From positions 510,309 through 574,308 of the forward strand of contig NZ_JASJEV010000001.1 in NCBI RefSeq assembly GCF_030067675.1: a DNA stretch of 64,000 nt, in the 5' to 3' direction. This DNA is from Chelatococcus albus. Its GTDB lineage: Bacteria > Pseudomonadota > Alphaproteobacteria > Rhizobiales > Beijerinckiaceae. Both the position numbers and the translations under genes were made by a program. Below the pieces are notes generated by a model. It saw nothing but the letters and a program-made list of their open reading frames with translations, did no database searches and was not told the DNA's origin. Shown here one piece after another: positions 1 to 64,000 of this stretch (the first letter of the stretch is position 1; each line of letters starts with the position of its first letter).

Positions 1-1
1 C

Positions 2-556
2 GATCCGCGGCTCGCCCGCGTCGAGACCCGCATCATCGCCCGCGCGCAGGATGCGCTCGAGGCGGCTGCCGCCATCGCCCGGGGCGAGGGGGTCACGCCC
101 CTCATCCTCGGCGACGCGATCGAGGGCGAAGCGCGCGAGGTGGCGCGCGTGGCGGGCGGCATCGCGCTGCAGACGGCGCGCCATGGCCAGCCCCTGCCGG
201 CGCCGGCCGTGCTCCTTTCGGGGGGCGAGACGACGGTGACGGTGCGCGGGCGTGGTCGCGGCGGCCGCAATGCCGAGTTCCTGCTGTCGCTCGCGGTCGC
301 GCTCGGCGGCCACCCGGCGATCCATGCCATCGCCTGCGACACCGACGGCATCGACGGCTCGGAGGACAACGCCGGCGCCCTGCTCTTCCCCGACAGTCTC
401 GCGCGCGCCGCGAAGCTCGGCCTCGATCCCCGCGGAATGCTCGCCGACAACGACGGCTACGGCTTCTTCTCCGCGCTCGGCGATCTCGTCGTTACGGGCC
501 CGACGCTGACGAACGTCAACGACTTCCGCGCCATCCTCGTCGACCGGACGTGCTGA
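2..556 (+). CDS. Glycerate 2-kinase (MOFRL family), C-terminal part
   Basis: This is the 3' part of a gene that begins left of the window; the frame is open from base 2 and stops at 554-556. The roughly 184 visible residues form the C-terminal MOFRL domain. The visible marks are LLSGGETTVTV, the glycine-rich GRGRGGRNAEF and the acidic segment CDTDGIDGSEDNAGAL, which together are characteristic of the GckA/TtuD-type glycerate kinases that phosphorylate D-glycerate to 2-phosphoglycerate in the serine/glyoxylate and tartrate pathways. The protein ends with the usual TLTNVNDFRAILV tail, so the 3' end is intact. It converges on the CYTH-CHAD gene 46 bp away. The family is clear; the substrate in this organism is inferred. 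Confidence 0.93.
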   Translation, partial: DPRLARVETRIIARAQDALEAAAAIARGEGVTPLILGDAIEGEAREVARVAGGIALQTARHGQPLPAPAVLLSGGETTVTVRGRGRGGRNAEFLLSLAVALGGHPAIHAIACDTDGIDGSEDNAGALLFPDSLARAAKLGLDPRGMLADNDGYGFFSALGDLVVTGPTLTNVNDFRAILVDRTC

Positions 557-602
557 CCGCCGTCCGGAGCCGGCCGGCAGCGACATGCACGCATCACGCC
601 CG

Positions 603-2138
603 CTACCAGAAGGTCGGGATGTCGCGAAAGCCGCGCCACCGCCGCCTCAGCTTCCTCTCGCAGGCGGCCGCCTCGTGCATATGCCAGCCGACGACGGCAC
701 CGATCGCTTCGTGGAACTGCGGCGACATGCTCTCCGATCCGATTCCGCCGAGCAGTTCCCGCGTGGTGGCCGCGTCGTTGTAGCGTCCCATGACGTCCTG
801 CAAGCGCGACAACGCCGACAGATAGGGCTTCGTCTTGCGCTGGTTGGCGTAGAGAGGCGCAAAAAAATCAGCGGCATAGCGAAGCTTCTTGAGAGCGAGC
901 CTCAGCTCGTGCCGCTCCTCCGGGGTCATGCGGCCGAAATGCGCCCCGCGCTTCAGCACCCTGCGGTGCTGGCGGGCCAGGATGTCGGCGGCGGGGCCCG
1001 TGCAAGGCTCTGACAACAGGGCGATCGCCTCTCCGGGAAGGCCGTTGCGCCAGCCGCGATGCTCGATCCACGATCCGAGCGAGAGTACGAAACGCGTGTA
1101 TCGCACATCGGCGAGCGCTTCGGCGACCGCTGCACGGCCCTGCGCCCTGTGCCGCTCCGCCGCAACGCGCAGATCGGAAAGGTCGAAACCGCATGCCGCG
1201 GCCGGCGCCGGCAGCAGGTCGGCGATGAATACATCCCAGTTGCGGGCGGGCGCGAGAACCCTCGTCAGCCACTTCGCCTCGGCCGCAAGCGGCGCGATGT
1301 CGGGCGACGGCAGCGCCTTCCGAAAGAGCGACAGCAGGGTGCGCAGACGGCGCAGCGCCACCCGCATCTGGTGCACGCCTTCCGGGTCTCGCCCATCCTC
1401 GGCCGCCGCGTGATTGGCGACAAGATGGTGATGGCAGGCGCCGAGGAGCGCGGCGAAGGCGCTCTCCATGCTCTCCCCGGCGGTGATGGCCGGGCTTGCG
1501 GCCTTCGCCCAGGCGGGCGGCCGGTCGAGCACCATCGCATAGCCGCGGTGGGCCTTGCTCAGGGTGCTGAGGCGCAGCGGCGCCCGCTCCAGGAGATCGA
1601 GCCCCAGACCATAGAGCGCTGCTGCCTCACCGGCCTTCAATTCGAGCTCGAGCTCGTAGAGCCCCTCTCGGCGCCCGTTCGCCTCGACCATGCCCTCGTC
1701 GAAGGCGACTTCGATCAGGGAGCCGGCATAGGCGACCGTTCTCGTCCGTCGTCGCACCTTGGTCGTGACGGTGGGCGCGAGCGCGGCACCGGCAATCACC
1801 TCGCGGCATGCCATGGCTTGGGGCGCCGGCAGCCGGGCGAGATCGGGCATCGCGCCGTCGAGCGGCGCCTCCCATTCGCCGCGCACCAGCGGCTGGCCGG
1901 CCACGGCCGTCGACTTCAGGGTCTGGACGTAGCGGCGGCCGATGCGGCGGACCCTGAGCGTCAGTCCGTTCCGGAACAGCGCGCAATCGGGCGTGTCGTA
2001 ATAGACGCTGTTCAGCCGCCGTGTCGCCTCCGCGTCACGCGCATTCCGGGCGACGGACGGCACCTCGCGCAGCACAGCCAGGTCGGCCTTCGACGCCAGA
2101 AGCTTGAGCTCGATTTCCGACGAGGCGACCTGCGCCAC
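603..2138 (-). CDS. CYTH and CHAD domain protein (inorganic triphosphatase type)
   Basis: About 511 residues in two domains. The N-terminal CYTH domain opens with the catalytic signature EIELK at residues 8-12 and continues with the beta-tunnel pattern (YYDTPDCALF, LTLRVRR). CYTH enzymes hydrolyse triphosphate or other organic triphosphates with a divalent metal. The C-terminal half is a CHAD domain, with conserved basic helices VHQMRVALRRLRTLL and HELRLALKKLRYAADFF, and is expected to bind polyphosphate. I chose the GTG start at 2138 because homology begins directly after it and a GAGG-type site lies upstream; an in-frame start at 2249 would add 37 basic residues unlike the family. It stands alone and converges on the glycerate kinase gene. 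The physiological substrate is inferred. Confidence 0.9.
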   Translation of the reverse strand: MAQVASSEIELKLLASKADLAVLREVPSVARNARDAEATRRLNSVYYDTPDCALFRNGLTLRVRRIGRRYVQTLKSTAVAGQPLVRGEWEAPLDGAMPDLARLPAPQAMACREVIAGAALAPTVTTKVRRRTRTVAYAGSLIEVAFDEGMVEANGRREGLYELELELKAGEAAALYGLGLDLLERAPLRLSTLSKAHRGYAMVLDRPPAWAKAASPAITAGESMESAFAALLGACHHHLVANHAAAEDGRDPEGVHQMRVALRRLRTLLSLFRKALPSPDIAPLAAEAKWLTRVLAPARNWDVFIADLLPAPAAACGFDLSDLRVAAERHRAQGRAAVAEALADVRYTRFVLSLGSWIEHRGWRNGLPGEAIALLSEPCTGPAADILARQHRRVLKRGAHFGRMTPEERHELRLALKKLRYAADFFAPLYANQRKTKPYLSALSRLQDVMGRYNDAATTRELLGGIGSESMSPQFHEAIGAVVGWHMHEAAACERKLRRRWRGFRDIPTFW

Positions 2139-2289
2139 CTCGCCCAGCCCCTCGTGCCTGTCCGCAGCAGCGGCACCCCTTGCCCTCGTCTTCAATGCCA
2201 CGTCCCGCCTGCTGCACCTGCGCGCCGAGCGCAATGATATGGACCGCACGCGGCGAGCGGAAGTCCGACGGTGGCGAGCGCAGCGCGCC

Positions 2290-4446
2290 TCAATCGCCGA
2301 CGACGCTCAGCGAGGCTTCCAGGAGGCGCTCCGGATCGGCTGCCGGACCGACGTAGACCTTGAAGGCCCCCGGCTCGAGACGCGGCTTGAGGTCAAGGTC
2401 GAGGAAGGCGAGGTCATCCACCGGTAGAATCAGGTGCAGGACCTGCCGTTCACCCGGCGCCAGCCGGACCTTCGCCATCCCCTTCAGCTCCAGGACAGGC
2501 CGCGCGACGCTCGCCACGAGGTCGTGCACGAAGAGGAGCACCGTCTCCTCACCGTCGACCGGCCCTTCGTTGGCGACCGTCACAGCGACGGTGACCCTGT
2601 CGTGGGGGCCTGCCACGGCCGGAGCCACCTGCAGGTCGGACAACGTGAATCGGGTGTAGGAGAGCCCGTGACCGAACGGGAAGAGCGGCGCCGCCGGGGC
2701 ATCGATATACTTGCTGGAATATCGCTCCGCCGGGTCGGCGGGCCTGCCCGTTCGACGCTGGCCGTAGAAGATCGGGATCTGCCCGGTGTCCACGGGCCAG
2801 GACAGCGGCAGGCGGCCGCTCGGATTCCAGCGCCCGGTCAGCACGTCCGCGACGGCGTGGCCCGCCTCGCTGCCGAGGAACCACGTGGCAAGCACGGCAT
2901 CTGCCCGGGCGATGAGCCAGGGCACCATCAGCGGCCGGCCAGACGAGAGCAGCGCGACCACGGGGCGGCCGACGGCGAGCACCGCCTCCGCGAACTGCCG
3001 TTGCCGGCCGGGCAGGTCCGGCTGCGCGCGGCTCGCCGCCTCGCCGCTCATCTGCGCGCCCTCCCCGAGGCAGAGCACGACGACCTCCGCCGCCCGACAG
3101 GCCGCGAGAGCCTCCTCGATCATGCCGCGCGTCTCGCCGCTGTCGACCTCGACTCCGGCCGCGAAGACGACCTCGCATTGCGGCAGCGCCGCCCTGAGCC
3201 CGGCCACCATGGTCACGGCGCGGGCCGGGTCGCCCGCCCCCGCCCATGGGCCGAGCATGTCGGCGGCTGCCATGGCGAGCGGACCGACGACGGCGATGCG
3301 GCGGAGATCGCGCGCGAGCGGCAGCACACCGTTGTTCGTCAGGAGAACGATGGAGCGGCGCGCGACATCGCGCGCCAGGGCGCCACGGGACGCGGCCCCC
3401 GCGGCCGCGCCCGCGGCGGATCCGCGTCGATAGGGATCGTCGAAGAGCCCGAGGCTCTCCTTGAGCTGCAGCACCCGCCGCACTGCGGCGTCGATCGCCC
3501 CCATATCGACCCGCCCGCGCTCAAGCGCCGGCACAAGTCCCTGCGCATAGGCCATGCCCATCATGTCGATGTCGACACCGGCCGCGAGCGCCAGGGCCGC
3601 CGCCTCGGCGAGATCCGCCGCGACGCCGTGCACCACGAGCTCGGCGACCGCCCCATGGTCGCTGACGACGACGCCCTCGAAGCCCCAGCGCTCGCGCAGG
3701 AGGCCACGCAGGAGGGTGGCGTTGGCGCTCGCGGGTGTGCCGGCGAGATCGGAGAAGGCGGGCATGACCGCGGCCGCACCCGCGGCGACGGCCGCCCGGA
3801 AGGGCGGCAGGTACACCTCGTGCAAAGCGCGGTCCGAAATGTCGACGGAGGCATAGTCGCGCCCGGCGGTCACGGCGCCGTAGGCGCCGATGTGCTTTGC
3901 CGTGGCTGCGAGGCTGCCCGCGGAGGCGAGGTCCCCTCCCTGAAAACCGCGCACCTTGGCCTCGGCGAAGAGGGCGGCAAGGACAGGGTCTTCGCCCGGG
4001 CCCTCTGCGATCCGCCCCCATCGCGGGTCCCGCGACACATCGAGCATGGGGGCGAAGGTGAGCGCGATGCCGTCGGCGGCAGCTTCCAGCGCCGCCTCTC
4101 GAGCCGTCCGTTCCCATGCCGCAGGATCGAAGAGCGCCGCCTCCGCCAGCGGAATGGGAAAGATGGTGCGATGGCCGTGCAACACGTCGAAGGCCAGGAG
4201 CAGTGGCACGCCGAGGCGCGTCTCCTCGACGGCAAGGCGCTGGATGGCACGGGTTTCGTCCGCACCCCATATATTGAGCAGGCTGCCGATACGCCCGGCC
4301 CGGATTTCGGCGCGGATGTCGACCGACTTGTTCGGCCCGGTCTCGCTCCATCCGAACGAGACCATGGTCAGTTGCCCGATCTTCTCCTCGAGCGTCATCG
4401 CAGCAAGAAGCGCCTCGATGCGCTTCATTCCGTTCCGTTGCGCCAT
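2290..4446 (-). CDS. Beta-glucosidase, glycoside hydrolase family 3 (BglX-like)
   Basis: 718 residues, the normal length for a three-domain GH3 enzyme. The N-terminal TIM barrel carries FAPMLDVSRDPRWGR near residue 131, the substrate-binding KHIGAYG near 184, and the nucleophile Asp263 in VVSDHGAV. The alpha/beta sandwich (SIVLLTNNGVLPL) and a C-terminal fibronectin-III-like domain (FPFGHGLSYTRF onward) follow. It should release glucose from the non-reducing ends of beta-glucans or beta-glucosides. No signal peptide is visible, so it is probably cytoplasmic, unlike periplasmic E. coli BglX. It is divergent from the GH144-like gene at 4744, with which it may act on beta-1,2-glucan. Translation could also begin at the Met seven residues in. 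Confidence 0.93.
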   Translation of the reverse strand: MAQRNGMKRIEALLAAMTLEEKIGQLTMVSFGWSETGPNKSVDIRAEIRAGRIGSLLNIWGADETRAIQRLAVEETRLGVPLLLAFDVLHGHRTIFPIPLAEAALFDPAAWERTAREAALEAAADGIALTFAPMLDVSRDPRWGRIAEGPGEDPVLAALFAEAKVRGFQGGDLASAGSLAATAKHIGAYGAVTAGRDYASVDISDRALHEVYLPPFRAAVAAGAAAVMPAFSDLAGTPASANATLLRGLLRERWGFEGVVVSDHGAVAELVVHGVAADLAEAAALALAAGVDIDMMGMAYAQGLVPALERGRVDMGAIDAAVRRVLQLKESLGLFDDPYRRGSAAGAAAGAASRGALARDVARRSIVLLTNNGVLPLARDLRRIAVVGPLAMAAADMLGPWAGAGDPARAVTMVAGLRAALPQCEVVFAAGVEVDSGETRGMIEEALAACRAAEVVVLCLGEGAQMSGEAASRAQPDLPGRQRQFAEAVLAVGRPVVALLSSGRPLMVPWLIARADAVLATWFLGSEAGHAVADVLTGRWNPSGRLPLSWPVDTGQIPIFYGQRRTGRPADPAERYSSKYIDAPAAPLFPFGHGLSYTRFTLSDLQVAPAVAGPHDRVTVAVTVANEGPVDGEETVLLFVHDLVASVARPVLELKGMAKVRLAPGERQVLHLILPVDDLAFLDLDLKPRLEPGAFKVYVGPAADPERLLEASLSVVGD

Positions 4447-4743
4447 GGCAGCCGATCGCCCCTCGCATCGTCGCGATCCGCCTCATCCAAGTCTCCATGT
4501 CGAGGCGATCACATTGCGGAGCCCGCCGCGCGACCTTTCGCGGGTGAGGCAGTATCATAATGCTGCAGGTTGGCGGACCGGAGTTCAAATGGCTCTGAAC
4601 GCGCGAATGCCCGGGGCGGTGGCGTCCCTGCCGGCAGGGACGCCCAGAGGAACGCGCGCAGGAGCATGGGCGTTTCTGCCAGATGCCGAGCCCTGCCGCA
4701 GTCGCGGGGCTGGTGCTTGAGCCGTCTAGTCGGAGGCGATCCG

Positions 4744-6024
4744 ATGGTGACCTTCTCGGATGTCGATGCGGTCTCGCAAGACGTTGTCACGCCGGCGGAC
4801 ATCGAGCTGCTGGACCTCGTGCAGCGACAGAACTTCCGCTACTTCTGGGACGCAGCCCATCCCGTGAGCGGCCTGGCGCTCGACCGTCTCGGCGAGCCGC
4901 CTCAGCCCACGAAGGATCTCGTTGCCGTGGGTGGCTCGGGCTTCGGCATCATGGCGATCGTCGTCGCGACGGAAAGGCAGTGGATCTCGCGCGCCGACGC
5001 CGTCGAGCGCCTGCGCGCGATGGTCGACATCCTCGACCGGGCGCCCTGCTATCATGGCGTGTTCCCGCATTTCATGGACGGCCGCACCGGTGCGACCATT
5101 CCCTTCAGCCGCAAGGACGACGGCGGCGACATCGTCGAGACCTCCTTCCTTTGTGCCGGCCTGCTCTGCGCCCGCCAGTACTTCGACGGCGATACGGCGG
5201 CCGAGATCGAGCTGCGGCGCCGCATCAACGTGCTGTGGGACGGGGTCGAGTGGAACTGGCATACGCGTGGAGGGCGCAACGTGCTCTACTGGCACTGGAG
5301 CCCCAACAACGGCTGGAGCCTCGACCACGAAATCCGCGGCTGGAACGAGTGCCTGATCACATACGTCCTGGCTGCGTCCTCCCGGCATCATGCCATCGAC
5401 CCGGCGGTGTATCACCGCGGCTGGGCGGAGAGCCGCAACTTCATGAACCGCCGCACATATTACGGCATCGAGCTGCCGCTCGGCGTCGAGTACGGCGGTC
5501 CGTTGTGCTTCGCCCACTATTCGTTCCTGGGCCTCGATCCGCGCGGCCTGCGCGACCGTTATGCCGACTATTGGGACCAGAACGTCCGGCACACGCTGAT
5601 CAATCGCGAGCACTGCCTGCGCAATCCCAACAAGCACAAGGGCTACGGCCCTGCGTGCTGGGGGCTTACCGTCAGCGACGACCCGCAGGGCTATCTCGTG
5701 CACGCGCCCTACAGCGACCGGGGCGTCATCGCGCCGACGGCGGCGCTCGCGAGCCTGCCCTATACGCCGGGCTTCTCCGTCCACGCGCTACGCCACTTCT
5801 TCCACGATCTCGGCGACAGGATCTGGGGTGACTACGGCTTCACCTCCGCCTTCAGCGAGGGCAAGAACTGGTATTCGCGCGTCTATTTCGCCCTGGATCA
5901 GGGGCCGGTCATCGCGATGATCGAGAACTACAGGACCGGCTTGCTCTGGCGCCTGTTCATGAGCTGCCCGGAAGTGCTCGAAGGCCTCGCACGTCTCGGG
6001 TTCGAGAGCCCCTACCTCGATTGA
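4744..6024 (+). CDS. Glucoamylase-like / GH144-type glucan hydrolase
   Basis: 426 residues. The sequence has the alpha/alpha-barrel pattern of the glycoamylase-like family (PF10091), which includes GH144 endo-beta-1,2-glucanases and the processing domain of cyclic beta-1,2-glucan synthases. Characteristic stretches are QRQNFRYFWDAAHP at residues 29-42, GFGIMAI, DGGDIVETSFL, WNWHTRGG, WSPNNGWSLDHEIRGWNEC and KNKGYGPACWGLT-like Trp/Gly loops toward the middle. The ATG at 4744 is preceded by GGAGG at 4732-4736, seven bases away, which fixes the start. There is no signal peptide, so it probably acts in the cytoplasm. Its neighbours are a GH3 beta-glucosidase (divergent) and a GH15 enzyme 46 bp downstream, probably in one operon. 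Activity on beta-1,2-glucan is inferred from family and context. Confidence 0.82.
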   Translation: MVTFSDVDAVSQDVVTPADIELLDLVQRQNFRYFWDAAHPVSGLALDRLGEPPQPTKDLVAVGGSGFGIMAIVVATERQWISRADAVERLRAMVDILDRAPCYHGVFPHFMDGRTGATIPFSRKDDGGDIVETSFLCAGLLCARQYFDGDTAAEIELRRRINVLWDGVEWNWHTRGGRNVLYWHWSPNNGWSLDHEIRGWNECLITYVLAASSRHHAIDPAVYHRGWAESRNFMNRRTYYGIELPLGVEYGGPLCFAHYSFLGLDPRGLRDRYADYWDQNVRHTLINREHCLRNPNKHKGYGPACWGLTVSDDPQGYLVHAPYSDRGVIAPTAALASLPYTPGFSVHALRHFFHDLGDRIWGDYGFTSAFSEGKNWYSRVYFALDQGPVIAMIENYRTGLLWRLFMSCPEVLEGLARLGFESPYLD

Positions 6025-6070
6025 GCGCGAGCCCAGCGGCCGGCTCGCGAGGCAAGGAACGGCTGGCACG

Positions 6071-7540
6071 ATGGTTCCTGCGGACCCCGCATTCGATGCA
6101 TGGATGGCGGAGGAATATGCCGTCGCGACGACGGCCATGCTCCGCAGCGTCTCGCCGACCGGCCTGGTGCGCGTCAGAGATGCGTTTGGCCAGGTGATCG
6201 CGCCGAAGCGCGGCAGCGTCGTCGCCTCGCCGGCCCCCGGCTTCTACGACCCGAATCCCGACTACTTCTTCCACTGGTTGAGGGACTCGGCGCTTGTCAT
6301 CGATGCCCTGCTCCTCCTCATCGCCGAGGGCTCCGTATCAAGGGATGCTCTCAGCCATGTCGACGATTTCGTCGCCTTCAGCCTCGCGCTCGGGGCGCTC
6401 GATGGCGCGGAGCTGGCGCAGCGGCGGGATTACCGCGACAAGGTCGCCCCACAATTCCAGAAATATCTTAGAACCGAGGAAGAACTTGCTGCAGTGAGTG
6501 GAGAATCCATTCTCGCCGAGACACGCTTCAACCCTGACGGAACGCTTGATGTCATCCGCTGGTCGCGCCCTCAGCACGACGGTCCCGCCCTGCGCGCCCT
6601 GACCGTGATGCGGCGCGAGGCGATGGCACCGGCTCCGGCGGCTGGTTGCCGGCGCGCCATGGCCGACCTCCTGCGTGCCGACCTCGATTTCACCTGCCGG
6701 CACTGGCAGGACCCCTGTTTCGACCTGTGGGAGGAGGTCTTCGGCCATCACTACTACACGCGACGGGTGCAGGCCGCCGCGCTCGCGGCGGGAGCGGCCT
6801 GGGCCGCAGCGCTCGGCGACCGGCACCGCAGCGCGCGCTACCGCACGGCCGCCGACGCGCTCGGCGAAGCGCTCGCGGGCCACTGGAAGGCGGACGCAGG
6901 CTGCTACGCCGCCCACCTCGGGCGGACGGAGGCGGACGGCGGGCCGGGTGCCGACCCCGACATCGCCGTCGTGCTCGCGGTGCTGCACGCGAAAGCGGAT
7001 GCGGACGCACACAGCATCAGCGATCCCGGGGTGCAGGCCACCCTCGCGCGCCTGGAGGCGATCTTCGCCGGCGACTATCCGATCAACCGCACCGCCGATG
7101 GGGCTCTCGCCCCGGCCATGGGACGCTATCGCGGCGACATCTATGGAAGCGGCGGCGCCTACTACTTCGCTACTCTGGCGGCAGCCGAATTCTACTATCG
7201 CCTCGCGGCTGCTGTAAGGGGCGGACGGCCGATCCGGGCAACGCGCGACAACGCCGTCTTCCTCGAGCGGATGCCCGGCTTCCCACGCCTTGCGCCCGAG
7301 CGCGAGCTCGGTTCGACGACGGACGAGCGGCGCGCCATGGTCGCGGCACTTCTCGCCAAGGGAGACCGCTTCATGGCGACGGTCCGCCGCTACACGCCGG
7401 CCTCGGGCGAGCTGTCCGAGCAGTTCGACCAGTGCACGGGGGAGCAGACCTCGGCCAAGGACCTCGCCTGGAGCTATGCGGCCTTCATCACCGCCTGTGC
7501 GGCCCGCAGCCGCCTGCTGCGGCTCATGGCAACGGCCTGA
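6071..7540 (+). CDS. Glycoside hydrolase family 15 glucoamylase
   Basis: 489 residues with no signal peptide. The substrate-binding motif HWLRDS lies at residues 68-73. The catalytic acid is expected in DLWEEVFGHHYYT (Glu221/Glu222), and the base Glu450 in GELSEQFD, followed by the usual SAKDLAWSYA helix. The order and spacing of these motifs resemble fungal-type GH15 glucoamylases more than the archaeal/glucodextranase type. It should release glucose from alpha-glucan ends. An AAGGAA site sits 11 bp upstream of the ATG. It follows the GH144-like gene in the same direction by 46 bp, so co-transcription is likely. It converges on the ABC transporter gene across a 39-bp gap that contains a hairpin. 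Confidence 0.92.
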   Translation: MVPADPAFDAWMAEEYAVATTAMLRSVSPTGLVRVRDAFGQVIAPKRGSVVASPAPGFYDPNPDYFFHWLRDSALVIDALLLLIAEGSVSRDALSHVDDFVAFSLALGALDGAELAQRRDYRDKVAPQFQKYLRTEEELAAVSGESILAETRFNPDGTLDVIRWSRPQHDGPALRALTVMRREAMAPAPAAGCRRAMADLLRADLDFTCRHWQDPCFDLWEEVFGHHYYTRRVQAAALAAGAAWAAALGDRHRSARYRTAADALGEALAGHWKADAGCYAAHLGRTEADGGPGADPDIAVVLAVLHAKADADAHSISDPGVQATLARLEAIFAGDYPINRTADGALAPAMGRYRGDIYGSGGAYYFATLAAAEFYYRLAAAVRGGRPIRATRDNAVFLERMPGFPRLAPERELGSTTDERRAMVAALLAKGDRFMATVRRYTPASGELSEQFDQCTGEQTSAKDLAWSYAAFITACAARSRLLRLMATA

Positions 7541-7543
7541 TCG

Positions 7544-7568
7544 GCCTGCCGCGCGGCGGTCGGCAGGC
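7544..7568. terminator. Hairpin between convergent genes, possible terminator
   Basis: A perfect 8-bp stem (GCCTGCCG/CGGCAGGC) with a 9-base loop fills the 39-bp gap between the GH15 stop and the end of the ABC transporter gene. There is no T-run on either side, so its role as a bidirectional terminator rests on position only. Confidence 0.4.
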
Positions 7569-7579
7569 GCGAGGTGCCC

Positions 7580-9517
7580 TCAGTCCTCCGGCACGCGCGT
7601 CCCCTGCAGCAGTTTCGAGAGCCAACCCGGTTCGGCGGGCTCCGGCCGGCGCTTCAGGACGACGCCCCCCTCGGGCATCTTTCGCAGATGCAGGGCGCGC
7701 GTGTGAAAGGCCTCGAGGCCGGGGCGATGGCCGATGGAGAGCACGGTGGTGCTGGCGAGTTCGCCCTGGAACAGCGACAGGAATGAGGCCTGGCTTTCTT
7801 CGTCCAGCGCCGATGTCGCCTCGTCCATGAAGACCCAGGCAGGCTTGTGCAGGAGCAAGCGGGCAAAGGCCACACGCTGCTGCTGGCCGAGCGACAGCTT
7901 CCTGTCCCAGCGCTCCACCGCGTCGAGATCGTCGAGGAAGTCGCCGAGACCGCAACGCACCATGGTCCGGCGCACCTCGCGGTCGTCGAATGCATCGGGC
8001 GAGGCCGGATAGCATACCGCCGCACGCAGCGTGCCGAGCGGCAGGTAGGGCCGTTGCGGCAGGAACATCATCTCGCCGGTGGGCGGCGTCTGGATGACCC
8101 CCTCGCCCCACGGCCACAGGCCGGCAATGGCGCGGAAGAGCGTGCTCTTTCCCGCTCCGGAATCCCCGGTGATGAGCACCCGCTCGCCGCGTCGCACCTC
8201 GGCCGTCGCCTCATCGATGATGGCGGTGCCGTCGTTGAGCGCGAGAGACAGGTGCTCGAAGGCGAGCAGGCCCTGGGGATGGGGCACGATGCGGATGCGG
8301 CTGTGGGCATCATGCGTCGCATCGAAGTCGCGCGCGGCGTCGCGGAAGGTCGCGACCCTGACCACGGCCGACCGCCAGTCGGCGATGCGCGGGAAATTGT
8401 CGACGAAGTAGCGCAGCGCCTGCTGCACCTGGGTAAATGCGCCGACGACCATCATAAGCTCGCCGAACGACAGTTGCCCGCTGAAATAGCCGGGCGCTGC
8501 CGCCAGTATGGGCACCACGATGGCGAGCCAGCCATAGCCGGAGGTGATCCACGTCAGGCGCGACAGGGCGCCCGACAATCGCCGCATGGCGCGCAGCACC
8601 GCCGAGACGTTGCGATCGAGATTGCGACGTTCGTCGCGCTCGCCGGCATAGAGGGCGACGCTCTCGGCGCACTCGTTGACGCGGATCAGGGCGAAGCGCA
8701 GCTCGGCCTCGCGCGCGTACCGTTCGGTGTTGAGGCGGATCAGCGGCCGGCCCACGAGCCAGGTGAGGCCGGAACCCGCGAGCGCGTAACCCACGGCCAC
8801 CCACACCATGTAGCCCGGTATGACGACGCTCCTGCCCCCGATGGTGAAGGTCGCCTCGGAGGACAGCATCCACAGCACGCCGATGAAGCTGAGGAGCAGG
8901 AGGATCGAATTGAGCATGCCGACGCCGATGTCGGTGGTGAGCTCGGCAAAGAGACGGCTGTCTTCCTGCATCCGCTGGTCCGGCGCCGCCGCCGCCGGGC
9001 CGGCGAAGCCGAGCTGATAGGCCCGGCCCGGCACGAGCCAGGCGTCGAGGAGGATCTGCGTCACGCGCTCCCGGACACGGATCTTGAACATCTCCTGCAG
9101 CCATGTCTGCGCCACGATGAGCACGAGGAGAACGCCGACGATCATGAGGAAGACGATGAGCTGCCACAGGAAGGCCTCGCCATCCCTCCTGTCCAGCGCG
9201 TCGAAGAAGGCCCCGTTCCACTGGTTGAGGCGCACCTGCCCCACCATGTTGCTCATCAGCACGAGAAGGATGCCCGCGCCGAGCCACAGGATCGGCCAGC
9301 CCTGGCCGCCGCGCAGCATCTCCCTGAACAGATTGGCGAGTTCGCTCAGCATGCCGCGGCGCGCATCCGGCATGCGCAGCTGCGCCCTTGCCGCCGCGCG
9401 CTGGATGCCGTTCGCCTCCGTCGGGCGTGCGGCGAGAGCGGCCTGTTTCTCCACGCCCGTCGTCGCGGCGGGCGGTTGCACGGTGTCGGCTGGCGATCTG
9501 ATCTCTTTCAGGCCCAT
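7580..9517 (-). CDS. ABC transporter, fused permease and ATPase (BacA/YddA-like)
   Basis: 645 residues. An N-terminal cytoplasmic stretch of about 70 residues is followed by about six membrane segments (roughly 75-390) of the SbmA/BacA-like ABC_membrane_2 type, with the family signature NQWNGAFFDALDRRD near residue 98. The C-terminal ATPase has Walker A GDSGAGKST (451-459), signature LSLGQQQR (541-548) and Walker B VFMDEATSALD (562-572). Relatives such as YddA, BclA and Rv1819c transport peptides, cobalamin or very-long-chain lipids; the substrate here cannot be read from sequence. It lies downstream of manC in the same direction, separated by 388 bp, with a strong hairpin in its leader. It is a half-transporter and should function as a homodimer. 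Confidence 0.9.
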   Translation of the reverse strand: MGLKEIRSPADTVQPPAATTGVEKQAALAARPTEANGIQRAAARAQLRMPDARRGMLSELANLFREMLRGGQGWPILWLGAGILLVLMSNMVGQVRLNQWNGAFFDALDRRDGEAFLWQLIVFLMIVGVLLVLIVAQTWLQEMFKIRVRERVTQILLDAWLVPGRAYQLGFAGPAAAAPDQRMQEDSRLFAELTTDIGVGMLNSILLLLSFIGVLWMLSSEATFTIGGRSVVIPGYMVWVAVGYALAGSGLTWLVGRPLIRLNTERYAREAELRFALIRVNECAESVALYAGERDERRNLDRNVSAVLRAMRRLSGALSRLTWITSGYGWLAIVVPILAAAPGYFSGQLSFGELMMVVGAFTQVQQALRYFVDNFPRIADWRSAVVRVATFRDAARDFDATHDAHSRIRIVPHPQGLLAFEHLSLALNDGTAIIDEATAEVRRGERVLITGDSGAGKSTLFRAIAGLWPWGEGVIQTPPTGEMMFLPQRPYLPLGTLRAAVCYPASPDAFDDREVRRTMVRCGLGDFLDDLDAVERWDRKLSLGQQQRVAFARLLLHKPAWVFMDEATSALDEESQASFLSLFQGELASTTVLSIGHRPGLEAFHTRALHLRKMPEGGVVLKRRPEPAEPGWLSKLLQGTRVPED

Positions 9518-9905
9518 GGCAGGAGACGCGCCGGCTCGCCGTCATGCGCACCGGCGGTGGCCGGTGCGCCGACCAAAGTCTCCCGGCTCGACCTCGGACG
9601 CCCGAGCCGGATCACCCCTTCAAAGGCTAGCACGTGCCTGCGGGCCTTGTACCGGGCGGCGTCCCGTCGGCTCCGCCCATGGCTGCCGGTTAACGCAATC
9701 GTGTCCCGATGTGCGGGCCAAGGGCGCGGCGGGAATGCCGTCTGCGATCCGCGCGCGGACGTGGCCCGCGCGCCGGCGCCGAGGTCACGGGCGCGCAGGA
9801 GCCCCTCGGCTCGCGTCGACCGTCCGGCGGCCGATGCGGACAGGCGGATCGACATATCGCCGCGGCGAACGGAGCGGCTGCAGGCCGCGAGCCGCCCCGC
9901 CTTCG
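9518..9905 (-). promoter_or_regulatory. Leader region of the ABC transporter gene with a perfect hairpin
   Basis: This 388-bp gap between manC and the ABC transporter gene (both minus strand) holds no convincing gene. Its clear element is a perfect 10-bp stem with a GGTG-type 4-base loop at 9546-9569 (GCGCACCGGC and its complement), 29-52 bases before the ABC start codon. With no T-run after it, it is more likely an mRNA structure or a weak attenuator than a terminator. Confidence 0.45.
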
Positions 9906-11402
9906 TCACTCCCGGGCGTAGATGTCCTCGAAGCGCACGATGTCGTCCTCGCCCAGATAGGGGCCCGACTGCACCTCGATGAGATTGAGCGGCAGCTTGC
10001 CCGGGTTCTCGAGCCGGTGCACGCAGCCGAGCGGCAGGAAGATCGACTCGTTCTCGCGCAGAAGCAGCGTCTCGTCGTCGCGCGTGACGAGCGCGGTGCC
10101 GTTGACGACCACCCAGTGCTCGGCCCGGTGATAGTGCTTCTGCAGGGATAGCTTGGCACCGGGTTTCACGGTGATGCGCTTCACCTGGAAGCGCTCGCCC
10201 GTATGGATCGACTGGTAGAACCCCCAGGGCCGGTGCACGCGCGGATTCTGGGTGGCCGCCTCCCGGCCATCCGCCCGGAGCCGCTCGACGAGCCTCTTGA
10301 TGTCCTGGTCACGGCTCTTGCGGGTCACGAGCACCACGTCGGGCGTGGCGACCACCACGAGGTCCTCGACGCCGAGGGCAGCGACGAGCTGCCCCTCACC
10401 GCGCAGGTAGCAGCCGCGCGCCTCCTCGGCGACGACGTCGCCGACCATGACGGTGCCGTCCGGGTCCTTGGCGCCGATCTCCCACAATGTGGACCAGCTG
10501 CCGATGTCGGTCCAGCCGAAGCACGCCGGAACCACGACGGCGCGGTCCGTCCGCTCCATGACGGCGTAATCGATGGAGATGGCGCGGCAGGCCGCGAAGG
10601 CGTCCTTGCCGAGGCGCACGAAGTCGAGATCACGCGCACTCACTGCCAGGGCCTCGCGGCAATGTTCCAGGATGTCGGGAGACAGGCGCTCCAGCTCGCC
10701 GAGGAAGGCCCCAGCCGGGAGGAGGAAGATGCCGCTGTTCCAGAGATAGTCGCCCGAGGCGACATAGCGCTGCGCGGTCGCCCGGTCGGGCTTCTCGACG
10801 AAGTCGGCGACCTGGCGCACGCGCGCGGCGTCGGCGCAGGGCTCTCCCGCGCGAATATATCCGTAGCCGGTGGCTGGCCCGGTCGGCGCGAGGCCGAAGA
10901 GCACGAAGCGGCCCCGGCGCGCCGCGTCGAGGCCCTCGTCGACCGCCTGCCGGAAGGCCGTGACGTCGGTGACGACGTGGTCGGCCGGCATGAGCAGGAT
11001 GACGGCCTCCGGGTCCGCCTGCACGGCCATCAGCGCAGCCACGGCGGCCGCCGGCGCCGTGTTGCGTCCCGCCGGTTCGAGCACGATGGTCGGGTCGGCG
11101 ATGCCGAGCGCCCGCAGCTGTTCCGCGATGACGAAGCGATGCTCGGCGTTGGCGATGACCATGGGGCGGGCGAAGACCGCCGGATCGCAGGCGCGCAACG
11201 CCGTCTGCTGCAGCAGCGTCCGCTCGCCGACGAGGGGGAGAAGCTGTTTCGGATAGGCCTCGCGCGAAAGGGGCCAGAGGCGCGTTCCGTTTCCTCCGGA
11301 CAGGAGCACCGGCACGATCCGCCCCCCCTCCAGGCCGGCCGATGCCGGACGGGTCGCAACGGTTCCCTGGTCGACGCTCTGGTCCTGTGGGCGCTTGAGC
11401 AT
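9906..11402 (-). CDS. manC: Mannose-1-phosphate guanylyltransferase / mannose-6-phosphate isomerase
   Basis: 498 residues, a bifunctional type II enzyme. The N-terminal nucleotidyltransferase shows LLSGGNGTRLWPLSREAYPK (residues 33-52, pyrophosphorylase signature) and FVEKPD for the sugar-phosphate site. The C-terminal cupin shows FQVKRITVKPGAKLSLQ, HYHRAEHWVVVNGTA and the zinc-site helix segment ENESIFLPLGCVHRLENPG. It supplies GDP-mannose, so at least one of the neighbouring glycosyltransferases probably adds mannose or a GDP-mannose-derived sugar to the polymer. It lies 111 bp downstream of the exoF-like gene in the same direction. The short N-terminal tail before RIVPVLLSGG is variable in the family. 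Confidence 0.95.
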   Translation of the reverse strand: MLKRPQDQSVDQGTVATRPASAGLEGGRIVPVLLSGGNGTRLWPLSREAYPKQLLPLVGERTLLQQTALRACDPAVFARPMVIANAEHRFVIAEQLRALGIADPTIVLEPAGRNTAPAAAVAALMAVQADPEAVILLMPADHVVTDVTAFRQAVDEGLDAARRGRFVLFGLAPTGPATGYGYIRAGEPCADAARVRQVADFVEKPDRATAQRYVASGDYLWNSGIFLLPAGAFLGELERLSPDILEHCREALAVSARDLDFVRLGKDAFAACRAISIDYAVMERTDRAVVVPACFGWTDIGSWSTLWEIGAKDPDGTVMVGDVVAEEARGCYLRGEGQLVAALGVEDLVVVATPDVVLVTRKSRDQDIKRLVERLRADGREAATQNPRVHRPWGFYQSIHTGERFQVKRITVKPGAKLSLQKHYHRAEHWVVVNGTALVTRDDETLLLRENESIFLPLGCVHRLENPGKLPLNLIEVQSGPYLGEDDIVRFEDIYARE

Positions 11403-11513
11403 GGCCGGTACTCCTCGAGCCGGAAGGTCGAACGCCGCGATGACGTCCCACTTGCACGGACGGCCCCGCGGGACATGCGGCGTCGCCGCGCCTCGCCATG
11501 GTGCCCGCCGCCG

Positions 11514-12977
11514 CTATCTTGTCTCAACACGCCCCTCCCCGCGCAGGGCGGCTTCGGTCTCGCTGCCGGCCGGCGCGGCGGACAGGCCCGGCCCGGTTGG
11601 CCTCGCCGGCTGCAGCCGGTCGGTGTCGAGCGGCAGCCGCACCCGGAGGATATCGCCCGGCTGCATGGACGTCGTCTCGGTGACGTCCGTCTCGCGCATC
11701 TCCTCGCCGACGCGGCGCACGATCGAATAGCTCGGCTCCGCGCGCGCACTACGGGCCCGGTCGGCGAGCATCTGCGGAGCGGAGACCTCGGATTCGAACA
11801 TCAGCTTCTGCGCGGTATCGGTTCGATGCGTCAGCTCCTCGATCTTCGCCTGCGTCTGGCGCAGCTCGACGACGACCTCGTTGCGCCGCTTGTTGCGCAG
11901 TTCCAGGATCGCCATGTCCGTCTTGTTCGTTTCCTGCTGGGCCCGCAGGATCGAGGTGCCTACGCGCAGCTTGTCGCCTTCGATCTGGGCGAGGGTGCGC
12001 TCAAGCGACAGTTGCCGGGGCGCGATCGCAAGCCCCCGGTCGACCAGCGAGCCCACGCTCTGCAGCTCCTTCTGGATCAGCTTGAGCTGCCGATCCTCGG
12101 TCTCGAGCTGGGCCCGCAGCGACACGAGTTCCTTCTGCAGGAAATCCTTGAGTTGCATGAGCGTCTCGACCTGCGTCCGCAGGGCTTCGCGGCGTGCGGT
12201 GAAGATCAGCCGCTCCTGCTCCATGAGCTGCGCGACGAGGGGATGGGCCTGCTGGGTCAGAAGATCTTCCGGAAAGGCGATCGTCTCGCTCTCGTTGAGC
12301 TCGGCCTCGAGCCTCGCCCGGCGTGCCACCATCGCCCGCATGTCAAGGCCGAGGAGGCGCAGGTCGCCCCGCGCCGTGATCGCTTCCCGCTCGAGGCGCA
12401 TGAGACCGATGTCGGTCGTACGCTGCAGCCCGCCGGCGATGGCCACCGCCTGCAGCACCGTCAGCCCGGGGCGATAGGGATATTCCCCCGGTCGATCCAC
12501 CTTGCCGGTGACGAAGAAGGGGCGGAACTGCACCACCTCCACCGACGCGTCGGGACGCTCGACGAGGCCCACCTTCGCCTGCAGGCGCTCGGCGATCGCC
12601 TTGGCGAGTTCCGAGGTCGCGAGTCCCGCCGCCGGGATCGATCCGACGAGCGGCAGGTCGATGGCGCCGCCCGCCCCGACGGTGTACTCGCCGTTGAGCG
12701 CGGTCCACTCGAACACCTCGCCCTTGAGCGCCCGCCATTCGTTGACCTTGATGCGCAGCTTGTCCTGCGGACCGAGCCGGTGCTCGGCCCCGGGGTCGGC
12801 CCACGCCAGTCCGCCCGCAAGCATCGCGAGGCCGAGGGCGAGAGCCCGCGCGGCAAGGAAGCGACGCCGCGGCGCGCGCCGGTCGGGCGGCGCGCCCGGC
12901 CTCGCGATCTGAGACACGGCGGCCGCCCGCCGGTTCATGCCGACCGGAGGCCCGTTCTCGCGCTGCGGCTGCCTCAT
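11514..12977 (-). CDS. exoF: Polysaccharide export protein, ExoF-like
   Basis: 487 residues. A basic N-terminus is followed by a hydrophobic segment (LALGLAMLAGGLAWADPG, about residues 46-63) that looks like a signal peptide for periplasmic export. Next comes a polysaccharide-export domain starting at HRLGPQDKLRIKVNEW, then an SLBB-like domain (FVTGKVDRPGEYPYRPG). A long helical, coiled-coil region rich in Glu, Gln and Leu runs from about residue 200 to 400. This architecture matches Sinorhizobium ExoF rather than short lipoprotein Wza: no lipobox Cys is seen. It should form the outer-membrane/periplasmic part of the exporter with the ExoP-type kinase at 36318. It lies 39 bp downstream of a glycosyltransferase gene and upstream of manC, so these three probably form one operon. 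Confidence 0.88.
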   Translation of the reverse strand: MRQPQRENGPPVGMNRRAAAVSQIARPGAPPDRRAPRRRFLAARALALGLAMLAGGLAWADPGAEHRLGPQDKLRIKVNEWRALKGEVFEWTALNGEYTVGAGGAIDLPLVGSIPAAGLATSELAKAIAERLQAKVGLVERPDASVEVVQFRPFFVTGKVDRPGEYPYRPGLTVLQAVAIAGGLQRTTDIGLMRLEREAITARGDLRLLGLDMRAMVARRARLEAELNESETIAFPEDLLTQQAHPLVAQLMEQERLIFTARREALRTQVETLMQLKDFLQKELVSLRAQLETEDRQLKLIQKELQSVGSLVDRGLAIAPRQLSLERTLAQIEGDKLRVGTSILRAQQETNKTDMAILELRNKRRNEVVVELRQTQAKIEELTHRTDTAQKLMFESEVSAPQMLADRARSARAEPSYSIVRRVGEEMRETDVTETTSMQPGDILRVRLPLDTDRLQPARPTGPGLSAAPAGSETEAALRGEGRVETR

Positions 12978-13016
12978 GTTCGCGCTCCCATGCGGCTCAC
13001 GCGGGGTGAATGCCGC

Positions 13017-13889
13017 TCACAGTTGCAGGATGTGCTCGGGCTCGATCCGCCCTCTCGCGACGTGATAGAGGCCGAGAAGATTGCCGCGCAGACGCCCGCG
13101 ACGGTCGACATAGGGTTCGGGTCGGAGGCTGCGCAGGATGTTGGCCGCGATGTTGCGGCTCATGAGTTCGAGGCCGAAACCCATGCCCATCGTGCCCTTG
13201 CGCATCAGATAGATGGGGTTGACGACCTGAGAATAGCCGAGGCGCAGGCCGCTGCCCTTGCCCGTCTTGAGGCCGAGGTGAACCCCGATGAGCGTGCTGA
13301 CGGCGACGACCCGCCCGCGCCGGCGCAACTGCCCGGTGAAGTCGATGTCCTCCTGCCAACCGTAGAGCACCAGCCGCTCGTCGAAGCGCAGGTCGCCGAT
13401 CTGCGCCGCCCGGATCGACATGTTGCAGCCGTAGGCGCCGGGATGATCGACGATCTCGCGTTCGGGCGGGCAGCCGTCCTCGGCCCGCCGCAATGCGGCG
13501 AGGCCCTCCTCGAAGGAGAGGCCCTGCGTGCGGGCGCCGTCGGCGACGACCCGCCCCATGACAACCGCCCAGTCCGGGTTCCCGGCGAATTCCGTGACGA
13601 CCTTCTGCAGATAGTCGTGGGCCGGCAGGAAATCGTCGTCGAAGAAGGTGATGATGTCGAAGCGCGGGAGCACGCAGGACAGCGCGCGGTTGCGCTGCGC
13701 GCACAGGCCGGTCGCTCCGAACACGTGGGACACCCTGAGACGGGTGAAGGTCTGCGGCTCGACGTGCGTCTCGTCCGGAGCGGAAACGATCACCTCGTCC
13801 GGCAAGCGGCGCTGATGCTCGAGGTGCGCGAGCGTCTTGCGGAGGATATTGCCCCGGCCGAGCGTTGGAATGATCACCACGAGCTTCAT
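13017..13889 (-). CDS. Glycosyltransferase family 2
   Basis: 290 residues. The GT-A fold is shown by the N-terminal VVIIPTLGRGNILRKTL (residues 4-20) and the metal/nucleotide-sugar motif FFDDDFLP, with Asp84-86. Further on, GWQEDIDFTGQLRRRG contains the expected catalytic ED. The start at 13889 is the ATG directly before the family N-terminus; a longer frame to 13994 only adds Arg/Ala-rich residues. The gene heads the likely operon GT2-exoF-manC and is divergent from the GT4 gene at 14244. It probably adds one sugar to the exopolysaccharide repeat unit on the inner membrane face. Donor and acceptor are unknown. Confidence 0.88.
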   Translation of the reverse strand: MKLVVIIPTLGRGNILRKTLAHLEHQRRLPDEVIVSAPDETHVEPQTFTRLRVSHVFGATGLCAQRNRALSCVLPRFDIITFFDDDFLPAHDYLQKVVTEFAGNPDWAVVMGRVVADGARTQGLSFEEGLAALRRAEDGCPPEREIVDHPGAYGCNMSIRAAQIGDLRFDERLVLYGWQEDIDFTGQLRRRGRVVAVSTLIGVHLGLKTGKGSGLRLGYSQVVNPIYLMRKGTMGMGFGLELMSRNIAANILRSLRPEPYVDRRGRLRGNLLGLYHVARGRIEPEHILQL

Positions 13890-14243
13890 TCTCGGACCTG
13901 CCCGGAACCTTCGCCTTCGGGCGGCGACGCGCGCCGCGGATCGCGCTCGCCGCGACGCAGGCTGCCGCGCGGCCGGCAGTCGTTCTCGGGCCACAGCCTA
14001 CCGTGGCGGGGCCGGCCCGGTGAGGACCGATTAAGATCGAACGCCTTCAGCGAAGTGAACTAAGCTGTTCGACACAGGACGACGGAAGAAGAATGCGACG
14101 CTAGCCCAAGACGATCGTTGAGCAACCGCATGTACCTCTTAAGGCTGAATCGCGGGCGCCGGGTACTTCCTTTGCTCGCCTTGTGAGGGCGGTGACCCGC
14201 CTGAACAATCGCGACATCTGCAGCGCGCGAGCGGGGCGGCCAC
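13890..14243. promoter_or_regulatory. Divergent intergenic region, presumed promoters
   Basis: 354 bp between two divergent glycosyltransferase genes. The stretch 14025-14150 is less GC-rich than its surroundings and is the likely site of the promoters. I see no gene and no clear dyad operator. Confidence 0.4.
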
Positions 14244-15596
14244 GTGAACGAGATGGGTCAGCGGAGGCGAAACCGCCAGGGTTCACGCCCTCGCCCATAT
14301 CCTGCGGACGACCCCGTGGTGAGCCCTCTCCGCGCCCCGGTGGCACAGCCCCGCACTCGCGCCGCGCCGGCGGCACGGCAGGACTTGCTGGGGGCTTCGA
14401 ACACGGCAGCCGAGACATGTGCGCCGGATGTCAGCGTCGCGATCGTCCACGACTGGTGCCCGGCCTTCCGGGGCGGCGAGCGCGTGCTGTCCGAGCTCTG
14501 CCGTCTCTTCCCGGCCGTCGATGTGTTCACGCTGTTCGACTTCCTGCCGCCCGATGTCAAGGCGGACCATTTTGCCAACGCAACCTTCCACACCTCGCCG
14601 GTCAACCGCCTGCCCAAGGTCGAGAAGTTCTACCGCTCCCTCTTCTTCCTCTGCCCCTTCCTCATCGAGCAGTTCGACGTCACCGGCCATGATGTCGTGA
14701 TCTCGTCGTCGGCCGCCTTCGCGCGCGGGGTCCTCACGCGCCCCGACCAGCCGCATCTGTGCTATGTCCACAGCCCGATCCGCTACGCTTGGGACGAGCA
14801 GTTCTCCTACCTCGCGCAGGGGCGCCTCGGCTTCGGGCCGATGGGGCTCCTCTTCCGCTACCTCCTGCACAACCTGCGCACCTGGGACACGCGGACGGCG
14901 CACGGGCCCGACGTGATGCTCGCCAATTCGACCTATGTACGTGCGCGCATCCGGCACATCTATGGTCGGGACGCCGAAGTCGTCTTCCCGCCGGTTGCGG
15001 TCGACGAGTTCGACCTGGTGGTGGACAAGGACGACTATTACGTCACGGCGTCCTTCCTCGCGCCCTACAAACGGACGGACCTCGTCATCCGGGCCTTCGG
15101 CGCGATGCCGCACCGGCGCCTCGTCGTCGTGGGCGAGGGACAGCAATCCAGGACGCTGCGCGCCCTGGCAGGCCCCAATGTGTCGTTCACGGGCTATCTG
15201 CCGAGACGCGACTACATCGCGATGGTGGCGCAGGCGCGGGCGCTCGTCTTCGCCGGCTGCGAGGACTTCGGCATCGCCCTCGCGGAGGCCCAGGCCTGCG
15301 GCACGCCGCTCATAGCCTTCGGCCGGGGCGGCGCGCGCGACATCGTGCGGCCGTTCGGTGCCGCCGACGCGCCGACGGGCATTCTCTTCGAGCATCAGAC
15401 GGTCGCCGCAATCGTCGAGGCCGTCGAGCATTTCGAGGGGAACCGGCGGTCGATGGCCCCCGAGGCCTGCCGGCAGAACGCGCTGCGCTTCTCCGCCGAC
15501 CGCTTCCGCCGCGAGATCCGCGAGGCGTTCTTCAGGACGCTCGCCATCCATGGCACCGGCGCCCCCCTCGCCTCGTCGCCACGCATGCCGCGATGA
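14244..15596 (+). CDS. Glycosyltransferase family 4
   Basis: 450 residues with a GT-B fold. The first 62 residues are Arg/Ala/Pro-rich and poorly conserved; the recognisable domain starts at VSVAIVHDWCPAFRGGERVL. The donor-binding C-terminal half has KRTDLVIRAF, FTGYLPRRDY and the signature CEDFGIALAEAQACGTPLIAF, where the second Glu of the EX7E motif is expected. Similar enzymes are often mannosyltransferases of exopolysaccharide or O-antigen synthesis, consistent with the ManC gene nearby, but the sugar is not determined. The assigned start is GTG at 14244; ATG at 14253 is equally possible. It converges on the next GT4 gene, 36 bp away. Confidence 0.88.
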   Translation: MNEMGQRRRNRQGSRPRPYPADDPVVSPLRAPVAQPRTRAAPAARQDLLGASNTAAETCAPDVSVAIVHDWCPAFRGGERVLSELCRLFPAVDVFTLFDFLPPDVKADHFANATFHTSPVNRLPKVEKFYRSLFFLCPFLIEQFDVTGHDVVISSSAAFARGVLTRPDQPHLCYVHSPIRYAWDEQFSYLAQGRLGFGPMGLLFRYLLHNLRTWDTRTAHGPDVMLANSTYVRARIRHIYGRDAEVVFPPVAVDEFDLVVDKDDYYVTASFLAPYKRTDLVIRAFGAMPHRRLVVVGEGQQSRTLRALAGPNVSFTGYLPRRDYIAMVAQARALVFAGCEDFGIALAEAQACGTPLIAFGRGGARDIVRPFGAADAPTGILFEHQTVAAIVEAVEHFEGNRRSMAPEACRQNALRFSADRFRREIREAFFRTLAIHGTGAPLASSPRMPR

Positions 15597-15632
15597 CGCG
15601 GAGCGCTCTCCGATCATCACGGCACGGCGCGC

Positions 15633-16769
15633 TCAGGCTTCGACGAGCTGCCTCGCCGACGTGGTGAAACCGTCGGCCTGGGCCATCAGCCGCAGATAGA
15701 GCTCCGCCGAGGCCCGCCAGGAGAAGCGCGTGGCCTGATCGCGCCCCTTGCGCACGAGGTCAGCGCGCAGGCTCGGCCGTGCCCGCAGGGCGAACAGCGC
15801 CTCGCTCCACTCCTCCGGAGCGGTCGGCGACGCATAGAGCGCCGCCTCGCCGCAGACCTCGGGCAGGCTCGCCCGATCGGAGGTCACCACCGGGCAGCCG
15901 AGCGCCATCGCCTCAAGCGGCGGCAGGCCGAAGCCTTCCGTGAGCGAGGGAAAGGCGAGGCACAGGCAATCCCCGAGGAGCGCCGCGAGTTCCCCGTCCG
16001 AGAGGGGGCCGAGCCAAAGGACATTGCCCGGGGTCTCGCCAGGCGCGCCGCGCCTGAAGACGCGCGCGGCCACCCGCCCGACGACCGCGATCCGCAAGCC
16101 GGCGACGGCGAGACGGTCCGCCAGACCGCAGATCAGGTCGAGATTCTTGTGGCGAGCGGCACTGCCGATGACGACCACGGTGTCGGGGCCGGCTGCCGCT
16201 CGCGTGACAGCTGAATGCCGCGGCCGCCAGCGCAGGACGTGTTCGTGACCGTCCGGCACGATCGTGATCTTGTCGCGCGCGGCGACGCCGTGGCGGGCGA
16301 GCTGATCGGCGGAAAATGCTGAAACCGTCGCCACCTGGTTGGCGACCCGGCCGATGACCGGCAGCAAGGCGCGGTAGGCCGTGCGAAACCGCCAGGAATA
16401 GCTGTCCGGGCAGATGAAGGTATTGGCGTCGTGGATGCACACGATCTGCCTGCGCCGCGCGACCGGGCCCGTGTTGCACAGGCTGACGATCCCGCCGCAC
16501 GCGAGCGAGGGCAGTTCGAGCTGCTCCCAGACGTGGCCGCCGAACCGCCCGACCGAGCGCATGCGCACGGCGCGCAGCTCGGGCCAGTCCGCCCCGCTGC
16601 CCGCTGTTGCGTTCGCCGGCACGAGGATCTCGACGACGAGATCGCGGGCGAGCGCATGCCCCTCGCACAACAGTTCGTCCATGGCGCGCAGGATCTCACG
16701 GGCGTAGCGCTGAACACCGGTGATGCTCTGCGTGAGGAACCTGCCGTTGATCGTCCAGTACCGGCGCAT
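15633..16769 (-). CDS. Glycosyltransferase family 4 (paralogue A)
   Basis: 378 residues, GT-B fold. It starts YWTINGRFLTQSITGVQRYAR, a typical acceptor-domain opening in mannosyltransferase-like GT4 enzymes. The donor site is marked by VVIGSAARHKNLDLI and the EX7E motif in TEGFGLPPLEAMALGCPVV. It is followed upstream, with a 29-bp gap, by a second GT4 gene that begins with nearly the same motif (HWTINGDFTALEPTGVARYAR), so the two appear to be tandem duplicates. Both read on the minus strand and are probably co-transcribed. The C-terminus converges on the GT4 gene ending at 15596. Confidence 0.9.
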   Translation of the reverse strand: MRRYWTINGRFLTQSITGVQRYAREILRAMDELLCEGHALARDLVVEILVPANATAGSGADWPELRAVRMRSVGRFGGHVWEQLELPSLACGGIVSLCNTGPVARRRQIVCIHDANTFICPDSYSWRFRTAYRALLPVIGRVANQVATVSAFSADQLARHGVAARDKITIVPDGHEHVLRWRPRHSAVTRAAAGPDTVVVIGSAARHKNLDLICGLADRLAVAGLRIAVVGRVAARVFRRGAPGETPGNVLWLGPLSDGELAALLGDCLCLAFPSLTEGFGLPPLEAMALGCPVVTSDRASLPEVCGEAALYASPTAPEEWSEALFALRARPSLRADLVRKGRDQATRFSWRASAELYLRLMAQADGFTTSARQLVEA

Positions 16770-16798
16770 GGAGGTACCTCTCGGAGGTCGCTGCCTGG

Positions 16799-17998
16799 CT
16801 AGCCGACGGCCCTGCGCCCCGGCGACGGCTCCTGCCGCTCGCGTGGGTCCGGCCTCTCCCTGATGGGAGCGAGCCCGGCCGGCCTGCGAGGCCAGCCGTC
16901 CGCCTCGGCCATCAGTTCGAGGTACTGCTCGGCGATGGTGCGCCAGGAATAGCGCTCGGCGCGGGCGAGCCCCCGCAGGACGAACTCCTCACGAAGGACG
17001 CGGTCGCGCCGCAGCCGGTCGATCGCGGCGATCCACGCAGTCGGCTCGTCCGGCCCGGCGTAGAGGGCCGCATCGCCGTAGATCTCGCGCAGGCAGGGCA
17101 CGTCGGCGCTCACCAACGGGCAGCCGAGTGCCATCGCCTCGATGCCGGGCAGCCCGAAGCCCTCCGTGCGCGACGGGAAGAGGAAGCAGAGGGCGTCCCG
17201 CAGAGCGCGGCCGAACTCCTCGTCGTCGATGCGCCCGAGAAGGCGCAGGTTGCGGGGAGGCCCGCGTCCCTCGATGGCGAAGGCCGCGGCGTCGAACCGG
17301 CCGGCCACGTGGATGTCCAGGCCCATCTCGTCGAGCCCATCGGCGAGCCGCCAGAGAAGCCCCGTGTTCTTGTGCCGATGGGCGCGGCCGAGCCCGAGCA
17401 CGAAGGGGCGGTTCCCCGCCGCGCGCGCCGCGATGCGATGGGAGCCCCAGCGCTTTGCATGTTCGTGGCCGTTATAGGTCACGACGATCTTGTCTTCGGG
17501 CGCGACACAGAACTGCACGAGTTGGTCGCGCGAGAATTCGGAGACGGTGGTGATGGTGTGGCAGCGCTGCCCGAGCAGCGGCAGGATGATCCTGTGCGCC
17601 AGCCGGAAGATGAGGCTGTAGCTCTCGGGCGAGGTCCACGTGTTGAGATCGTGGATGCAGACGATCTGGCGCATGACCGACACGGGTGCCAGGTTGCAGA
17701 AGCTGAGAAGGCCGCCCCGTACGCGGAACGGCAGTTGCACCTGCACCCAGAACTGCGGCAGCCGGGGGCTCCTGAATTCCGCGAGCTGTTCGACCGCGAG
17801 GGCACGCAGGGGCAACGGCTCGCGCAACGCTCGCGGAATGACGAGCGTCACGGCGAGGTCCTGCGCCAGGGGATGACCTTCGGCGACCAGGGTGTCGAGC
17901 GCCACCGTCACCTCCCGGGCGTACCGGGCAACGCCGGTAGGCTCCAGGGCCGTGAAGTCGCCGTTGATCGTCCAATGTCGCACTGGATGGCGCGTCAT
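16799..17998 (-). CDS. Glycosyltransferase family 4 (paralogue B)
   Basis: 399 residues, GT-B fold, paralogous to the gene just downstream. Shared marks are the opening WTINGDF, a central FCNLAPVS/CIHDLNTWTSPESYS segment equivalent to CIHDANTFICPDSYS in paralogue A, HRHKNTGLLWRLADG, and the EX7E motif in TEGFGLPGIEAMALGCPLV. The ATG at 17998 is preceded by a GGGGGAG ribosome binding site; the longer frame to 18073 adds only Pro/Ala-rich sequence. It is the first gene of the two-gene GT4 unit and is divergent from the small membrane protein at 18345. Its retention beside paralogue A suggests two related linkages in one repeat unit. Confidence 0.88.
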   Translation of the reverse strand: MTRHPVRHWTINGDFTALEPTGVARYAREVTVALDTLVAEGHPLAQDLAVTLVIPRALREPLPLRALAVEQLAEFRSPRLPQFWVQVQLPFRVRGGLLSFCNLAPVSVMRQIVCIHDLNTWTSPESYSLIFRLAHRIILPLLGQRCHTITTVSEFSRDQLVQFCVAPEDKIVVTYNGHEHAKRWGSHRIAARAAGNRPFVLGLGRAHRHKNTGLLWRLADGLDEMGLDIHVAGRFDAAAFAIEGRGPPRNLRLLGRIDDEEFGRALRDALCFLFPSRTEGFGLPGIEAMALGCPLVSADVPCLREIYGDAALYAGPDEPTAWIAAIDRLRRDRVLREEFVLRGLARAERYSWRTIAEQYLELMAEADGWPRRPAGLAPIRERPDPRERQEPSPGRRAVG

Positions 17999-18344
17999 GG
18001 CTCCCCCGTTGGACGGCGGCGCCGGCGCAGGAAAGGCCGGGCCGGCCGCAGCGTAGGGCCGACCGGGCGGCATCCGCCTGATCGGGCTGCGGAACTCCAG
18101 CGGCCATCATCCTATGGAGCGCCTCGGCACGCGCGCTCTCCATAAGTGCGTCCCTCGTCCGCAAATGGGAGATCGACATGCGCCCTTAGGACGGCCGGTC
18201 TCCCCTCCGGAGGCCGAACGGCGCCCAGCCCAACAATTAACGCATTGCTCATCAAAGCAGTTGAGGATCGTCGCGGATCGGTCGGGCCCACCCGGGAGCG
18301 GCCACCGGGGCTTTCGTCGCGCCATCAGAAGGAGCCCGCTCCCC
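17999..18344. promoter_or_regulatory. Divergent intergenic region
   Basis: 346 bp between GT4 paralogue B and the small membrane protein. A short AT-richer tract at about 18228-18265 is the likely promoter area. I find no gene or strong repeat in it. Confidence 0.35.
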
Positions 18345-18635
18345 GTGCCCTGGATCTTCGCAGCCTCGAGCGTCGCCGGTCTCGTTCTCGGATGCCTCTA
18401 CCGGGCGCCCGCGCTTCTGGCTGCGATGATCGCCGCGGCGATGCTCACCATCGGCATCGGCATGGCGTCCTCCTGGCCTTTCCGCCTGACCGCTCTTGCT
18501 GCGCTCGGCGCGCTTGCCTGCCTGCAGATCTCCTATCTCGTCGGCCTCGCCGTCAGCACGCTGGTCCATCGTGCGCGGCGCGGCACACGGCCGGAGGCAG
18601 GGCTGACCCTCGGTCAGGACCGGCACCATCCGTAG
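18345..18635 (+). CDS. Small membrane protein, possibly ExoX-like EPS repressor
   Basis: 96 residues starting at a GTG that has AAGGAG at 18329-18334, ten bases upstream. Two to three hydrophobic helices (WIFAASSVAGLVLG, LLAAMIAAAMLTIGIGMA, LTALAALGALACLQISYLVG) are followed by a basic, cytoplasmic-looking tail (VHRARRGTRPEAG). Size, membrane pattern and position next to the exoY-like gene recall ExoX/SyrA-type small exopolysaccharide repressors, which in Sinorhizobium sit beside exoY and restrain EPS production post-transcriptionally. I recognise the resemblance by architecture and context rather than by a diagnostic motif, so the function is an inference. It converges on exoY 50 bp away. 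Confidence 0.6.
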   Translation: MPWIFAASSVAGLVLGCLYRAPALLAAMIAAAMLTIGIGMASSWPFRLTALAALGALACLQISYLVGLAVSTLVHRARRGTRPEAGLTLGQDRHHP

Positions 18636-18685
18636 GCCGGAGGGCCGACGGGGGCCGGCGTGCGCCGAAGCCGCGCGATGCCTCG

Positions 18686-19702
18686 TCAGCAACTGCCGTC
18701 ACATTTCATGACGACGAATATGGTCTTGAGCAGGATGGCGAAATCGGTCCGCAGCGACCAGTTGCGCACATAGTCGACGTCCATGGCCACGCGCTCGCCA
18801 TAGGAAAGGCGGCTCCTGCCGCTGACCTGCCAGGCTCCGGTCAGCCCCGGCTTCGCCGCGAGATAGTCGGCGGCATGGGGACCATAGCGCTCGAGCTCGT
18901 CGGCCATGATCGGGCGGGGACCGACGCAGCTCATCTCGCCGCGCAGCACGTTGACGAGCTGGGGTAGCTCGTCGAGGCTCGACCGGCGCAGCATGTAGCC
19001 CAGCGTCGTCACGCGCGGGTCACGCTGCAGCTTGCGCGTAGCCAGCCACTCCCGCATCGCCTCGGGGTCGTTGGCGAGATGGCGTTGCAGGATCTCCTCC
19101 CCGTCGGGGACCATTGTCCGCAGCTTGTAGCAGTCGAAGACCCGCCCGTCGTAGCCGACGCGCCGATGCGCGAAGATGGCCCCGCTGCCGGTCGACAGCC
19201 TGATGAGCGCCATGAGCAGCAGGATCAGCGGCGCAGCGAGAGTGAGCGCAACGAGCGCGATGACGATGTCGACGGCCCGCTTCTGCCATCCGCCGACCGG
19301 CCCGCGCGCGCCGCCAGGAGGACATGCCTCGGCGCGGACGAGTCCCGGGCCGGTCGCCGCCGCGCCTGCCGCTTCCGCGACAGCGAGAGCGCCGGCCGGA
19401 GAGACGGCCGACGAAGTTGGAGATGCAGGGCCGGCGGCGGGCCGCAAGGCAACCGCATCGGACACGGGCCAGCCGGCATCCGTCGCCGGACCGGAAAGGA
19501 GAGGCCTGCCGCCGCGGCCGACGCGGCGGCCCTGCACAAGGGCGGCCGGGCGGCCGTTGGCGCGGATCACGTCGGAGCGGAGGGCGCCGTCGCCGGCCGT
19601 TCGCAGAGGCTGCGCGCGTGCCGGCTCGTCCTGCGCCATTTGTCGGCCGTAGCCTGTTTGCGCAGCGCTCCGGCCCGCGGTCGAACGCCCGGAAATGGTC
19701 AT
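18686..19702 (-). CDS. exoY: Undecaprenyl-phosphate sugar phosphotransferase, ExoY-like
   Basis: The conserved C-terminal part of about 200 residues is a bacterial sugar transferase (PF02397). It has one N-terminal membrane helix (KRAVDIVIALVALTLAAPL), the catalytic-core motif YKLRTMVPDGE, the segment RRSSLDELPQLVNVLRGEMS and the tail motif PGLTGAWQVSGRS. It should transfer a hexose-1-phosphate (galactose or glucose) to undecaprenyl phosphate and so start repeat-unit assembly. It is longer than ExoY (about 226 residues) because of an Ala/Gly/Pro-rich extension of some 135 residues before the helix. I chose the ATG at 19702, with a GGAAG site upstream; a TTG at 19729 and an ATG at 19639 are alternatives. 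Confidence 0.9.
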   Translation of the reverse strand: MTISGRSTAGRSAAQTGYGRQMAQDEPARAQPLRTAGDGALRSDVIRANGRPAALVQGRRVGRGGRPLLSGPATDAGWPVSDAVALRPAAGPASPTSSAVSPAGALAVAEAAGAAATGPGLVRAEACPPGGARGPVGGWQKRAVDIVIALVALTLAAPLILLLMALIRLSTGSGAIFAHRRVGYDGRVFDCYKLRTMVPDGEEILQRHLANDPEAMREWLATRKLQRDPRVTTLGYMLRRSSLDELPQLVNVLRGEMSCVGPRPIMADELERYGPHAADYLAAKPGLTGAWQVSGRSRLSYGERVAMDVDYVRNWSLRTDFAILLKTIFVVMKCDGSC

Positions 19703-19966
19703 GCGGCTTCCGCCTTCAGCAATGCCCAAGGCCAGATCGGAGCGCTAGTGTCCGGTCATCGGCCGGCGGCCAACAAGCTTCGAAAAGGGCGTAGCCAGAC
19801 CTTCGGAATGCGCCGCGGTTCGCCGCTAAGGCGTAGTCCGGCTCCTTCGACGCGCGGCCCGTGGCACATCCCCTCGCTCCCGGACGTGCATCGGCAGAGG
19901 CTCGGCGACAGGGGCAGCAGAGCGTGGGGCGGACGGCGGCGATCCCTCAAGGACGGGAGGACATGA

Positions 19967-20905
19967 TCAGCGGACGGCGTCGACGGCGTAGTGCCGGCAC
20001 GACAGGTCGAGCCCCGGATGCGGTCGCTCCCCGGCGGCCGCGGCAAGATAGCGTTCCGCGAGCGCGCCGAGGACAGGTGCCTCGCCGAAAGGCTGGCCGT
20101 CGATCGACGAGATCAGGAGCAGGTCGTTGAGCGTCCCGACGAAAGCCATCTCGTCCGCGATCAGCAGTTCGGTGCGGTCGATCGGGCGCCGCGTGAAGGG
20201 AATGCCCATGCTCTCGCAAAGCGAGGCGACGATGTCGACTGTGATGCTCTCGAATGCCCCTTCCCAGCTCGGCGGCGTCAGCACATGGCCGTCGCGCACG
20301 ATGACAACTGCGCTGCCGATGGCCTCCGCCACCCGCCCGTGCTGGTTGAGCAGCACCATCTCCGGATAGCCGCGGTCTCGACCCTCGATCTTCGCGAGCC
20401 GCGCCACCTGATAATTGGTGCTCGTCTTGATGCGGTAGGGCAAGGCCGCGTCGGTCGCGCGCTGCCAGATGCTCACGCCCGTGGCGATGGGCGCGGGCTG
20501 GCCCTTCGGATAGTGATAGGCGGTGAGCACCAGATCGGACACGGTGCCGACGCCCCAATGCCCCTCCGTCACGTAGAGGGTCGCGCGGATCCACATGTTG
20601 CGATGCGGCTCGCACAGGCGCTCGACCAGACCGTGGCACGCATCGGTGAAGTCCTCGAGGCTCATCGTGAAGGGAATATGCAGGAGCTTCGCCGACCGCC
20701 CGAGACGACGCCAGTGCCTCTCGATCGCAAGGATGCCGAAGCTTCCGTCAGGCTGCCAGAAGCCCTTCAGGCCCTCGAAGACATTGAGGCCCCTCACGAC
20801 GGCCTCGCTGGAGATGTGGAAGACGGCTTCTTCCCACAACCGGATCGCGCCATTGAAGAAAACCCACTTGGGCTTCTGCAGCTGGGTTGGCGTCTTCGCT
20901 TCCAT
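19967..20905 (-). CDS. Class IV aminotransferase (branched-chain aminotransferase-like)
   Basis: 312 residues of fold-type IV PLP enzyme. The N-terminal VFFNGAIRLWEEAVFHISS and GLNVFEGLKGFW match the BCAT/D-amino-acid aminotransferase family. Lys160 in YRIKTSTNYQVARLAK is the expected PLP lysine, and Glu in NQHGRVAEAIGSAVVIV is the usual cofactor contact. BCAT-type enzymes move the amino group between 2-oxoglutarate and branched-chain or related 2-oxo acids. Its place between exoY and wzx could reflect synthesis of an amino acid that decorates the polymer, but this is speculative. It is divergent from wzx, with an AT-rich leader. Confidence 0.85.
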   Translation of the reverse strand: MEAKTPTQLQKPKWVFFNGAIRLWEEAVFHISSEAVVRGLNVFEGLKGFWQPDGSFGILAIERHWRRLGRSAKLLHIPFTMSLEDFTDACHGLVERLCEPHRNMWIRATLYVTEGHWGVGTVSDLVLTAYHYPKGQPAPIATGVSIWQRATDAALPYRIKTSTNYQVARLAKIEGRDRGYPEMVLLNQHGRVAEAIGSAVVIVRDGHVLTPPSWEGAFESITVDIVASLCESMGIPFTRRPIDRTELLIADEMAFVGTLNDLLLISSIDGQPFGEAPVLGALAERYLAAAAGERPHPGLDLSCRHYAVDAVR

Positions 20906-21386
20906 CTTCGTTTCCAGAAATCAGAATACGATCACAGACATCACGGTACAGAAAGTAATTTTGTCCATAATACGAGCCCTGTCGATGACATAAGATGCAA
21001 AACAATCGAAAGATGGTGGCAAATACCTCTTTGAGCATATCGCCTAGACCGTCAGGCAGCTTGACGTTCCCAGCCCCGTCAGCCGACCCTCTTGGTGACC
21101 GGCAAGAGGGCGCAGGAATTCGCGGTCGATCGGAAAGATCCTCGGTTTTTCAAGAAGTTCGCGTGTCCGGGCGGCAGAGCGCGGCAACCGGCCCGCACGG
21201 CGCGTTCGCATGGCGGCGGTCATGCCGGTCGCGCATCGCTCATCGGCACCGGTCGCCATCCTTCGCCTCGCCAGCTTCGCGGCCTCATCCGCCAGCACCG
21301 CCCGCGACGCGGGAAACGATTGCCGGCGGGCGCCTCCGTGAAGCCGCGAGCGGAGCGAACGGCGCCAGACGGAGGTTTGAGGAACA
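20906..21386. promoter_or_regulatory. AT-rich divergent region between aminotransferase and wzx
   Basis: 481 bp without a convincing gene. The first 140 bp (20906-21045) are far more AT-rich than the surroundings and probably carry the promoter of the aminotransferase gene. The wzx ATG at 21387 has a GGAGG 15 bp upstream and GAGGAA closer in. No clear operator dyad is seen. Confidence 0.4.
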
Positions 21387-22898
21387 ATGACCGCGATCAG
21401 ACGGGCCCTCATCGTCACCTCCGCCGAGCGCTATCTGAACAGCGCGGTCAATTTCCTGCTCATCGCTGCCGTGTCGCGTCTCCTCACTCCCGAGGAGATC
21501 GGCGTTTCGGTCATCGGCGCCACCATCTTCGGCTTTGCCGAGGTGCTGCGCGACATTCCGAGCAACTATCTCGTCCAGAAGGCCGATCTGACGCGCGAGG
21601 ACGTCCGCACCACCTTCACCCTGCTCGCGCTCGTCTCGCTGATGTTCGCCGGTGCTCTCACGGCGACATCGGCATGGATTGCCGGCATCTACGAGGAAGC
21701 GCATCTTCAGCTCTACCTGCAGGTGCTCGCCTTCGCCTTCCTTCCAGGCGCCTTCGAGCGGCCGGTGACGGCGCTGCTGCGCCGCGACATGGCCTTTCCG
21801 CAGGTCGCGGTGGCGAATGTCGCGCGTGTGGCCGTCAACGGCGTCGTCACCGTCGGCCTCGCGCTCCTCGGCTTCAGCTACATGAGCTTCGCCTGGGCCG
21901 CGCTTGCCGGTGGCCTGACGGCGGCGGCGCTCGCGATCCGCTTCGGCGGCAGGCGGTGGATCTTCATGCCTCTCTTCAGCAACTGGAGAGCCGCCGTCAG
22001 ATTCGGCGGCTCCTACAGCGTCGCCGTGCTGCTCGCCACCCTTTACGACCTGCTCCCCTACGTCCTGCTGAGCCGCCTCCACCGATTGGAGGACGTCGGA
22101 TTCTACAATCGCGCCCGCATGTTGAGCCTGCTGCCGCACAAGCTCATTCTCTCGAGTTTCGATCCCGTCGCGCTGCCGGCGCTGGCGGCCGAAGCCCGGG
22201 CCGGACGGGAGCTCAAGCAGCCCTATCTCAACGCGATCACCCATATCACCGTGGTGCAATGGCCGGCCTTGCTCGTCCTCACCATCCTCGCCCATCCCGC
22301 CATCGCACTGCTCTACGGGCCGCAATGGATCGAGATCGTCCCCCTCGCGCAGATCATTGCCGCAGCGATGCTGCTGTCCTTCACGGGCGGCCTCAATGCA
22401 CCGGTCCTCATCGCGGTTGGCGCCCTTCGGGACCTCGCGATGGCGTTCCTCATCTGCCTGCCCATCTCGGGCGCCATCGTCACGGCTTCCGCGTTCTTCG
22501 GCACGACGGCCCTGGCGCTGAGCATGTTCGTCACAGTACCGCTCAACGGCTACGTGACACAGCGCGTCATCCGCCGCCACGTTCCCTATGCCTGGAGCGA
22601 GCTGGGCGGGGCCGTGTGGCCAAGCGCCCTCGTCGCTCTGTGCAGCGCCGCGGGGCCGCTCGCCCTCATCGTCGTCAACGGCCTTCGCTTCGATCTGTCG
22701 CTTGGCGCTGCGGTGATCGCCGCGATCCTCGCGGCGGCCGGCTGGCTCGCCGGGCTGCGCCTGACGCGCCATCCGATGCTCGACGAGCTCCTCCAGGTGG
22801 CGGACGGCCTGCGACGGAGCGACCGGGCGGAAGAGGCAGCACGGGCCGGCACGCGGATCCTGAGGTGGCACCACGCCTCGCGCCCCCGTTCCAGCTGA
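21387..22898 (+). CDS. Wzx-type polysaccharide flippase
   Basis: 503 residues with about 12-14 hydrophobic segments and few charged stretches, typical of the MOP/PST flippase superfamily (WzxC-like). The N-terminal RYLNSAVNFLLIAAVSRLLTPEEIG is the family start pattern, and a long loop near the middle (GRELKQPYLNAITHI) separates the two halves. It should move undecaprenyl-linked repeat units from the cytoplasmic to the periplasmic face of the inner membrane for polymerisation. It begins a plus-strand group with the acyltransferase (23-bp gap) and pyruvyl transferase (14-bp gap), so repeat units may be decorated and flipped by co-expressed proteins. Confidence 0.9.
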   Translation: MTAIRRALIVTSAERYLNSAVNFLLIAAVSRLLTPEEIGVSVIGATIFGFAEVLRDIPSNYLVQKADLTREDVRTTFTLLALVSLMFAGALTATSAWIAGIYEEAHLQLYLQVLAFAFLPGAFERPVTALLRRDMAFPQVAVANVARVAVNGVVTVGLALLGFSYMSFAWAALAGGLTAAALAIRFGGRRWIFMPLFSNWRAAVRFGGSYSVAVLLATLYDLLPYVLLSRLHRLEDVGFYNRARMLSLLPHKLILSSFDPVALPALAAEARAGRELKQPYLNAITHITVVQWPALLVLTILAHPAIALLYGPQWIEIVPLAQIIAAAMLLSFTGGLNAPVLIAVGALRDLAMAFLICLPISGAIVTASAFFGTTALALSMFVTVPLNGYVTQRVIRRHVPYAWSELGGAVWPSALVALCSAAGPLALIVVNGLRFDLSLGAAVIAAILAAAGWLAGLRLTRHPMLDELLQVADGLRRSDRAEEAARAGTRILRWHHASRPRSS

Positions 22899-22921
22899 GG
22901 CCGCCCCGGCAGAAGCATGAC

Positions 22922-23965
22922 ATGAGCGAGATCGCGGGTCCCGATCACCTGGCAGAAATTGCGGCGAGCCGCTGCCCCGGTCGCCGCCAGCTCCGCGTGA
23001 GCCAGTTCGACGATTGGCATCGCGACCTCGACGACGCTCTCCGGATCCTGCCCGCTACACCTGATTGCCCACCTGACCTCCTGCGGCTCCTCGCGGCGAA
23101 ACGAGGCGTCGAGGCGAAGCGCACGGCGCTCGTCCTCGACGGAGGCATCCCCGTCGCGGTTCTTCCCCTGTGCCGGACGGGCTGGGCGAGCTGGCGGCCG
23201 GTCACGCATTACGTCGTTCCCGGGCAGGTCCTGCCGGCCGAGCCCGGTCGCCTCATCGAGGCGGTCGAGGCGCTCAACCTCACCGTCAGCCTGGCATTCT
23301 GGCGCTCGCCCGAACCGCTGCCGGCCGGCCCCCGCATCCGCGGCCTCCTGTCGAGCCCGACGCGCGGCATGAGCTTCGCGGAAGACTTCGTGGCCTTCTG
23401 GAAGACATCGCACCTCTGGACGGCCCTGCGCGGCGCACGCAACCGCTGCAAGGACCTGCCCCTCGCGATCAACGCTCCGGGCGCCGCCCGCTGGGTGATC
23501 GTCAACTGGGCCGAGAAATGGGGCGTACCCGCCGGGGAACGCGAGGATCGGCTCGCGGCCGCGGACTATCTCGAAGGATCAGGCAAGCACTTCACGCTGA
23601 CCCTGTCCGACAGGGGGCGCATGGTGGCCGGCATCACCTGTGTGGTGCACGAGGGCGAAGCCGTGGCCCACTGCAGCTTCCGCTACCCCGAATACAAGTA
23701 CCACCAGGTCGGCAACCACATCCTGCGCCTCCTCTTCGAGTGGGCGCGGGATGCCGGCCTGAACGGCATCGATATCGGCAGCGGCTTTGCCTACAAGGCG
23801 CGCTTCGCGCCCCTGCGCGGCGTCAAGCACGAATTCACCGTCACCGCCTCCCTGCCGAAATACCATTTGCAGCGCGCCGTCAGCGCCGCCCGCGCCGGGG
23901 CGCGCCGCTGGCTCGCCGGAGCGCCGCCCAAGGCCCCCGGCAATGCCGACGACACGATGGATTAG
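22922..23965 (+). CDS. GNAT / BioF2-like acyltransferase
   Basis: 347 residues. The middle and C-terminal parts match the BioF2-like acetyltransferase domain (PF13480) found in many exopolysaccharide loci: AFWRSPEPLP, GSGKHFTLTLSDRGRMVAGI, SFRYPEYKYHQVGNHILRLL and IDIGSGFAYKARFAP. The last region is the expected acyl-CoA and acceptor pocket. Such proteins are thought to attach an acyl or aminoacyl group to a sugar. It lies between wzx and the pyruvyl transferase with short gaps (23 and 14 bp), supporting a role in decorating the polymer. The substrate cannot be read from sequence. The ATG at 22922 follows the wzx stop closely; no strong ribosome binding site is visible. Confidence 0.8.
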   Translation: MSEIAGPDHLAEIAASRCPGRRQLRVSQFDDWHRDLDDALRILPATPDCPPDLLRLLAAKRGVEAKRTALVLDGGIPVAVLPLCRTGWASWRPVTHYVVPGQVLPAEPGRLIEAVEALNLTVSLAFWRSPEPLPAGPRIRGLLSSPTRGMSFAEDFVAFWKTSHLWTALRGARNRCKDLPLAINAPGAARWVIVNWAEKWGVPAGEREDRLAAADYLEGSGKHFTLTLSDRGRMVAGITCVVHEGEAVAHCSFRYPEYKYHQVGNHILRLLFEWARDAGLNGIDIGSGFAYKARFAPLRGVKHEFTVTASLPKYHLQRAVSAARAGARRWLAGAPPKAPGNADDTMD

Positions 23966-23979
23966 GGGGAGGATGCCCG

Positions 23980-25374
23980 ATGTCGTCACGGCGCACCTCT
24001 GTCACCGCGTTCTTCCGGCGTCCGTTTGGTGTACGGACGCGGCAACCGGATGCACATGAACTCGCCAGAGCAGAGCGAGCCACCGGTACACACCCCGGTC
24101 ACCCGGCGGCCCTGGGCCCGCACGTTGCCCTCTTCGGCAATTTCGGCACCGGCAACCTGGGCAACGACGGATCGCTCGAGGCGATGCTGATCGCCTTGCG
24201 CGAGCTGAGGCCCGATCTGCGGCTCACCTGCATCTGCCCCGGACCGGAGCGGGTGCGCGAGGACCATCACCTGCGCGCCCTGCCGATGGATTGGCCGCGC
24301 CCCGATCGCGGCCTTGTCCACCTTGTCAACAAGGCGCTGGGCAAGCTGCCCGGCAAGCTCGTCGACCTTGTTCAGACGCTCCGGCAGACGAAGGGTATCG
24401 ATGCCCTCGTCGTACCCGGCACCGGCCTCCTCGACGATACGGGCGAGCGCCCCTCGGGCATCCCCTATGCGCTGTTCCGAGCCTGCTTCGCCGCCCGGAT
24501 CCGCGGAGCGAAGGTGGCCTTCGTCAGCGTCGGTGCCGGCTCGATCAGGCATCCCCTCAGCCGCTGGCTGCTGAAACGGGCGATCGGTCTCGCGCACTAC
24601 CGCTCCTTCCGCGACACCCTGTCCAAGGAATGCCTGGCGCGGATAGGCTGCACCTGCGACGCCGATCCCGTCTATCCGGACATCGCCTTCCGGCTGCCCT
24701 CCCCGCCTCACGGGGCCCGGCGCGAGGGGGCGCCCCTCACCGTAGGGCTGGGGGTCATGGCCTATGGGGGCTGGCGGGACGAAGCCGAGAGCCGGGCCAT
24801 CTACCGGACCTATGTCGGCAAACTCGTGCAGTTCGTCCTGTGGCTCCTCGATCGCGGCCATCGCGTCCGCCTCCTCATGGGGGAGACCAGAGACCAGCGG
24901 GCGGTCGACGATCTCGTCGCGGCGGTCACGGCGAAGCGCCCCGTGCTCGCCGCAGCCTGGCTCGAGGCGGAGCCCGCGCGTTCGCTGCACGAACTCATGC
25001 GCCAGATCGCCGAGACCGATATCGTCGTCGCGACCCGCTTCCACAATATCATCTGCGCCTTGAAGCTCGGCCGCCCGACGGTGTCGCTCGGCTATTCGCC
25101 GCGGCACGACGCCCTCATGGAAGACATGGGCCTCGGCGCATTCTGCCAGCATGTCGAAACCTTCGACGTCGCGGCGCTCGTCGACCAGTTTGCCCGTCTG
25201 CTCGCCCGCCGCGGCGACTGCGAGCGCTGTCTCGCCGAGAGAAACCGCGCCTACGAGGAGCAGCTTCGGCGCCAGGACGGACTGTTGGCCGCGACCCTGT
25301 TCGCCCTCCCGGAGAAGGCGGCGTCCAGCCGCCAGGGACAACGGTCAGCGAGTTGCTCGCGCCACCGAAAGTGA
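23980..25374 (+). CDS. Polysaccharide pyruvyl transferase family protein
   Basis: 464 residues. After a variable basic N-terminus of about 45 residues comes the family opening VALFGNFGTGNLGNDGSLEAM. It continues with DALVVPGTGLLDD, FVSVGAGSIRHPLSRWLL and the C-terminal DIVVATRFHNIICALKLGRP (the RFH motif of the GT-B-like fold). These are marks of PF04230 (CsaB, WcaK, ExoV relatives). Members transfer pyruvate from phosphoenolpyruvate to form a ketal on a polymer sugar. AGGGGGAGG lies seven bases before the ATG at 23980, fixing the start. It follows the acyltransferase by 14 bp. Pyruvylation gives acidic polymers, as in succinoglycan. Confidence 0.87.
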   Translation: MSSRRTSVTAFFRRPFGVRTRQPDAHELARAERATGTHPGHPAALGPHVALFGNFGTGNLGNDGSLEAMLIALRELRPDLRLTCICPGPERVREDHHLRALPMDWPRPDRGLVHLVNKALGKLPGKLVDLVQTLRQTKGIDALVVPGTGLLDDTGERPSGIPYALFRACFAARIRGAKVAFVSVGAGSIRHPLSRWLLKRAIGLAHYRSFRDTLSKECLARIGCTCDADPVYPDIAFRLPSPPHGARREGAPLTVGLGVMAYGGWRDEAESRAIYRTYVGKLVQFVLWLLDRGHRVRLLMGETRDQRAVDDLVAAVTAKRPVLAAAWLEAEPARSLHELMRQIAETDIVVATRFHNIICALKLGRPTVSLGYSPRHDALMEDMGLGAFCQHVETFDVAALVDQFARLLARRGDCERCLAERNRAYEEQLRRQDGLLAATLFALPEKAASSRQGQRSASCSRHRK

Positions 25375-25833
25375 TCGCGCCGCTCAAGAGGCGATGTTTC
25401 GGTCGAGCCCGGTTGCGATGCGGCCTCCGCACCCTCGAGCAGCCATTCGTCATGTCGACTGACCCATGGAGGTCCGCCGGCGAAGACCTCATCCCTTCCA
25501 ACTGTGCTTCTCGTCGCAACGGTCGTCATCGCCATCCGGGCCGGGGCTCGCGACAACCTCCTGCGCCGGGGCTCGAAGTCAGGAGTCCGAACGATCCCGG
25601 GCAGGTCGCGCGCCGGTGCAAATATCATCGGGGCCCCGAATAGGAGGACCTCTTCGCTGCCTCTCGGCGACGGGCGTGATGCATGCAGGGTCGGCCCGCA
25701 GAGTGGGACGCGCCGATGAGCGCCCGCCGCCTGCATCGGACTGGAAGAACGCCTCCATCCGTTCGACGACCGGGCTCTCTTCCCACTGGACCCATGGGCA
25801 GTCGGCAGTGAACGCCGTGAGGCCGCAGACGGG
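25375..25833. other. Convergent gap with no recognised content
   Basis: 459 bp between the pyruvyl transferase gene and a convergent GT2 gene. Open frames exist on both strands, but none has a ribosome binding site or a recognisable protein pattern. I see no terminator hairpin with a T-run and no repeat. Confidence 0.3.
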
Positions 25834-26862
25834 TCAGGGGTGCCGGCCCGCCGCGAACAGACGCCGCGCACGCCGGGCGAGATAGGGCATGAGCTGCCTC
25901 CAGGTCCAGGCGAGCCCCCAGCGATGCACCGGTACGGTGCGGAACACGTGGGCGACGATCATGCGCGCCGTGGACCAGTGTCCGGCCCTGAGGAAGACGG
26001 CCGCGGTCATCATGTAGTCCGCCACCTTGCTCATGATCCTGTCGCGTACTTCCGCCTCGCTCAGGACCTTCGAACGGGCGAGGCGTTCCGCCAGCATCGT
26101 CACGACCTTGAGGTCGGTCTCGACGAAGATGCTCTTGGCGATGGGGTTCTTGAGCACCTGCTGCGTGTGCCGCCTGATCTCGACGAGCGGCTCGTCGATG
26201 AAGCCGACGGGGTGCCGCTCCTGCAGCCGGACCATGAGCTCGTAATCCTCCACGTTCGGCCAGCGGTCGGGGTTCCTGCGGCTCAGGTCGCGCATGCCGC
26301 CCGCCTCGCGCCAGCGCTCGCGCGGCACGAACAGGCCCGACGTGCTCATCAGACAACCCTTGAGGAATGAAACCCTGTCGGCCTCGGCTCCCGACAGGAT
26401 GGGGGGCCCTTCGAACAGGGGCTTCGTCTCGAGCGGCGCCCCGCGCTCGTCGATGTCGACATGGCTCGTGAAGATGTAGCCCACCTCGGGGTGGGCGCAG
26501 AAGAAGCGCCACCCCCGCTCCAGGCAGTCGGGTCGCATCACGTCGTCGGGGCACATCAGCTTGATGAGCCGCCCCTTCGCCTGCGCGCAGAGGGCGTTGA
26601 CATTGTTGAGCCAGCCGTTGCGCGTATCACGGCAGATGATGACAAGCCGCGGATCGTCGTAGCGGCCGAGGAGCGCGCGGCTGCTGTCGGTCGACGCATC
26701 GTCGACGATGAGGAATTCGAAACTGGCGTGGGTTTGGGCGAGCGCGGCGTCGATGCAGGCCGGCAGCCAGTGCCTCTCGTTGTAGGCCGACATGACGATG
26801 CTGATGTCGGGCGCCGGCCGCTGCAGCGGCGCCGCCTCGAGTTCCACGGCCGGTCCGTCCAT
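25834..26862 (-). CDS. Glycosyltransferase family 2
   Basis: 342 residues with a GT-A fold. It shows ISIVMSAYNERHWLPACIDAAL, the nucleotide-binding FLIVDDASTDSSRAL, the metal motif LMCPDDVMRPD and the expected catalytic ED in NVEDYELMVRLQE. A long C-terminal helical part follows (MTAAVFLRAGHWSTARM). The ATG at 26862 directly precedes family homology; a frame up to 27096 adds about 78 residues rich in Arg and Cys that do not look like protein. It is divergent from the secreted hydrolase at 27315. It probably adds one sugar of the repeat unit. Confidence 0.88.
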   Translation of the reverse strand: MDGPAVELEAAPLQRPAPDISIVMSAYNERHWLPACIDAALAQTHASFEFLIVDDASTDSSRALLGRYDDPRLVIICRDTRNGWLNNVNALCAQAKGRLIKLMCPDDVMRPDCLERGWRFFCAHPEVGYIFTSHVDIDERGAPLETKPLFEGPPILSGAEADRVSFLKGCLMSTSGLFVPRERWREAGGMRDLSRRNPDRWPNVEDYELMVRLQERHPVGFIDEPLVEIRRHTQQVLKNPIAKSIFVETDLKVVTMLAERLARSKVLSEAEVRDRIMSKVADYMMTAAVFLRAGHWSTARMIVAHVFRTVPVHRWGLAWTWRQLMPYLARRARRLFAAGRHP

Positions 26863-27314
26863 TCCCAGATGCCTCGCCTGCCAGGGCAGTTCCACCCGCG
26901 CGAACCGACGGCGCCCGCAAGGCCGCGCGCAGGAACGCCGCATTGCCGAAATGCTGCATGCCGTCTCGACATGCCGAAAGCTCCTCCGGCCGGACGGCAG
27001 GTCCCGGCGTCGCGGGGCGGCCGCGGCAGAACCGGAACCACGGTCCATCTTAGCGAGGCCCGCCGATCGGAGAACGACGCCATGCGGCGTATGCACCGAC
27101 GCCGGCTACGCCCTAGTGGGCAGCCCTGTAAGGCTTTTTGGGCAAGCGCGGCGGGCCGCCGCTTGGCCTACTCTTGGTCGCGAGCGCGGTGAGCCTCGCC
27201 CGGTCGCTGCGATCGCGGCCTTTCCTGCAACCGATGCGGCTGCGGCCGCCCGGTTTCCCCCCGACCGCTGCCGGCCACCGACACAGACACCGCGCCCTGC
27301 GAAGAGGTGAACCG
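26863..27314. promoter_or_regulatory. Divergent intergenic region
   Basis: 452 bp between GT2 (minus) and the PslG-like hydrolase (plus). It should carry promoters for both. An imperfect GC-rich hairpin occurs near 27140-27165, but no clear promoter boxes or gene stand out. Confidence 0.35.
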
Positions 27315-28331
27315 ATGCCCGGTCTCCGCAGCATGGGACGCATCATCTGCATCGTCGCCGGATGCGCTGTTGCGCAGATCCTGCCGGCGCGCGCCGATCT
27401 CATGTGGGGCGTGAACGGGCACCCGCTGAACTCCTATCCCGGCGTCTCCTTCGAGCGGCAGCTCGATCTCGTCAGGGACCTCGGCGCCAGATCCTACCGC
27501 GTGGACGTCGGCGACACCGGCAGGATGGAGCCGCTCGCCCGGCTCGTCGAAGCGGCGCGGCCGCGCGGCATCGAGATCCTGCCCATCCTCATTCCGCCCG
27601 TCTCGCTCGAACGCGAGCCCGCCGCCGACATCTACCGCAAGTCATACGACTTCGCCCGCGCCTTCGCCGAGCGTTTCAAGGACGACATTCCCGTCTGGGA
27701 ACTCGCCAACGAGCTCGAGAACTACGCCCTCATCAAGCCCTGCGAGATCAGGGACAACGGCACGAAATATCCGTGCGAGTGGGGCCCGCCCGGCGGCCTG
27801 TGGCCGCTCGACTACAGCGGCCCGCGCTATGCCAAGGTTGCAGCCGTCCTGCGCGGCCTCTCCGACGGCGTGCGCGCAGCCGCCCCGGCCGCCAAGCGCG
27901 CCCTCGGCACGGCCGGCTGGGGCCACATCGGGATTTTCGAGCGCCTGCGGCAGGACGGGATCGAATGGGACATCACCGTCTGGCATCTCTACGGCGAGGA
28001 CCCGGAATGGGCCTTCAAGGAACTCGTCAAATACGGCAAGCCCATTTGGGTGACGGAGTTCAACCATCCGTACGGCAGCGCCCGGGCGGGCGAGCAGGCG
28101 CAAGCCGAGGGCCTCGAGAAATGGATGCAGAGGCTGCGCGCCCTGTCGGACCGGTACCGGGTGGCGGCGGCGCATATCTACGAACTCCTTGACGAGTCCT
28201 ACTGGGGCGAGAGCTTTGAGGCCCACATGGGCCTCGTCCGGCTGGAGAAGGACCCGGCCGGCGGCTGGCGCGAGGGAGCGCCGAAGGCCGCCTACGACGC
28301 CGTCAAGCGCACGATCGGAGCCCTGCCGTGA
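27315..28331 (+). CDS. Secreted glycoside hydrolase, PslG/GH39-like
   Basis: 338 residues. Residues 1-27 are a signal peptide (basic start, hydrophobic [14 protein letters not shown], cleavage after ARA). The mature part is a clan GH-A barrel. The acid/base is the Glu133 of the NE pair in [10 protein letters not shown], and the nucleophile is Glu248 in [10 protein letters not shown]. PslG from Pseudomonas, an endo-glycosidase that trims the Psl polymer in the periplasm, has this type of fold and the same context. The ATG has an AGAGGTG site five to six bases upstream. It sits directly before the sugar-modification cassette (52-bp gap), so it may cut or release the polymer made by this locus. 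The bond cleaved is unknown. Confidence 0.8.
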
Positions 28332-28383
28332 GACGGCCGGCCCACCCCGTCATCGCCCCATCTTCATCAAGGGAGTGTCTGAC

Positions 28384-29451
28384 ATGAAGGTTCTGGTCAC
28401 CGGCCACCAGGGCTACATCGGCACCGTGATGGTGCCGATGCTCCTCGCCGCGGGGCACGAGGTCACGGGTTGCGACAGCAACCTCTACGAGCGCTGCACC
28501 TACGCCGGCGGCGGCACCATGGCCGAGGTGCCCGCCATCCGCAAGGACGTCCGGGATGTGGCGCCGAGCGACCTCGCCGGGTTCGACGCGGTCATCCATC
28601 TGGCGGCGCTGTCCAACGACCCCCTCGGCGACCTCAATCCCGACATCACCTATGCCATCAACCATCGTGCGAGCGTCCGCCTCGCCGAGCTCGCCAGGAA
28701 GGCCGGCGTGCGACGCTTTCTGCTCGCCTCCTCCTGCAGCAACTACGGCCTCGCGGGCGAGGGGCTGGTCGACGAGACGGCCGCCCTGAACCCCGTGACC
28801 CCCTACGGGCAGTCGAAGGTCTGGGCCGAGCGTGACATCGCGGCCCTCGCCGGCGACGGCTTCTGCCCGACCTATTTTCGCCCGGCGACCGCCTACGGCC
28901 TGTCGCCGCGTCTGCGCTTCGATATAGTGCTGAACAACCTCGTCGCCTGGGCCGTGACCAGAGGACTGATCTACCTGAAGTCGGACGGTACGCCCTGGCG
29001 ACCCATCGTCCATGTCGAGGACATCGCGCGGGCCTTCCTCGCCGGCCTTCACGCGCCGGAGGAGAAGGTCTTCAACGAGGCCTTCAACGTCGGGCAGACG
29101 CGCCACAACTACCGCATCCGCGAGATCGCCGAGGTGGTCGCCGGGGTCGTGCCCGGGTGCCGCCTCGAGATCGCGCCCGAAGCCGGGCCGGACAAGCGTT
29201 CCTATCGCGTGAACTTCGACAAGATCGCCCGCGTGCTCCCGGAGTTCCGGCCGCAATGGGACGTGCGCCGCGGCGCCGAGCAGCTCTATGTCGCCTATCG
29301 CGCCTCGCGCCTCACGCTCGAGGAGTTCGAGGGGCCTCGCTATCAGCGCATCAGCCACATCAAGATGCTCATGAGCGCTGGCATCCTCGACGCGGAGCTG
29401 CGCCATACGGCGCGCGAGACAGCGCGGCCGGTCGCGTCGGCGGCCGAGTGA
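28384..29451 (+). CDS. NAD-dependent nucleotide-sugar epimerase/dehydratase (SDR)
   Basis: 355 residues of extended short-chain dehydrogenase. The Rossmann motif GHQGYIG lies at residues 7-13, the catalytic triad is in SSCSNYG and PYGQSK (Tyr141, Lys145), and a sugar-binding C-terminal part includes [16 protein letters not shown]. It should epimerise or reduce a nucleotide-activated keto sugar. In this setting it most plausibly works on a CDP-sugar made through the cytidylyltransferase at 33290, but substrate and reaction are inferred. AAGGGAG lies upstream of the ATG. Its stop codon overlaps the next start by one base (TGATG), indicating translational coupling with the DUF4910 gene. Confidence 0.87.
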
Positions 29452-30827
29452 TGGGCGCGCATCCGCACGCCAGCGTGCCCCAGACGGGCAGCGCCTCCTT
29501 CGGCGGCCTTCCCGCAGAGCCCGGCATCGGCGAGGAGATCTTCGCCCTCGCCGCGGAAATCTACCCCATCTGTCGCAGCATCACGGGCGACGGCGTGCGC
29601 GAGACCCTCGCGCACCTGGCGCGGCACATCGGCCTGACGGTGCACGAAGTTCCGACCGGAACCAGGGTGTTCGACTGGACCATTCCGCGCGAATGGGTGA
29701 TCCGGGACGCCTATATCAAGAACGCTGCCGGCGAGCGGGTCCTCGACTTCCGCGTCTCGAACCTGCACGTCCTCAACTACAGCGCCCCCGTGTGTGCGCG
29801 CCTGCCGCTTGCGGAATTGAAGCAGCACATCTTCACCCTGCCCGACCAGCCGGATCTCGTTCCCTATCGCACCTCCTACTACGCCGAGCGATGGGGCTTC
29901 TGCATGGCCCATAACCGGCTCGCGGACCTGCCAGACGGGCTCTATGAGATCGTGATCGACGCCGGCTTCAGGGACGGCAGCCTCACCTACGGGGAATATC
30001 TGCATCGGGGCGAGACGGACGAGGAATTCCTTCTCTCGGCGCACATCTGCCACCCTTCGCTCGCCAACGACAACTGCTCGGGCCTGGCGCTCCTCGCGCA
30101 CCTCGCCAAACGTCTCGCCGGCCTTCGCACGCGCTACAGCTATCGCTTCCTGTTCGCCCCCGGCACGATCGGCGCGATCGCCTGGCTCGCGCGCAATGAA
30201 CATCTCGTGCCACGCATCCGGCACGGGCTCGTCGTCTCCTGCGTCGGCGATGCCGGCGGGCCGACCTACAAGAAGAGCCGCCGCGGCGACGCCGCCATCG
30301 ACCGCATCATGACGCACGTCCTGCGCCATGCCTCGCCCGCGCCGAACATCCTCGACTTCTTCCCCTACGGCTATGACGAGCGGCAATATTGCTCGCCCGG
30401 CTTCGACCTGCCCGTGGGCCTCTTCCAGCGCAGCCAGTTCGCAACGTTCCCCGAGTACCACACCTCCGCCGACAATCTCGACTTCATCAGGCCGGAACAC
30501 CTCGCCGCCTCCTATCGGATGCTGGCGACGGCGCTCGACATCGTGGAGAGCGACGCCCTGTTGCGGAACACCATGCCCCGTTGCGAGCCGCAGCTCGGCC
30601 GCCGCGGCCTCTATGCGGCGATCGGTGGCGACAGCGCGGGCCCGCAGGCCAGCATGGCCCTCCTCTGGGTCCTCAATCTCGCCGATGGTCGCCACTCGCT
30701 GCTCGACATCGCCGAGAGGGCAAACCTGCCCTTCCTCATCGTCCGCGAGGCGGCGCAGCGCCTCCAGGAGAAGGGATTGCTCGTGCCCGTCGACGCGTGC
30801 GCCGCGGGCGAGGCGCGGCCTCTCTAG
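29451..30827 (+). CDS. DUF4910 aminopeptidase-like protein
   Basis: 458 residues. The N-terminal signature IYPICRSITGDGVRETL (residues 38-54) is diagnostic for the DUF2172/DUF4910 family. The central part is an M28-like zinc peptidase fold with candidate ligands in SAHICHPSLANDNCSG (His199, His202, Asp208) and FPEYHTSADN (His338). A C-terminal winged-helix-like segment (LLDIAERANLPFLIVREAAQRL) completes the family pattern. The start overlaps the epimerase stop by one base. Proteins of this family recur in surface-polysaccharide loci beside methyltransferases and cytidylyltransferases; a role in removing or exchanging an acyl/amide group on a sugar is possible but unproven. Confidence 0.85.
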   Translation: MGAHPHASVPQTGSASFGGLPAEPGIGEEIFALAAEIYPICRSITGDGVRETLAHLARHIGLTVHEVPTGTRVFDWTIPREWVIRDAYIKNAAGERVLDFRVSNLHVLNYSAPVCARLPLAELKQHIFTLPDQPDLVPYRTSYYAERWGFCMAHNRLADLPDGLYEIVIDAGFRDGSLTYGEYLHRGETDEEFLLSAHICHPSLANDNCSGLALLAHLAKRLAGLRTRYSYRFLFAPGTIGAIAWLARNEHLVPRIRHGLVVSCVGDAGGPTYKKSRRGDAAIDRIMTHVLRHASPAPNILDFFPYGYDERQYCSPGFDLPVGLFQRSQFATFPEYHTSADNLDFIRPEHLAASYRMLATALDIVESDALLRNTMPRCEPQLGRRGLYAAIGGDSAGPQASMALLWVLNLADGRHSLLDIAERANLPFLIVREAAQRLQEKGLLVPVDACAAGEARPL

Positions 30828-30867
30828 GCGACTGCCGCGTGCGTGCACGCCCCGGCCGGCCTCGTCC

Positions 30868-31413
30868 TCACGACGGGGGGGGGGCGCCCGAAAAGTCCGG
30901 CCATGCCCGGTCCTTGTCCGAGATCATGGTGACGGCAAGCGGCCAGTCGATGGCGAAGGCGGGATCGTTGTAGCGGACCCCGCTCGCCGCCTGCGGCGCG
31001 TAGAACGCCGAAATGAGATAGCCCACGTCGCAGTTGTCGCAAAGGCTCTGGAAGCCGTGGGCGAAGCCCTCGGGAATATAGAGCTGGTAGCGATTGTTCG
31101 CGGTGAGCTCGAAGCCCTGCCAGCACCGGAAGGTGGGCGAGGCCGGCCGGAGGTCGACGATCACGTCCCAGATCGCGCCCCTGAGACAGGTCACGACCTT
31201 CGTCTCGCCATGGGGCGCGCGCTGGAAATGCATGCCGCGCAGCGTCCCCTTGGCGTTGGAATGCGACATGCTGTGCTGGACGAAGGTGGTCTGCAGGCCG
31301 TGCACGGCATATTCGCGCACGCAGAAGGTACGTGCGAAGAAGCCCCGTTCGTCCTCGACGGGCGTCGGCTCGATCAGCCATGCACCGGGCAGGCTCGTCT
31401 TCTCGAAGCGCAT
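30868..31413 (-). CDS. dTDP-4-dehydrorhamnose 3,5-epimerase-like protein (RmlC family)
   Basis: 181 residues of cupin fold. Key parts are DERGFFARTF (residues 21-30), the catalytic His62 in GTLRGMHFQ, GAIWDVIVDLRPASPTF, and the active-site segment YIPEGFAHGFQSL. RmlC enzymes epimerise C3 and/or C5 of 4-keto-6-deoxy sugars. Genuine RmlA, RmlB and RmlD are absent from the window, so the substrate is more likely the CDP-4-keto sugar of this cassette than dTDP-rhamnose. The ATG at 31413 has a GGGAG site nine bases upstream. It is the only minus-strand gene of the cassette and converges on the DUF4910 gene. Confidence 0.87.
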   Translation of the reverse strand: MRFEKTSLPGAWLIEPTPVEDERGFFARTFCVREYAVHGLQTTFVQHSMSHSNAKGTLRGMHFQRAPHGETKVVTCLRGAIWDVIVDLRPASPTFRCWQGFELTANNRYQLYIPEGFAHGFQSLCDNCDVGYLISAFYAPQAASGVRYNDPAFAIDWPLAVTMISDKDRAWPDFSGAPPPS

Positions 31414-32000
31414 CGGCCGGCTCCCGCGGGCGTTCTCCGGTCTCTCCGAAGTGAAATACAGGCCTGACATGTTTGACCAGGTTGATTGCCCCATCTGATC
31501 GGCGATCACCCGGGCGGACGATCGTCGTTGCGCGGATCGTCGCGCGGGCACGGGCGGCGTCCCTGTAACGGGTCATTGTCTGGTGCGGCCATGCGCGCCA
31601 ACAACTTCCGCAAAAGGCGTATGCCGAGGCGCACGCCGGCCTTGCGCCTACCACCATGCGGCGGCGGCCGTTCCCGATGCCTCCCCCGAGGGAGGGGTGG
31701 ATCGTGGCGCGATGGCTCTCCTCTAGCCCCAACGGGCGATGGCGGCTCTCCGCTCGAACATCTCTGCAGGACCTTCGATCCAGCTAATCTCGGGAGGCAG
31801 GTCACAGCCGGCTCGGAGCGTCCGCCGTGGTGCGGCTCGCGCCTGCCGGCAGCGCCCCTGGAGCAATGACCGATCGAGGCCGATCGATCATCGCAACCAG
31901 TTCATTCACAGGGGAGCGTCTTCGCCCGCGCGGACCTCCGGTTCGTCGCCGAACCGGCGCCCGCGACGGCGGCAGGCGCTCCAGAGGGGATGCGGCAGGC
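31414..32000. promoter_or_regulatory. Long divergent region inside the sugar cassette
   Basis: 587 bp between the RmlC-like gene and the methyltransferase gene. A 6-bp CCTCCC/GGGAGG hairpin lies near 31681-31697. Frames that cross the region have no ribosome binding site or recognisable pattern. Promoters for both directions are expected here; I cannot place them with confidence. Confidence 0.35.
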
Positions 32001-33293
32001 ATGAACGTTCAAGCGACCGCCGCGTCGCGGGAGGTCGACCTCCCGCCCGCCGGCTTCTGCCGTCTCTGCGGCGCAGGGCTCAGGCACACCTTCGTCGACC
32101 TCGGCATGTCACCGCTGTGCGAGAGCTACCGCACCCCGGACGAGCTCGATGCCATGGAGCCTTACTTTCCGCTGCACGTGCTCGTCTGCGACGACTGCTT
32201 CCTCGTCCAGCTCAAGGAATACGTCAGTCCCGAGCATATCTTCCGGGAGTACGCCTATTTCTCGTCCTATTCGACGAGCTGGGTTGCGCACGCCAAGACC
32301 TATTGCGACATGATCGTGCCGCGGCTCGGGCTCGGCCCCGACAGCCTGGTGGTCGAGCTCGCGAGCAACGACGGCTATCTGCTCCAGCATCTCCTGCCGC
32401 GCGGCATTCCCGTCCTCGGCATCGAGCCCGCGGCCAATGTTGCAAAGGTCGCGGCCGAAAAGGGCATTCCCACCCGCGTCGAATTCTTCGGCGTGGCACT
32501 CGCAAGGCAGCTGGTCGCCGAGGGCCGGCAGGCCGACCTGATCGTCGGCAACAACGTGCTGGCCCAGGTGCCCGACCTCAACGACTTCGTCGCCGGCATG
32601 CGCCTGCTGCTCAAGCCCGAAGGCCTGATCACCCTCGAGTTCCCGCATCTCGAACGGCTGATGGCGGAGAACCAGTTCGACACGATCTATCACGAGCATT
32701 TTTCCTATTTCTCGCTCATCACGATCGAGCGCATGGCGACCCGCCACGGCCTGAAGCTGATCGACGTGGAGGAGTTGCGCACCCATGGGGGCTCCCTGCG
32801 CGTCCACCTCGCCCATGCGGGCAGCGCTTTCGCGCCCGGCCGGCGCGTCTCCGAGCTCATCGCCCGCGAGGAGCGGCACGGCTTCCGAGAGCTCGCGACC
32901 TACGCGACCTTCGCCCCGCGCGTTCAGCGCGCGAAACGCCGGCTGCTTGCCTTCCTCATCGGCGCCAAGGAGGCCGGGCGGACGATCTGCGGCTACGGCG
33001 CGCCCGGGAAGGGCAACACGCTTCTCAACTATTGCGGCATCGGGACCGACTTCCTCGCCTTCACGGTCGACCGCAACCCCTACAAGCACGGCCGCTTCAC
33101 CCCGGGCATGCACATTCCCATCCACCCCGTGGCGGCCATCGACGCGGCCAGGCCCGACTACATCCTGATCCTGCCCTGGAACCTGCGGCAGGAGATCATC
33201 GACCAGATGCGTCACGTCGCCGACTGGGGCGGAAGGTTCGTCGTCCCCATCCCCGAGTTGACCGTCATCGACCCCAGGGAGCTGCGCCCATGA
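32001..33293 (+). CDS. Sugar C-methyltransferase (NovU/TylC3-like)
   Basis: 430 residues in the three-part architecture of C-methyltransferases acting on keto sugars. An N-terminal zinc-binding domain has CRLC (Cys20, Cys23) and CDDC (Cys63, Cys66). The SAM-binding core has VVELASNDGYLLQHL near residue 117 and GIEPAANVAKVA. The C-terminal domain has CGYGAPGKGNTLLNYC and DRNPYKHGRFTPG. Relatives (TylC3, NovU, EvaC) add a methyl to C3 or C5 of a nucleotide-bound 4-keto-6-deoxy sugar. The ATG at 32001 follows GAGGGGA by ten bases. Its stop overlaps the cytidylyltransferase start by four bases, so the two are coupled and a CDP-bound substrate is likely. Confidence 0.88.
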   Translation: MNVQATAASREVDLPPAGFCRLCGAGLRHTFVDLGMSPLCESYRTPDELDAMEPYFPLHVLVCDDCFLVQLKEYVSPEHIFREYAYFSSYSTSWVAHAKTYCDMIVPRLGLGPDSLVVELASNDGYLLQHLLPRGIPVLGIEPAANVAKVAAEKGIPTRVEFFGVALARQLVAEGRQADLIVGNNVLAQVPDLNDFVAGMRLLLKPEGLITLEFPHLERLMAENQFDTIYHEHFSYFSLITIERMATRHGLKLIDVEELRTHGGSLRVHLAHAGSAFAPGRRVSELIAREERHGFRELATYATFAPRVQRAKRRLLAFLIGAKEAGRTICGYGAPGKGNTLLNYCGIGTDFLAFTVDRNPYKHGRFTPGMHIPIHPVAAIDAARPDYILILPWNLRQEIIDQMRHVADWGGRFVVPIPELTVIDPRELRP

Positions 33294-34087
33294 AAGTCGT
33301 GCTTTTCTGCGGGGGCCTGGGCACCCGGATCCGCGAATATTCCGAAAGCATCCCGAAGCCGATGATCCCGATCGGCCATCAGCCCATCCTCTGGCACGTC
33401 ATGCAGTACTACAGCCAGTACGGGCACCGGGACTTCGTCCTGTGCATGGGCTACAAGGCCAACATCATCAAGGACTTCTTCCTGGGCTACCGGCCGCAGG
33501 CCTTCGCCGACTGCGTCGTCTCCAACTACGGCTCGAAGGTCGAGCTCCTGGGCGAGCCACAGGAGGACTGGCGCGTGACCCTCATCGACACGGGCATCTG
33601 GCGCAACATCGGCGAGCGCCTGTGGGCCGTGCGCGACCACGTGCGCGGCGAGCGGATCTTCCTGGCCAACTACAGCGACGGGCTGACCGACGTGAACCTC
33701 GACGACATGGTCGAGCGCTTCGAGAGGAGCGGCAAGCTCGCCTGCTTCCTCGCCATCCGTCCACCCCTCACCTACCACCTTGCCGACATCGACCGCGACG
33801 GCCGGGTGCGCGAGTTCCGCACCTCCGACCGCTCGGAGATCTGGATCAACGGCGGTTATTTCATCATGCGCCCCGCGATCTTCGACTACATGAACGAGGG
33901 CGAGGAGCTGGTCGTGGAGCCCTTCCAGAGGCTCATCGAGGCCGATCAGCTCATGGCCTACAAGCACGAGGGCTTCTGGCGCTCGATGGACACCCTGAGG
34001 GACCGCCAGGTGCTCGAGGACATGGTCGAGCACGGGCAGATGCCTTGGCGGCTGGCCGACGGTGTCGCCATGAAGCACCGTGCCTGA
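33290..34087 (+). CDS. rfbF: Glucose-1-phosphate cytidylyltransferase
   Basis: 265 residues. The start KVVLFCGGLGTRIREYSESI and PKPMIPIG match RfbF/DdhA, in which GGLGTR binds the nucleotide and the Lys of PKPM the phosphate. Further marks are LCMGYKANIIKDFF, INGGYFIMRP, VEPFQRLIEADQLMAY and the C-terminal GFWRSMDTLRDRQVLE. The enzyme makes CDP-glucose from CTP and glucose-1-phosphate, the first step to CDP-linked deoxy and branched sugars. It overlaps the methyltransferase gene by ATGA and precedes the deacetylase gene by ten bases. CDP-glucose 4,6-dehydratase, the expected second enzyme, is not in the window. Confidence 0.93.
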   Translation: MKVVLFCGGLGTRIREYSESIPKPMIPIGHQPILWHVMQYYSQYGHRDFVLCMGYKANIIKDFFLGYRPQAFADCVVSNYGSKVELLGEPQEDWRVTLIDTGIWRNIGERLWAVRDHVRGERIFLANYSDGLTDVNLDDMVERFERSGKLACFLAIRPPLTYHLADIDRDGRVREFRTSDRSEIWINGGYFIMRPAIFDYMNEGEELVVEPFQRLIEADQLMAYKHEGFWRSMDTLRDRQVLEDMVEHGQMPWRLADGVAMKHRA

Positions 34088-34097
34088 GCCCGCGCCC

Positions 34098-34751
34098 ATG
34101 CGCGTCTGGAAGCTGGCCCAGCCGGGAGAAAGACTCTCAGTCCTCTGCCTCGGGGCCCACTCCGACGATATCGAGATCGGTGCCGGGGGCACGCTCCTCG
34201 CCTGGATCGCGGCGGGCGTCGCGCTCGACGTGCACTGGTGCGTGCTCAGCGCCCCGGGCCCGCGCGCTGCGGAGGCCCGGACCTCCGCCGCCGCCTTCCT
34301 CGCCGGCGCCGCGAACGCGCACATCGAGATCGCGGACTTCAAGGATGGCTATTTCCCCTACGAGGGGGGCGGGCTCAAGCTCTGGATCGAGAGCCTGAAG
34401 GCGCGCGTGAGGCCCGACGTCATCCTGACGCACCGGCACGACGACGCCCACCAGGACCACCGCGAGCTGTGCCGCCTGACCTGGAACGCCTTTCGCGACC
34501 ACCTCATCCTCGAATACGAGATCCCCAAGTGGGACGGCGACATGGGCCGACCGAACCTCTACGTGGCGCTGCCCGATGCCGTCGTCAAACGCAAGATCGA
34601 GCTCCTCCTCGCCCATTTCGGCACGCAACGCTCGAAGGACTGGTTCGATCCGGAGACCTTCCGCGGCCTTGCCCGCCTGCGCGGCATGGAGTGCCGTGCC
34701 CCCGAGCGTTATGCCGAGGCGTTCCTGCTGCGCAAGGCTAGGCTCGGCTGA
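34098..34751 (+). CDS. PIG-L (LmbE-like) deacetylase
   Basis: 217 residues with the Rossmann-like PIG-L fold. The metal-site motif appears as LGAHSDDIEIGAGGTL (His21, Asp23, Asp24), and the second part as HRHDDAHQDHRELC (His118, His121). These zinc enzymes remove N-acetyl or other acyl groups from sugars. It follows the cytidylyltransferase gene by ten bases and likely belongs to the same transcript. A GTG at 34080, overlapping the previous gene, would add six residues; neither start has a strong ribosome binding site. The 3' end overlaps the polymerase gene on the other strand by 14 bp. A role in forming an amino sugar, perhaps with the DUF4910 protein, is inferred. Confidence 0.88.
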   Translation: MRVWKLAQPGERLSVLCLGAHSDDIEIGAGGTLLAWIAAGVALDVHWCVLSAPGPRAAEARTSAAAFLAGAANAHIEIADFKDGYFPYEGGGLKLWIESLKARVRPDVILTHRHDDAHQDHRELCRLTWNAFRDHLILEYEIPKWDGDMGRPNLYVALPDAVVKRKIELLLAHFGTQRSKDWFDPETFRGLARLRGMECRAPERYAEAFLLRKARLG

Positions 34752-36186
34752 GTCCGGTGAGGTCGGATCGCGCCCGGTCGAGCCTGGCAAGGTCGCGCCG
34801 CGCGATTCCTTCCCGCCGCACCTTCTCCCGGCAGGCGAGAACCACGGCGAGCGCGATGAAGAACAAGAGGCCGGGGTCGGCGCTGCCGCCGCTGATCGTG
34901 GCCGCGAGCAGCGTCACGAGGGCACAGGCGCGGACGCTGTCGTGCAGGGCGACGACGGCTGGATCAACCGATGCGGCAACGGGCCGCTGGATCCGCCGGC
35001 AGAGCACGGCAAGCAGCGTGACGACCATCAGTGATCCGATGAAGCCGAGCTGAGACAACACCGCGACCGGCCAGCTCGACGCCCTGGAGCTGCCAAAGCC
35101 GATGCCGAGCCCGCCGGTGTCGAGGAACGACTGGATACTCCGCTGGTTCCAGTAGATCCGCTCCCGCCCCGACCCGGAGGCCGCCTTGTCGACCACCATG
35201 GTCTCGAGAAGGCGCAGGAAGGGCTCAAAGAGGCGCTCGTTGTACAGATAGACGGCGAGGATGCCGGCGATGGCGAGTGTGAGCACGCCGATCACCTGCA
35301 AATCCCTGTGCGAGAGCCGCCCGACGAGGGCCGATCGCACGATCGAGGCGACAACGGGCACGGCGACGGCCGCGCCGCCCACATAGGCAGTGCTCGACGT
35401 GGACAGGATGAGAAGCGTGAGTGTCGCGAGCGTCAGAAAGAGCGCGATGCGCGAGCCCGTCGCCCGCCAATAGGTGAAGACGAAGGCGAGGCAAGCGAGC
35501 GAGGCCGCGGCGAAGGCCGAGGCCTCCGAATAGCCGCCCACGATGCGCCAGAAGCCTTCCGCCGCCCTGTCGGTCATGAACGCATAGCCGGCACTGCGGA
35601 TCGGCAGGAGCACATCCCCCATCCCGACCATCTTGCCCGCGAGATCAAGCACGCCCATGCCAACGTGGAGTGTGGCCCACAGGAGGAAGCCGCGGCGCAC
35701 GGCGTCGAGCGCCCCCTCGCCCCTCAGGCAGATGCCGAGCGCCAGGAACGTGACCGCCCCGAGAGCGAAGTAGCCCGTCTGGGAGATGTTGCCCGACACG
35801 GGGGCGAGCGGCACCTCGAGCACCCGCTCGAGCGCACGGGAGGGCACGAAGGCGCTCGTCTGTCCGGCGAACAGGCGCGGCAGGATGTAGGCTCCGATGA
35901 AGGCATAGGCCGTCAGGCCGACTATGACCCAGGCGACGCGCTGGCGCGCGAACAGCCGCGAAAGCTCGTGCAGGGCGTCGCGCCGCAGGGCGACCGCCAG
36001 CGCGAGCAGCATGGCGAACGGAGTGTAGACAAGCGGCGTCGAACCACCGAGGGCGTTGAGCGTCACGATGGCAGTCGAGCCGAAGGCGAGCGAGGCGACG
36101 AGAGCGACAAGGTGGGGTGCCCCGAACTGTCGGCTCAACAGGAGGAGGCATGCCCCGATGAGAATTCCGGCGACCGACACCTGCAT
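34738..36186 (-). CDS. O-antigen-ligase-like membrane protein (probable EPS polymerase)
   Basis: 482 residues with at least ten hydrophobic segments through the first 280 residues, a larger soluble loop (about residues 315-365, with GRERIYWNQRSIQSFL), and two or three more helices. This topology is that of the Wzy/WaaL superfamily. A polymerase that joins repeat units at the periplasmic face would otherwise be missing from this locus, which supports the call. It lies 131 bp downstream of the ExoP/Wzc gene in the same direction. Its stop codon lies inside the end of the convergent PIG-L gene (14-bp overlap). Sequence alone does not separate polymerase from ligase. Confidence 0.78.
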   Translation of the reverse strand: MQVSVAGILIGACLLLLSRQFGAPHLVALVASLAFGSTAIVTLNALGGSTPLVYTPFAMLLALAVALRRDALHELSRLFARQRVAWVIVGLTAYAFIGAYILPRLFAGQTSAFVPSRALERVLEVPLAPVSGNISQTGYFALGAVTFLALGICLRGEGALDAVRRGFLLWATLHVGMGVLDLAGKMVGMGDVLLPIRSAGYAFMTDRAAEGFWRIVGGYSEASAFAAASLACLAFVFTYWRATGSRIALFLTLATLTLLILSTSSTAYVGGAAVAVPVVASIVRSALVGRLSHRDLQVIGVLTLAIAGILAVYLYNERLFEPFLRLLETMVVDKAASGSGRERIYWNQRSIQSFLDTGGLGIGFGSSRASSWPVAVLSQLGFIGSLMVVTLLAVLCRRIQRPVAASVDPAVVALHDSVRACALVTLLAATISGGSADPGLLFFIALAVVLACREKVRREGIARRDLARLDRARSDLTGLSRA

Positions 36187-36317
36187 GTCTCGCACCCCAC
36201 AGCGGTTCCTCCTGCCGGCAGACCCTCGTCCTGGCCGGTTGAGGGCCGGGCCCGACCACGGCTCCGCGCGGTGGTCCGCACGCCGGAGCGGCCCCCGGCC
36301 CCGCCGGCCTTCGCGGG

Positions 36318-38561
36318 TCAGGGATAGTAGGGCGTATATTCCGGCTGCTGGGCGCGCACCGCCCGCGCATCCGCCTTGTTGATCACGGCGCCGAGCACCC
36401 GCGCGCGCGCCGAGCCGAGGCTCTGCATGGCGCTGGCGACGGCACCGACGGGCGTCCTGCCCCATTCGGCGATGAGGACGATGGCGTCGAGCAGCGGGCT
36501 CACAGCTCGCGCATCCACGGTCGGAACGAGCGGCGGCAGATCGACAAGGATCGAATCGTAGGAGCCGCGCAGCTCCTCGAGCAGCAGCGTCATGCATTCG
36601 GAGCCCAGAAGGTCCGCTGAATGGGCGATTGGATCGGCGCAGACCACCGGCATGAAATGCAGGCCGGAAGCCGCGTCGACCACGATGAGATCGTGAGGCT
36701 TCACGCCGCGCAGCGCCTCGATCAGGCCGCCGCGCGCCTGCGGCGCCAGGGCGCGTGTCAGCGTGGCGTTGCGCACGTCCGCATCGACGAGAAGCACCTT
36801 GACTCCGCCCATCGCATAGAGCCGCGCCAGGTTGCTTGCCAGCGTGCTCTTGCCCTCGCCCGGGGAGGACGAAGTGATGCCGATGCATCGCAGGGCCTTC
36901 GTGTGGTTGGCAATGCTGATCGACGTCTTGACCCCACGCAGCGCATCGCTGAAGCGCGAGAAGGGAAAGGCTTCCACCTCGGTCAGGAACGACGTCGGCT
37001 GCGTGCGCACGAAGCGCCTGACGCCGGCGAGGAGAGGGCCGCCATTGCGCCAAGGCCGCCGTTCGTCGTCACCGCGCACGATGCGCGGCACGAGCCCCAG
37101 GCATTCCACGCCGACCTCGTTCCTGATCTGGTCCGCCGCCTGGACGCTGCGGTCGAGACCATGCCGGACGAGGGCGAGACCCACGCCACCCAGGGCGCCG
37201 ACCAGCGTCGCCAGAGCCATGACCAGCCCCGTGCGCGGATAGCTCTTGCCGAGCGGCTTCGTCGCCTCGGTGATGACCCTGGTATTGGCGATGGGGAAGG
37301 ACTGCCGCTGGGTGGACTCGGTGAATTGCTGCAGGAAGCTCTCGTAGATGCGGCGATAGGTCTGCGCGCTCGTCTCGAGTTCGGTAAGCTTGATCTGGGC
37401 CCGCCGGCTGGCGGCGGTCTCGCGCACGAGCCGCGCCAGTTCGGCATCGACGCTCTCCTCGCGCGCCTTGGCGATCTCGTAGTCGCTCTTGTAGGTCTCC
37501 CCGATGCGCTGCAGTTCCTGGGACATGGCCCGCTGGAAGTCCTGCATCTCGCTTCGCAGATTGGCCGCCGCCGGATGGTCGCGCCCGTAGCGCTTGGCGA
37601 GTTCCGCCTCGCGGGTCTCGGCGTCGAGGTAGCGCACCCTGAGCCCATTGATGACCTGGTTGCCGAGCACTTCGACGACGGCCGCATCGGGAAATCCGGA
37701 AGCGAGAATCTCCTCGATGCGGGTGAGCCGGGCCCGCGCATCGGCCGTTCTGGCGCGGGCGAGGACGAGCTGGCTGTTGAGCTCGGACAGGCGCTGATCG
37801 TCGAGGAGCCCGCGCGTGCCGACGTCGACGATGTTGTGCTCGGCCTTGAACTGCTGCACCGCGCGGGCCGCGAGCTGCATCTGGTCGCGCAGTTGGACCA
37901 GGCGCTCCTCGAGCCAGTCGCCACCGCGCCGCGCGGCCTCGGCCCGCGCCTCGAGCTGCTCGCGGATATAGGCATCGGTCGTGGCGTTCACGACGCGGGC
38001 CGCCTTCTCCGGGTCGGCCAACGTCATCGACACCTCGATGACATGGGACAGGCCGACGCGCCGGACATCGAGGCTGTACTCGAAGGCGGAGACCGCAAGC
38101 CGCGATCGCTCGTATTCGGTCGGCGGCTCGTCGTCGTCCGACCAGCCGATCCACGCCAGAAGCTGGCCCAGCCGCCCCTTCCGGCCCTGGAACTCCGGAT
38201 CGCTCTTGAGGTGCAGCGCATCGATCACACGCGTCACCACCGCCTCGGAACGGATGACGGCGATCTCGCTCTCGACCTGTGCGTTGTCGAGCGACAGGTC
38301 GACCTCACGGAGCTGCTCCCGGAACAACTGAGCCGAGCGCGGATCGATGAGCAGCTGCGCGCGCGCCGTGTACATGGGCACGCTTGTGCGAACGTAGAGC
38401 ACGGCGACCGCGAGCGCGGCGACGGTGCAGAGGACGATCGTGCCGAGGTAGCGCCGCACGAAGGCGGCGAGCTCCGCCGTGCTGAAGTGGGGCTGGTCCG
38501 ACCTCGCATCGGGGAAGCCCTGGTCTTCCCCCGCTCTCAGTCTCGTCGCGCGCTCTAGCAT
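36318..38561 (-). CDS. exoP: Polysaccharide co-polymerase / tyrosine autokinase (ExoP/Wzc)
   Basis: 747 residues. A Wzz domain begins with a membrane helix (YLGTIVLCTVAALAVAVLYV). A long periplasmic coiled-coil region with GNVR-type repeats follows to about residue 470, then a second membrane helix (GLVMALATLVGALGGVGLAL). The cytoplasmic BY-kinase has Walker A SSSPGEGKST (566-573 region), Walker A' VLLVDADV (589-596) and Walker B SILVDLPPL. The C-terminus carries only three Tyr (742, 745, 746), a short cluster compared with E. coli Wzc. It controls chain length and pairs with the ExoF-like export protein. The ATG at 38561 is chosen because family homology starts just inside it. It precedes the polymerase gene. 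Confidence 0.93.
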   Translation of the reverse strand: MLERATRLRAGEDQGFPDARSDQPHFSTAELAAFVRRYLGTIVLCTVAALAVAVLYVRTSVPMYTARAQLLIDPRSAQLFREQLREVDLSLDNAQVESEIAVIRSEAVVTRVIDALHLKSDPEFQGRKGRLGQLLAWIGWSDDDEPPTEYERSRLAVSAFEYSLDVRRVGLSHVIEVSMTLADPEKAARVVNATTDAYIREQLEARAEAARRGGDWLEERLVQLRDQMQLAARAVQQFKAEHNIVDVGTRGLLDDQRLSELNSQLVLARARTADARARLTRIEEILASGFPDAAVVEVLGNQVINGLRVRYLDAETREAELAKRYGRDHPAAANLRSEMQDFQRAMSQELQRIGETYKSDYEIAKAREESVDAELARLVRETAASRRAQIKLTELETSAQTYRRIYESFLQQFTESTQRQSFPIANTRVITEATKPLGKSYPRTGLVMALATLVGALGGVGLALVRHGLDRSVQAADQIRNEVGVECLGLVPRIVRGDDERRPWRNGGPLLAGVRRFVRTQPTSFLTEVEAFPFSRFSDALRGVKTSISIANHTKALRCIGITSSSPGEGKSTLASNLARLYAMGGVKVLLVDADVRNATLTRALAPQARGGLIEALRGVKPHDLIVVDAASGLHFMPVVCADPIAHSADLLGSECMTLLLEELRGSYDSILVDLPPLVPTVDARAVSPLLDAIVLIAEWGRTPVGAVASAMQSLGSARARVLGAVINKADARAVRAQQPEYTPYYP

Positions 38562-38758
38562 GCTCGAAGTCCCCGGAAGGAGGGTCGCTGGTGAGGCGCC
38601 TCGGCGGGCTTGCACCGGGGCGCGGCCCGTCGCGAGACCGGGAGCGGTCCGTCCGACGTGATCGGAAGGCGCCCGCAGGAGGATGAAATCAGAAACCGGT
38701 CCCGCGCCGCGCTCGCGCCACCTGCAGCGAGCGGTGCTCCGGACCGCGAGGCCCCATG

Positions 38759-39538
38759 TCAGCTGCCGTCGATGTCGGCGAAGATGTCGTTCGTCTTGTA
38801 GGCGACTTCGGTGCGGCTGCGCGCCTGGAGCTTCTTCATGATGTTGCGGACATGCACCTTGACCGTGCTTTCCCGCATGTTGAGCTCGTAGGCGATCCGC
38901 TTGTTCGCCTTGCCTTGCCGCAGCGCCTTGAGAACCGCCGCCTGGCGCGCCGTGAAACCGCCGCACGCCCCGTCGGGGGACGGCAGCGTTTCCTTGATGG
39001 ACCGCCGCCAGGACAACAGGCTGCTCGCCGGCACGTAGGTGCCGCCGGCCCTGACCAGATGCATCGCCTCAACGGCAACGTCGATCGTCACGCTCGTGGG
39101 GATGTAGCCCCGAGCCCCCTTCTCCAGCGCGGTCAGGATCTGCTCCGCATCCTCTACATCCGACAAGAGAATCGTCGGCACGGAGCTCGACAGTCGCGAA
39201 AGCGCCTCCACATCAGGATCGGCAGACCCGACCGTCCTTTTTCTGGTAACGCAGAGAACGACAATATCGACGGACTTCTTGTCGATTGCAGAATTTTGCC
39301 ACTCATCAACAGTCGAATAACTTAATACATGCATGTCACTTGCTGACGCTTCGAGCGATCTAGCAAGACATTCTCTTGACAATATCCGCTGGTCTATCAA
39401 TACGACAGTGAACTGCCGAGAATGGCATTTATCCAACACGACTTCCGTCGTATCATTTTCATTCACATCGACAGCGCCCTTTTGTCCAAAGGCGGCGGTG
39501 GCGGGACCGACATCCCGATGATTGTCCAAGTATGTCAT
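38759..39538 (-). CDS. LuxR-family regulator with degenerate receiver
   Basis: 259 residues. The C-terminal HTH is a clear LuxR/FixJ type (FTARQAAVLKALRQGKANKR, then STVKVHVRNIMKKL). The N-terminal half has the receiver pattern (FTVVLIDQRILSRECLARSL; VPTILLSDVEDAEQILTALE; GARGYIP). However, the phospho-acceptor position in SVDIVVLCVTRKR is Cys96 instead of Asp, and the conserved Lys before the last helix is replaced (GYIPTS). Phosphorylation control is therefore unlikely. The start at 39538 has AAAGGA eight bases upstream; ATG 39547 has none at proper distance. The 5' part of the gene is much more AT-rich than the HTH part. It lies 197 bp upstream of exoP in the same direction and probably regulates EPS genes. 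Confidence 0.88.
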   Translation of the reverse strand: MTYLDNHRDVGPATAAFGQKGAVDVNENDTTEVVLDKCHSRQFTVVLIDQRILSRECLARSLEASASDMHVLSYSTVDEWQNSAIDKKSVDIVVLCVTRKRTVGSADPDVEALSRLSSSVPTILLSDVEDAEQILTALEKGARGYIPTSVTIDVAVEAMHLVRAGGTYVPASSLLSWRRSIKETLPSPDGACGGFTARQAAVLKALRQGKANKRIAYELNMRESTVKVHVRNIMKKLQARSRTEVAYKTNDIFADIDGS

Positions 39539-40184
39539 GATCGCCATCCTTTATGGTTATCGAAACATTACTTTGTGATGATAGCAAGCATGCACAACCC
39601 ACTGTCCTTAGATCATCTGATGTAGCTTTTGCGGAAGAACCGCGATGGTCGGATTATGGACAGGCGCCGGGCCCGGAGCCGCCGGCGCGTCCCGCGGCGC
39701 GCTCGGCCGGCGCAAATTCTTTTGCCGGCATGGTTTTTCACCATGCGTCCCGTCCGAGCCGACGACTGCCCGCGCGCCGAGCCGCGCGATCACATGGCGG
39801 TGAGCGCCGCCGCCGGCGCCGGGCGGCGCCCGCCCGATCCGTGGCCGTCGCGGCCTATCCGGACACGCTTTCGCGCCCGGCAGGGCGTCCGCGGCAACAA
39901 CGTCGGACCCGCCGCGCCCTCCCTGGCGGCATCGATCGCCTGCCCGAGAGCCCCGGCGCATATCGATGGCCATGGGCCACCGGCAAGGGTTCAGGCAGCG
40001 GCGTGTGACGGATGAAGCGCCATCGACCGGAAGGCGGGTGCCCCCGGCCGAAGTCGACGCGCACTACGGCCTTTGCGGTCGTTTTCCCGCCTTTGCCCGA
40101 CGCCTAACCTGTCCTGGTGCGGACGGCCGCCTCTCCCCGCGCGGCCGGCCTGCACGCGGTACGGCGGGCCGAGGCGCGACCGCG
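39539..40184. promoter_or_regulatory. Divergent region upstream of the LuxR regulator
   Basis: 646 bp without a convincing gene. The first 110 bp (39539-39650) are AT-rich and directly upstream of the regulator gene, so its promoter is expected there. The rest is GC-rich with no recognisable content. Confidence 0.4.
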
Positions 40185-41132
40185 ATGCCGTGGAGCGACC
40201 ACATGTGGAATGCGCTCGCCACGTCCTGGAGGTCCGCGGTGGCGCTCCGGCCCGCACCGAGGGAAACGCAGGCCGTCTGGGGGGACGGCATCGTCGACCA
40301 GTCGCTCACCGACCTCTGGCGGCCCTGCGGCTGGACGGATGTCGGCGAGGATGAGTTGATCTTCTTCCTGCCCGCGCTCGCCCACTCCGACCTGCCGCGG
40401 GACGGCGGGTCCGCAGGCCCCGTGCGGCATCTGCGACGCGCGCTGGCCGCCCGGCTCCATTGGACGGCCTGCCGCCTTGCGCAGACCGATGCCCCCCGTG
40501 CGCCCGCGACGATTGAGGCCCTCGAGGCCATCGGGGCGAGCGGAGCCGTGACGATGCTCGACCCGGCTGGTGCCTGGGAGGAATGCCGGGCCGCCTTCCT
40601 CGCCCTCTACGGCCCCTGCCGCCGGGAGGACCTGATCGCTCCTCGCAGGGCGAGGATGACGGCCAGGGGGCGCGTGCTCGCACTGGCTTGGCAGGACGAG
40701 GAGTGGAGGCGCGAACTCGCTGTTCTGCGCGCCTTGAACGCGCTTCTCGAGCACGCGACGCGCCTGTCCGGGATGCACGGGCCAGACGAAGAGCGGCCAT
40801 GTCCCGACGTCGCGCTGTCCGAAGCGCTGACGGCCGCCATCCATGCAAGCTTCAATGTCGCCTACGTCTGCCGGCAGTACGCCTGCCTGCAGGAGCTGTT
40901 CACGGCGGGCGCCTGGCTCTGCCTTCTCGTCCGGGGCCGGTCGGCGCTCCTGCCGCCGCAAGTCGCCGCGCCCCTCCTCGACATCCTCACCGGGCCGCGC
41001 GACGCCTGCCGGGAGACGATCGACGCGGCATCCGCGGCTGCGGCCGGAGGCTCGGCCGGCCTGCTGAGCCGGGCCCGGCACGTTTGCGCGCGCGGCGTTC
41101 CCGCCCTCGTGCACCCACGCCGCCTGGCCTGA
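40185..41132 (+). CDS. Hypothetical protein, unrecognised
   Basis: 315 residues beginning PWSDHMWNALATSWRSAVAL. I do not recognise a family. The protein is Trp- and Leu-containing, mostly helical by composition (for example RHLRRALAARLHWTACRLAQ and ELAVLRALNALLEHATRL), lacks a signal peptide, and has no clear membrane span or metal motif. The frame stays open upstream to 39966, but residues before the chosen ATG are Arg/Pro/Gly-rich like non-coding GC-rich DNA. An antisense frame over the same stretch looks like a shadow because of its composition. It converges on the Rieske gene with a 79-bp gap. Being a true gene is supported by the aromatic-rich, low-Arg composition only. Confidence 0.55.
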   Translation: MPWSDHMWNALATSWRSAVALRPAPRETQAVWGDGIVDQSLTDLWRPCGWTDVGEDELIFFLPALAHSDLPRDGGSAGPVRHLRRALAARLHWTACRLAQTDAPRAPATIEALEAIGASGAVTMLDPAGAWEECRAAFLALYGPCRREDLIAPRRARMTARGRVLALAWQDEEWRRELAVLRALNALLEHATRLSGMHGPDEERPCPDVALSEALTAAIHASFNVAYVCRQYACLQELFTAGAWLCLLVRGRSALLPPQVAAPLLDILTGPRDACRETIDAASAAAAGGSAGLLSRARHVCARGVPALVHPRRLA

Positions 41133-41211
41133 GGACCGAAGCAGAGACCCATGTGCTTACGCCAGCGCTGCCTGTCCGGCGCTCCGCTGCAAGGCGCTCA
41201 TTCGTCCCACC

Positions 41212-41773
41212 TCACCCGATGACGACGCGCCGATCATCCAGGAAGGTATAGGGCGGCACGACGAGGTTGCGCGGCGCCGGACCACGGCGCACCCGCCCCC
41301 GATGCATCGTAGAGCGATCCGTGGCAGGGGCAGAACCAGCCCTCGTATTCACCCCGTGGATCACCGGATTTCTGCCCGAGGGGAATGCAGCCGAGATGCG
41401 TGCAGACCCCGACCATGATCAACCACTCCGGCCGCTGCACCCGCTGCGCGTCCGGCTCCGGGTCGAGCAGCCCGGGACTGTCGTCGTCCGCCCGCGCCCG
41501 CTTGATCTCCTCGGGGGTGCGGCGGGCGACGAAGACCGGCCGCCCGCGCCACCGTACCGTGATGCGCTGCCCCGGCTCGATCGGCGCGAGGTCGATTTCG
41601 GTGGTGGAGAAGCTGATGACATCAGCCGACGGGTTCATGTTCGCGATAAAGGGCCAGAGGGCAAAGCCCGTGCCCACGACCGCCATCGTCCCCGTAGCGA
41701 GAAACAGGAAGTCGCGACGTGTCTCCTCGCCCGTGCCCGTTTCGGAAGGGCTGGTTGCGCTCTCGACCGTCAT
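41212..41773 (-). CDS. petA: Rieske iron-sulfur protein with a C-terminal frameshift
   Basis: The gene encodes a ubiquinol-cytochrome c reductase-type Rieske protein. A twin-arginine motif ([11 protein letters not shown]) precedes one membrane anchor (residues about 18-45). The [2Fe-2S] ligands are all present in VCTHLGCIP and [10 protein letters not shown]. After YDASG the frame leaves the family pattern and stops at 41234. Removing one base from the C5 run at 41296-41300 (plus strand) restores the textbook ending [20 protein letters not shown] and DDRRVVIG, with stop at 41212-41214. So either the sequence has an extra base or the gene is recently mutated. It is last in the coxMNOP-like operon; cytochrome b and c1 genes are not in the window. 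Confidence 0.88.
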
Positions 41774-41956
41774 GGCTCCAACTCCTGCGGCCGATGCTCA
41801 TCATCGCGCGGCTGCCCGACGTGCCGCCCGCCTGCCGACGGCAGTCGCCGTCGCGGCGAGCCGGCCCCGCGGATCAGGGCCGCGTTCCGCGACGCCTCGC
41901 CCCGGTCCGCCCCTCTCGAACCGGGGCGAGCAATGACTTCATCATAATAGACCAGC

Positions 41957-42292
41957 TCACTGGCCGGCGGCGAAAAACGTCACCCGCGTGAGCAGCGTAT
42001 AGTCGGCCTCGAACACCATGATGCCGACAAAGACGAGCACCAGCGTCGGCGGCAGCAGGATCGCGTAGATCAGGGCCAGCCGCTCCCACGCCATGTGCAT
42101 GAAGACGGCGACGATGAGCCCGGCCTTCAGCATCATGAAGAGGAGGATGAGGGACCACCTCAGGTAGCCGTGGAGGCCGAAATAGTCGACGAGGTAGGAG
42201 AACGTGCTGAGGATGAAGAGCCACCCCCAGACCACGAGGTAGAGCTTGATCGGGTGCTGCTGCCCGTGGGCATAGGTCCTTGCCTGCGACAT
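41957..42292 (-). CDS. Cytochrome c oxidase subunit IV family protein
   Basis: 111 residues with three hydrophobic helices (LYLVVWGWLFILSTFSYLV; WSLILLFMMLKAGLIVAVFM; LALIYAILLPPTLVLVFVGI). The helix-2 motif LKAGLIVAVFMHMAWE is the hallmark of the prokaryotic subunit IV/CyoD-CtaF family, which aids assembly and stability of the CuB site. It lies 11 bp downstream of the second subunit III gene and 183 bp before the Rieske gene, all on the minus strand, so it belongs to the oxidase operon. Confidence 0.88.
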   Translation of the reverse strand: MSQARTYAHGQQHPIKLYLVVWGWLFILSTFSYLVDYFGLHGYLRWSLILLFMMLKAGLIVAVFMHMAWERLALIYAILLPPTLVLVFVGIMVFEADYTLLTRVTFFAAGQ

Positions 42293-42303
42293 GGGCTCCC
42301 TCC

Positions 42304-43011
42304 TCACCAGAGGTAGAACAGGGCGAAGATGAACACCCAGACGAGATCGACGAAGTGCCAGTAGAGGCCCATGATCTCGACGATCTCGTAGTTGCCCTTG
42401 CGGCTGGTGAAGAACCCTCGCCTCTCGCGATCGAAATCCCCCCTGAGCACCTTGCGCGCGATGATGGCGAGGAAGATGACGCCGATGCTCACGTGCGTGC
42501 CGTGGAAGCCGGTGATGAGGAAGAAGCTCGAGCCGAACTGGGGGGCGCCCCAGGGATTGCCCCAAGGCCGCACGCCTTCGACGATCAGCTTCGTCCATTC
42601 GAAGGCCTGCATACCGACGAAGGTCGCGCCGAGGGCCGCAGTGAGGAGCATCAGCACGGCGGTCTTCACGCGGTCGCGGCGATAGCCGAAGTTGACGGCC
42701 ATGGCCATCGTGCCGCTGCTGCTGATGAGGATGAAGGTCATGATGGCGATGAGGATGAGCGGCATCTTCCTGTCGCCGATCGTCAGGGCGAAGACCTCGC
42801 TGGGATTGGGCCACGGCACGATCGTCGACATGCGCACCGTCATGTAGGAGAGCAGGAAGAGGCCGAAGATGAAGGTGTCGCTCAGGAGGAAGATCCACAT
42901 CATGGCCTTCCCCCAGGAGACGTTCTTGAACGCCCGCTGATCCCCCGACCAGTCGGCGACGATGCCGCGCCAGCCGGAGGGACGGACGATCGCTTCTTGC
43001 ACCTTGTTCAT
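42304..43011 (-). CDS. coxP: Cytochrome c oxidase subunit III (second paralogue, CoxP-like)
   Basis: 235 residues, seven-helix subunit III of heme-copper oxidases. Seen are KAMMWIFLLSDTFIFGLFLL, GMQAFEWTKLIVEG, SSFFLITGFHGTHVSIGVIF (the FHG/HV motif) and the C-terminal YWHFVDLVWVFIFALFYLW, each typical for the family. It follows another subunit III gene (43097-43762) by 85 bp. In Bradyrhizobium coxMNOP, both CoxO and CoxP are subunit III homologues, and the same order is found here. The start could lie a few codons upstream at an in-frame ATG; the ATG at 43011 has AAGG close to it and GGGG farther back. Confidence 0.88.
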   Translation of the reverse strand: MNKVQEAIVRPSGWRGIVADWSGDQRAFKNVSWGKAMMWIFLLSDTFIFGLFLLSYMTVRMSTIVPWPNPSEVFALTIGDRKMPLILIAIMTFILISSSGTMAMAVNFGYRRDRVKTAVLMLLTAALGATFVGMQAFEWTKLIVEGVRPWGNPWGAPQFGSSFFLITGFHGTHVSIGVIFLAIIARKVLRGDFDRERRGFFTSRKGNYEIVEIMGLYWHFVDLVWVFIFALFYLW

Positions 43012-43096
43012 CGCCTTGTTCCCCGTCTGCCCGCCTCTCTCCACCATTCGCCCCCGGGGCGCCGGGCCGGGGGGCGCGGGAGCGGCGGCAAATGGT

Positions 43097-43762
43097 TCAG
43101 GTCGCGAGCAGCAACGCGAACAGAACGAGCCAGACCCCGAGCAGGAAGTGCCAGTAGGTGGCGCAGAGCTCCACGCTGAGCAGCACCTCCTCCGCGCGCC
43201 CCCCGCGCCAGGCCTTCGCCGTTGTCCGGCCGAGGGCGACAAGGCCGCCTGCGAGATGCAGGCCGTGCACCCCGGTGATCAGGTAGAAGAAGGCGTTCGC
43301 CGGATTGCTCGCGAGGAAGTAGCCCCCCGCCGCAAGCTGCTGCCAGGCCCAGAGCTGCCCCGCCAGGAACAGGAGGGCCGAGGCGCCTCCCGCCAGAAGG
43401 CCGGTCTTGACCGCCCCGATGTCTCCTCCCGCCGCCGCGGCCCGCGCCCGGTGCAGGGCGTAGCTGCTCACGACCAGCACGCCCGTGTTGAGCCACAGCA
43501 CCCGCGGATCCGGGAGAGGCCGCCAGTCCCCCATGTGCATGCGCATGAGATAGGCGCTGGTGAAGAGGGCGAAGAGGATGCCGACCACGGCGAGAAACAC
43601 GACCAGGCCGACCTTGGCGGCCGGCAGGGCCGGTTCGGCCTGACCCGGCAGATGGGCCACCGGGCCCTCCTCCAGCCAGGGCTTGGCCGTGAGCCGCTGC
43701 TGGGACAGCCACCAGGCCACGACGATCGCGATCACGGCCAGGAAAAGGACTGTGGCACTCAC
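43097..43762 (-). CDS. coxO: Cytochrome c oxidase subunit III (first paralogue, CoxO-like)
   Basis: 221 residues beginning at a GTG with AAGGGGA about nine bases upstream. An N-terminal helix (TVLFLAVIAIVVAWWLS) is followed by a subunit III core with AFFYLITGVHGLHLAGGLVAL and the terminal CATYWHFLLGVWLVLFALLL. The extra N-terminal helix and short loops distinguish it from the downstream paralogue. It sits between subunit I and CoxP. Subunit III stabilises the binuclear site of subunit I. Two diverged subunit III genes in one operon match the coxMNOP arrangement. Confidence 0.85.
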   Translation of the reverse strand: MSATVLFLAVIAIVVAWWLSQQRLTAKPWLEEGPVAHLPGQAEPALPAAKVGLVVFLAVVGILFALFTSAYLMRMHMGDWRPLPDPRVLWLNTGVLVVSSYALHRARAAAAGGDIGAVKTGLLAGGASALLFLAGQLWAWQQLAAGGYFLASNPANAFFYLITGVHGLHLAGGLVALGRTTAKAWRGGRAEEVLLSVELCATYWHFLLGVWLVLFALLLAT

Positions 43763-43855
43763 GACCGAGATCCCCTTCAGCTCACCTCGTCGCCTGACGC
43801 CGGACCGGTTCTCCCCGCGGAAATTGCCTCGGCTCGGCGCGCCGGGCGCGCCCCG

Positions 43856-45637
43856 TCAGGCCGGAGCGCCCTCGCGCGCGCCCGCTCGTGCGACCACGGG
43901 CTGGTTCTGCGGCACGAAATCCTCTTCGGCCCCCGGCACGCTGTAGTCGTAGGCCCAGCGATAGACGACCGGCAGCTCCTTGCCCCAGTTGCCGTGCGCA
44001 GGCGGTGTTTCCGGCGTCTGCCATTCAAGCGTCGTCGCCTTCCAGGGATTGCCGCCGGCCTCCTTGCCCCGGACCAGGCTCCACGCGAGGTTGAACAGGA
44101 AGACGAGCTGCGCCGCGCCGACAATCAGCGCCACGATCGTGATGAAGGCGTTGAGCGTCCCGACCGAAGGCGTGTTGAAGGCCGCCTCGCCGAGTTCGTG
44201 GTAGCGCCGCGGCACACCGACGAGACCGAGATAGTGCATGGGGAAGAAGATGGCGTAGGCCCCGAGGAACGTGATCCAGAAATGCAGCTGGCCCAGGGCC
44301 TCGTTCAGCATCCGCCCGGTAACCTTCGGATACCAGTGGTAGATGGCCCCGAAGATCACGAGAATGGGAGCAACCCCCATCACCATGTGGAAATGCGCGA
44401 CGACGAACATCGTGTCGGACAGGGGCACGTCCACGACCGCATTGCCAAGGAACAGCCCCGTGAGGCCGCCGCTGATGAAGGTCACGATGAAGCCGAGGGC
44501 AAACAGCATGGGCACGGTCAGATGGATGTCACCGAGCCACAGGGTAAGCACCCAGTTGTAGACCTTGATCGCCGTCGGAATGGCGATGATGAGCGTCGTG
44601 GTCGCGAAGAAGAACCCGAAATACGGGTTCATGCCGCTGACGTACATGTGGTGGGCCCACACCACGAAGCTGAGGGCGCCGATGGCCACGATCGCCCACA
44701 CCATCATCCGGTAGCCGAAGATGTTGCGCCGTGCGTGCGTGCTGATGAGGTCGGAGACGATGCCGAAGGCCGGCAGGGCGACGATGTAGACCTCCGGATG
44801 GCCGAAGAACCAGAACAGGTGCTGGAACAGGATCGGGCTGCCGCCGCCATACTGCAGCTGCTGCCCCATCTCGACGAGGGCCGGCATGAAGAAGCTCGTG
44901 CCCAGCACCCGGTCGAACAGCATCATGACGGCCCCGACGAACAGCGCCGGGAAGGCCAGCAGCGCCATGACGCTCGCCGTGAAGATGCCCCACACCGTCA
45001 AGGGCATGCGCATCAGCGTCATGCCGCGGGTGCGTGCCTGGAGCACCGTCACGACGTAGTTCAGGCCGCCCATGGTGAAGCCGACGATGAAGATGATCAG
45101 GGAGGCGAGCATCAGGATGATGCCCCAGTCGCGCCCCGGTGTGCCCGAGAGAATGGCCTGCGGCGGATAGAGGGTCCAACCGGCGCCCGTCGCTCCGCCC
45201 GGCACGAAGAAGCTCGCGACGAGGACGAGCACGGCGAGGAGATAGACCCAGTAGCTCAGCATGTTCACGTAGGGGAACACCATGTCCCGGGCCCCGACCA
45301 TCAGCGGGATGAGATAGTTGCCGAAACCTCCCAGCAGGATGGCGGTGAGCAGGTAGATCACCATGATCATGCCGTGCATCGTTATGAACTGATAATAAGC
45401 ATTCGCATCAATGAATGAAAAGACACTCGGAAAACCGAGCTGCAATCGCATCAGCCACGACAATACGAGAGCAACGAGCCCGATCGACAGCGCCGTGAGC
45501 GAGTACTGTATGGATATGACCTTGGCGTCTTGGCAAAAGACGTACCTCGTCACCCAGCTCTTCGGGTGATAGAGCTCCATATCCTCGACTTCGGCGGGCG
45601 GAACGGCCCCGACTGCGCCAAGCGTGCCGTCGACCAT
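43856..45637 (-). CDS. coxN: Cytochrome c oxidase subunit I (CoxN-like)
   Basis: 593 residues with twelve or more membrane helices. The heme a ligand His is in FITMHGMIMVIY. The helix VI motif FFGHPEVYIVALPAFG contains the CuB His, the cross-linked Tyr and the A-type Glu. CuB ligands are WAHHMYVSG, and the heme ligands near the end are VVAHFHMVMG. It catalyses oxygen reduction at the heme-CuB centre and pumps protons through the D and K channels; the EV motif indicates an A1-type enzyme. The ATG at 45637 has GGAAGGAG seven bases upstream. It lies 87 bp downstream of subunit II. Confidence 0.95.
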   Translation of the reverse strand: MVDGTLGAVGAVPPAEVEDMELYHPKSWVTRYVFCQDAKVISIQYSLTALSIGLVALVLSWLMRLQLGFPSVFSFIDANAYYQFITMHGMIMVIYLLTAILLGGFGNYLIPLMVGARDMVFPYVNMLSYWVYLLAVLVLVASFFVPGGATGAGWTLYPPQAILSGTPGRDWGIILMLASLIIFIVGFTMGGLNYVVTVLQARTRGMTLMRMPLTVWGIFTASVMALLAFPALFVGAVMMLFDRVLGTSFFMPALVEMGQQLQYGGGSPILFQHLFWFFGHPEVYIVALPAFGIVSDLISTHARRNIFGYRMMVWAIVAIGALSFVVWAHHMYVSGMNPYFGFFFATTTLIIAIPTAIKVYNWVLTLWLGDIHLTVPMLFALGFIVTFISGGLTGLFLGNAVVDVPLSDTMFVVAHFHMVMGVAPILVIFGAIYHWYPKVTGRMLNEALGQLHFWITFLGAYAIFFPMHYLGLVGVPRRYHELGEAAFNTPSVGTLNAFITIVALIVGAAQLVFLFNLAWSLVRGKEAGGNPWKATTLEWQTPETPPAHGNWGKELPVVYRWAYDYSVPGAEEDFVPQNQPVVARAGAREGAPA

Positions 45638-45724
45638 CGGAATCTCCTTCCCGCGCTTGTCCCGGACGGCTGCATGCGCGCGTGCCGGTGTGCGGATCAA
45701 TTTCTCCCGAGGTTCTCCAACAAT

Positions 45725-46555
45725 TTAGTCCGTAAGCCTGGGACTTTCCACCTTGGGGCCAAGCCCCGCCGACGAGCGCACGAAGGTCGGCTGCTGCTCC
45801 AGCCAGGCCTGGTAGTCGCTCTCGTTCTCGACGACGACGGAGCCGCGCATCTGCGGATGCCCCACGCCGCACAGCTCGGCGCAGAGAGCCTCGAAGGTTC
45901 CGGTTCTCGTGGGCGTGAACCAGAAGTAGGTCACGGCGCCTGGCACCATGTCCATCTTGGCGCGGAATTCGGGCACGTAGAAATCGTGCACGACGTCCAG
46001 GGAGCGCAGCAGGACCTTGACCGGCTTGCCGACGGGCAGGTGCAGTTCACCGCCTTCGACCACGACATCGTCCTGCCCGTGAGGGTCGCTCGGGTTCAGC
46101 CCCAGGGGATTGTCGGAACTCACGTTGCGGATGTCGGACGTGCCGAGCCGGCCATCCTTGCCGGGCAGGCGGTAGCTCCACTGCCACTGCTGCCCCACGA
46201 TCTCGATGACGGAGGCGCCCTCCGGCACCGTGACGAACTGCTTCCACACGAAGAGGCCGGGCGCCAGCATGGCCGCCACGCCCACGCCGGTGATGATGGT
46301 GAGCCACCATTCGAGCCGCTTGTTTTCCGGCTCATAGGCCGCTCGCCGCCCCTCCTGATGGCGGAAGCGGAACAGGCAATAGGCCATGAACAGAACCACG
46401 GCGACGAAGACGACGCCCGTGATCCAGAAGGTGATGATGATCGTGTTGTCGATATAGCCCCAGTTCGAGGCGATCGGTGTCCACCACCACGGGCTGAGCA
46501 CATGGAACAGCACCGAGCCGACCGCGATCAGGACCAGTATGAGCGCGATAGCCAT
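45725..46555 (-). CDS. coxM: Cytochrome c oxidase subunit II (CoxM-like)
   Basis: 276 residues. Two N-terminal helices (ALILVLIAVGSVLFHVL; TFWITGVVFVAVVLFMAY) and a third hydrophobic stretch precede the periplasmic cupredoxin domain. The CuA site is complete: HDFYVPEFRAKMDMVPG and CAELCGVGHPQM supply the two Cys, two His, Met and Glu ligands. WQWSY is the usual electron-entry aromatic patch. No C-terminal heme c motif (CXXCH) is present, so this is an aa3 rather than caa3 form. It is the first gene of the operon coxM-coxN-coxO-coxP-subunit IV-Rieske and lies 737 bp from the CBS gene. Confidence 0.94.
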   Translation of the reverse strand: MAIALILVLIAVGSVLFHVLSPWWWTPIASNWGYIDNTIIITFWITGVVFVAVVLFMAYCLFRFRHQEGRRAAYEPENKRLEWWLTIITGVGVAAMLAPGLFVWKQFVTVPEGASVIEIVGQQWQWSYRLPGKDGRLGTSDIRNVSSDNPLGLNPSDPHGQDDVVVEGGELHLPVGKPVKVLLRSLDVVHDFYVPEFRAKMDMVPGAVTYFWFTPTRTGTFEALCAELCGVGHPQMRGSVVVENESDYQAWLEQQPTFVRSSAGLGPKVESPRLTD

Positions 46556-47292
46556 TTCCGACCATCCCTGCCCGCGAGAGACATGGACACGCTTCGAAAG
46601 GCCATACCTTCAAGAATGAGCGTCAATACAGATCTTATGCGTCATCCGAAGCGGTCGAACCGGCCGCCCCATGCCCTCGTCGACCCATCAGCGCTTCGAC
46701 CGGGTACATCGGCCCATGGCCCGTTGAGCACATTCGCCCGTTGAGCACATTCGGTCTTGTGGCGGCCACCTCGATGCGGTCCGCCCCGGGGCCTCGCGCC
46801 GCATTTCGCGCTCAGTCCGGCCGTGCCGCGCCATTCACCGCAGCCGCGCCAATGATAGCATGGCGACAAGGAGAGAAAACTACCAGCCCATCGACTTTGG
46901 AACCCGCTATTCAGCACATTACCATGATTAGGCGCGACCAAGCACGCTGTCAATATTCACGTCTATTTGCTTGCCACCTACTTTGATCATGGCGAATTCC
47001 GCTTGACGCGGCATCGACAGAAACCTGTCACTGCGCGCCTCGCGCAGGCTCATGTTTCGGCGGGAGGCCTGTCACAGGCAACTGCCCGCCCGCACCAGGG
47101 GGGACGGCACCGCAGATCACTTGCGAAGCCTGGCACGACATTCAATCGCGGTAGCGGCGCCGTATCCCGGCGCCGCCGCGCGACCCACAATTTCTGCGTG
47201 GTTGCGTCGGATCGGGACGCGACCCCGCGTCTTATTCGTCATCCGAGCGCGATCTCATCACCGAAGCGATATCCGCCTCAGGAGGATCGTCT
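46556..47292. promoter_or_regulatory. Upstream region of the cox operon
   Basis: 737 bp without a convincing gene, located between coxM and the CBS gene (both minus strand). It contains a tandem 17-bp repeat at 46720-46753 and an AT-richer tract at 46855-47000. The coxM promoter is expected here. Confidence 0.5.
46720..46753. repeat. Perfect tandem 17-bp direct repeat upstream of coxM
   Basis: Two directly adjacent, identical copies of CCCGTTGAGCACATTCG (46720-46736 and 46737-46753), about 165 bp upstream of the coxM start codon. Adjacent identical units spaced 17 bp, under two helical turns, could be tandem regulator binding sites or a recent slippage duplication. Confidence 0.8.
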
Positions 47293-47727
47293 CTAATGCG
47301 CCACCTGGCGCGAGGCGTCGCGCCCGGCCAGCCGGGATACCTCCGGGAAGAGATCCGGCGGGCATTTCAGGGCGAGATCGGACAGGGACAGGACGCCGAT
47401 CATCCTCTTCTGCCGGCTCAGCACCGGGAAGTGATGGATCTGCTTCTCTTCCATGCGATGGACGGCATCACTGATGTCTTCGTCGTCGAAGCACCAGGTA
47501 ATGCCCTTCGTCATCACGTCCCGCGCCTTCGTGGTCTTCGGATCGGCGCCGTCGGCGACCGCGCGGCAGCAGATGTCCCGGTCGGTGAGCATCCCGATCA
47601 GCCGATCGTTCTCCCCCACCGGAAGACATCCGATGCCCCGGTCACGCATCTTGCTGGCGGCATCGACCAGCGAGACATCGGGTGTAATCCACTCCACTTG
47701 CGGTGTCATGACTTCACGAACCAGCAT
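47293..47727 (-). CDS. CBS-domain protein
   Basis: 144 residues made of two CBS motifs: VREVMTPQVEWITPDVSLVD with IGCLPVGENDRLIGMLTDRD, and ARDVMTKGITWCFDDEDISD with HHFPVLSRQKRMIGVLSLSD. Paired CBS domains bind adenine nucleotides and sense energy state. Stand-alone proteins of this type are common in alphaproteobacteria and often stress-related. The start at 47727 has AAGGGAGG six bases upstream; a longer frame to 47784 is not needed. It reads toward the cox operon on the same strand but is separated by 737 bp, and is divergent from the unknown gene at 48140. Confidence 0.88.
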   Translation of the reverse strand: MLVREVMTPQVEWITPDVSLVDAASKMRDRGIGCLPVGENDRLIGMLTDRDICCRAVADGADPKTTKARDVMTKGITWCFDDEDISDAVHRMEEKQIHHFPVLSRQKRMIGVLSLSDLALKCPPDLFPEVSRLAGRDASRQVAH

Positions 47728-48139
47728 GACGACCTCCCTTTGCGAGCGGCCCCCCGTCCCATGCGTCCATCCCGGCGGAAACACCCCGGCGGCAGGGCGA
47801 GCCCCCCAAAAGGAACCACATGCGCGACAAGACCGTAGCGCATCTCGGACGTTCCGCCAACGCGACCTAAACAGCCGTCTTTCGGCGCGGGCCCGGCAGC
47901 ACCTGCGGGAATCCGCAACGAAACATCCCAGTGGGAGAAATCAACCAATCAGCACAATCACAGGTTGCTCCATGTGGACAAATGCGGTAGAAAGGCACCG
48001 TTCTCGGCCAAGCTGGGAACATTCATGACTAACCACAACATTGTCGGATCCAGGCGGACTCAAGACCCCCTCGAAAAATTACAGAACTCAATTCGATGAG
48101 CCTCGTCGGTTCCGGCATGCAATGCCGGAGGCATTCGCC
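47728..48139. promoter_or_regulatory. Divergent region between CBS gene and unknown protein gene
   Basis: 412 bp. The stretch 47925-48090 is AT-richer than the window average and probably holds promoters for both directions. No gene and no strong inverted repeat is seen. Confidence 0.4.
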
Positions 48140-48874
48140 ATGGGCAATTGGGACAATGGGCAGGTCGCCAGCCTCACACCGGGCGCCACGCTCTCGTGTG
48201 TCGGCACGATTCAGAACGAGTGCAACGCGATCTTCCTCTACAATTCCGCCGGCGTGGACCACGATACCACGGTCTATGTGACCGGCCCGAACCAGCAGCA
48301 ACCCCTGCCTGTCGTCGTACCGGGAACCACCGGCAACAACGGCTTGGCGTCGCTGGTGCTCTTCGACGGCACGCTGACCAATTCCATCAGCGTCGCGATG
48401 CCGTCCACCGCCCCGAAGGGCTCGTCCGTGCAGGCGTGGATCGGCAGCCTCGGCTTCCCGATCGGCGGCGGCGGGCTGGATAACCAGCAGCTCCAGGCCA
48501 ACGGCCAGAAGTACAATTTCAGCAAATACGACAGATACTATTTCGTGCCGCAGAGCCATTGGTACTCGATGGTCATTCAGAGCAATATCAACCAGTTCTA
48601 CTCCGTCATGTTCATGGGAGCTTCGCTGACAGTGTTCTGCGTCAACCCGGGACCTAACGCGCAGGCAAACGTCTATTTCTTCGACGACAAGATCAAGCAG
48701 CTCTACAAGTTCGTGGCGGCCCCGCCGACCTCGCCGCAGACGATCACCCAGTCCATCTTCGGCAACGGCGGCCAGTACGTGATCATCAATGCCGGCAGCG
48801 GCCAGGATACGCAGACCGCGACCATCTCGCTGCAGAGCCTGCAGATGCCGGCCCAGCTCAAGACGGCTGTCTGA
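48140..48874 (+). CDS. Unrecognised protein, beta-rich, Asn/Gln/Gly-rich
   Basis: 244 residues starting GNWDNGQVASLTPGATLSC. The ATG at 48140 has a perfect GGAGG eight bases upstream (48127-48131), which decides the start over TTG 48041 and ATG 48122. I do not recognise the family. Composition is unusual for this genome: rich in Asn, Gln, Tyr, Phe and Gly, poor in Arg, with alternating hydrophobic patterns that suggest beta sheets (TTVYVTGPNQQQPLPVVVP; YYFVPQSHWYSMVIQSN; GQYVIINAGSG). There is no signal peptide. It stands alone, followed by a strong hairpin. A structural, lectin-like or phage-derived role is imaginable, but none is supported. Confidence 0.75.
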   Translation: MGNWDNGQVASLTPGATLSCVGTIQNECNAIFLYNSAGVDHDTTVYVTGPNQQQPLPVVVPGTTGNNGLASLVLFDGTLTNSISVAMPSTAPKGSSVQAWIGSLGFPIGGGGLDNQQLQANGQKYNFSKYDRYYFVPQSHWYSMVIQSNINQFYSVMFMGASLTVFCVNPGPNAQANVYFFDDKIKQLYKFVAAPPTSPQTITQSIFGNGGQYVIINAGSGQDTQTATISLQSLQMPAQLKTAV

Positions 48875-48912
48875 GCCGAAGGCCACGCAACACCCCTCCG
48901 TGCGACCGCAAG

Positions 48913-48945
48913 CGCGGCCCGCCCGCACGACACGGGCGGGCCGCG
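48913..48945 (+). terminator. Strong GC hairpin downstream of the unknown gene
   Basis: A perfect 13-bp stem (left arm 48913-48925, right arm 48933-48945) with a 7-base loop lies 38 bp after the stop codon of the 48140 gene. No T-run follows, so termination is likely but not certain. Confidence 0.6.
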
Positions 48946-49025
48946 GCCTCTTGAGGCGTCGCCCCTTTGGTGGATTGCGCAGGTGGCCTCGCGCGCCCTA
49001 ACCTTCCGGCGCACGAGGACCTCCC

Positions 49026-51446
49026 ATGACGCACGCCGACTTCCGCCTGCCCTATCTCGCCGCTCTCGAACGCAAGGCCCTCTGGCTGTCCACCTGGACG
49101 ATCCACAACGCCAACCACGTGCGGCCGAACGTCGACGGCCTCAAGGTCGGCGGCCACCAGGCCTCCTCCGCCTCGCTCGCGACCATCATGACGGCGCTCT
49201 ATTTCGCCGTGCTGCGCCCGGAAGACCGGGTGGCGGTGAAGCCGCACGCGAGCCCGGTGTTCCACGCCATCCAGTACCTTCTCGGCAACCAGACGCGCGA
49301 GAAGCTCGAGACCTTCCGCGGCTACAAGGGCGCCCAGTCCTATCCCTCGCGCACCAAGGACGTGGACGACGTCGACTTCTCGACCGGTTCCGTCGGCCTC
49401 GGCGTGGCACAAACGCTGTTCGCGAGCCTCGTCCAGGATTACGTCAAGGCGCACGGTTGGGCGGCGGACCGGCGCGAGGGCCGCATGGTCGCCCTCGTCG
49501 GCGACGCGGAGATGGACGAGGGCAACATCTTCGAGGCCCTGCTCGAGGGTTGGAAGCAGGGCCTGCGCAACTGCTGGTGGATCGTCGACTACAACCGCCA
49601 GAGCCTCGACGCCGTCATCCGCGAAGGGCTCTACGCCCGCTTCGAGGCGCTGTTCACCGCCTTCGGCTGGGAGGTCGTGACGCTCAAGTACGGCTCGCTG
49701 CTGGAGGAGGCATTCCGCGAGCCGGGCGGCGACCGTCTGCGGGAGTGGATTGACCGCTGCCCGAACCAGCTCTACTCGGCGCTCACCTTCCAGGGCGGCG
49801 CCGCCTGGCGCAAGCGCCTCCTCGACGAGATCGGCGACCAGGGCCCCGTGACGCAGCTCATCGGGCGCCGCTCCGATGAGGAGCTCGCCCGGCTGATGAC
49901 CAACCTCGCCGGCCACGACCTGCCTTCGCTGCTGGCCGCCTTCGAGGCGGCGCAGAGCCATGACCGGCCGGTCGTCTTCATCGCCTACACGATCAAGGGC
50001 TTCGGGCTGCCGCTCGCCGGCCACAAGGACAACCATGCGGGCCTCCTCACCCCGGCGCAGATGGAGGGCTTCCGCAAGGCGATGGGCGTGCGCCCCGGCC
50101 ACGAATGGGACCGGTTCGAGGGCCTCGACCTGCCGGAGGCCGATCTCCAGCGCTTTCTCGACCGCGTCCCCTTCAATGCGCAGGGATCGCGGCGGCTGGC
50201 CGCATCACGGGTCGCCGTCCCGGCCGACCTCGCCCTACCGCACCAGCCGGCACTCTCCACCCAGCAGGGCTTCGGCCTCATCCTCAACGAACTCGCTCGC
50301 TCCGATCACGCTCTCGCCGGGCGCATCGTGACGACCTCGCCGGACGTCACGGTCTCGACCAACCTCGGCCCCTGGGTGAACCGGCGCGGCCTCTTCGCCC
50401 GCCAGGCGATGGCCGACCTCTTCCGCAAGGAGCGCATTCCATCGACCTTCAACTGGGAGTTCTCGCCGCAGGGCCAGCACATGGAGCTCGGCATCGCCGA
50501 GATGAACCTGTTCATCCTGCTCTCGGCGCTGGGGCTGTCGCATTCCCTCTTCGGCGAGCGGCTTCTGCCCATCGGCACGCTCTACGATCCCTTCATCGCC
50601 CGGGGTCTCGATGCCCTCAACTACGCCTGCTACCAGGATGCGCGCTTCATCCTGGTCGCCACGCCCTCGGGCCTGACGCTGGCACCGGAGGGCGGCGCCC
50701 ATCAGTCCATCGCCACCCCACTCGTCGGCATGGCGCAGGACGGGCTCGCCGCCTTCGAGCCGGCCTTCGTCGACGAGCTCGGCGTCATCCTGCGGTTCGC
50801 CTTCGACTACCTGCAGCGCGACGGGGAGGCAGGCGGACCGGAGGAGCGGGACGTCGAGGAAAGATCCTGGCTGCGCGACGAGACCGGGGGATCAGTCTAC
50901 ATGCGCCTCTCGACCCGCACGATCGAGCAGCCGCAGCGCGCCATGTCGCCCGAGCTGGCGCGGAACATCGTCAACGGGGCCTATTGGCTGCGCAAGCCGG
51001 GACCGAATGCGGACATCGTGGTCGCCTATGCGGGCGCGGTGGCGCCGGAGGCGATCGAGGCGGTCGGACTCATGGCCGAGGACAGGCGCGACGTCGGGCT
51101 CCTTGCCGTCACCTCGGCGGACCGGCTCAATGCTGGGTGGACGGCGGCCCAGCGCGCCCGCGAGCGCGGTCTCGTCCACGCCCGCAGCCATATCGAGCGT
51201 CTCATCGCCGACGTGCCACCCCATTGCGGCATCGTCACCGTGCTCGACGGCCACCCTGCAACGCTCGCCTGGCTCGGCTCCGTTCGCGGCCATCGCGTCC
51301 GGCCGCTCGGCGTCGAGCATTTCGGCCAGACCGGGACGCTCGCCGACCTCTATGGGCACTACGGGCTCGATGCCAACGCCATCGTCGCGGCCGCGCAGGC
51401 CCTCGTGCCCGGCCGGCCGATCCGGCATCTGAGAGCCCTGCCCTGA
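49026..51446 (+). CDS. AceE-like 2-oxoacid dehydrogenase E1 / transketolase-like protein
   Basis: 806 residues in the single-chain E1 architecture of AceE, slightly shorter than E. coli AceE (about 887). The thiamine diphosphate motif is GDAEMDEGN (159-167) followed by DYNRQSLD (188-195), replacing the canonical GDG...NCNLQRLDG. Other matching parts are GGHQASSASLATI, AYTIKGFGLP, LAPEGGAHQS and the C-terminal GVEHFGQTG. It should decarboxylate a 2-oxo acid, perhaps pyruvate. No E2 or E3 genes lie nearby and the flanking genes are unrelated, so it may not work in a classical dehydrogenase complex. The ATG at 49026 follows GAGGA closely. Substrate unknown. Confidence 0.82.
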   Translation: MTHADFRLPYLAALERKALWLSTWTIHNANHVRPNVDGLKVGGHQASSASLATIMTALYFAVLRPEDRVAVKPHASPVFHAIQYLLGNQTREKLETFRGYKGAQSYPSRTKDVDDVDFSTGSVGLGVAQTLFASLVQDYVKAHGWAADRREGRMVALVGDAEMDEGNIFEALLEGWKQGLRNCWWIVDYNRQSLDAVIREGLYARFEALFTAFGWEVVTLKYGSLLEEAFREPGGDRLREWIDRCPNQLYSALTFQGGAAWRKRLLDEIGDQGPVTQLIGRRSDEELARLMTNLAGHDLPSLLAAFEAAQSHDRPVVFIAYTIKGFGLPLAGHKDNHAGLLTPAQMEGFRKAMGVRPGHEWDRFEGLDLPEADLQRFLDRVPFNAQGSRRLAASRVAVPADLALPHQPALSTQQGFGLILNELARSDHALAGRIVTTSPDVTVSTNLGPWVNRRGLFARQAMADLFRKERIPSTFNWEFSPQGQHMELGIAEMNLFILLSALGLSHSLFGERLLPIGTLYDPFIARGLDALNYACYQDARFILVATPSGLTLAPEGGAHQSIATPLVGMAQDGLAAFEPAFVDELGVILRFAFDYLQRDGEAGGPEERDVEERSWLRDETGGSVYMRLSTRTIEQPQRAMSPELARNIVNGAYWLRKPGPNADIVVAYAGAVAPEAIEAVGLMAEDRRDVGLLAVTSADRLNAGWTAAQRARERGLVHARSHIERLIADVPPHCGIVTVLDGHPATLAWLGSVRGHRVRPLGVEHFGQTGTLADLYGHYGLDANAIVAAAQALVPGRPIRHLRALP

Positions 51447-51691
51447 CGCCCTGCAACAGGGCGGACCGCGTGGCGAACATGGTCACGATGTCGCGACATG
51501 CGCCGTGGCGCAGGCCGCGGCAAGCCAAGCCGGAGCGTGTTTAGATCACCCGAGGTAATCAAGCCCGTGGAACACCCGGGCCGCCTGGAGGTTTACTGGA
51601 GGTGCTGGCGCGCACCTCCGGCCGCAGGCCGAAGACGTAGCATCGCATTGTCGGCTGCCGGTGAGGCGCTGCCTGCAAAGGACGAACGACG

Positions 51692-52105
51692 ATGCGCGGC
51701 CTTGCTCTTCCCCTCACGATCGCCCTCGCGGTCTCGCCCGCGAGCGCGATGGAACAGGCCGACAGCCTCGCCGTTCGGGTTGCCATCGAACAGCAGATGA
51801 CCGCCTTGCAGCGCGACGACGCGCAGGCCGCCTTCGCCGCTGCCGCCCCCCAGCTGCGGCAGCAGTTCGCGGACAGCGAAAGCTTCATGCGCATGATCCA
51901 CGAGCAGTTTCCGGTCATCGCACGGCCGCAGATCGTCTCCTTCGGAGACCTGCGCCACACGTCCTATGGTCTGGCGCAACTGCTCAATCTGGTCGACGAG
52001 CGCGGAGAGCCGTGGATCGCCCTCTTCCTGATGGATCGCGGCGAGGACGGCGTCTGGCGGGTCGCCAATGTCGTGACCGTACGCCTGCCCAGCCTGCCGG
52101 CGTAA
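51692..52105 (+). CDS. DUF4864 protein (first paralogue)
   Basis: 137 residues. Residues 1-19 form a signal peptide (LALPLTIALAVSPASA), so the protein is periplasmic. The domain pattern is VRVAIEQQMTALQRDDAQAAF, then FADSESFMRMIHEQF and GVWRVANVVTVRLP, typical for DUF4864, a small NTF2-like alpha+beta fold. AAAGGA lies eight bases before the ATG. A second member of the family follows 93 bp downstream. Function of the family is unknown. Confidence 0.82.
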   Translation: MRGLALPLTIALAVSPASAMEQADSLAVRVAIEQQMTALQRDDAQAAFAAAAPQLRQQFADSESFMRMIHEQFPVIARPQIVSFGDLRHTSYGLAQLLNLVDERGEPWIALFLMDRGEDGVWRVANVVTVRLPSLPA

Positions 52106-52152
52106 CGAAGTCTTGAGCGGATCTGAAAACGGCCGAGAGATCGGACTATATT

Positions 52153-52182
52153 CTCTCATGGAGATAATTTTCTCCACGAGAG
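52153..52182. promoter_or_regulatory. Operator-like dyad and candidate promoter before second DUF4864 gene
   Basis: A 30-bp near-perfect inverted repeat with inner arms GGAGA/TCTCC around an AT-rich centre and outer arms CTCTCAT/ACGAGAG (four mismatched positions). It starts right after a TATATT -10-like box at 52147-52152; CTGAAA at 52123-52128 is a possible -35. A repressor bound there would cover the transcription start of the gene at 52199. Confidence 0.5.
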
Positions 52183-52198
52183 TGCGCGGGAGGCCGCC

Positions 52199-52624
52199 AT
52201 GCGTGCCCCCATCCTGGACATCGCCGCTACGATCCCGGCGCTTGTCGCCGTTCAGACCTGCCCGACACCGGCGCAATCGGCGGATCGAGAGGACGTGCGG
52301 CTCCTCATCGAGGCGCAGATCGCAGCCTTCCAGCGGGACGACGCCGCGGCAGCCTTTTCCCTCGCCTCGCCGGGAATTCGCGAGCGATTCAGCGATCCCG
52401 ACACGTTCCTCATGATGGTGCGGCTCAATTACCACGCCGTCTATCGCCCGAAGCTCGTCTTCTTCGCGAACTATCGCGAGGTCGACCAGGGAGCGCTCCA
52501 GAGTGTACGCATCGTCGACGAGGAGGGCGACGGCTGGCTCGCCATCTTCCAGCTCGAGCGCGTGGAAGGCGCATGGGCCGTCGCCGGCTGCATCCTCATC
52601 AAGATGCCGAGTGAACGAGCGTAG
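52199..52624 (+). CDS. DUF4864 protein (second paralogue)
   Basis: 141 residues, paralogous to the protein encoded just upstream: [21 protein letters not shown] parallels VRVAIEQQMTALQRDDAQAAF, and [15 protein letters not shown] parallels FADSESFMRMIHEQF. The N-terminus is moderately hydrophobic ([16 protein letters not shown]) and could be a signal peptide with cleavage after AQSA. GGGAGG precedes the ATG. It seems to have its own promoter and a dyad operator. Its last 26 bp overlap the end of tgt on the other strand. Function unknown. Confidence 0.8.
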
Positions 52625-53759
52625 CGGGCTCCCCTTGCCCGTCCTCCCCGCGCGCCCAGCCCTGCTTCGTCTCGGCGATGAAGTCGTCCAGACGTCCCTC
52701 GGCGATGGCTTTGCGCAAGCCCGCCATCAGGTCCTGGTAGTAGGCGAGATTGTTCCAGGTGAGCAGCATCATCCCGAGGATCTCGCCGGCCTTCACGAGA
52801 TGGTGCAGATAGGCGCGGGAGTAGGTATTGGCCGCAACGCAACCCGAGTCCGGGTCGAGCGGCCGGGGATCTTCCGCATGCTTCGCATTGCGCAGATTGA
52901 CCTTGCCGAACCGCGTGTAGGCGAGGCCGTGACGCCCGGCACGGGTCGGCATCACGCAGTCGAACATGTCGATGCCACGCCGCACCGCCTCGACGATATC
53001 GTCCGGCGTACCGACGCCCATGAGATAGCGCGGCTTGTTTGCGGGCAGCTCCGGCACGACGACGTCGAGCATGCGCAGCATGACGTTCTGCGGCTCGCCC
53101 ACGGCGAGCCCGCCGACGGCGTAGCCCTTCAGATCCATGTCGACGAGCGCCCTGGCGCTCTCGACGCGCAGGCGCTCCACCGCCCCGCCCTGGACGATGC
53201 CGAACACCGCCCGTTCCGGCTGCTCGCCGAAAGCCACCCGGCATCGCTCCGCCCAGCGCAGCGACAGCCGCATCGCCCGCTCGGCCTCCTCATCCGAACA
53301 GGGCAGTCGCACGCATTCGTCGAGCTGCATCTGGATGTCGGCGCCGAGCAGGCCCTGGATCTCGATCGACCGCTCCGGCGTGAGTTCGTAGGTCGAGCCG
53401 TCCAGATGCGACTGGAAGGTGACGCCCGTCTCGTCGATCTTGCGCAGCTGGGCCAGCGACATGACCTGGAACCCGCCGGAATCCGTGAGGATCGGATAGG
53501 GCCAGTTCATGAAGCGGTGCAGTCCGCCGAGCGCGGCCACGCGCTCCGCCCCCGGGCGCAGCATCAGGTGGTAGGTGTTGCCGAGCACCACGTCGGCGCC
53601 GAGCGCCTTCACCTGCTCGGGATACATCGCCTTGACCGTCGCCGCCGTGCCAACGGGCATGAAGGCCGGTGTGCGGATGACGCCGCGCGGCATGCGGATC
53701 TCGCCGGTGCGGGCCGTGCCGTCCGTCCTGACGAGGGAAAAGGTGAAGCGCTCGCTCAT
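52599..53759 (-). CDS. tgt: Queuine tRNA-ribosyltransferase
   Basis: 386 residues. The TIM barrel enzyme exchanges guanine-34 for the queuosine precursor preQ1 in GUN-anticodon tRNAs. Catalytic Asp93 in [10 protein letters not shown] and nucleophile Asp264 in [17 protein letters not shown] are present. The zinc site is not: where the family has CXCXXC plus His, this protein has Ser305, Cys307, Ala310 and Asn336 (in [19 protein letters not shown] and [10 protein letters not shown]). The start at 53759 directly precedes RFTFSLV homology; an ATG/GTG at 53792 is possible. It is last in the run gyrA-coaD-ppi-ppi-queA-tgt and follows queA by 86 bp. Confidence 0.94.
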
Positions 53760-53845
53760 GCATGGCCCCTGGCGACCCGGCTCGGCGGACAACTCCTATC
53801 CGTTAGGCCGGATTGTCTGATAAGTCATTGATCCTATGAACCAAT

Positions 53846-54970
53846 TCACCCTGATATGGGGATCCCGTCGGGCTGCCCGCCTTCGCCCGGGGCGCGGAAC
53901 AGGAGCCCCGCGTCCCCATAGGAATAGAAGCGATAGCCGTTGTCGATCGCGTGGCCGTAGGCCTGCGTCATGACATCGATGCCGCAGAAGGCGCAGACGA
54001 GCATGAACAGCGTCGAGCGCGGCAGATGGAAATTCGTCATCAGCACGTCGACGGCCCGGAAGCGATAGCCTGGCGTGATGAAGATGTCGGTGTCGCCGCT
54101 CCAGGCCGCGAAGCTGCCGTCGGGTCGCGCGGCGCTTTCGAGGAGGCGCAGGCTGGTGGTGCCGACGGCGACGATGCGTCCGCCGCTCGCGCGCGCCGCG
54201 TTCAGCACCTCGGCCGTGGCGGCGTCGATCATGCCCCATTCGGCATGCATCTTGTGCTCGGACGTGTCCTCGCCCTTCACCGGCAGGAAGGTGCCGGCTC
54301 CCACGTGCAGGGTGACGAAGCGGCACCCGATGCCCCGCGCCTCGAGGCGGCGGAACAGGTCGTCCGTGAAATGCAGGCCCGCGGTCGGCGCGGCGACGGC
54401 GCCCTCGTGGCGCGCATAGACCGTCTGATAGTCATGCAGATCCGCCGCGTCGTCCGCGCGTTTCGAGGCGATGTAGGGCGGCAGCGGCATGTGGCCGATG
54501 CGCGCGATGGCCTCGTCGAGCACCGGGCCCGCAAAGGCGAAGCGCAGCATCACCTCACCGGCCTCGCCCCGCTCCTCCACCTCGGCGTCGAGGGCCCCCA
54601 GGAGGCAGGCCGTGCTTTCGGCATCCTCGCCGAAGCGGATGCGGTCGCCGACCCCGAGCCGCTTCGCGGGCCGCGCGAAGGCGCGCCACCGGTCTGCCGC
54701 CTCGCGCTTGTGCAATGTCACCTCGATGCGCGAAACGTTCTCCCCGCGGGCCCGCAGGCCGACGAGCCGCGCGGGAATGACGCGGGTGTCGTTGAGCACC
54801 AGCACGTCCCCGGGCGCGAGCAGATCCGGCAGATCGCGTACGACGCGGTCGTCGAGCCGGGGCGTGGCGTCAGGCCGCACGACGAGCATCCGCGCTGCGT
54901 CGCGCGGATGCACCGGGCGCAGGGCGATGCGGTCCTCGGGCAGGTGGAAATCGAAGAGGTCGACGCGCAT
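53846..54970 (-). CDS. queA: S-adenosylmethionine:tRNA ribosyltransferase-isomerase
   Basis: 374 residues, full length. Marks are the N-terminal [36 protein letters not shown], and the core [12 protein letters not shown] with [15 protein letters not shown], plus [17 protein letters not shown] near the end. QueA transfers and isomerises the ribose of SAM onto preQ1-tRNA to give epoxyqueuosine, the step after Tgt. It is upstream of tgt on the same strand, consistent with a shared transcript. A 243-bp gap without a recognised element separates it from the cyclophilin gene before it. Confidence 0.96.
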
Positions 54971-55213
54971 GGCCTATCGGGATTGATGACGGCACGCTTT
55001 TGGCGTGACCGGCCGCGTCGGGTCAACCGCCCGCGGGTTCGCCGGCGCTCGATGCTGCGTCCCGCGCAGTCCGGCGGGGGCGCATGCCGATGCGCGGCCA
55101 TCCGGTAGCCGGGTCGACGAGAATCGCGGCCCCGGCGGGGGACGGCGACGCCGCCGGCCCGGGCGGGCGGCGCGCTCACACCGTTGCAGCGCTGCAGGTG
55201 CCGGCGGCGCGTC

Positions 55214-55684
55214 TCAGGCGACGTCCGCGGCCACGCGCATGGAGATGATGCTGTCGGGATCGCGCACGGGCTCGCCGCGCTTGACCTTGTCGACATTCTC
55301 CATGCCTTCCACCACCTTGCCCCACACCGTGTACTGCCGGTCGAGGAAGCGGGCGTCGTCGAAACAGATGAAGAACTGCGAATTGGCCGAATGCGGATAT
55401 TGCGTGCGCGCCATGGAGCAGGTGCCACGCACATGCGGCTCGGTGTTGAACTCGGCCTGGAGGTCCGGCAGGTCCGAGCCGCCGGTGCCGGTGCCGTGCG
55501 GACAGCCGCACTGCGCCATGAAGCCCTCGATCACGCGGTGGAAGACGATGCCGTCGTAAAAGCCGCGACGCGCGAGCTCCTTGATGCGCTCGACATGCCT
55601 GGGGGCGAGATCGGGGCGCAGCTCGATGACGACGCGGCCCTTGGTCGTCTCCATGATGATCGTGTTTTCGGGATCGGTCGCCAT
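55214..55684 (-). CDS. ppiB: Peptidyl-prolyl cis-trans isomerase, cytoplasmic cyclophilin
   Basis: 156 residues without signal peptide. The cyclophilin core is complete: ATDPENTIIMETTKGRVVIEL, FYDGIVFHRVIEGFMAQCG (catalytic Arg), NSQFFICFDDARFLDRQYTV and WGKVVEGMENVDKV. It speeds proline isomerisation in folding proteins. It is closely related to the next upstream gene (55758-56321), from which it probably arose by duplication, and lies 73 bp downstream of it. Confidence 0.93.
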   Translation of the reverse strand: MATDPENTIIMETTKGRVVIELRPDLAPRHVERIKELARRGFYDGIVFHRVIEGFMAQCGCPHGTGTGGSDLPDLQAEFNTEPHVRGTCSMARTQYPHSANSQFFICFDDARFLDRQYTVWGKVVEGMENVDKVKRGEPVRDPDSIISMRVAADVA

Positions 55685-55757
55685 CTCTGTCTCTCCTGGT
55701 CACTCGCGCCATCCCGCGCCGTCGCCGGACGGCGGACATGAGATGACGAAGCCTCTC

Positions 55758-56321
55758 TTACTTCGCGTCGGCCGCGAGCTGCATCTTCACGATCTTGTCG
55801 GGATTCTTGACCATGCCGTTGGCGGCCTTGTCCCCCTTCTTGATCTTGTCCACCACCTCCATGCCGGAAGTCACCTCGCCGATGACAGTGTACTGGCCGT
55901 TCAGGAACGAGCCCTCGGCAAACATGATGAAGAACTGTGAATTGGCCGAGTTCGGGTCGCTCGCGCGCGCCATGCCGACCGTGCCGCGCTTGAAGGGCTC
56001 CCGTGAGAACTCGGCGGGCAGGTTCGGCAGATCGGACTTGCCGGTGCCCGTCCCCGTGGGGTCGCCCGTCTGGGCCATGAAGCCTTCGATCACACGATGG
56101 AAGCCGACGCCGTCGTAGAAGCCGCGCTTCGTCAGCGTCTTGATCTGCTCGGCGTGTTTCGGCGCGAGATCCGGCCTCAGGTGGATGGTGACGCGACCAT
56201 CCTTGGTATCGAGGTAGATCGTGTTCTGCGGGTCGGCCTTCGCAGCCTGGGCCATCGCCGGGGCGACGGCGGCCGCCGCCAGGGCGGCACCGAGGGCGAG
56301 CGCGATCGTCAAACGCTGCAT
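55758..56321 (-). CDS. ppiA: Peptidyl-prolyl cis-trans isomerase, periplasmic cyclophilin
   Basis: 187 residues with a signal peptide (LTIALALGAALAAAAVAPAMA, cleaved near residue 24). The cyclophilin core follows: FYDGVGFHRVIEGFMAQTGD, SQFFIMFAEGSFLNGQYTV and IGEVTSGMEVVDKIKKGD. It is the exported counterpart of the cyclophilin encoded downstream. It lies 33 bp after coaD, within the conserved gyrA-coaD-ppi-ppi-queA-tgt series. Confidence 0.93.
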   Translation of the reverse strand: MQRLTIALALGAALAAAAVAPAMAQAAKADPQNTIYLDTKDGRVTIHLRPDLAPKHAEQIKTLTKRGFYDGVGFHRVIEGFMAQTGDPTGTGTGKSDLPNLPAEFSREPFKRGTVGMARASDPNSANSQFFIMFAEGSFLNGQYTVIGEVTSGMEVVDKIKKGDKAANGMVKNPDKIVKMQLAADAK

Positions 56322-56354
56322 GGAATGTCCTTCTCCACGGAATGTCGCACCGCC

Positions 56355-56861
56355 TCAGCGGCGCGCGAATTTTTCCCGAAGCCGGGCGGCGACTGCGCCC
56401 GGCACGAAGCGCGAGATGTCGCCGCCCATCGCCGCTATCTGGCGCACGAGCGTGGCGGTGATGGGGCGCACCATGGGGGAGGCCGGCAGAAACACGGTCT
56501 GCACGTCGGGCGCCATCACCTCGTTCATGCCCGCCATCTGCATCTCGTAGTCGAGGTCGGTGCCGTCGCGCAGCCCGCGGATGAACAGCGTGGCCCCGGC
56601 GCGGCGCGCCGCGTGCACGGCGAGATCGTCGAAGGTGATGACGTCGAGGGCGGTGTTCGTTTCCCTCGCGATCGGCGTGCAGGCCTCGTTGAGCATATCG
56701 GCCCGCTCCTCGGCGGTGAACAGCGGCGCCTTGCCGGGGTGGATGCCGATGGCGAGCACGAGCCTGTCCGCGAACCGGCAGGCGTTGCGGATGACGTCCA
56801 GATGCCCGTTGGTGACGGGATCGAACGAGCCGGCGTAGAGGGCGGTGCGCGTCATGCTCAA
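56355..56861 (-). CDS. coaD: Pantetheine-phosphate adenylyltransferase
   Basis: 168 residues. The nucleotidyltransferase motif [16 protein letters not shown] (9-24 region, with the TXGH His as NGH) and the C-terminal [11 protein letters not shown], equivalent to the ISSTLVR motif, identify CoaD, the penultimate enzyme of coenzyme A synthesis. [21 protein letters not shown] is the substrate-binding segment. The start may be the first Met or the Met two codons later. It lies 92 bp downstream of gyrA. Confidence 0.95.
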
Positions 56862-56953
56862 GCCTTAACCGGTCGCCTCGGGAAGGGCAATTTGCGGGCG
56901 GTGGCCCCCTCCCGTCGGAGAGGGCCATGACGGGGTGGCGCAGGGCGCGCGGC

Positions 56954-59713
56954 TCAGGCCTCTGCCTCGCCGCCGTCTTCGTCGTCGCCCTCCTCGCTGA
57001 TGCGCTCCACGGAAACGACGTGCTCGTCATCGGCTGTGTTGAAGATGATGACGCCCTGCGTGGCACGCCCGACGACGCGGATGCCGTCGACCGGGCAACG
57101 GATGAGCTGGCCGCCGTCCGTGACCAGCATGATCTGGTCCGTGTGCTCCACGGGGAAGGAGGCGACGAGCGCGCCGTTGCGCTCGTTCACCGCCATGGCG
57201 ACGATGCCTTTGCCGCCGCGTCCGGTGACGCGGTACTCGTAGGCCGACGTGCGCTTGCCGTAGCCATTGGCCGAGAGCGTGAGCACGAACTGCTCCGCCG
57301 CGCCGAGGGCGGCGTATCTGTCCTGGCCGAGCGCGATCTCGCTCGTCACCTCGGCGTCGGCCTCGGCGGCAGCCGTCTCCTCGGCGCCCTCCCCGTTCGC
57401 CTCGCCGGTGACGGCTCGCCGCGCCGCGCTCGCGAGCCTGAGATAGGCCGCACGTTCGTCGGCGGTGGCCTCCACGTGGCGCAGGATCGCCATCGAGATC
57501 ACGCTGTCGCCGCTGGCGAGGTTGATGCCGCGAACGCCGGTGGAATCGCGTCCCTTGAAGACGCGCACCTCCGGCACCGCGAAGCGGATGCACTGCCCGC
57601 CGGCCGTCGTCAGCAGCACGTCGTCGTGCTCGGTGCAGATCTGCACGTCGACGATGGCGTCGCCCTCGTCGAGCTTCATCGCGATCTTGCCGGCGCGGTT
57701 CACCTGCACGAAGTCGGACAGCTTGTTGCGCCGCACGCTGCCGCTCTTCGTGGCGAACATCACGTCGAGCGTCCCCCAGCTGGCCTCGTCCTCCGGCAAC
57801 GGCATGATCGTGGTGATGCGCTCGCCCTGTTCGAGCGGCAGCATGTTGACGAGGGCCTTGCCGCGCGCGTTGGGAGCCGCGAGCGGCAGGCGCCAGACCT
57901 TCTCCTTGTAGACCTGGCCGTGCGAGGAGAAGAACAGCACCGGCGTATGCGTGTTGGCGACGAAGAGGCGCGTGACGAAATCCTCGTCGCGCGTCTGCAT
58001 GCCGGAGCGTCCCTTGCCGCCGCGCCGCTGCGCCCGGTAGGTCGTGAGCGGCACGCGCTTGATGTAGCCGGCGTGGGACACGGTGACCACCATGTCCTCG
58101 CGCTGGATCAGGTCCTCGTCCTCGACGTCCGCCGCCCAATCGAGGATCTCGGTGCGGCGCGGCATCGCGAAGGCAGCCTTCACCGCACCGAGTTCGTCCT
58201 TGACGATGCCGAGGATGCGCACGCGCGAACGCAGGATGTCGAGATAGTCCGCGATCTCCGCGGCGAGCTTGTTGAGCTCCTCCGCCACCTCGTCGCGACC
58301 GAGCGCGGTGAGCCGCTGCAGGCGCAGGTCGAGGATGGCGCGGGCCTGCGTTTCGGACAGGTGGTAGGTCCCGTCCTCGTTCACGCGGTGGCGCGGATCG
58401 TCGATGAGCGCGATCAGCGGCGCCACGTCCCGCGCCGGCCAGGCGCGCGCCATCAGCGCCTCGCGCGCAGCGTTCGGATCGGGCGCCGTGCGGATGAGGT
58501 GGATGACCTCGTCAATGTTCGCCACTGCGATCGCGAGGCCGACGAGCACGTGGGCGCGATCGCGTGCCTTGCCGAGCAGGAACTTGGTGCGCCGCGACAC
58601 GACCTCCTCGCGGAAGTCGACGAAGGCGCGGATCATGTCGGAAAGGGCAAGGAGCTCGGGCCGCCCGCCGTTCAGCGCCACCAAATTGGCGCCGAAGGTC
58701 GTCTGCATCGGCGTGTAGCGGTAGAGCTGGTTCAGCACGACGTCGGCCACCGCATCACGCTTCAGCTCGATGACGATGCGCATGCCGTCGCGGTCGGATT
58801 CGTCGCGCAGGTCGGCGATGCCCTCGATGCGCTTGTCGCGGACGAGCTCGGCGATCTTCTCGATGAGCGAGGCCTTGTTCACCTGATACGGGATCTCGGT
58901 GACGATGATCGCCTCGCGGTCCTTGCGAATCTCCTCCACCGTGCTCTTGGCGCGCATCACGATGGAGCCGCGCCCGGTGGCATAGGCCGAGCGGATGCCG
59001 GCCCGCCCGAGAATGGCGCCGGCGGTCGGAAAATCGGGGCCTGGGACGATCTCGATCAGCTCGTCGAGCCCGATCTCGGGATTGTCGATATAGGCAACGC
59101 AGGCGTCGACGATCTCGCCGAGATTGTGGGGCGGGATGTTGGTCGCCATGCCGACGGCGATGCCACCGGCGCCGTTCACGAGAAGGTTCGGGAAGCGCGC
59201 CGGCAGGACCGACGGCTCCTTCTCGGTGTTGTCGTAGTTGTCCTGGAAATCGACGGTATCCTTGTCGATGTCCTCGAGGAGTTGCATCGCCGCCTTGGCG
59301 AGGCGCGACTCGGTGTACCGCATGGCCGCCGGCGGATCCCCGTCGACCGAGCCGAAATTGCCCTGCCCGTCGACGAGCGGCAGGCGCATGGAGAAGTCCT
59401 GCGCCATGCGCACGAGGGCGTCGTAGATCGACTGGTCGCCGTGCGGGTGGTACTTACCGATGACGTCGCCGACGATGCGCGCCGACTTGCGGTAGGGCTT
59501 GTCCGGCGTGTAGCCGTTCTCGTTCATCGAGAAGAGAATGCGCCGGTGCACCGGCTTCAGGCCGTCGCGCACGTCCGGCAGGGCGCGGCTCACGATCACG
59601 CTCATGGCGTAATCGAGATAGCTGCGCTTCATCTCGTCGGTGATGGAGACGGGCTTGATGTCGGTGCCGGGATGGCCGGAGCCGGCCGTCGGCTTGTCGT
59701 CGTCGTTCGCCAA
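56954..59713 (-). CDS. gyrA: DNA gyrase subunit A
   Basis: 919 residues. The breakage-reunion domain has [19 protein letters not shown] and the active-site Tyr133 in [10 protein letters not shown]. The C-terminal beta-pinwheel carries the GyrA box QRRGGKG, which confirms gyrase rather than topoisomerase IV. In the quinolone-determining region [19 protein letters not shown], the residue equivalent to E. coli Ser83 is Gln94, while the Asp87 equivalent (Asp98) is kept. An Ala/Glu-rich insertion (about residues 760-785) lies between pinwheel blades, and the C-terminus is acidic. It heads the series down to tgt and is divergent from the MarC-family gene. Confidence 0.97.
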
Positions 59714-60115
59714 GTTTCTCGTCCGGAGTCGTTCGTACGACGGGGTCGAAGGGGAGGTTTCGGTCTAGCCCATCTCGGCGCAAAAGGCCATAGTCCAGAC
59801 GCCCCGGCGCACCGACGATTCATGAGCCGTGCCAGATACTTGGGCCGGCGCGTCATTTCGCGGCCGTGCGGTCTCGGCCCGATCCCGCCCAATCGGCGCC
59901 GCATCGGCGACTCGACCACCGGCTGCGTCGGAAGGCTTCTCGCCCCACGCCCCCGCCCGCGATCACCGGCCGTCGGCGCGCGCGACGGGGACGGATGGCA
60001 GTCTTGCCCCGCCGGGCTTGTGGCAACGGGGCCATTGGCGACGCATGCCCTTCCCGCCGCCTGCACGACGCGGCATCATGCCCGCAGGCCGACGCGTTGT
60101 GGGAGGGGGTGGCCG
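59714..60115. promoter_or_regulatory. Divergent region between gyrA and marC-family gene
   Basis: 402 bp with no convincing gene. It must contain the gyrA promoter. GGAGGGGG at about 60102-60109 serves as the ribosome binding site of the downstream gene. I could not place promoter boxes with confidence. Confidence 0.4.
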
Positions 60116-60742
60116 GTGCTCGACTTTCTGGCCTCGACGCTGGTGACGCTCCTCGTCACGCTGGACCCGCCCGGCCTCGCCCCGATCTTCCTGAGCGTCA
60201 CGCGCGGCATGACGGCGGCGCAGCGGCGGGCGGTTGCCGTACGCGCCTGTCTCATCGCCTTCGGCATCATGGCCTTCTTCGGCTTCGGCGGCGATGCGCT
60301 GCTCGCCGCGCTCGGCATCGGTCTGCCGGCCTTCCGCATCGCCGGCGGCCTGCTGCTCTTCTGGATCGCCTTCGAGATGGTCTTCGAGCTGCGCACAGCC
60401 AGGAAGGCGGAGACGGCGGAGACGGCCATCACCAAGGATCACATTCACAATGTGGCGGCCTTCCCCCTCGCCATCCCGCTGCTCGCGGGCCCCGGCGCCA
60501 TCACGGCCACGATCCTGCTCGCCGGACGCGCCGCGGGCGACCCCTGGAAGCTCGGCATCCTCCTCGCCACCGTCGCGGCGGGGCTCCTCTCCTGCCTCGT
60601 CGTCTTCTTCCTGGCACAGCCCATCTCGCGCCTCCTCGGCACAACGGGCAACATCGTCCTGACCCGCCTCCTCGGCGTCATCCTCGCGGCGCTCGCCGTC
60701 CAGTTCGTCATCGACGGCGCGCTGGCCATCGCGCGAGGCTGA
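60116..60742 (+). CDS. MarC family integral membrane protein
   Basis: 208 residues with six hydrophobic helices. The opening FLASTLVTLLVTLDPPGLAPIFLSV, with the DPPG variant of the DPxG motif, and the second-half repeat NVAAFPLAIPLLAGPGAITATI are the family marks (UPF0056/MarC). The start is GTG 60116, preceded five to six bases upstream by GGAGGGGG. Despite its name the family is not shown to confer drug resistance; its role is unknown. It converges on the M20 peptidase gene with an intrinsic terminator between them. Confidence 0.9.
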   Translation: MLDFLASTLVTLLVTLDPPGLAPIFLSVTRGMTAAQRRAVAVRACLIAFGIMAFFGFGGDALLAALGIGLPAFRIAGGLLLFWIAFEMVFELRTARKAETAETAITKDHIHNVAAFPLAIPLLAGPGAITATILLAGRAAGDPWKLGILLATVAAGLLSCLVVFFLAQPISRLLGTTGNIVLTRLLGVILAALAVQFVIDGALAIARG

Positions 60743-60756
60743 CAGCGCCCGACAAT

Positions 60757-60785
60757 AAAAAATCGCCGCGCCTCGAGGCGCGGCG
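60757..60785 (-). terminator. Intrinsic terminator of the M20 peptidase gene
   Basis: A perfect 22-bp palindrome (60764-60785, centre CTCGAG) forms a GC-rich stem. On the minus strand it is followed by six T residues (60757-60762). It lies 30 bp after the peptidase stop and 21 bp after the marC-family stop, so it terminates minus-strand transcripts and may also slow the opposing ones. Confidence 0.88.
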
Positions 60786-60815
60786 GCATGTGCAGGCGAG
60801 CCCTTCGGACGCGGA

Positions 60816-61964
60816 TCAGGCGAGCGTCTCGAGCAGGCGCTCCATCAGGCGCGCGCGCGGCACGAGCGACGAGATGAGCCCGTATTCGTGCAGCGTATGC
60901 GCACCGTCGCCGTCGATGCCGAGGCCATCGAGTGTCGGCACGCCGAGCGCGGCGGTGAAATTGCCGTCTGCACCACCGCCCGTCATCGGCGAGTCCTCGA
61001 GCTCGAAGCCGATATCGCGGGCGAGGCCCTGGGCATGGACAAGCAGCTGCTCGATCTCCGGCGTCTTGGTATAGGGCGGGCGGTTCATGCCGCCCGTCAC
61101 GCTCACCTTCACGTCCGGGTCGACCGCCTTCAGCGCCAGGATCGCGGCCGCCGCCGCCTCGCCGTCGGCGACATTCGTCACGCGCAGGTCGACCGAGAAA
61201 TAGGCGTGGTGCGGAATGACGTTGGGAGCAGTGCCGCCCGACATGAGTCCGACCGTCGTCGTGATGCCGCGCGCATAGTCCGTCAGCCCCTCGACGGCGA
61301 GGATCTGGCGCGCGGCCTCGCGGATGGCGCTGCGCCCGTCCTGGTGGCGCGCGCCCGAATGCGCCGGGCGGCCCGTGACATGCACCTCGAAGCGCCCGAC
61401 GCCCTTGCGCGCGGTGACGATCTTGCCGCCGTCGCGCGCCGGTTCGGTGACGAGCGCGAAGGCCGCACGCCGCGCCTCGTCCTCGATCAGCTCGCGCGTC
61501 GTCGGGCTGCCGATCTCCTCGTCGGGCGTGAAGAGGAAGGTCATGGGCAGCCGCGCGCCGTCGCGCGCCGCCACGCGCTTGAAGGCCTGCAGGGCGAGAA
61601 AGGCGCCGCCCTTCATGTCGTAGACACCGGGCCCGTAGAGACGGTCGCCGTCGCGGCGCAGCGGCAGCGGGCCGTCGATGGTGCCGAGCGGATGCACGGT
61701 ATCGACATGCGACATGACGAGAATGCCGCGCGCATCGCGCTGCGGACCGGCGCGCACGACGAGCGTGTCACCGAGGCCGTTCCTGCCCGGCAGACGCTCC
61801 AGTCCCACCGGCAGCCCGTCGAATTCCTGGGCCACGAGGTCGAGCATGCGATTGACCGCCGCGGTCTCCCGCGTGGGGCTCTCCGCCAGGATCCAGCGCG
61901 ACAGCCCCTCGACCATCGATGCCTCGTCGAGATCCTCCTCGACGGCCAGTTCGCACACCGCCAT
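60816..61964 (-). CDS. M20 family metallopeptidase (carboxypeptidase G2/ArgE-like)
   Basis: 382 residues in the two-domain M20 fold. Zinc ligands and catalytic residues are visible: MSHVDTVHP (His86, Asp88), GPGVYDMKGG (Asp116), FTPDEEIGS (catalytic Glu149, ligand Glu150), LVTEPA, and GLGIDGDGAHTLHEYG (last His ligand). The dimerisation domain starts at GVGRFEVHVTGRPAHSGA. The pattern is closest to glutamate carboxypeptidases and ArgE/DapE relatives, which hydrolyse C-terminal Glu or N-acyl amino acids. No signal peptide. It has its own intrinsic terminator. The 359 bp upstream to ssb hold no recognised gene. Confidence 0.9.
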   Translation of the reverse strand: MAVCELAVEEDLDEASMVEGLSRWILAESPTRETAAVNRMLDLVAQEFDGLPVGLERLPGRNGLGDTLVVRAGPQRDARGILVMSHVDTVHPLGTIDGPLPLRRDGDRLYGPGVYDMKGGAFLALQAFKRVAARDGARLPMTFLFTPDEEIGSPTTRELIEDEARRAAFALVTEPARDGGKIVTARKGVGRFEVHVTGRPAHSGARHQDGRSAIREAARQILAVEGLTDYARGITTTVGLMSGGTAPNVIPHHAYFSVDLRVTNVADGEAAAAAILALKAVDPDVKVSVTGGMNRPPYTKTPEIEQLLVHAQGLARDIGFELEDSPMTGGGADGNFTAALGVPTLDGLGIDGDGAHTLHEYGLISSLVPRARLMERLLETLA

Positions 61965-62323
61965 TGCCTTGTTTCCTGTTCCAGACCACCGAACACGGCC
62001 CGGCTACGGCGCCGAAAGCCCGCGCTCTTCCCAGGTCCTGCCAGACGCGTCCGAACCGGCCGAACAGGACCGCCCTGTGCCGCCGCGCCCTTCGCATCCA
62101 TCCGGCGGCACGATGCCGCCCGTCGGGCTCCCCCCTCCGCGCGACATCGACGCCATTGGATAGCACCATCGGCTGAAGGCGACCTGAACGGCCGCAGCCG
62201 CGGTGCCGCGGAAGCGCCGCCCACGGGCACGCAACGCTTATATGTCACGGCTGGAGGGGCGAAAAGATAGTCGGCGCAATGCAGCGCCCCGCGCCCCGGG
62301 GGCGCCGTCGCGGCGGCTGAGGC
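61965..62323. other. Gap between ssb and the M20 peptidase gene
   Basis: 359 bp between two minus-strand genes. A short GC palindrome at about 62291-62305 may end ssb transcripts. Otherwise I see no gene, RNA or repeat; a promoter for the peptidase gene is expected. Confidence 0.3.
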
Positions 62324-62839
62324 TCAGAACGGAATGTCGTCGTCGAGGTCGTTCGGGAATTTCGAACCGCCGGAAGCGGCGGCCGGCCGCCGCTCCATCG
62401 GCGAGGAGCGGCCGAAGTCGCCGCCACGACCGCCGCTGTAGCCGAGGGATCCGCCCTCCTCCTCCCCGGCGAGATCGCCGCCGCCGTTGCGGCTGTCGAG
62501 GATGGTGAGCTCGCCGCGGAAGCGCTGCAGCACGACCTCCGTCGTGTAGCGCTCCTGGCCGTCCTTGTCCTGCCACTTGCGCGTCTGGAGCTGGCCTTCG
62601 ATATAGACCTTCGAACCCTTCTTCAGATACTGCTCGGCGACGCGCGCCAGGTTCTCGTTGAAGATCACGACGTTGTGCCACTCGGTGCGCTCGCGCCTTT
62701 CGCCGGAGGCCTTGTCGCGCCAGGTTTCCGACGTGGCGATGCGCAGGTTGACGACCGGCTCGCCCGAATTCAGCCGCCGTGTCTCGGGGTCGCGCCCGAG
62801 ATTGCCGACCAGAATGACCTTGTTCACGCTACCGGACAT
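62324..62839 (-). CDS. ssb: Single-stranded DNA-binding protein
   Basis: 171 residues. The OB-fold N-terminus ([60 protein letters not shown]) is followed by a Gly/Ser-rich linker and the acidic tail DLDDDIPF, which recruits partner proteins. AGGAGG sits five to six bases before the ATG. It is divergent from uvrA, and the shared region has a LexA box, as in many alphaproteobacteria. Confidence 0.97.
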
Positions 62840-62944
62840 GCCGACCTCCTGCTGCCGTGCCGAACCTTAAACCAGACTGCCCCCGGACGTCGAAACCTGC
62901 AGGAGCCGAGCAGGGCTCCATTGTCCACAGTTGCTTGGTTTTAT

Positions 62945-62959
62945 GTTCCCGATATGTTC
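62945..62959. promoter_or_regulatory. LexA (SOS) box between ssb and uvrA
   Basis: GTTCCCGATATGTTC is an exact match to the alphaproteobacterial LexA site GTTC-N7-GTTC. It lies 106 bp upstream of ssb and 122 bp upstream of uvrA, so it can repress one or both divergent promoters until DNA damage. Confidence 0.9.
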
Positions 62960-63080
62960 TTATCGTGACGACTCGCCGCGCACAAGTCGCCGCACTCTCA
63001 TGTCAACAGTTGTCAGCAGGGCGGGCATAAGAGCGATCGTCTCGCGCCTGCCGGCGGACGAACGACCACAGAAGTGAGCC

Positions 63081-64000
<920 letters not shown>

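Follow-up and report, generated by a model that had tools for sequence, protein, structure and literature searches.

The NADH of the Campylobacter jejuni enzyme Cj1427 is re-oxidised by alpha-ketoglutarate. In the available text of two reports, Cj1427 is a C4-dehydrogenase that acts without dehydration (PMC10680097), and this C4 oxidase and a 4,6-dehydratase open parallel pathways in C. jejuni (PMC7949155, PMC10680097). Here we analysed a window of 64,000 nucleotides of Chelatococcus albus DNA, in which six genes form a cassette common to many bacteria. It probably makes a surface-polymer sugar with a methyl branch, and an oxidase-type enzyme seems to replace the dehydratase with which such pathways usually begin. 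A preliminary description suggested that its pathway may be uncharacterised, which looks right for the pathway as a whole but not for the linkage of DUF4910 to sugar-modification operons, already published in 2014 (PMC4000134, as far as its available text goes).

Organisation of the cassette

The six genes announced in the preliminary description were all found at their place (Table 1), as were the one-base overlap between the stop of the gene for the short-chain dehydrogenase/reductase family protein (SDR) and the start of the DUF4910 gene, and the four-base overlap (ATGA) between the genes for the sugar C-methyltransferase (CMT) and the cytidylyltransferase. They make up two units on the plus strand, SDR-DUF4910 and CMT-cytidylyltransferase-PIG-L, with the RmlC-like gene on the minus strand between them, an orientation that the description had left out. 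The core of the RmlC-like gene begins at an inner ATG, at about 31413. The PIG-L gene may in fact start at the ATG of position 34098, which lies ten bases past the cytidylyltransferase stop, because the Met at residue 7 of the longest reading is invariant in the family alignment.

Table 1. Genes of the cassette, with positions in the window
Product	Coordinates	Strand	Evidence
SDR resembling the C4-dehydrogenase Cj1427; proposed CDP-hexose dehydrogenase yielding a keto sugar	28384-29451	+	sequence, profile, fold
DUF4910 protein: M28-like metallopeptidase fold, DUF2172 insert, HTH_47; active site altered	29451-30827	+	
RmlC-like 3,5-epimerase family protein	30868-31551 (core 30868-31413)	-	TIGR01221, 179.5 bits
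Sugar C-methyltransferase (CMT): Methyltransf_13/23/14, TylC3/TcaB9/NovU kind	32001-33293	+	
Divergent glucose-1-phosphate cytidylyltransferase-like protein, Glu-Lys of EKP motif lost	33290-34087	+	TIGR02623, 237 bits
PIG-L/LmbE family protein, metal motif complete, paired with the divergent cytidylyltransferase	34080-34751 (longest reading)	+	

Conservation and co-inheritance

Among 297 genomes of the order, close forms of four proteins, the cytidylyltransferase (67-100% identity), PIG-L (60-100%), DUF4910 (59-100%) and CMT (68-100%), share one and the same set of 15 genomes; the limits of a close form were placed at gaps in each match list after the lists were seen. The naive odds of two such 15-genome sets coinciding are 1.5e-25, a figure that ignores relatedness. 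The SDR (69-100% identity) is present in 14 of these 15 genomes, and the exception, G140, has rfbG instead.

A wider survey of DUF4910 loci included the best 80 of 523, picked by nearness to the window DUF4910 protein. Its 91 loci (L016-L106) were reduced to 84 by dropping L022 (a DUF4910 match of 27%), L023 (no DUF4910 found), L024-L026 (other places of the C. albus genome itself) and two repeats, L041 (of L019) and L092 (of L016). The exact order of the six genes in the window, minus-strand RmlC-like gene included, was found in 31 of the 84 loci, and the genes also recur in many other orders. Many loci are incomplete because the contig or the 10 kb flank ends within them, and absence from a locus is not absence from a genome: the genomes of L028 and L048, whose flanks hold no CMT gene, carry the whole CMT-cytidylyltransferase-PIG-L triplet elsewhere. 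Co-occurrence in the same 15 genomes and the recurring gene order rule out a chance grouping. The linkage check proposed in the preliminary description thus found the families conserved together, as one co-inherited unit, and the cassette sits in a polysaccharide locus, in agreement with the supposed polymer decoration. A class III aminotransferase, present in 39 of the 84 loci, was considered as an essential partner and set aside as optional, the C. albus genome having only 26-36% matches to it.

An SDR in the place of RfbG

No CDP-glucose 4,6-dehydratase above the family cut-off was found in the C. albus genome, where the best of six matches reached 97 bits against a cut-off of 278; the completeness tool rates this assembly 99.87% complete. 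Other SDR proteins of the genome match the dehydratase model weakly, and we do not take the lack of an above-cut-off dehydratase to mean that 6-deoxy sugars are missing from this organism. In relatives, the rfbG slot is seen in two states, rfbF-rfbG-CMT-RmlC-DUF4910 in five loci and rfbF-SDR-CMT-RmlC-DUF4910 in five others.

In the order, none of the 34 genomes examined that bear the SDR has rfbG above the family cut-off. Of these, 22 have CMT, and against their 0 of 22 stand 8 rfbG-positive genomes among 9 that have CMT without the SDR (exclusion P = 6.2e-8, or 1.1e-6 within CMT genomes only, both ignoring relatedness). The 34 were taken from 43 SDR-bearing genomes, the nine left out having SDR matches of 41-45%. 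The nine SDR-less genomes, out of 53 with CMT, were G140; G338, G145, G084, G137, G323 and G108, chosen for high CMT identity; and two with DUF4910, G109 and G301. Among the genomes behind the DUF4910 loci, 45 of 47 of which were examined, rfbG occurs in 1 of 39 of the SDR type versus 6 of 6 of the rfbG type, and the single SDR-type exception has it at a separate locus with its own CMT. On the CMT tree, a quick tree with long branches, the SDR/rfbG states changed at least four times, and six times on the best tree. The SDR thus appears to stand in for RfbG, the CDP-glucose 4,6-dehydratase, and to exclude its gene. Of 14 loci that have CMT and an RfbF-type gene but no SDR, seven also lack rfbG; another extended SDR is found in four of the seven and none was seen in three (L094, L103, L106), and genome G301 has neither the cassette SDR nor rfbG. 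Therefore, either a third route exists or the genes lie outside the stretches examined.

The preliminary description had proposed a CDP-4-keto-6-deoxy route and had named the absence of any CDP-glucose 4,6-dehydratase from this genome as the finding that would speak against it. At the family cut-off this is what the genome presents, and elsewhere the SDRs exclude rfbG; the proposal was not borne out. CDP-4-keto-6-deoxy-glucose could still come from a 4,6-dehydratase encoded elsewhere and then be C-methylated and epimerised, a scheme that the CMT, the RmlC-like protein and the cytidylyltransferase all fit, for which the weakly matching SDR proteins of the genome might be invoked, and which is the likely one for the relatives with rfbF-rfbG-CMT-RmlC-DUF4910. 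For the window it is very unlikely, given its own genome content and the rfbG counts of 0/34 and 1/39 in SDR-bearing genomes.

Nature of the SDR

In searches of the PDB, the SDR matched Cj1427 best both by sequence (120 bits, next entry 76) and by profile (170, next 104), and the six best matches of the fold search were all Cj1427 chains. The identity is 27-29%, and the two proteins group on a tree with support of 100/97, in a small sample and with Cj1427 on a long branch. The catalytic YxxxK is present in 61 of 61 loci and the dehydratase Asp/Glu is absent. At the position of the rfbG motif TSDKCY, of which Asp-Lys is catalytic, the cassette SDRs have SSCSxYG, with Cys-Ser in place of Asp-Lys (SSC in 61 of 61 loci). 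As the SDR superfamily includes dehydratases and the protein occupies the place of rfbG, it could itself be a dehydratase with unusual catalytic residues and a product that is still 6-deoxy, which would suit an isofunctional replacement; the Cys-Ser pair and a nearest structure that is a non-dehydrating C4-dehydrogenase make this unlikely.

After Cj1427, many of the best PDB matches are 4-epimerases and, the SDR aside, no C4-reductase or other reductase was recognised among the constant members of the cassette. Both points would suit a 4-epimerase or terminal 4-keto reductase, with another enzyme making the keto sugar. This role is doubtful in view of natural fusions, each adjoining an rfbF, of the SDR to CMT (L128, L129) and to a DegT aminotransferase (L130), which suggest that the SDR releases a keto sugar; the fusion genomes (G372, G403, G107) have no CDP-glucose 4,6-dehydratase above the cut-off. 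The cassette SDR looks like a Cj1427-type dehydrogenase that forms a keto sugar, and with this candidate role a family matched here only by broad epimerase/dehydratase models would gain a concrete proposed function, that of a CDP-hexose dehydrogenase.

The other proteins of the cassette

The CMT has its zinc, SAM and C-terminal domains, and its best solved match in the PDB search is a 3-C-methyltransferase (291 bits). The YHEH motif, which has a role in sugar C-methyltransferases, is found in 65 of 66 locus proteins and its Glu-His in all 66, in line with the C-methyl branching expected in the preliminary description. The RmlC-like protein exceeds the TIGR01221 cut-off of 155.75 bits, and a His that we take to be the active-site residue is present in 65 of 65 locus proteins.

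The cytidylyltransferase falls below the TIGR02623 cut-off of 300.25 bits and thus outside the canonical glucose-1-phosphate cytidylyltransferases, and the Glu178-Lys179 pair, which all 15 canonical proteins compared have, is found in 0 of 50 of the window type. As it differs from the canonical rfbF beside the fusions, its substrate could differ too. It is inseparable from PIG-L (50 of 50 loci, 15 of 15 genomes), and on the CMT tree the pairing changes just once; it is therefore one old event kept intact, and repeated independent pairing is ruled out. No report of PIG-L with a glucose-1-phosphate cytidylyltransferase was found in the open-licence literature searched. The HxDD and HxDH metal motifs of PIG-L are complete in 50 of 50 proteins, and the fold is nearest to deacetylases, the hydratase GalB also matching. 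Since the metal motif is kept, a hydrolase is plausible, and by family its step would be amide hydrolysis.

In the DUF4910 protein, the catalytic Glu of M28 peptidases is Pro in 84 of 84 locus proteins and the Glu beside it, presumably metal-binding in M28, is Gly in 79 of 84, whereas H201, D267 and H337 are present in all 84 and D207 in 82. Judged by these two Glu residues, the cassette proteins are not M28 metallopeptidases, and the term hydrolase-like, previously applied to both proteins, is plausible for PIG-L and doubtful for DUF4910. The DUF4910 step is probably metal-dependent and other than ordinary peptidase-type hydrolysis. DUF4910 accompanies both sources of the keto sugar, and a C-methyl operon can lack it; it is therefore less likely to generate the keto sugar than to act in a separable step, later in the pathway or to one side of it.

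Proposed pathway

Families, motifs, co-inheritance, the replacement of rfbG by the SDR and the fusions were established by computation; for the reactions, carbon positions and step order, we infer the following. We favour, with some confidence, a pathway of a surface-polysaccharide locus in which a CDP-hexose is oxidised at C4, C-methylated at C3 and epimerised, so that the branched product retains its 6-OH. The cytidylyltransferase would make CDP-hexose from hexose-1-phosphate and CTP, and the SDR would oxidise its ring, with C4 as the most likely position on the model of Cj1427, to a keto-sugar nucleotide with the 6-hydroxyl kept. The keto group would enable the CMT to methylate the adjacent carbon, which by precedent would be C3, and the RmlC-like protein to invert the configuration at C5, at C3 or at both. 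The outcome would be a CDP-linked, C-methyl-branched hexose, not 6-deoxy, and C-methyl sugars keeping the 6-OH would be expected in surface polymers of many bacteria, rhizobia included.

More tentatively, and with rather low probability, N-acetylhexosamine-1-phosphate could be converted to a CDP-aminosugar by the cytidylyltransferase/PIG-L pair, then oxidised by the SDR, branched by the CMT and inverted by the epimerase. DUF4910 would then act on this keto or amino sugar through a new reaction, dependent on metal but not of the peptidase type. If true, the product would represent a new class of amino sugar, CDP-linked and C-methyl-branched.

The genome of Phyllobacterium trifolii (L060), presumably that of the strain of the O-polysaccharide paper, carries the cassette, and it has a second, distant C-methyltransferase (L124) near genes read from their proteins as manC-, gmd- and rmd-like. 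This O-polysaccharide contains 3-C-methyl-D-rhamnose, according to a title cited in PMC5644692. The sugar was considered as the cassette product and rejected, the L124 enzyme and its neighbours being a simpler source; because of this second C-methyltransferase, the polymer, as far as that title describes it, does not reveal what the cassette makes.

Comparison with known systems

TcaB9 and the D-mycarose 3-C-methyltransferase, whose substrates are dTDP-deoxysugars of antibiotics, belong to the same family as the CMT (287-291 bits in the PDB search) and share its YHEH motif; unlike theirs, the substrate of the CMT would be CDP-linked. CDP-vinelose of Azotobacter is a CDP-linked 3-C-methyl sugar and, being 6-deoxy, would match the rfbG form of the cassette and not the SDR form of the window. 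In the open-licence literature searched no mention of vinelose was found, and CDP-glucose with a C-methyltransferase appeared only in a Sinorhizobium gene table.

CA_C2195 (PDB 3k9t) is homologous to the cassette DUF4910 protein over its length (489 bits) and still has the Glu for which most cassette proteins have Gly. Its operon also has a sugar epimerase/dehydratase, a nucleotidyltransferase and a methylase (Das et al. 2014, PMC4000134), and the main text of that paper, in the part available, does not mention PIG-L, deacetylase, cytidyl-, RmlC or C-methyl.

The CDP-fucofuranose and CDP-6-deoxy-altrofuranose pathways of C. jejuni HS:41 (RfbF/RfbG) resemble our reading in their CDP-glucose entry and in a 3,5-epimerase whose substrate is a CDP-4-keto sugar; they have a 4,6-dehydratase, a C4-reductase and a mutase, and their abstract names no C-methyltransferase, whereas the window cassette has no dehydratase (PMC12369002). 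The C. jejuni heptose pathways, as described in the available text, differ in that Cj1427 uses GDP-heptose, while the cassette, whose SDR is 27-29% identical to it, would use CDP-hexose and add C-methylation; like the cassette, they have a C4 oxidase (Cj1427/MlghA) or a C4,C6 dehydratase (DdahA) as alternative starts, followed by 3,5-epimerases (PMC7949155, PMC10680097).

Organization and conservation of the cassette

The window belongs to a surface-polysaccharide locus, in which the six genes are surrounded by genes for Poly_export, Wzz/GNVR tyrosine-kinase-like, Bac_transf, Polysacc_synt (flippase-like) and pyruvyl transferase proteins and by several glycosyltransferase genes (ten window proteins scanned). 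The preliminary description had placed six genes in one cluster and all are present where described; the RmlC-like gene lies on the minus strand, a feature not mentioned there.

Cassette proteins with their families or domains, and coordinates of features in the compared stretches
Feature	Stretch	Coordinates	Family or domains
SDR	window		Epimerase
DUF4910 protein	window		DUF4910, DUF2172, HTH_47
RmlC-like protein	window		dTDP_sugar_isom
C-methyltransferase (CMT)	window		Methyltransf_13/23/14
Cytidylyltransferase	window		NTP_transferase
PIG-L protein	window	start perhaps 34098 instead of 34080	PIG-L
Class III aminotransferase	L068	7513-8895	
PhyH-like dioxygenase gene	L102	7280-8221	
SDR-aminotransferase fusion	L130	6464-8767	
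rfbF-rfbG-CMT-RmlC operon	L127	9049-15066	
rfbF-rfbG-CMT-RmlC operon	L136	5946-9598	
Second C-methyltransferase region	L124	6580-15464	

Genome contigs were searched for DUF4910 and the best 80 of 523 loci were retained; adding six loci of related genomes and dropping two duplicates gave 84 loci, which were picked by nearness to the DUF4910 protein of the window and are not informative on DUF4910 at large. CMT was found in 66 of the 84, RmlC in 65, SDR in 61, the window-type cytidylyltransferase and PIG-L in 50 each, canonical rfbF in 15 and rfbG in 7. All six genes were inside the fetched stretch in 40/84 loci and in the exact order of the window in 31/84, the gene order being variable. By label, most or all six families lie together in loci of Alphaproteobacteria (Rhizobiales and others), Cyanobacteriota, Chloroflexota, Acidobacteriota, Planctomycetota and Nitrospirota. 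A Class III (glutamate-1-semialdehyde aminomutase-like) aminotransferase was seen near the cassette in 39/84 loci (e.g. L068), with no close relative found in the window's own genome, and a PhyH-like dioxygenase gene in 14/84 (e.g. L102).

Among 297 genomes of the order, a comparison not anchored on DUF4910 alone, an identical set of 15 contained close homologues of the cytidylyltransferase (E < 1e-126; following match 1.8e-66), CMT (E < 1e-196; following match 2.7e-163) and DUF4910 (E < 1e-167; following match 1.0e-161, a small gap) and any PIG-L match at 1e-30, the close-homologue limits having been placed post hoc at gaps in lists already seen. A close SDR was present in 14 of these 15 (E < 1e-161; following match 4.2e-155, also a small gap). 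At the looser 1e-60, DUF4910, CMT and SDR were found in 25, 75 and 43 of the 297 genomes, respectively. One genome (G297) carries SDR-DUF4910 and CMT-cytidylyltransferase-PIG-L on separate contigs, all being present nonetheless. HTH_47 was detected in 9 of the 149 relatives searched, a count that includes the own genome but none of its three congeners, which makes the cassette an accessory unit.

Origin of the keto sugar

The cassette had been read as a pathway for a CDP-4-keto-6-deoxy, C-methyl branched sugar decorating a polymer. The outline (one product, C-methylation, polymer) stands, but the key step, a 4,6-dehydratase as source of the keto sugar, probably does not. No protein over the cut-off of TIGR02622, the model for rfbG, was found in the own genome, the best of six weak matches scoring 97 bits versus 278. 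SDR and rfbG were mutually exclusive in the DUF4910 loci that had an RfbF-type gene together with CMT: 46 had SDR without rfbG, 7 rfbG without SDR and 7 neither (Fisher 8.9e-6, uncorrected for relatedness). Among the genomes behind 45 of the 47 DUF4910 loci queried, rfbG was present in 1/39 of the SDR type versus 6/6 of the rfbG type, the single exception being Sinorhizobium fredii, where it belongs to a second operon (L127). Order-wide, rfbG was found in 0/34 SDR-bearing genomes examined versus 8 of the 9 SDR-less CMT genomes examined, out of 53 (Fisher 6.2e-8), and within CMT genomes in 0/22 with SDR versus 8/9 without (Fisher 1.1e-6), both values ignoring relatedness. Both states occur inside a single genus: of two cassette-bearing genomes, G140 has rfbG but lacks a close SDR, and G306 has SDR but lacks rfbG. 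Switches between the SDR and rfbG states number at least four across the CMT tree, and six on the best tree, a quick one with long-branch warnings.

The closest solved relative of the SDR is Cj1427 of C. jejuni, by sequence (120 bits versus 76 for the next), by profile (170 versus 104) and by predicted fold (top six chains all Cj1427; model mean pLDDT 91). A 37-row tree joined the two with support 100/97, although the Cj1427 branch is long and few other families were included. The SDRs have SSCSxYG at the position of TSDKCY in rfbG, retain YxxxK and have a D-x-R-x-Y stretch in common with Cj1427. The latter is described as a ping-pong C4-dehydrogenase of GDP-heptose requiring alpha-ketoglutarate (PMC10680097), and in C. 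jejuni it is described as opening one heptose pathway, a C4,C6 dehydratase opening the other (PMC7949155).

The orders rfbF-rfbG-CMT-RmlC-DUF4910 and rfbF-SDR-CMT-RmlC-DUF4910 were each found in five of the 84 loci. Among genomes chosen for an SDR match without a close cassette, five (L128-L132) carry fusions or triplets. One open frame adjoining rfbF encodes SDR then CMT in L128 (794 aa) and L129 (996 aa as called, in which SDR starts near residue 227); in L130, SDR is fused to a following DegT/DnrJ/EryC1 aminotransferase, immediately after rfbF. An rfbF-SDR-CMT triplet occurs in L131 and also in L132, there with a weaker rfbF-like protein (32%). rfbG over the cut-off was found in none of the five genomes. 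C-methyltransferases of this family and DegT aminotransferases both work on keto sugars; the simplest common reading is that the SDR makes the keto sugar. The L130 fusion suggests that a CDP-amino sugar is formed without a dehydratase. In eight further members of its genus, the SDR match coincides with a long open frame.

The keto sugar would most likely come from an SDR dehydrogenase and not from a 4,6-dehydratase, so that a 6-deoxy product would not be expected. Carbon positions in this putative pathway are assigned by precedent.

The other cassette proteins

CMT lies near solved 3-C-methyltransferases in a PDB search. A Phyllobacterium trifolii genome (L124) encodes another, distant C-methyltransferase in the neighbourhood of genes resembling manC, gmd and rmd, and this is a likely source of the reported 3-C-methyl-D-rhamnose. 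The RmlC-like protein scores over the TIGR01221 cut-off and is not the sole copy, as a second RmlC-like gene of the own genome adjoins the best weak dehydratase match (L024). A 3,5-epimerase working on a CDP-4-keto sugar has been described (PMC12369002).

The window-type cytidylyltransferases retain R15, K25, R111, D131, N188 and D236 (1tzf numbering), except for one truncated row without the first two. E178 and K179 are both absent in 50/50 of them and both kept in 15/15 canonical enzymes; we take the compared 1tzf residues to be functional sites. PIG-L accompanies the window type in 50/50 loci and the canonical type in 0/15, and by the CMT tree this pairing is a single old association. The metal motif of PIG-L is intact, and both its sequence profile and its fold are like those of GlcNAc-type deacetylases; GalB, a hydratase, likewise matches the fold. 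Another, different PIG-L-like protein occurs in 5/84 loci.

The DUF4910 proteins retain H201, D207 (82/84), D267 and H337, the catalytic Glu being lost and the Glu beside it mostly lost across the 84 loci. In the report of Das et al. on CA_C2195, missing catalytic residues and a proposed non-peptidase role in sugar synthesis are described (PMC4000134). Two rfbF-rfbG-CMT-RmlC operons (L127 and L136) have no DUF4910 in the stretch, and no DUF4910 match at 1e-60 was found in the genome of the latter (G338), which argues that DUF4910 is dispensable for C-methylation itself. Among the matches listed from one open-licence library of papers, no prior description of the SDR/rfbG swap, the SDR fusions or the PIG-L pairing was found; the link of DUF4910 to sugar operons, as such, is already known.
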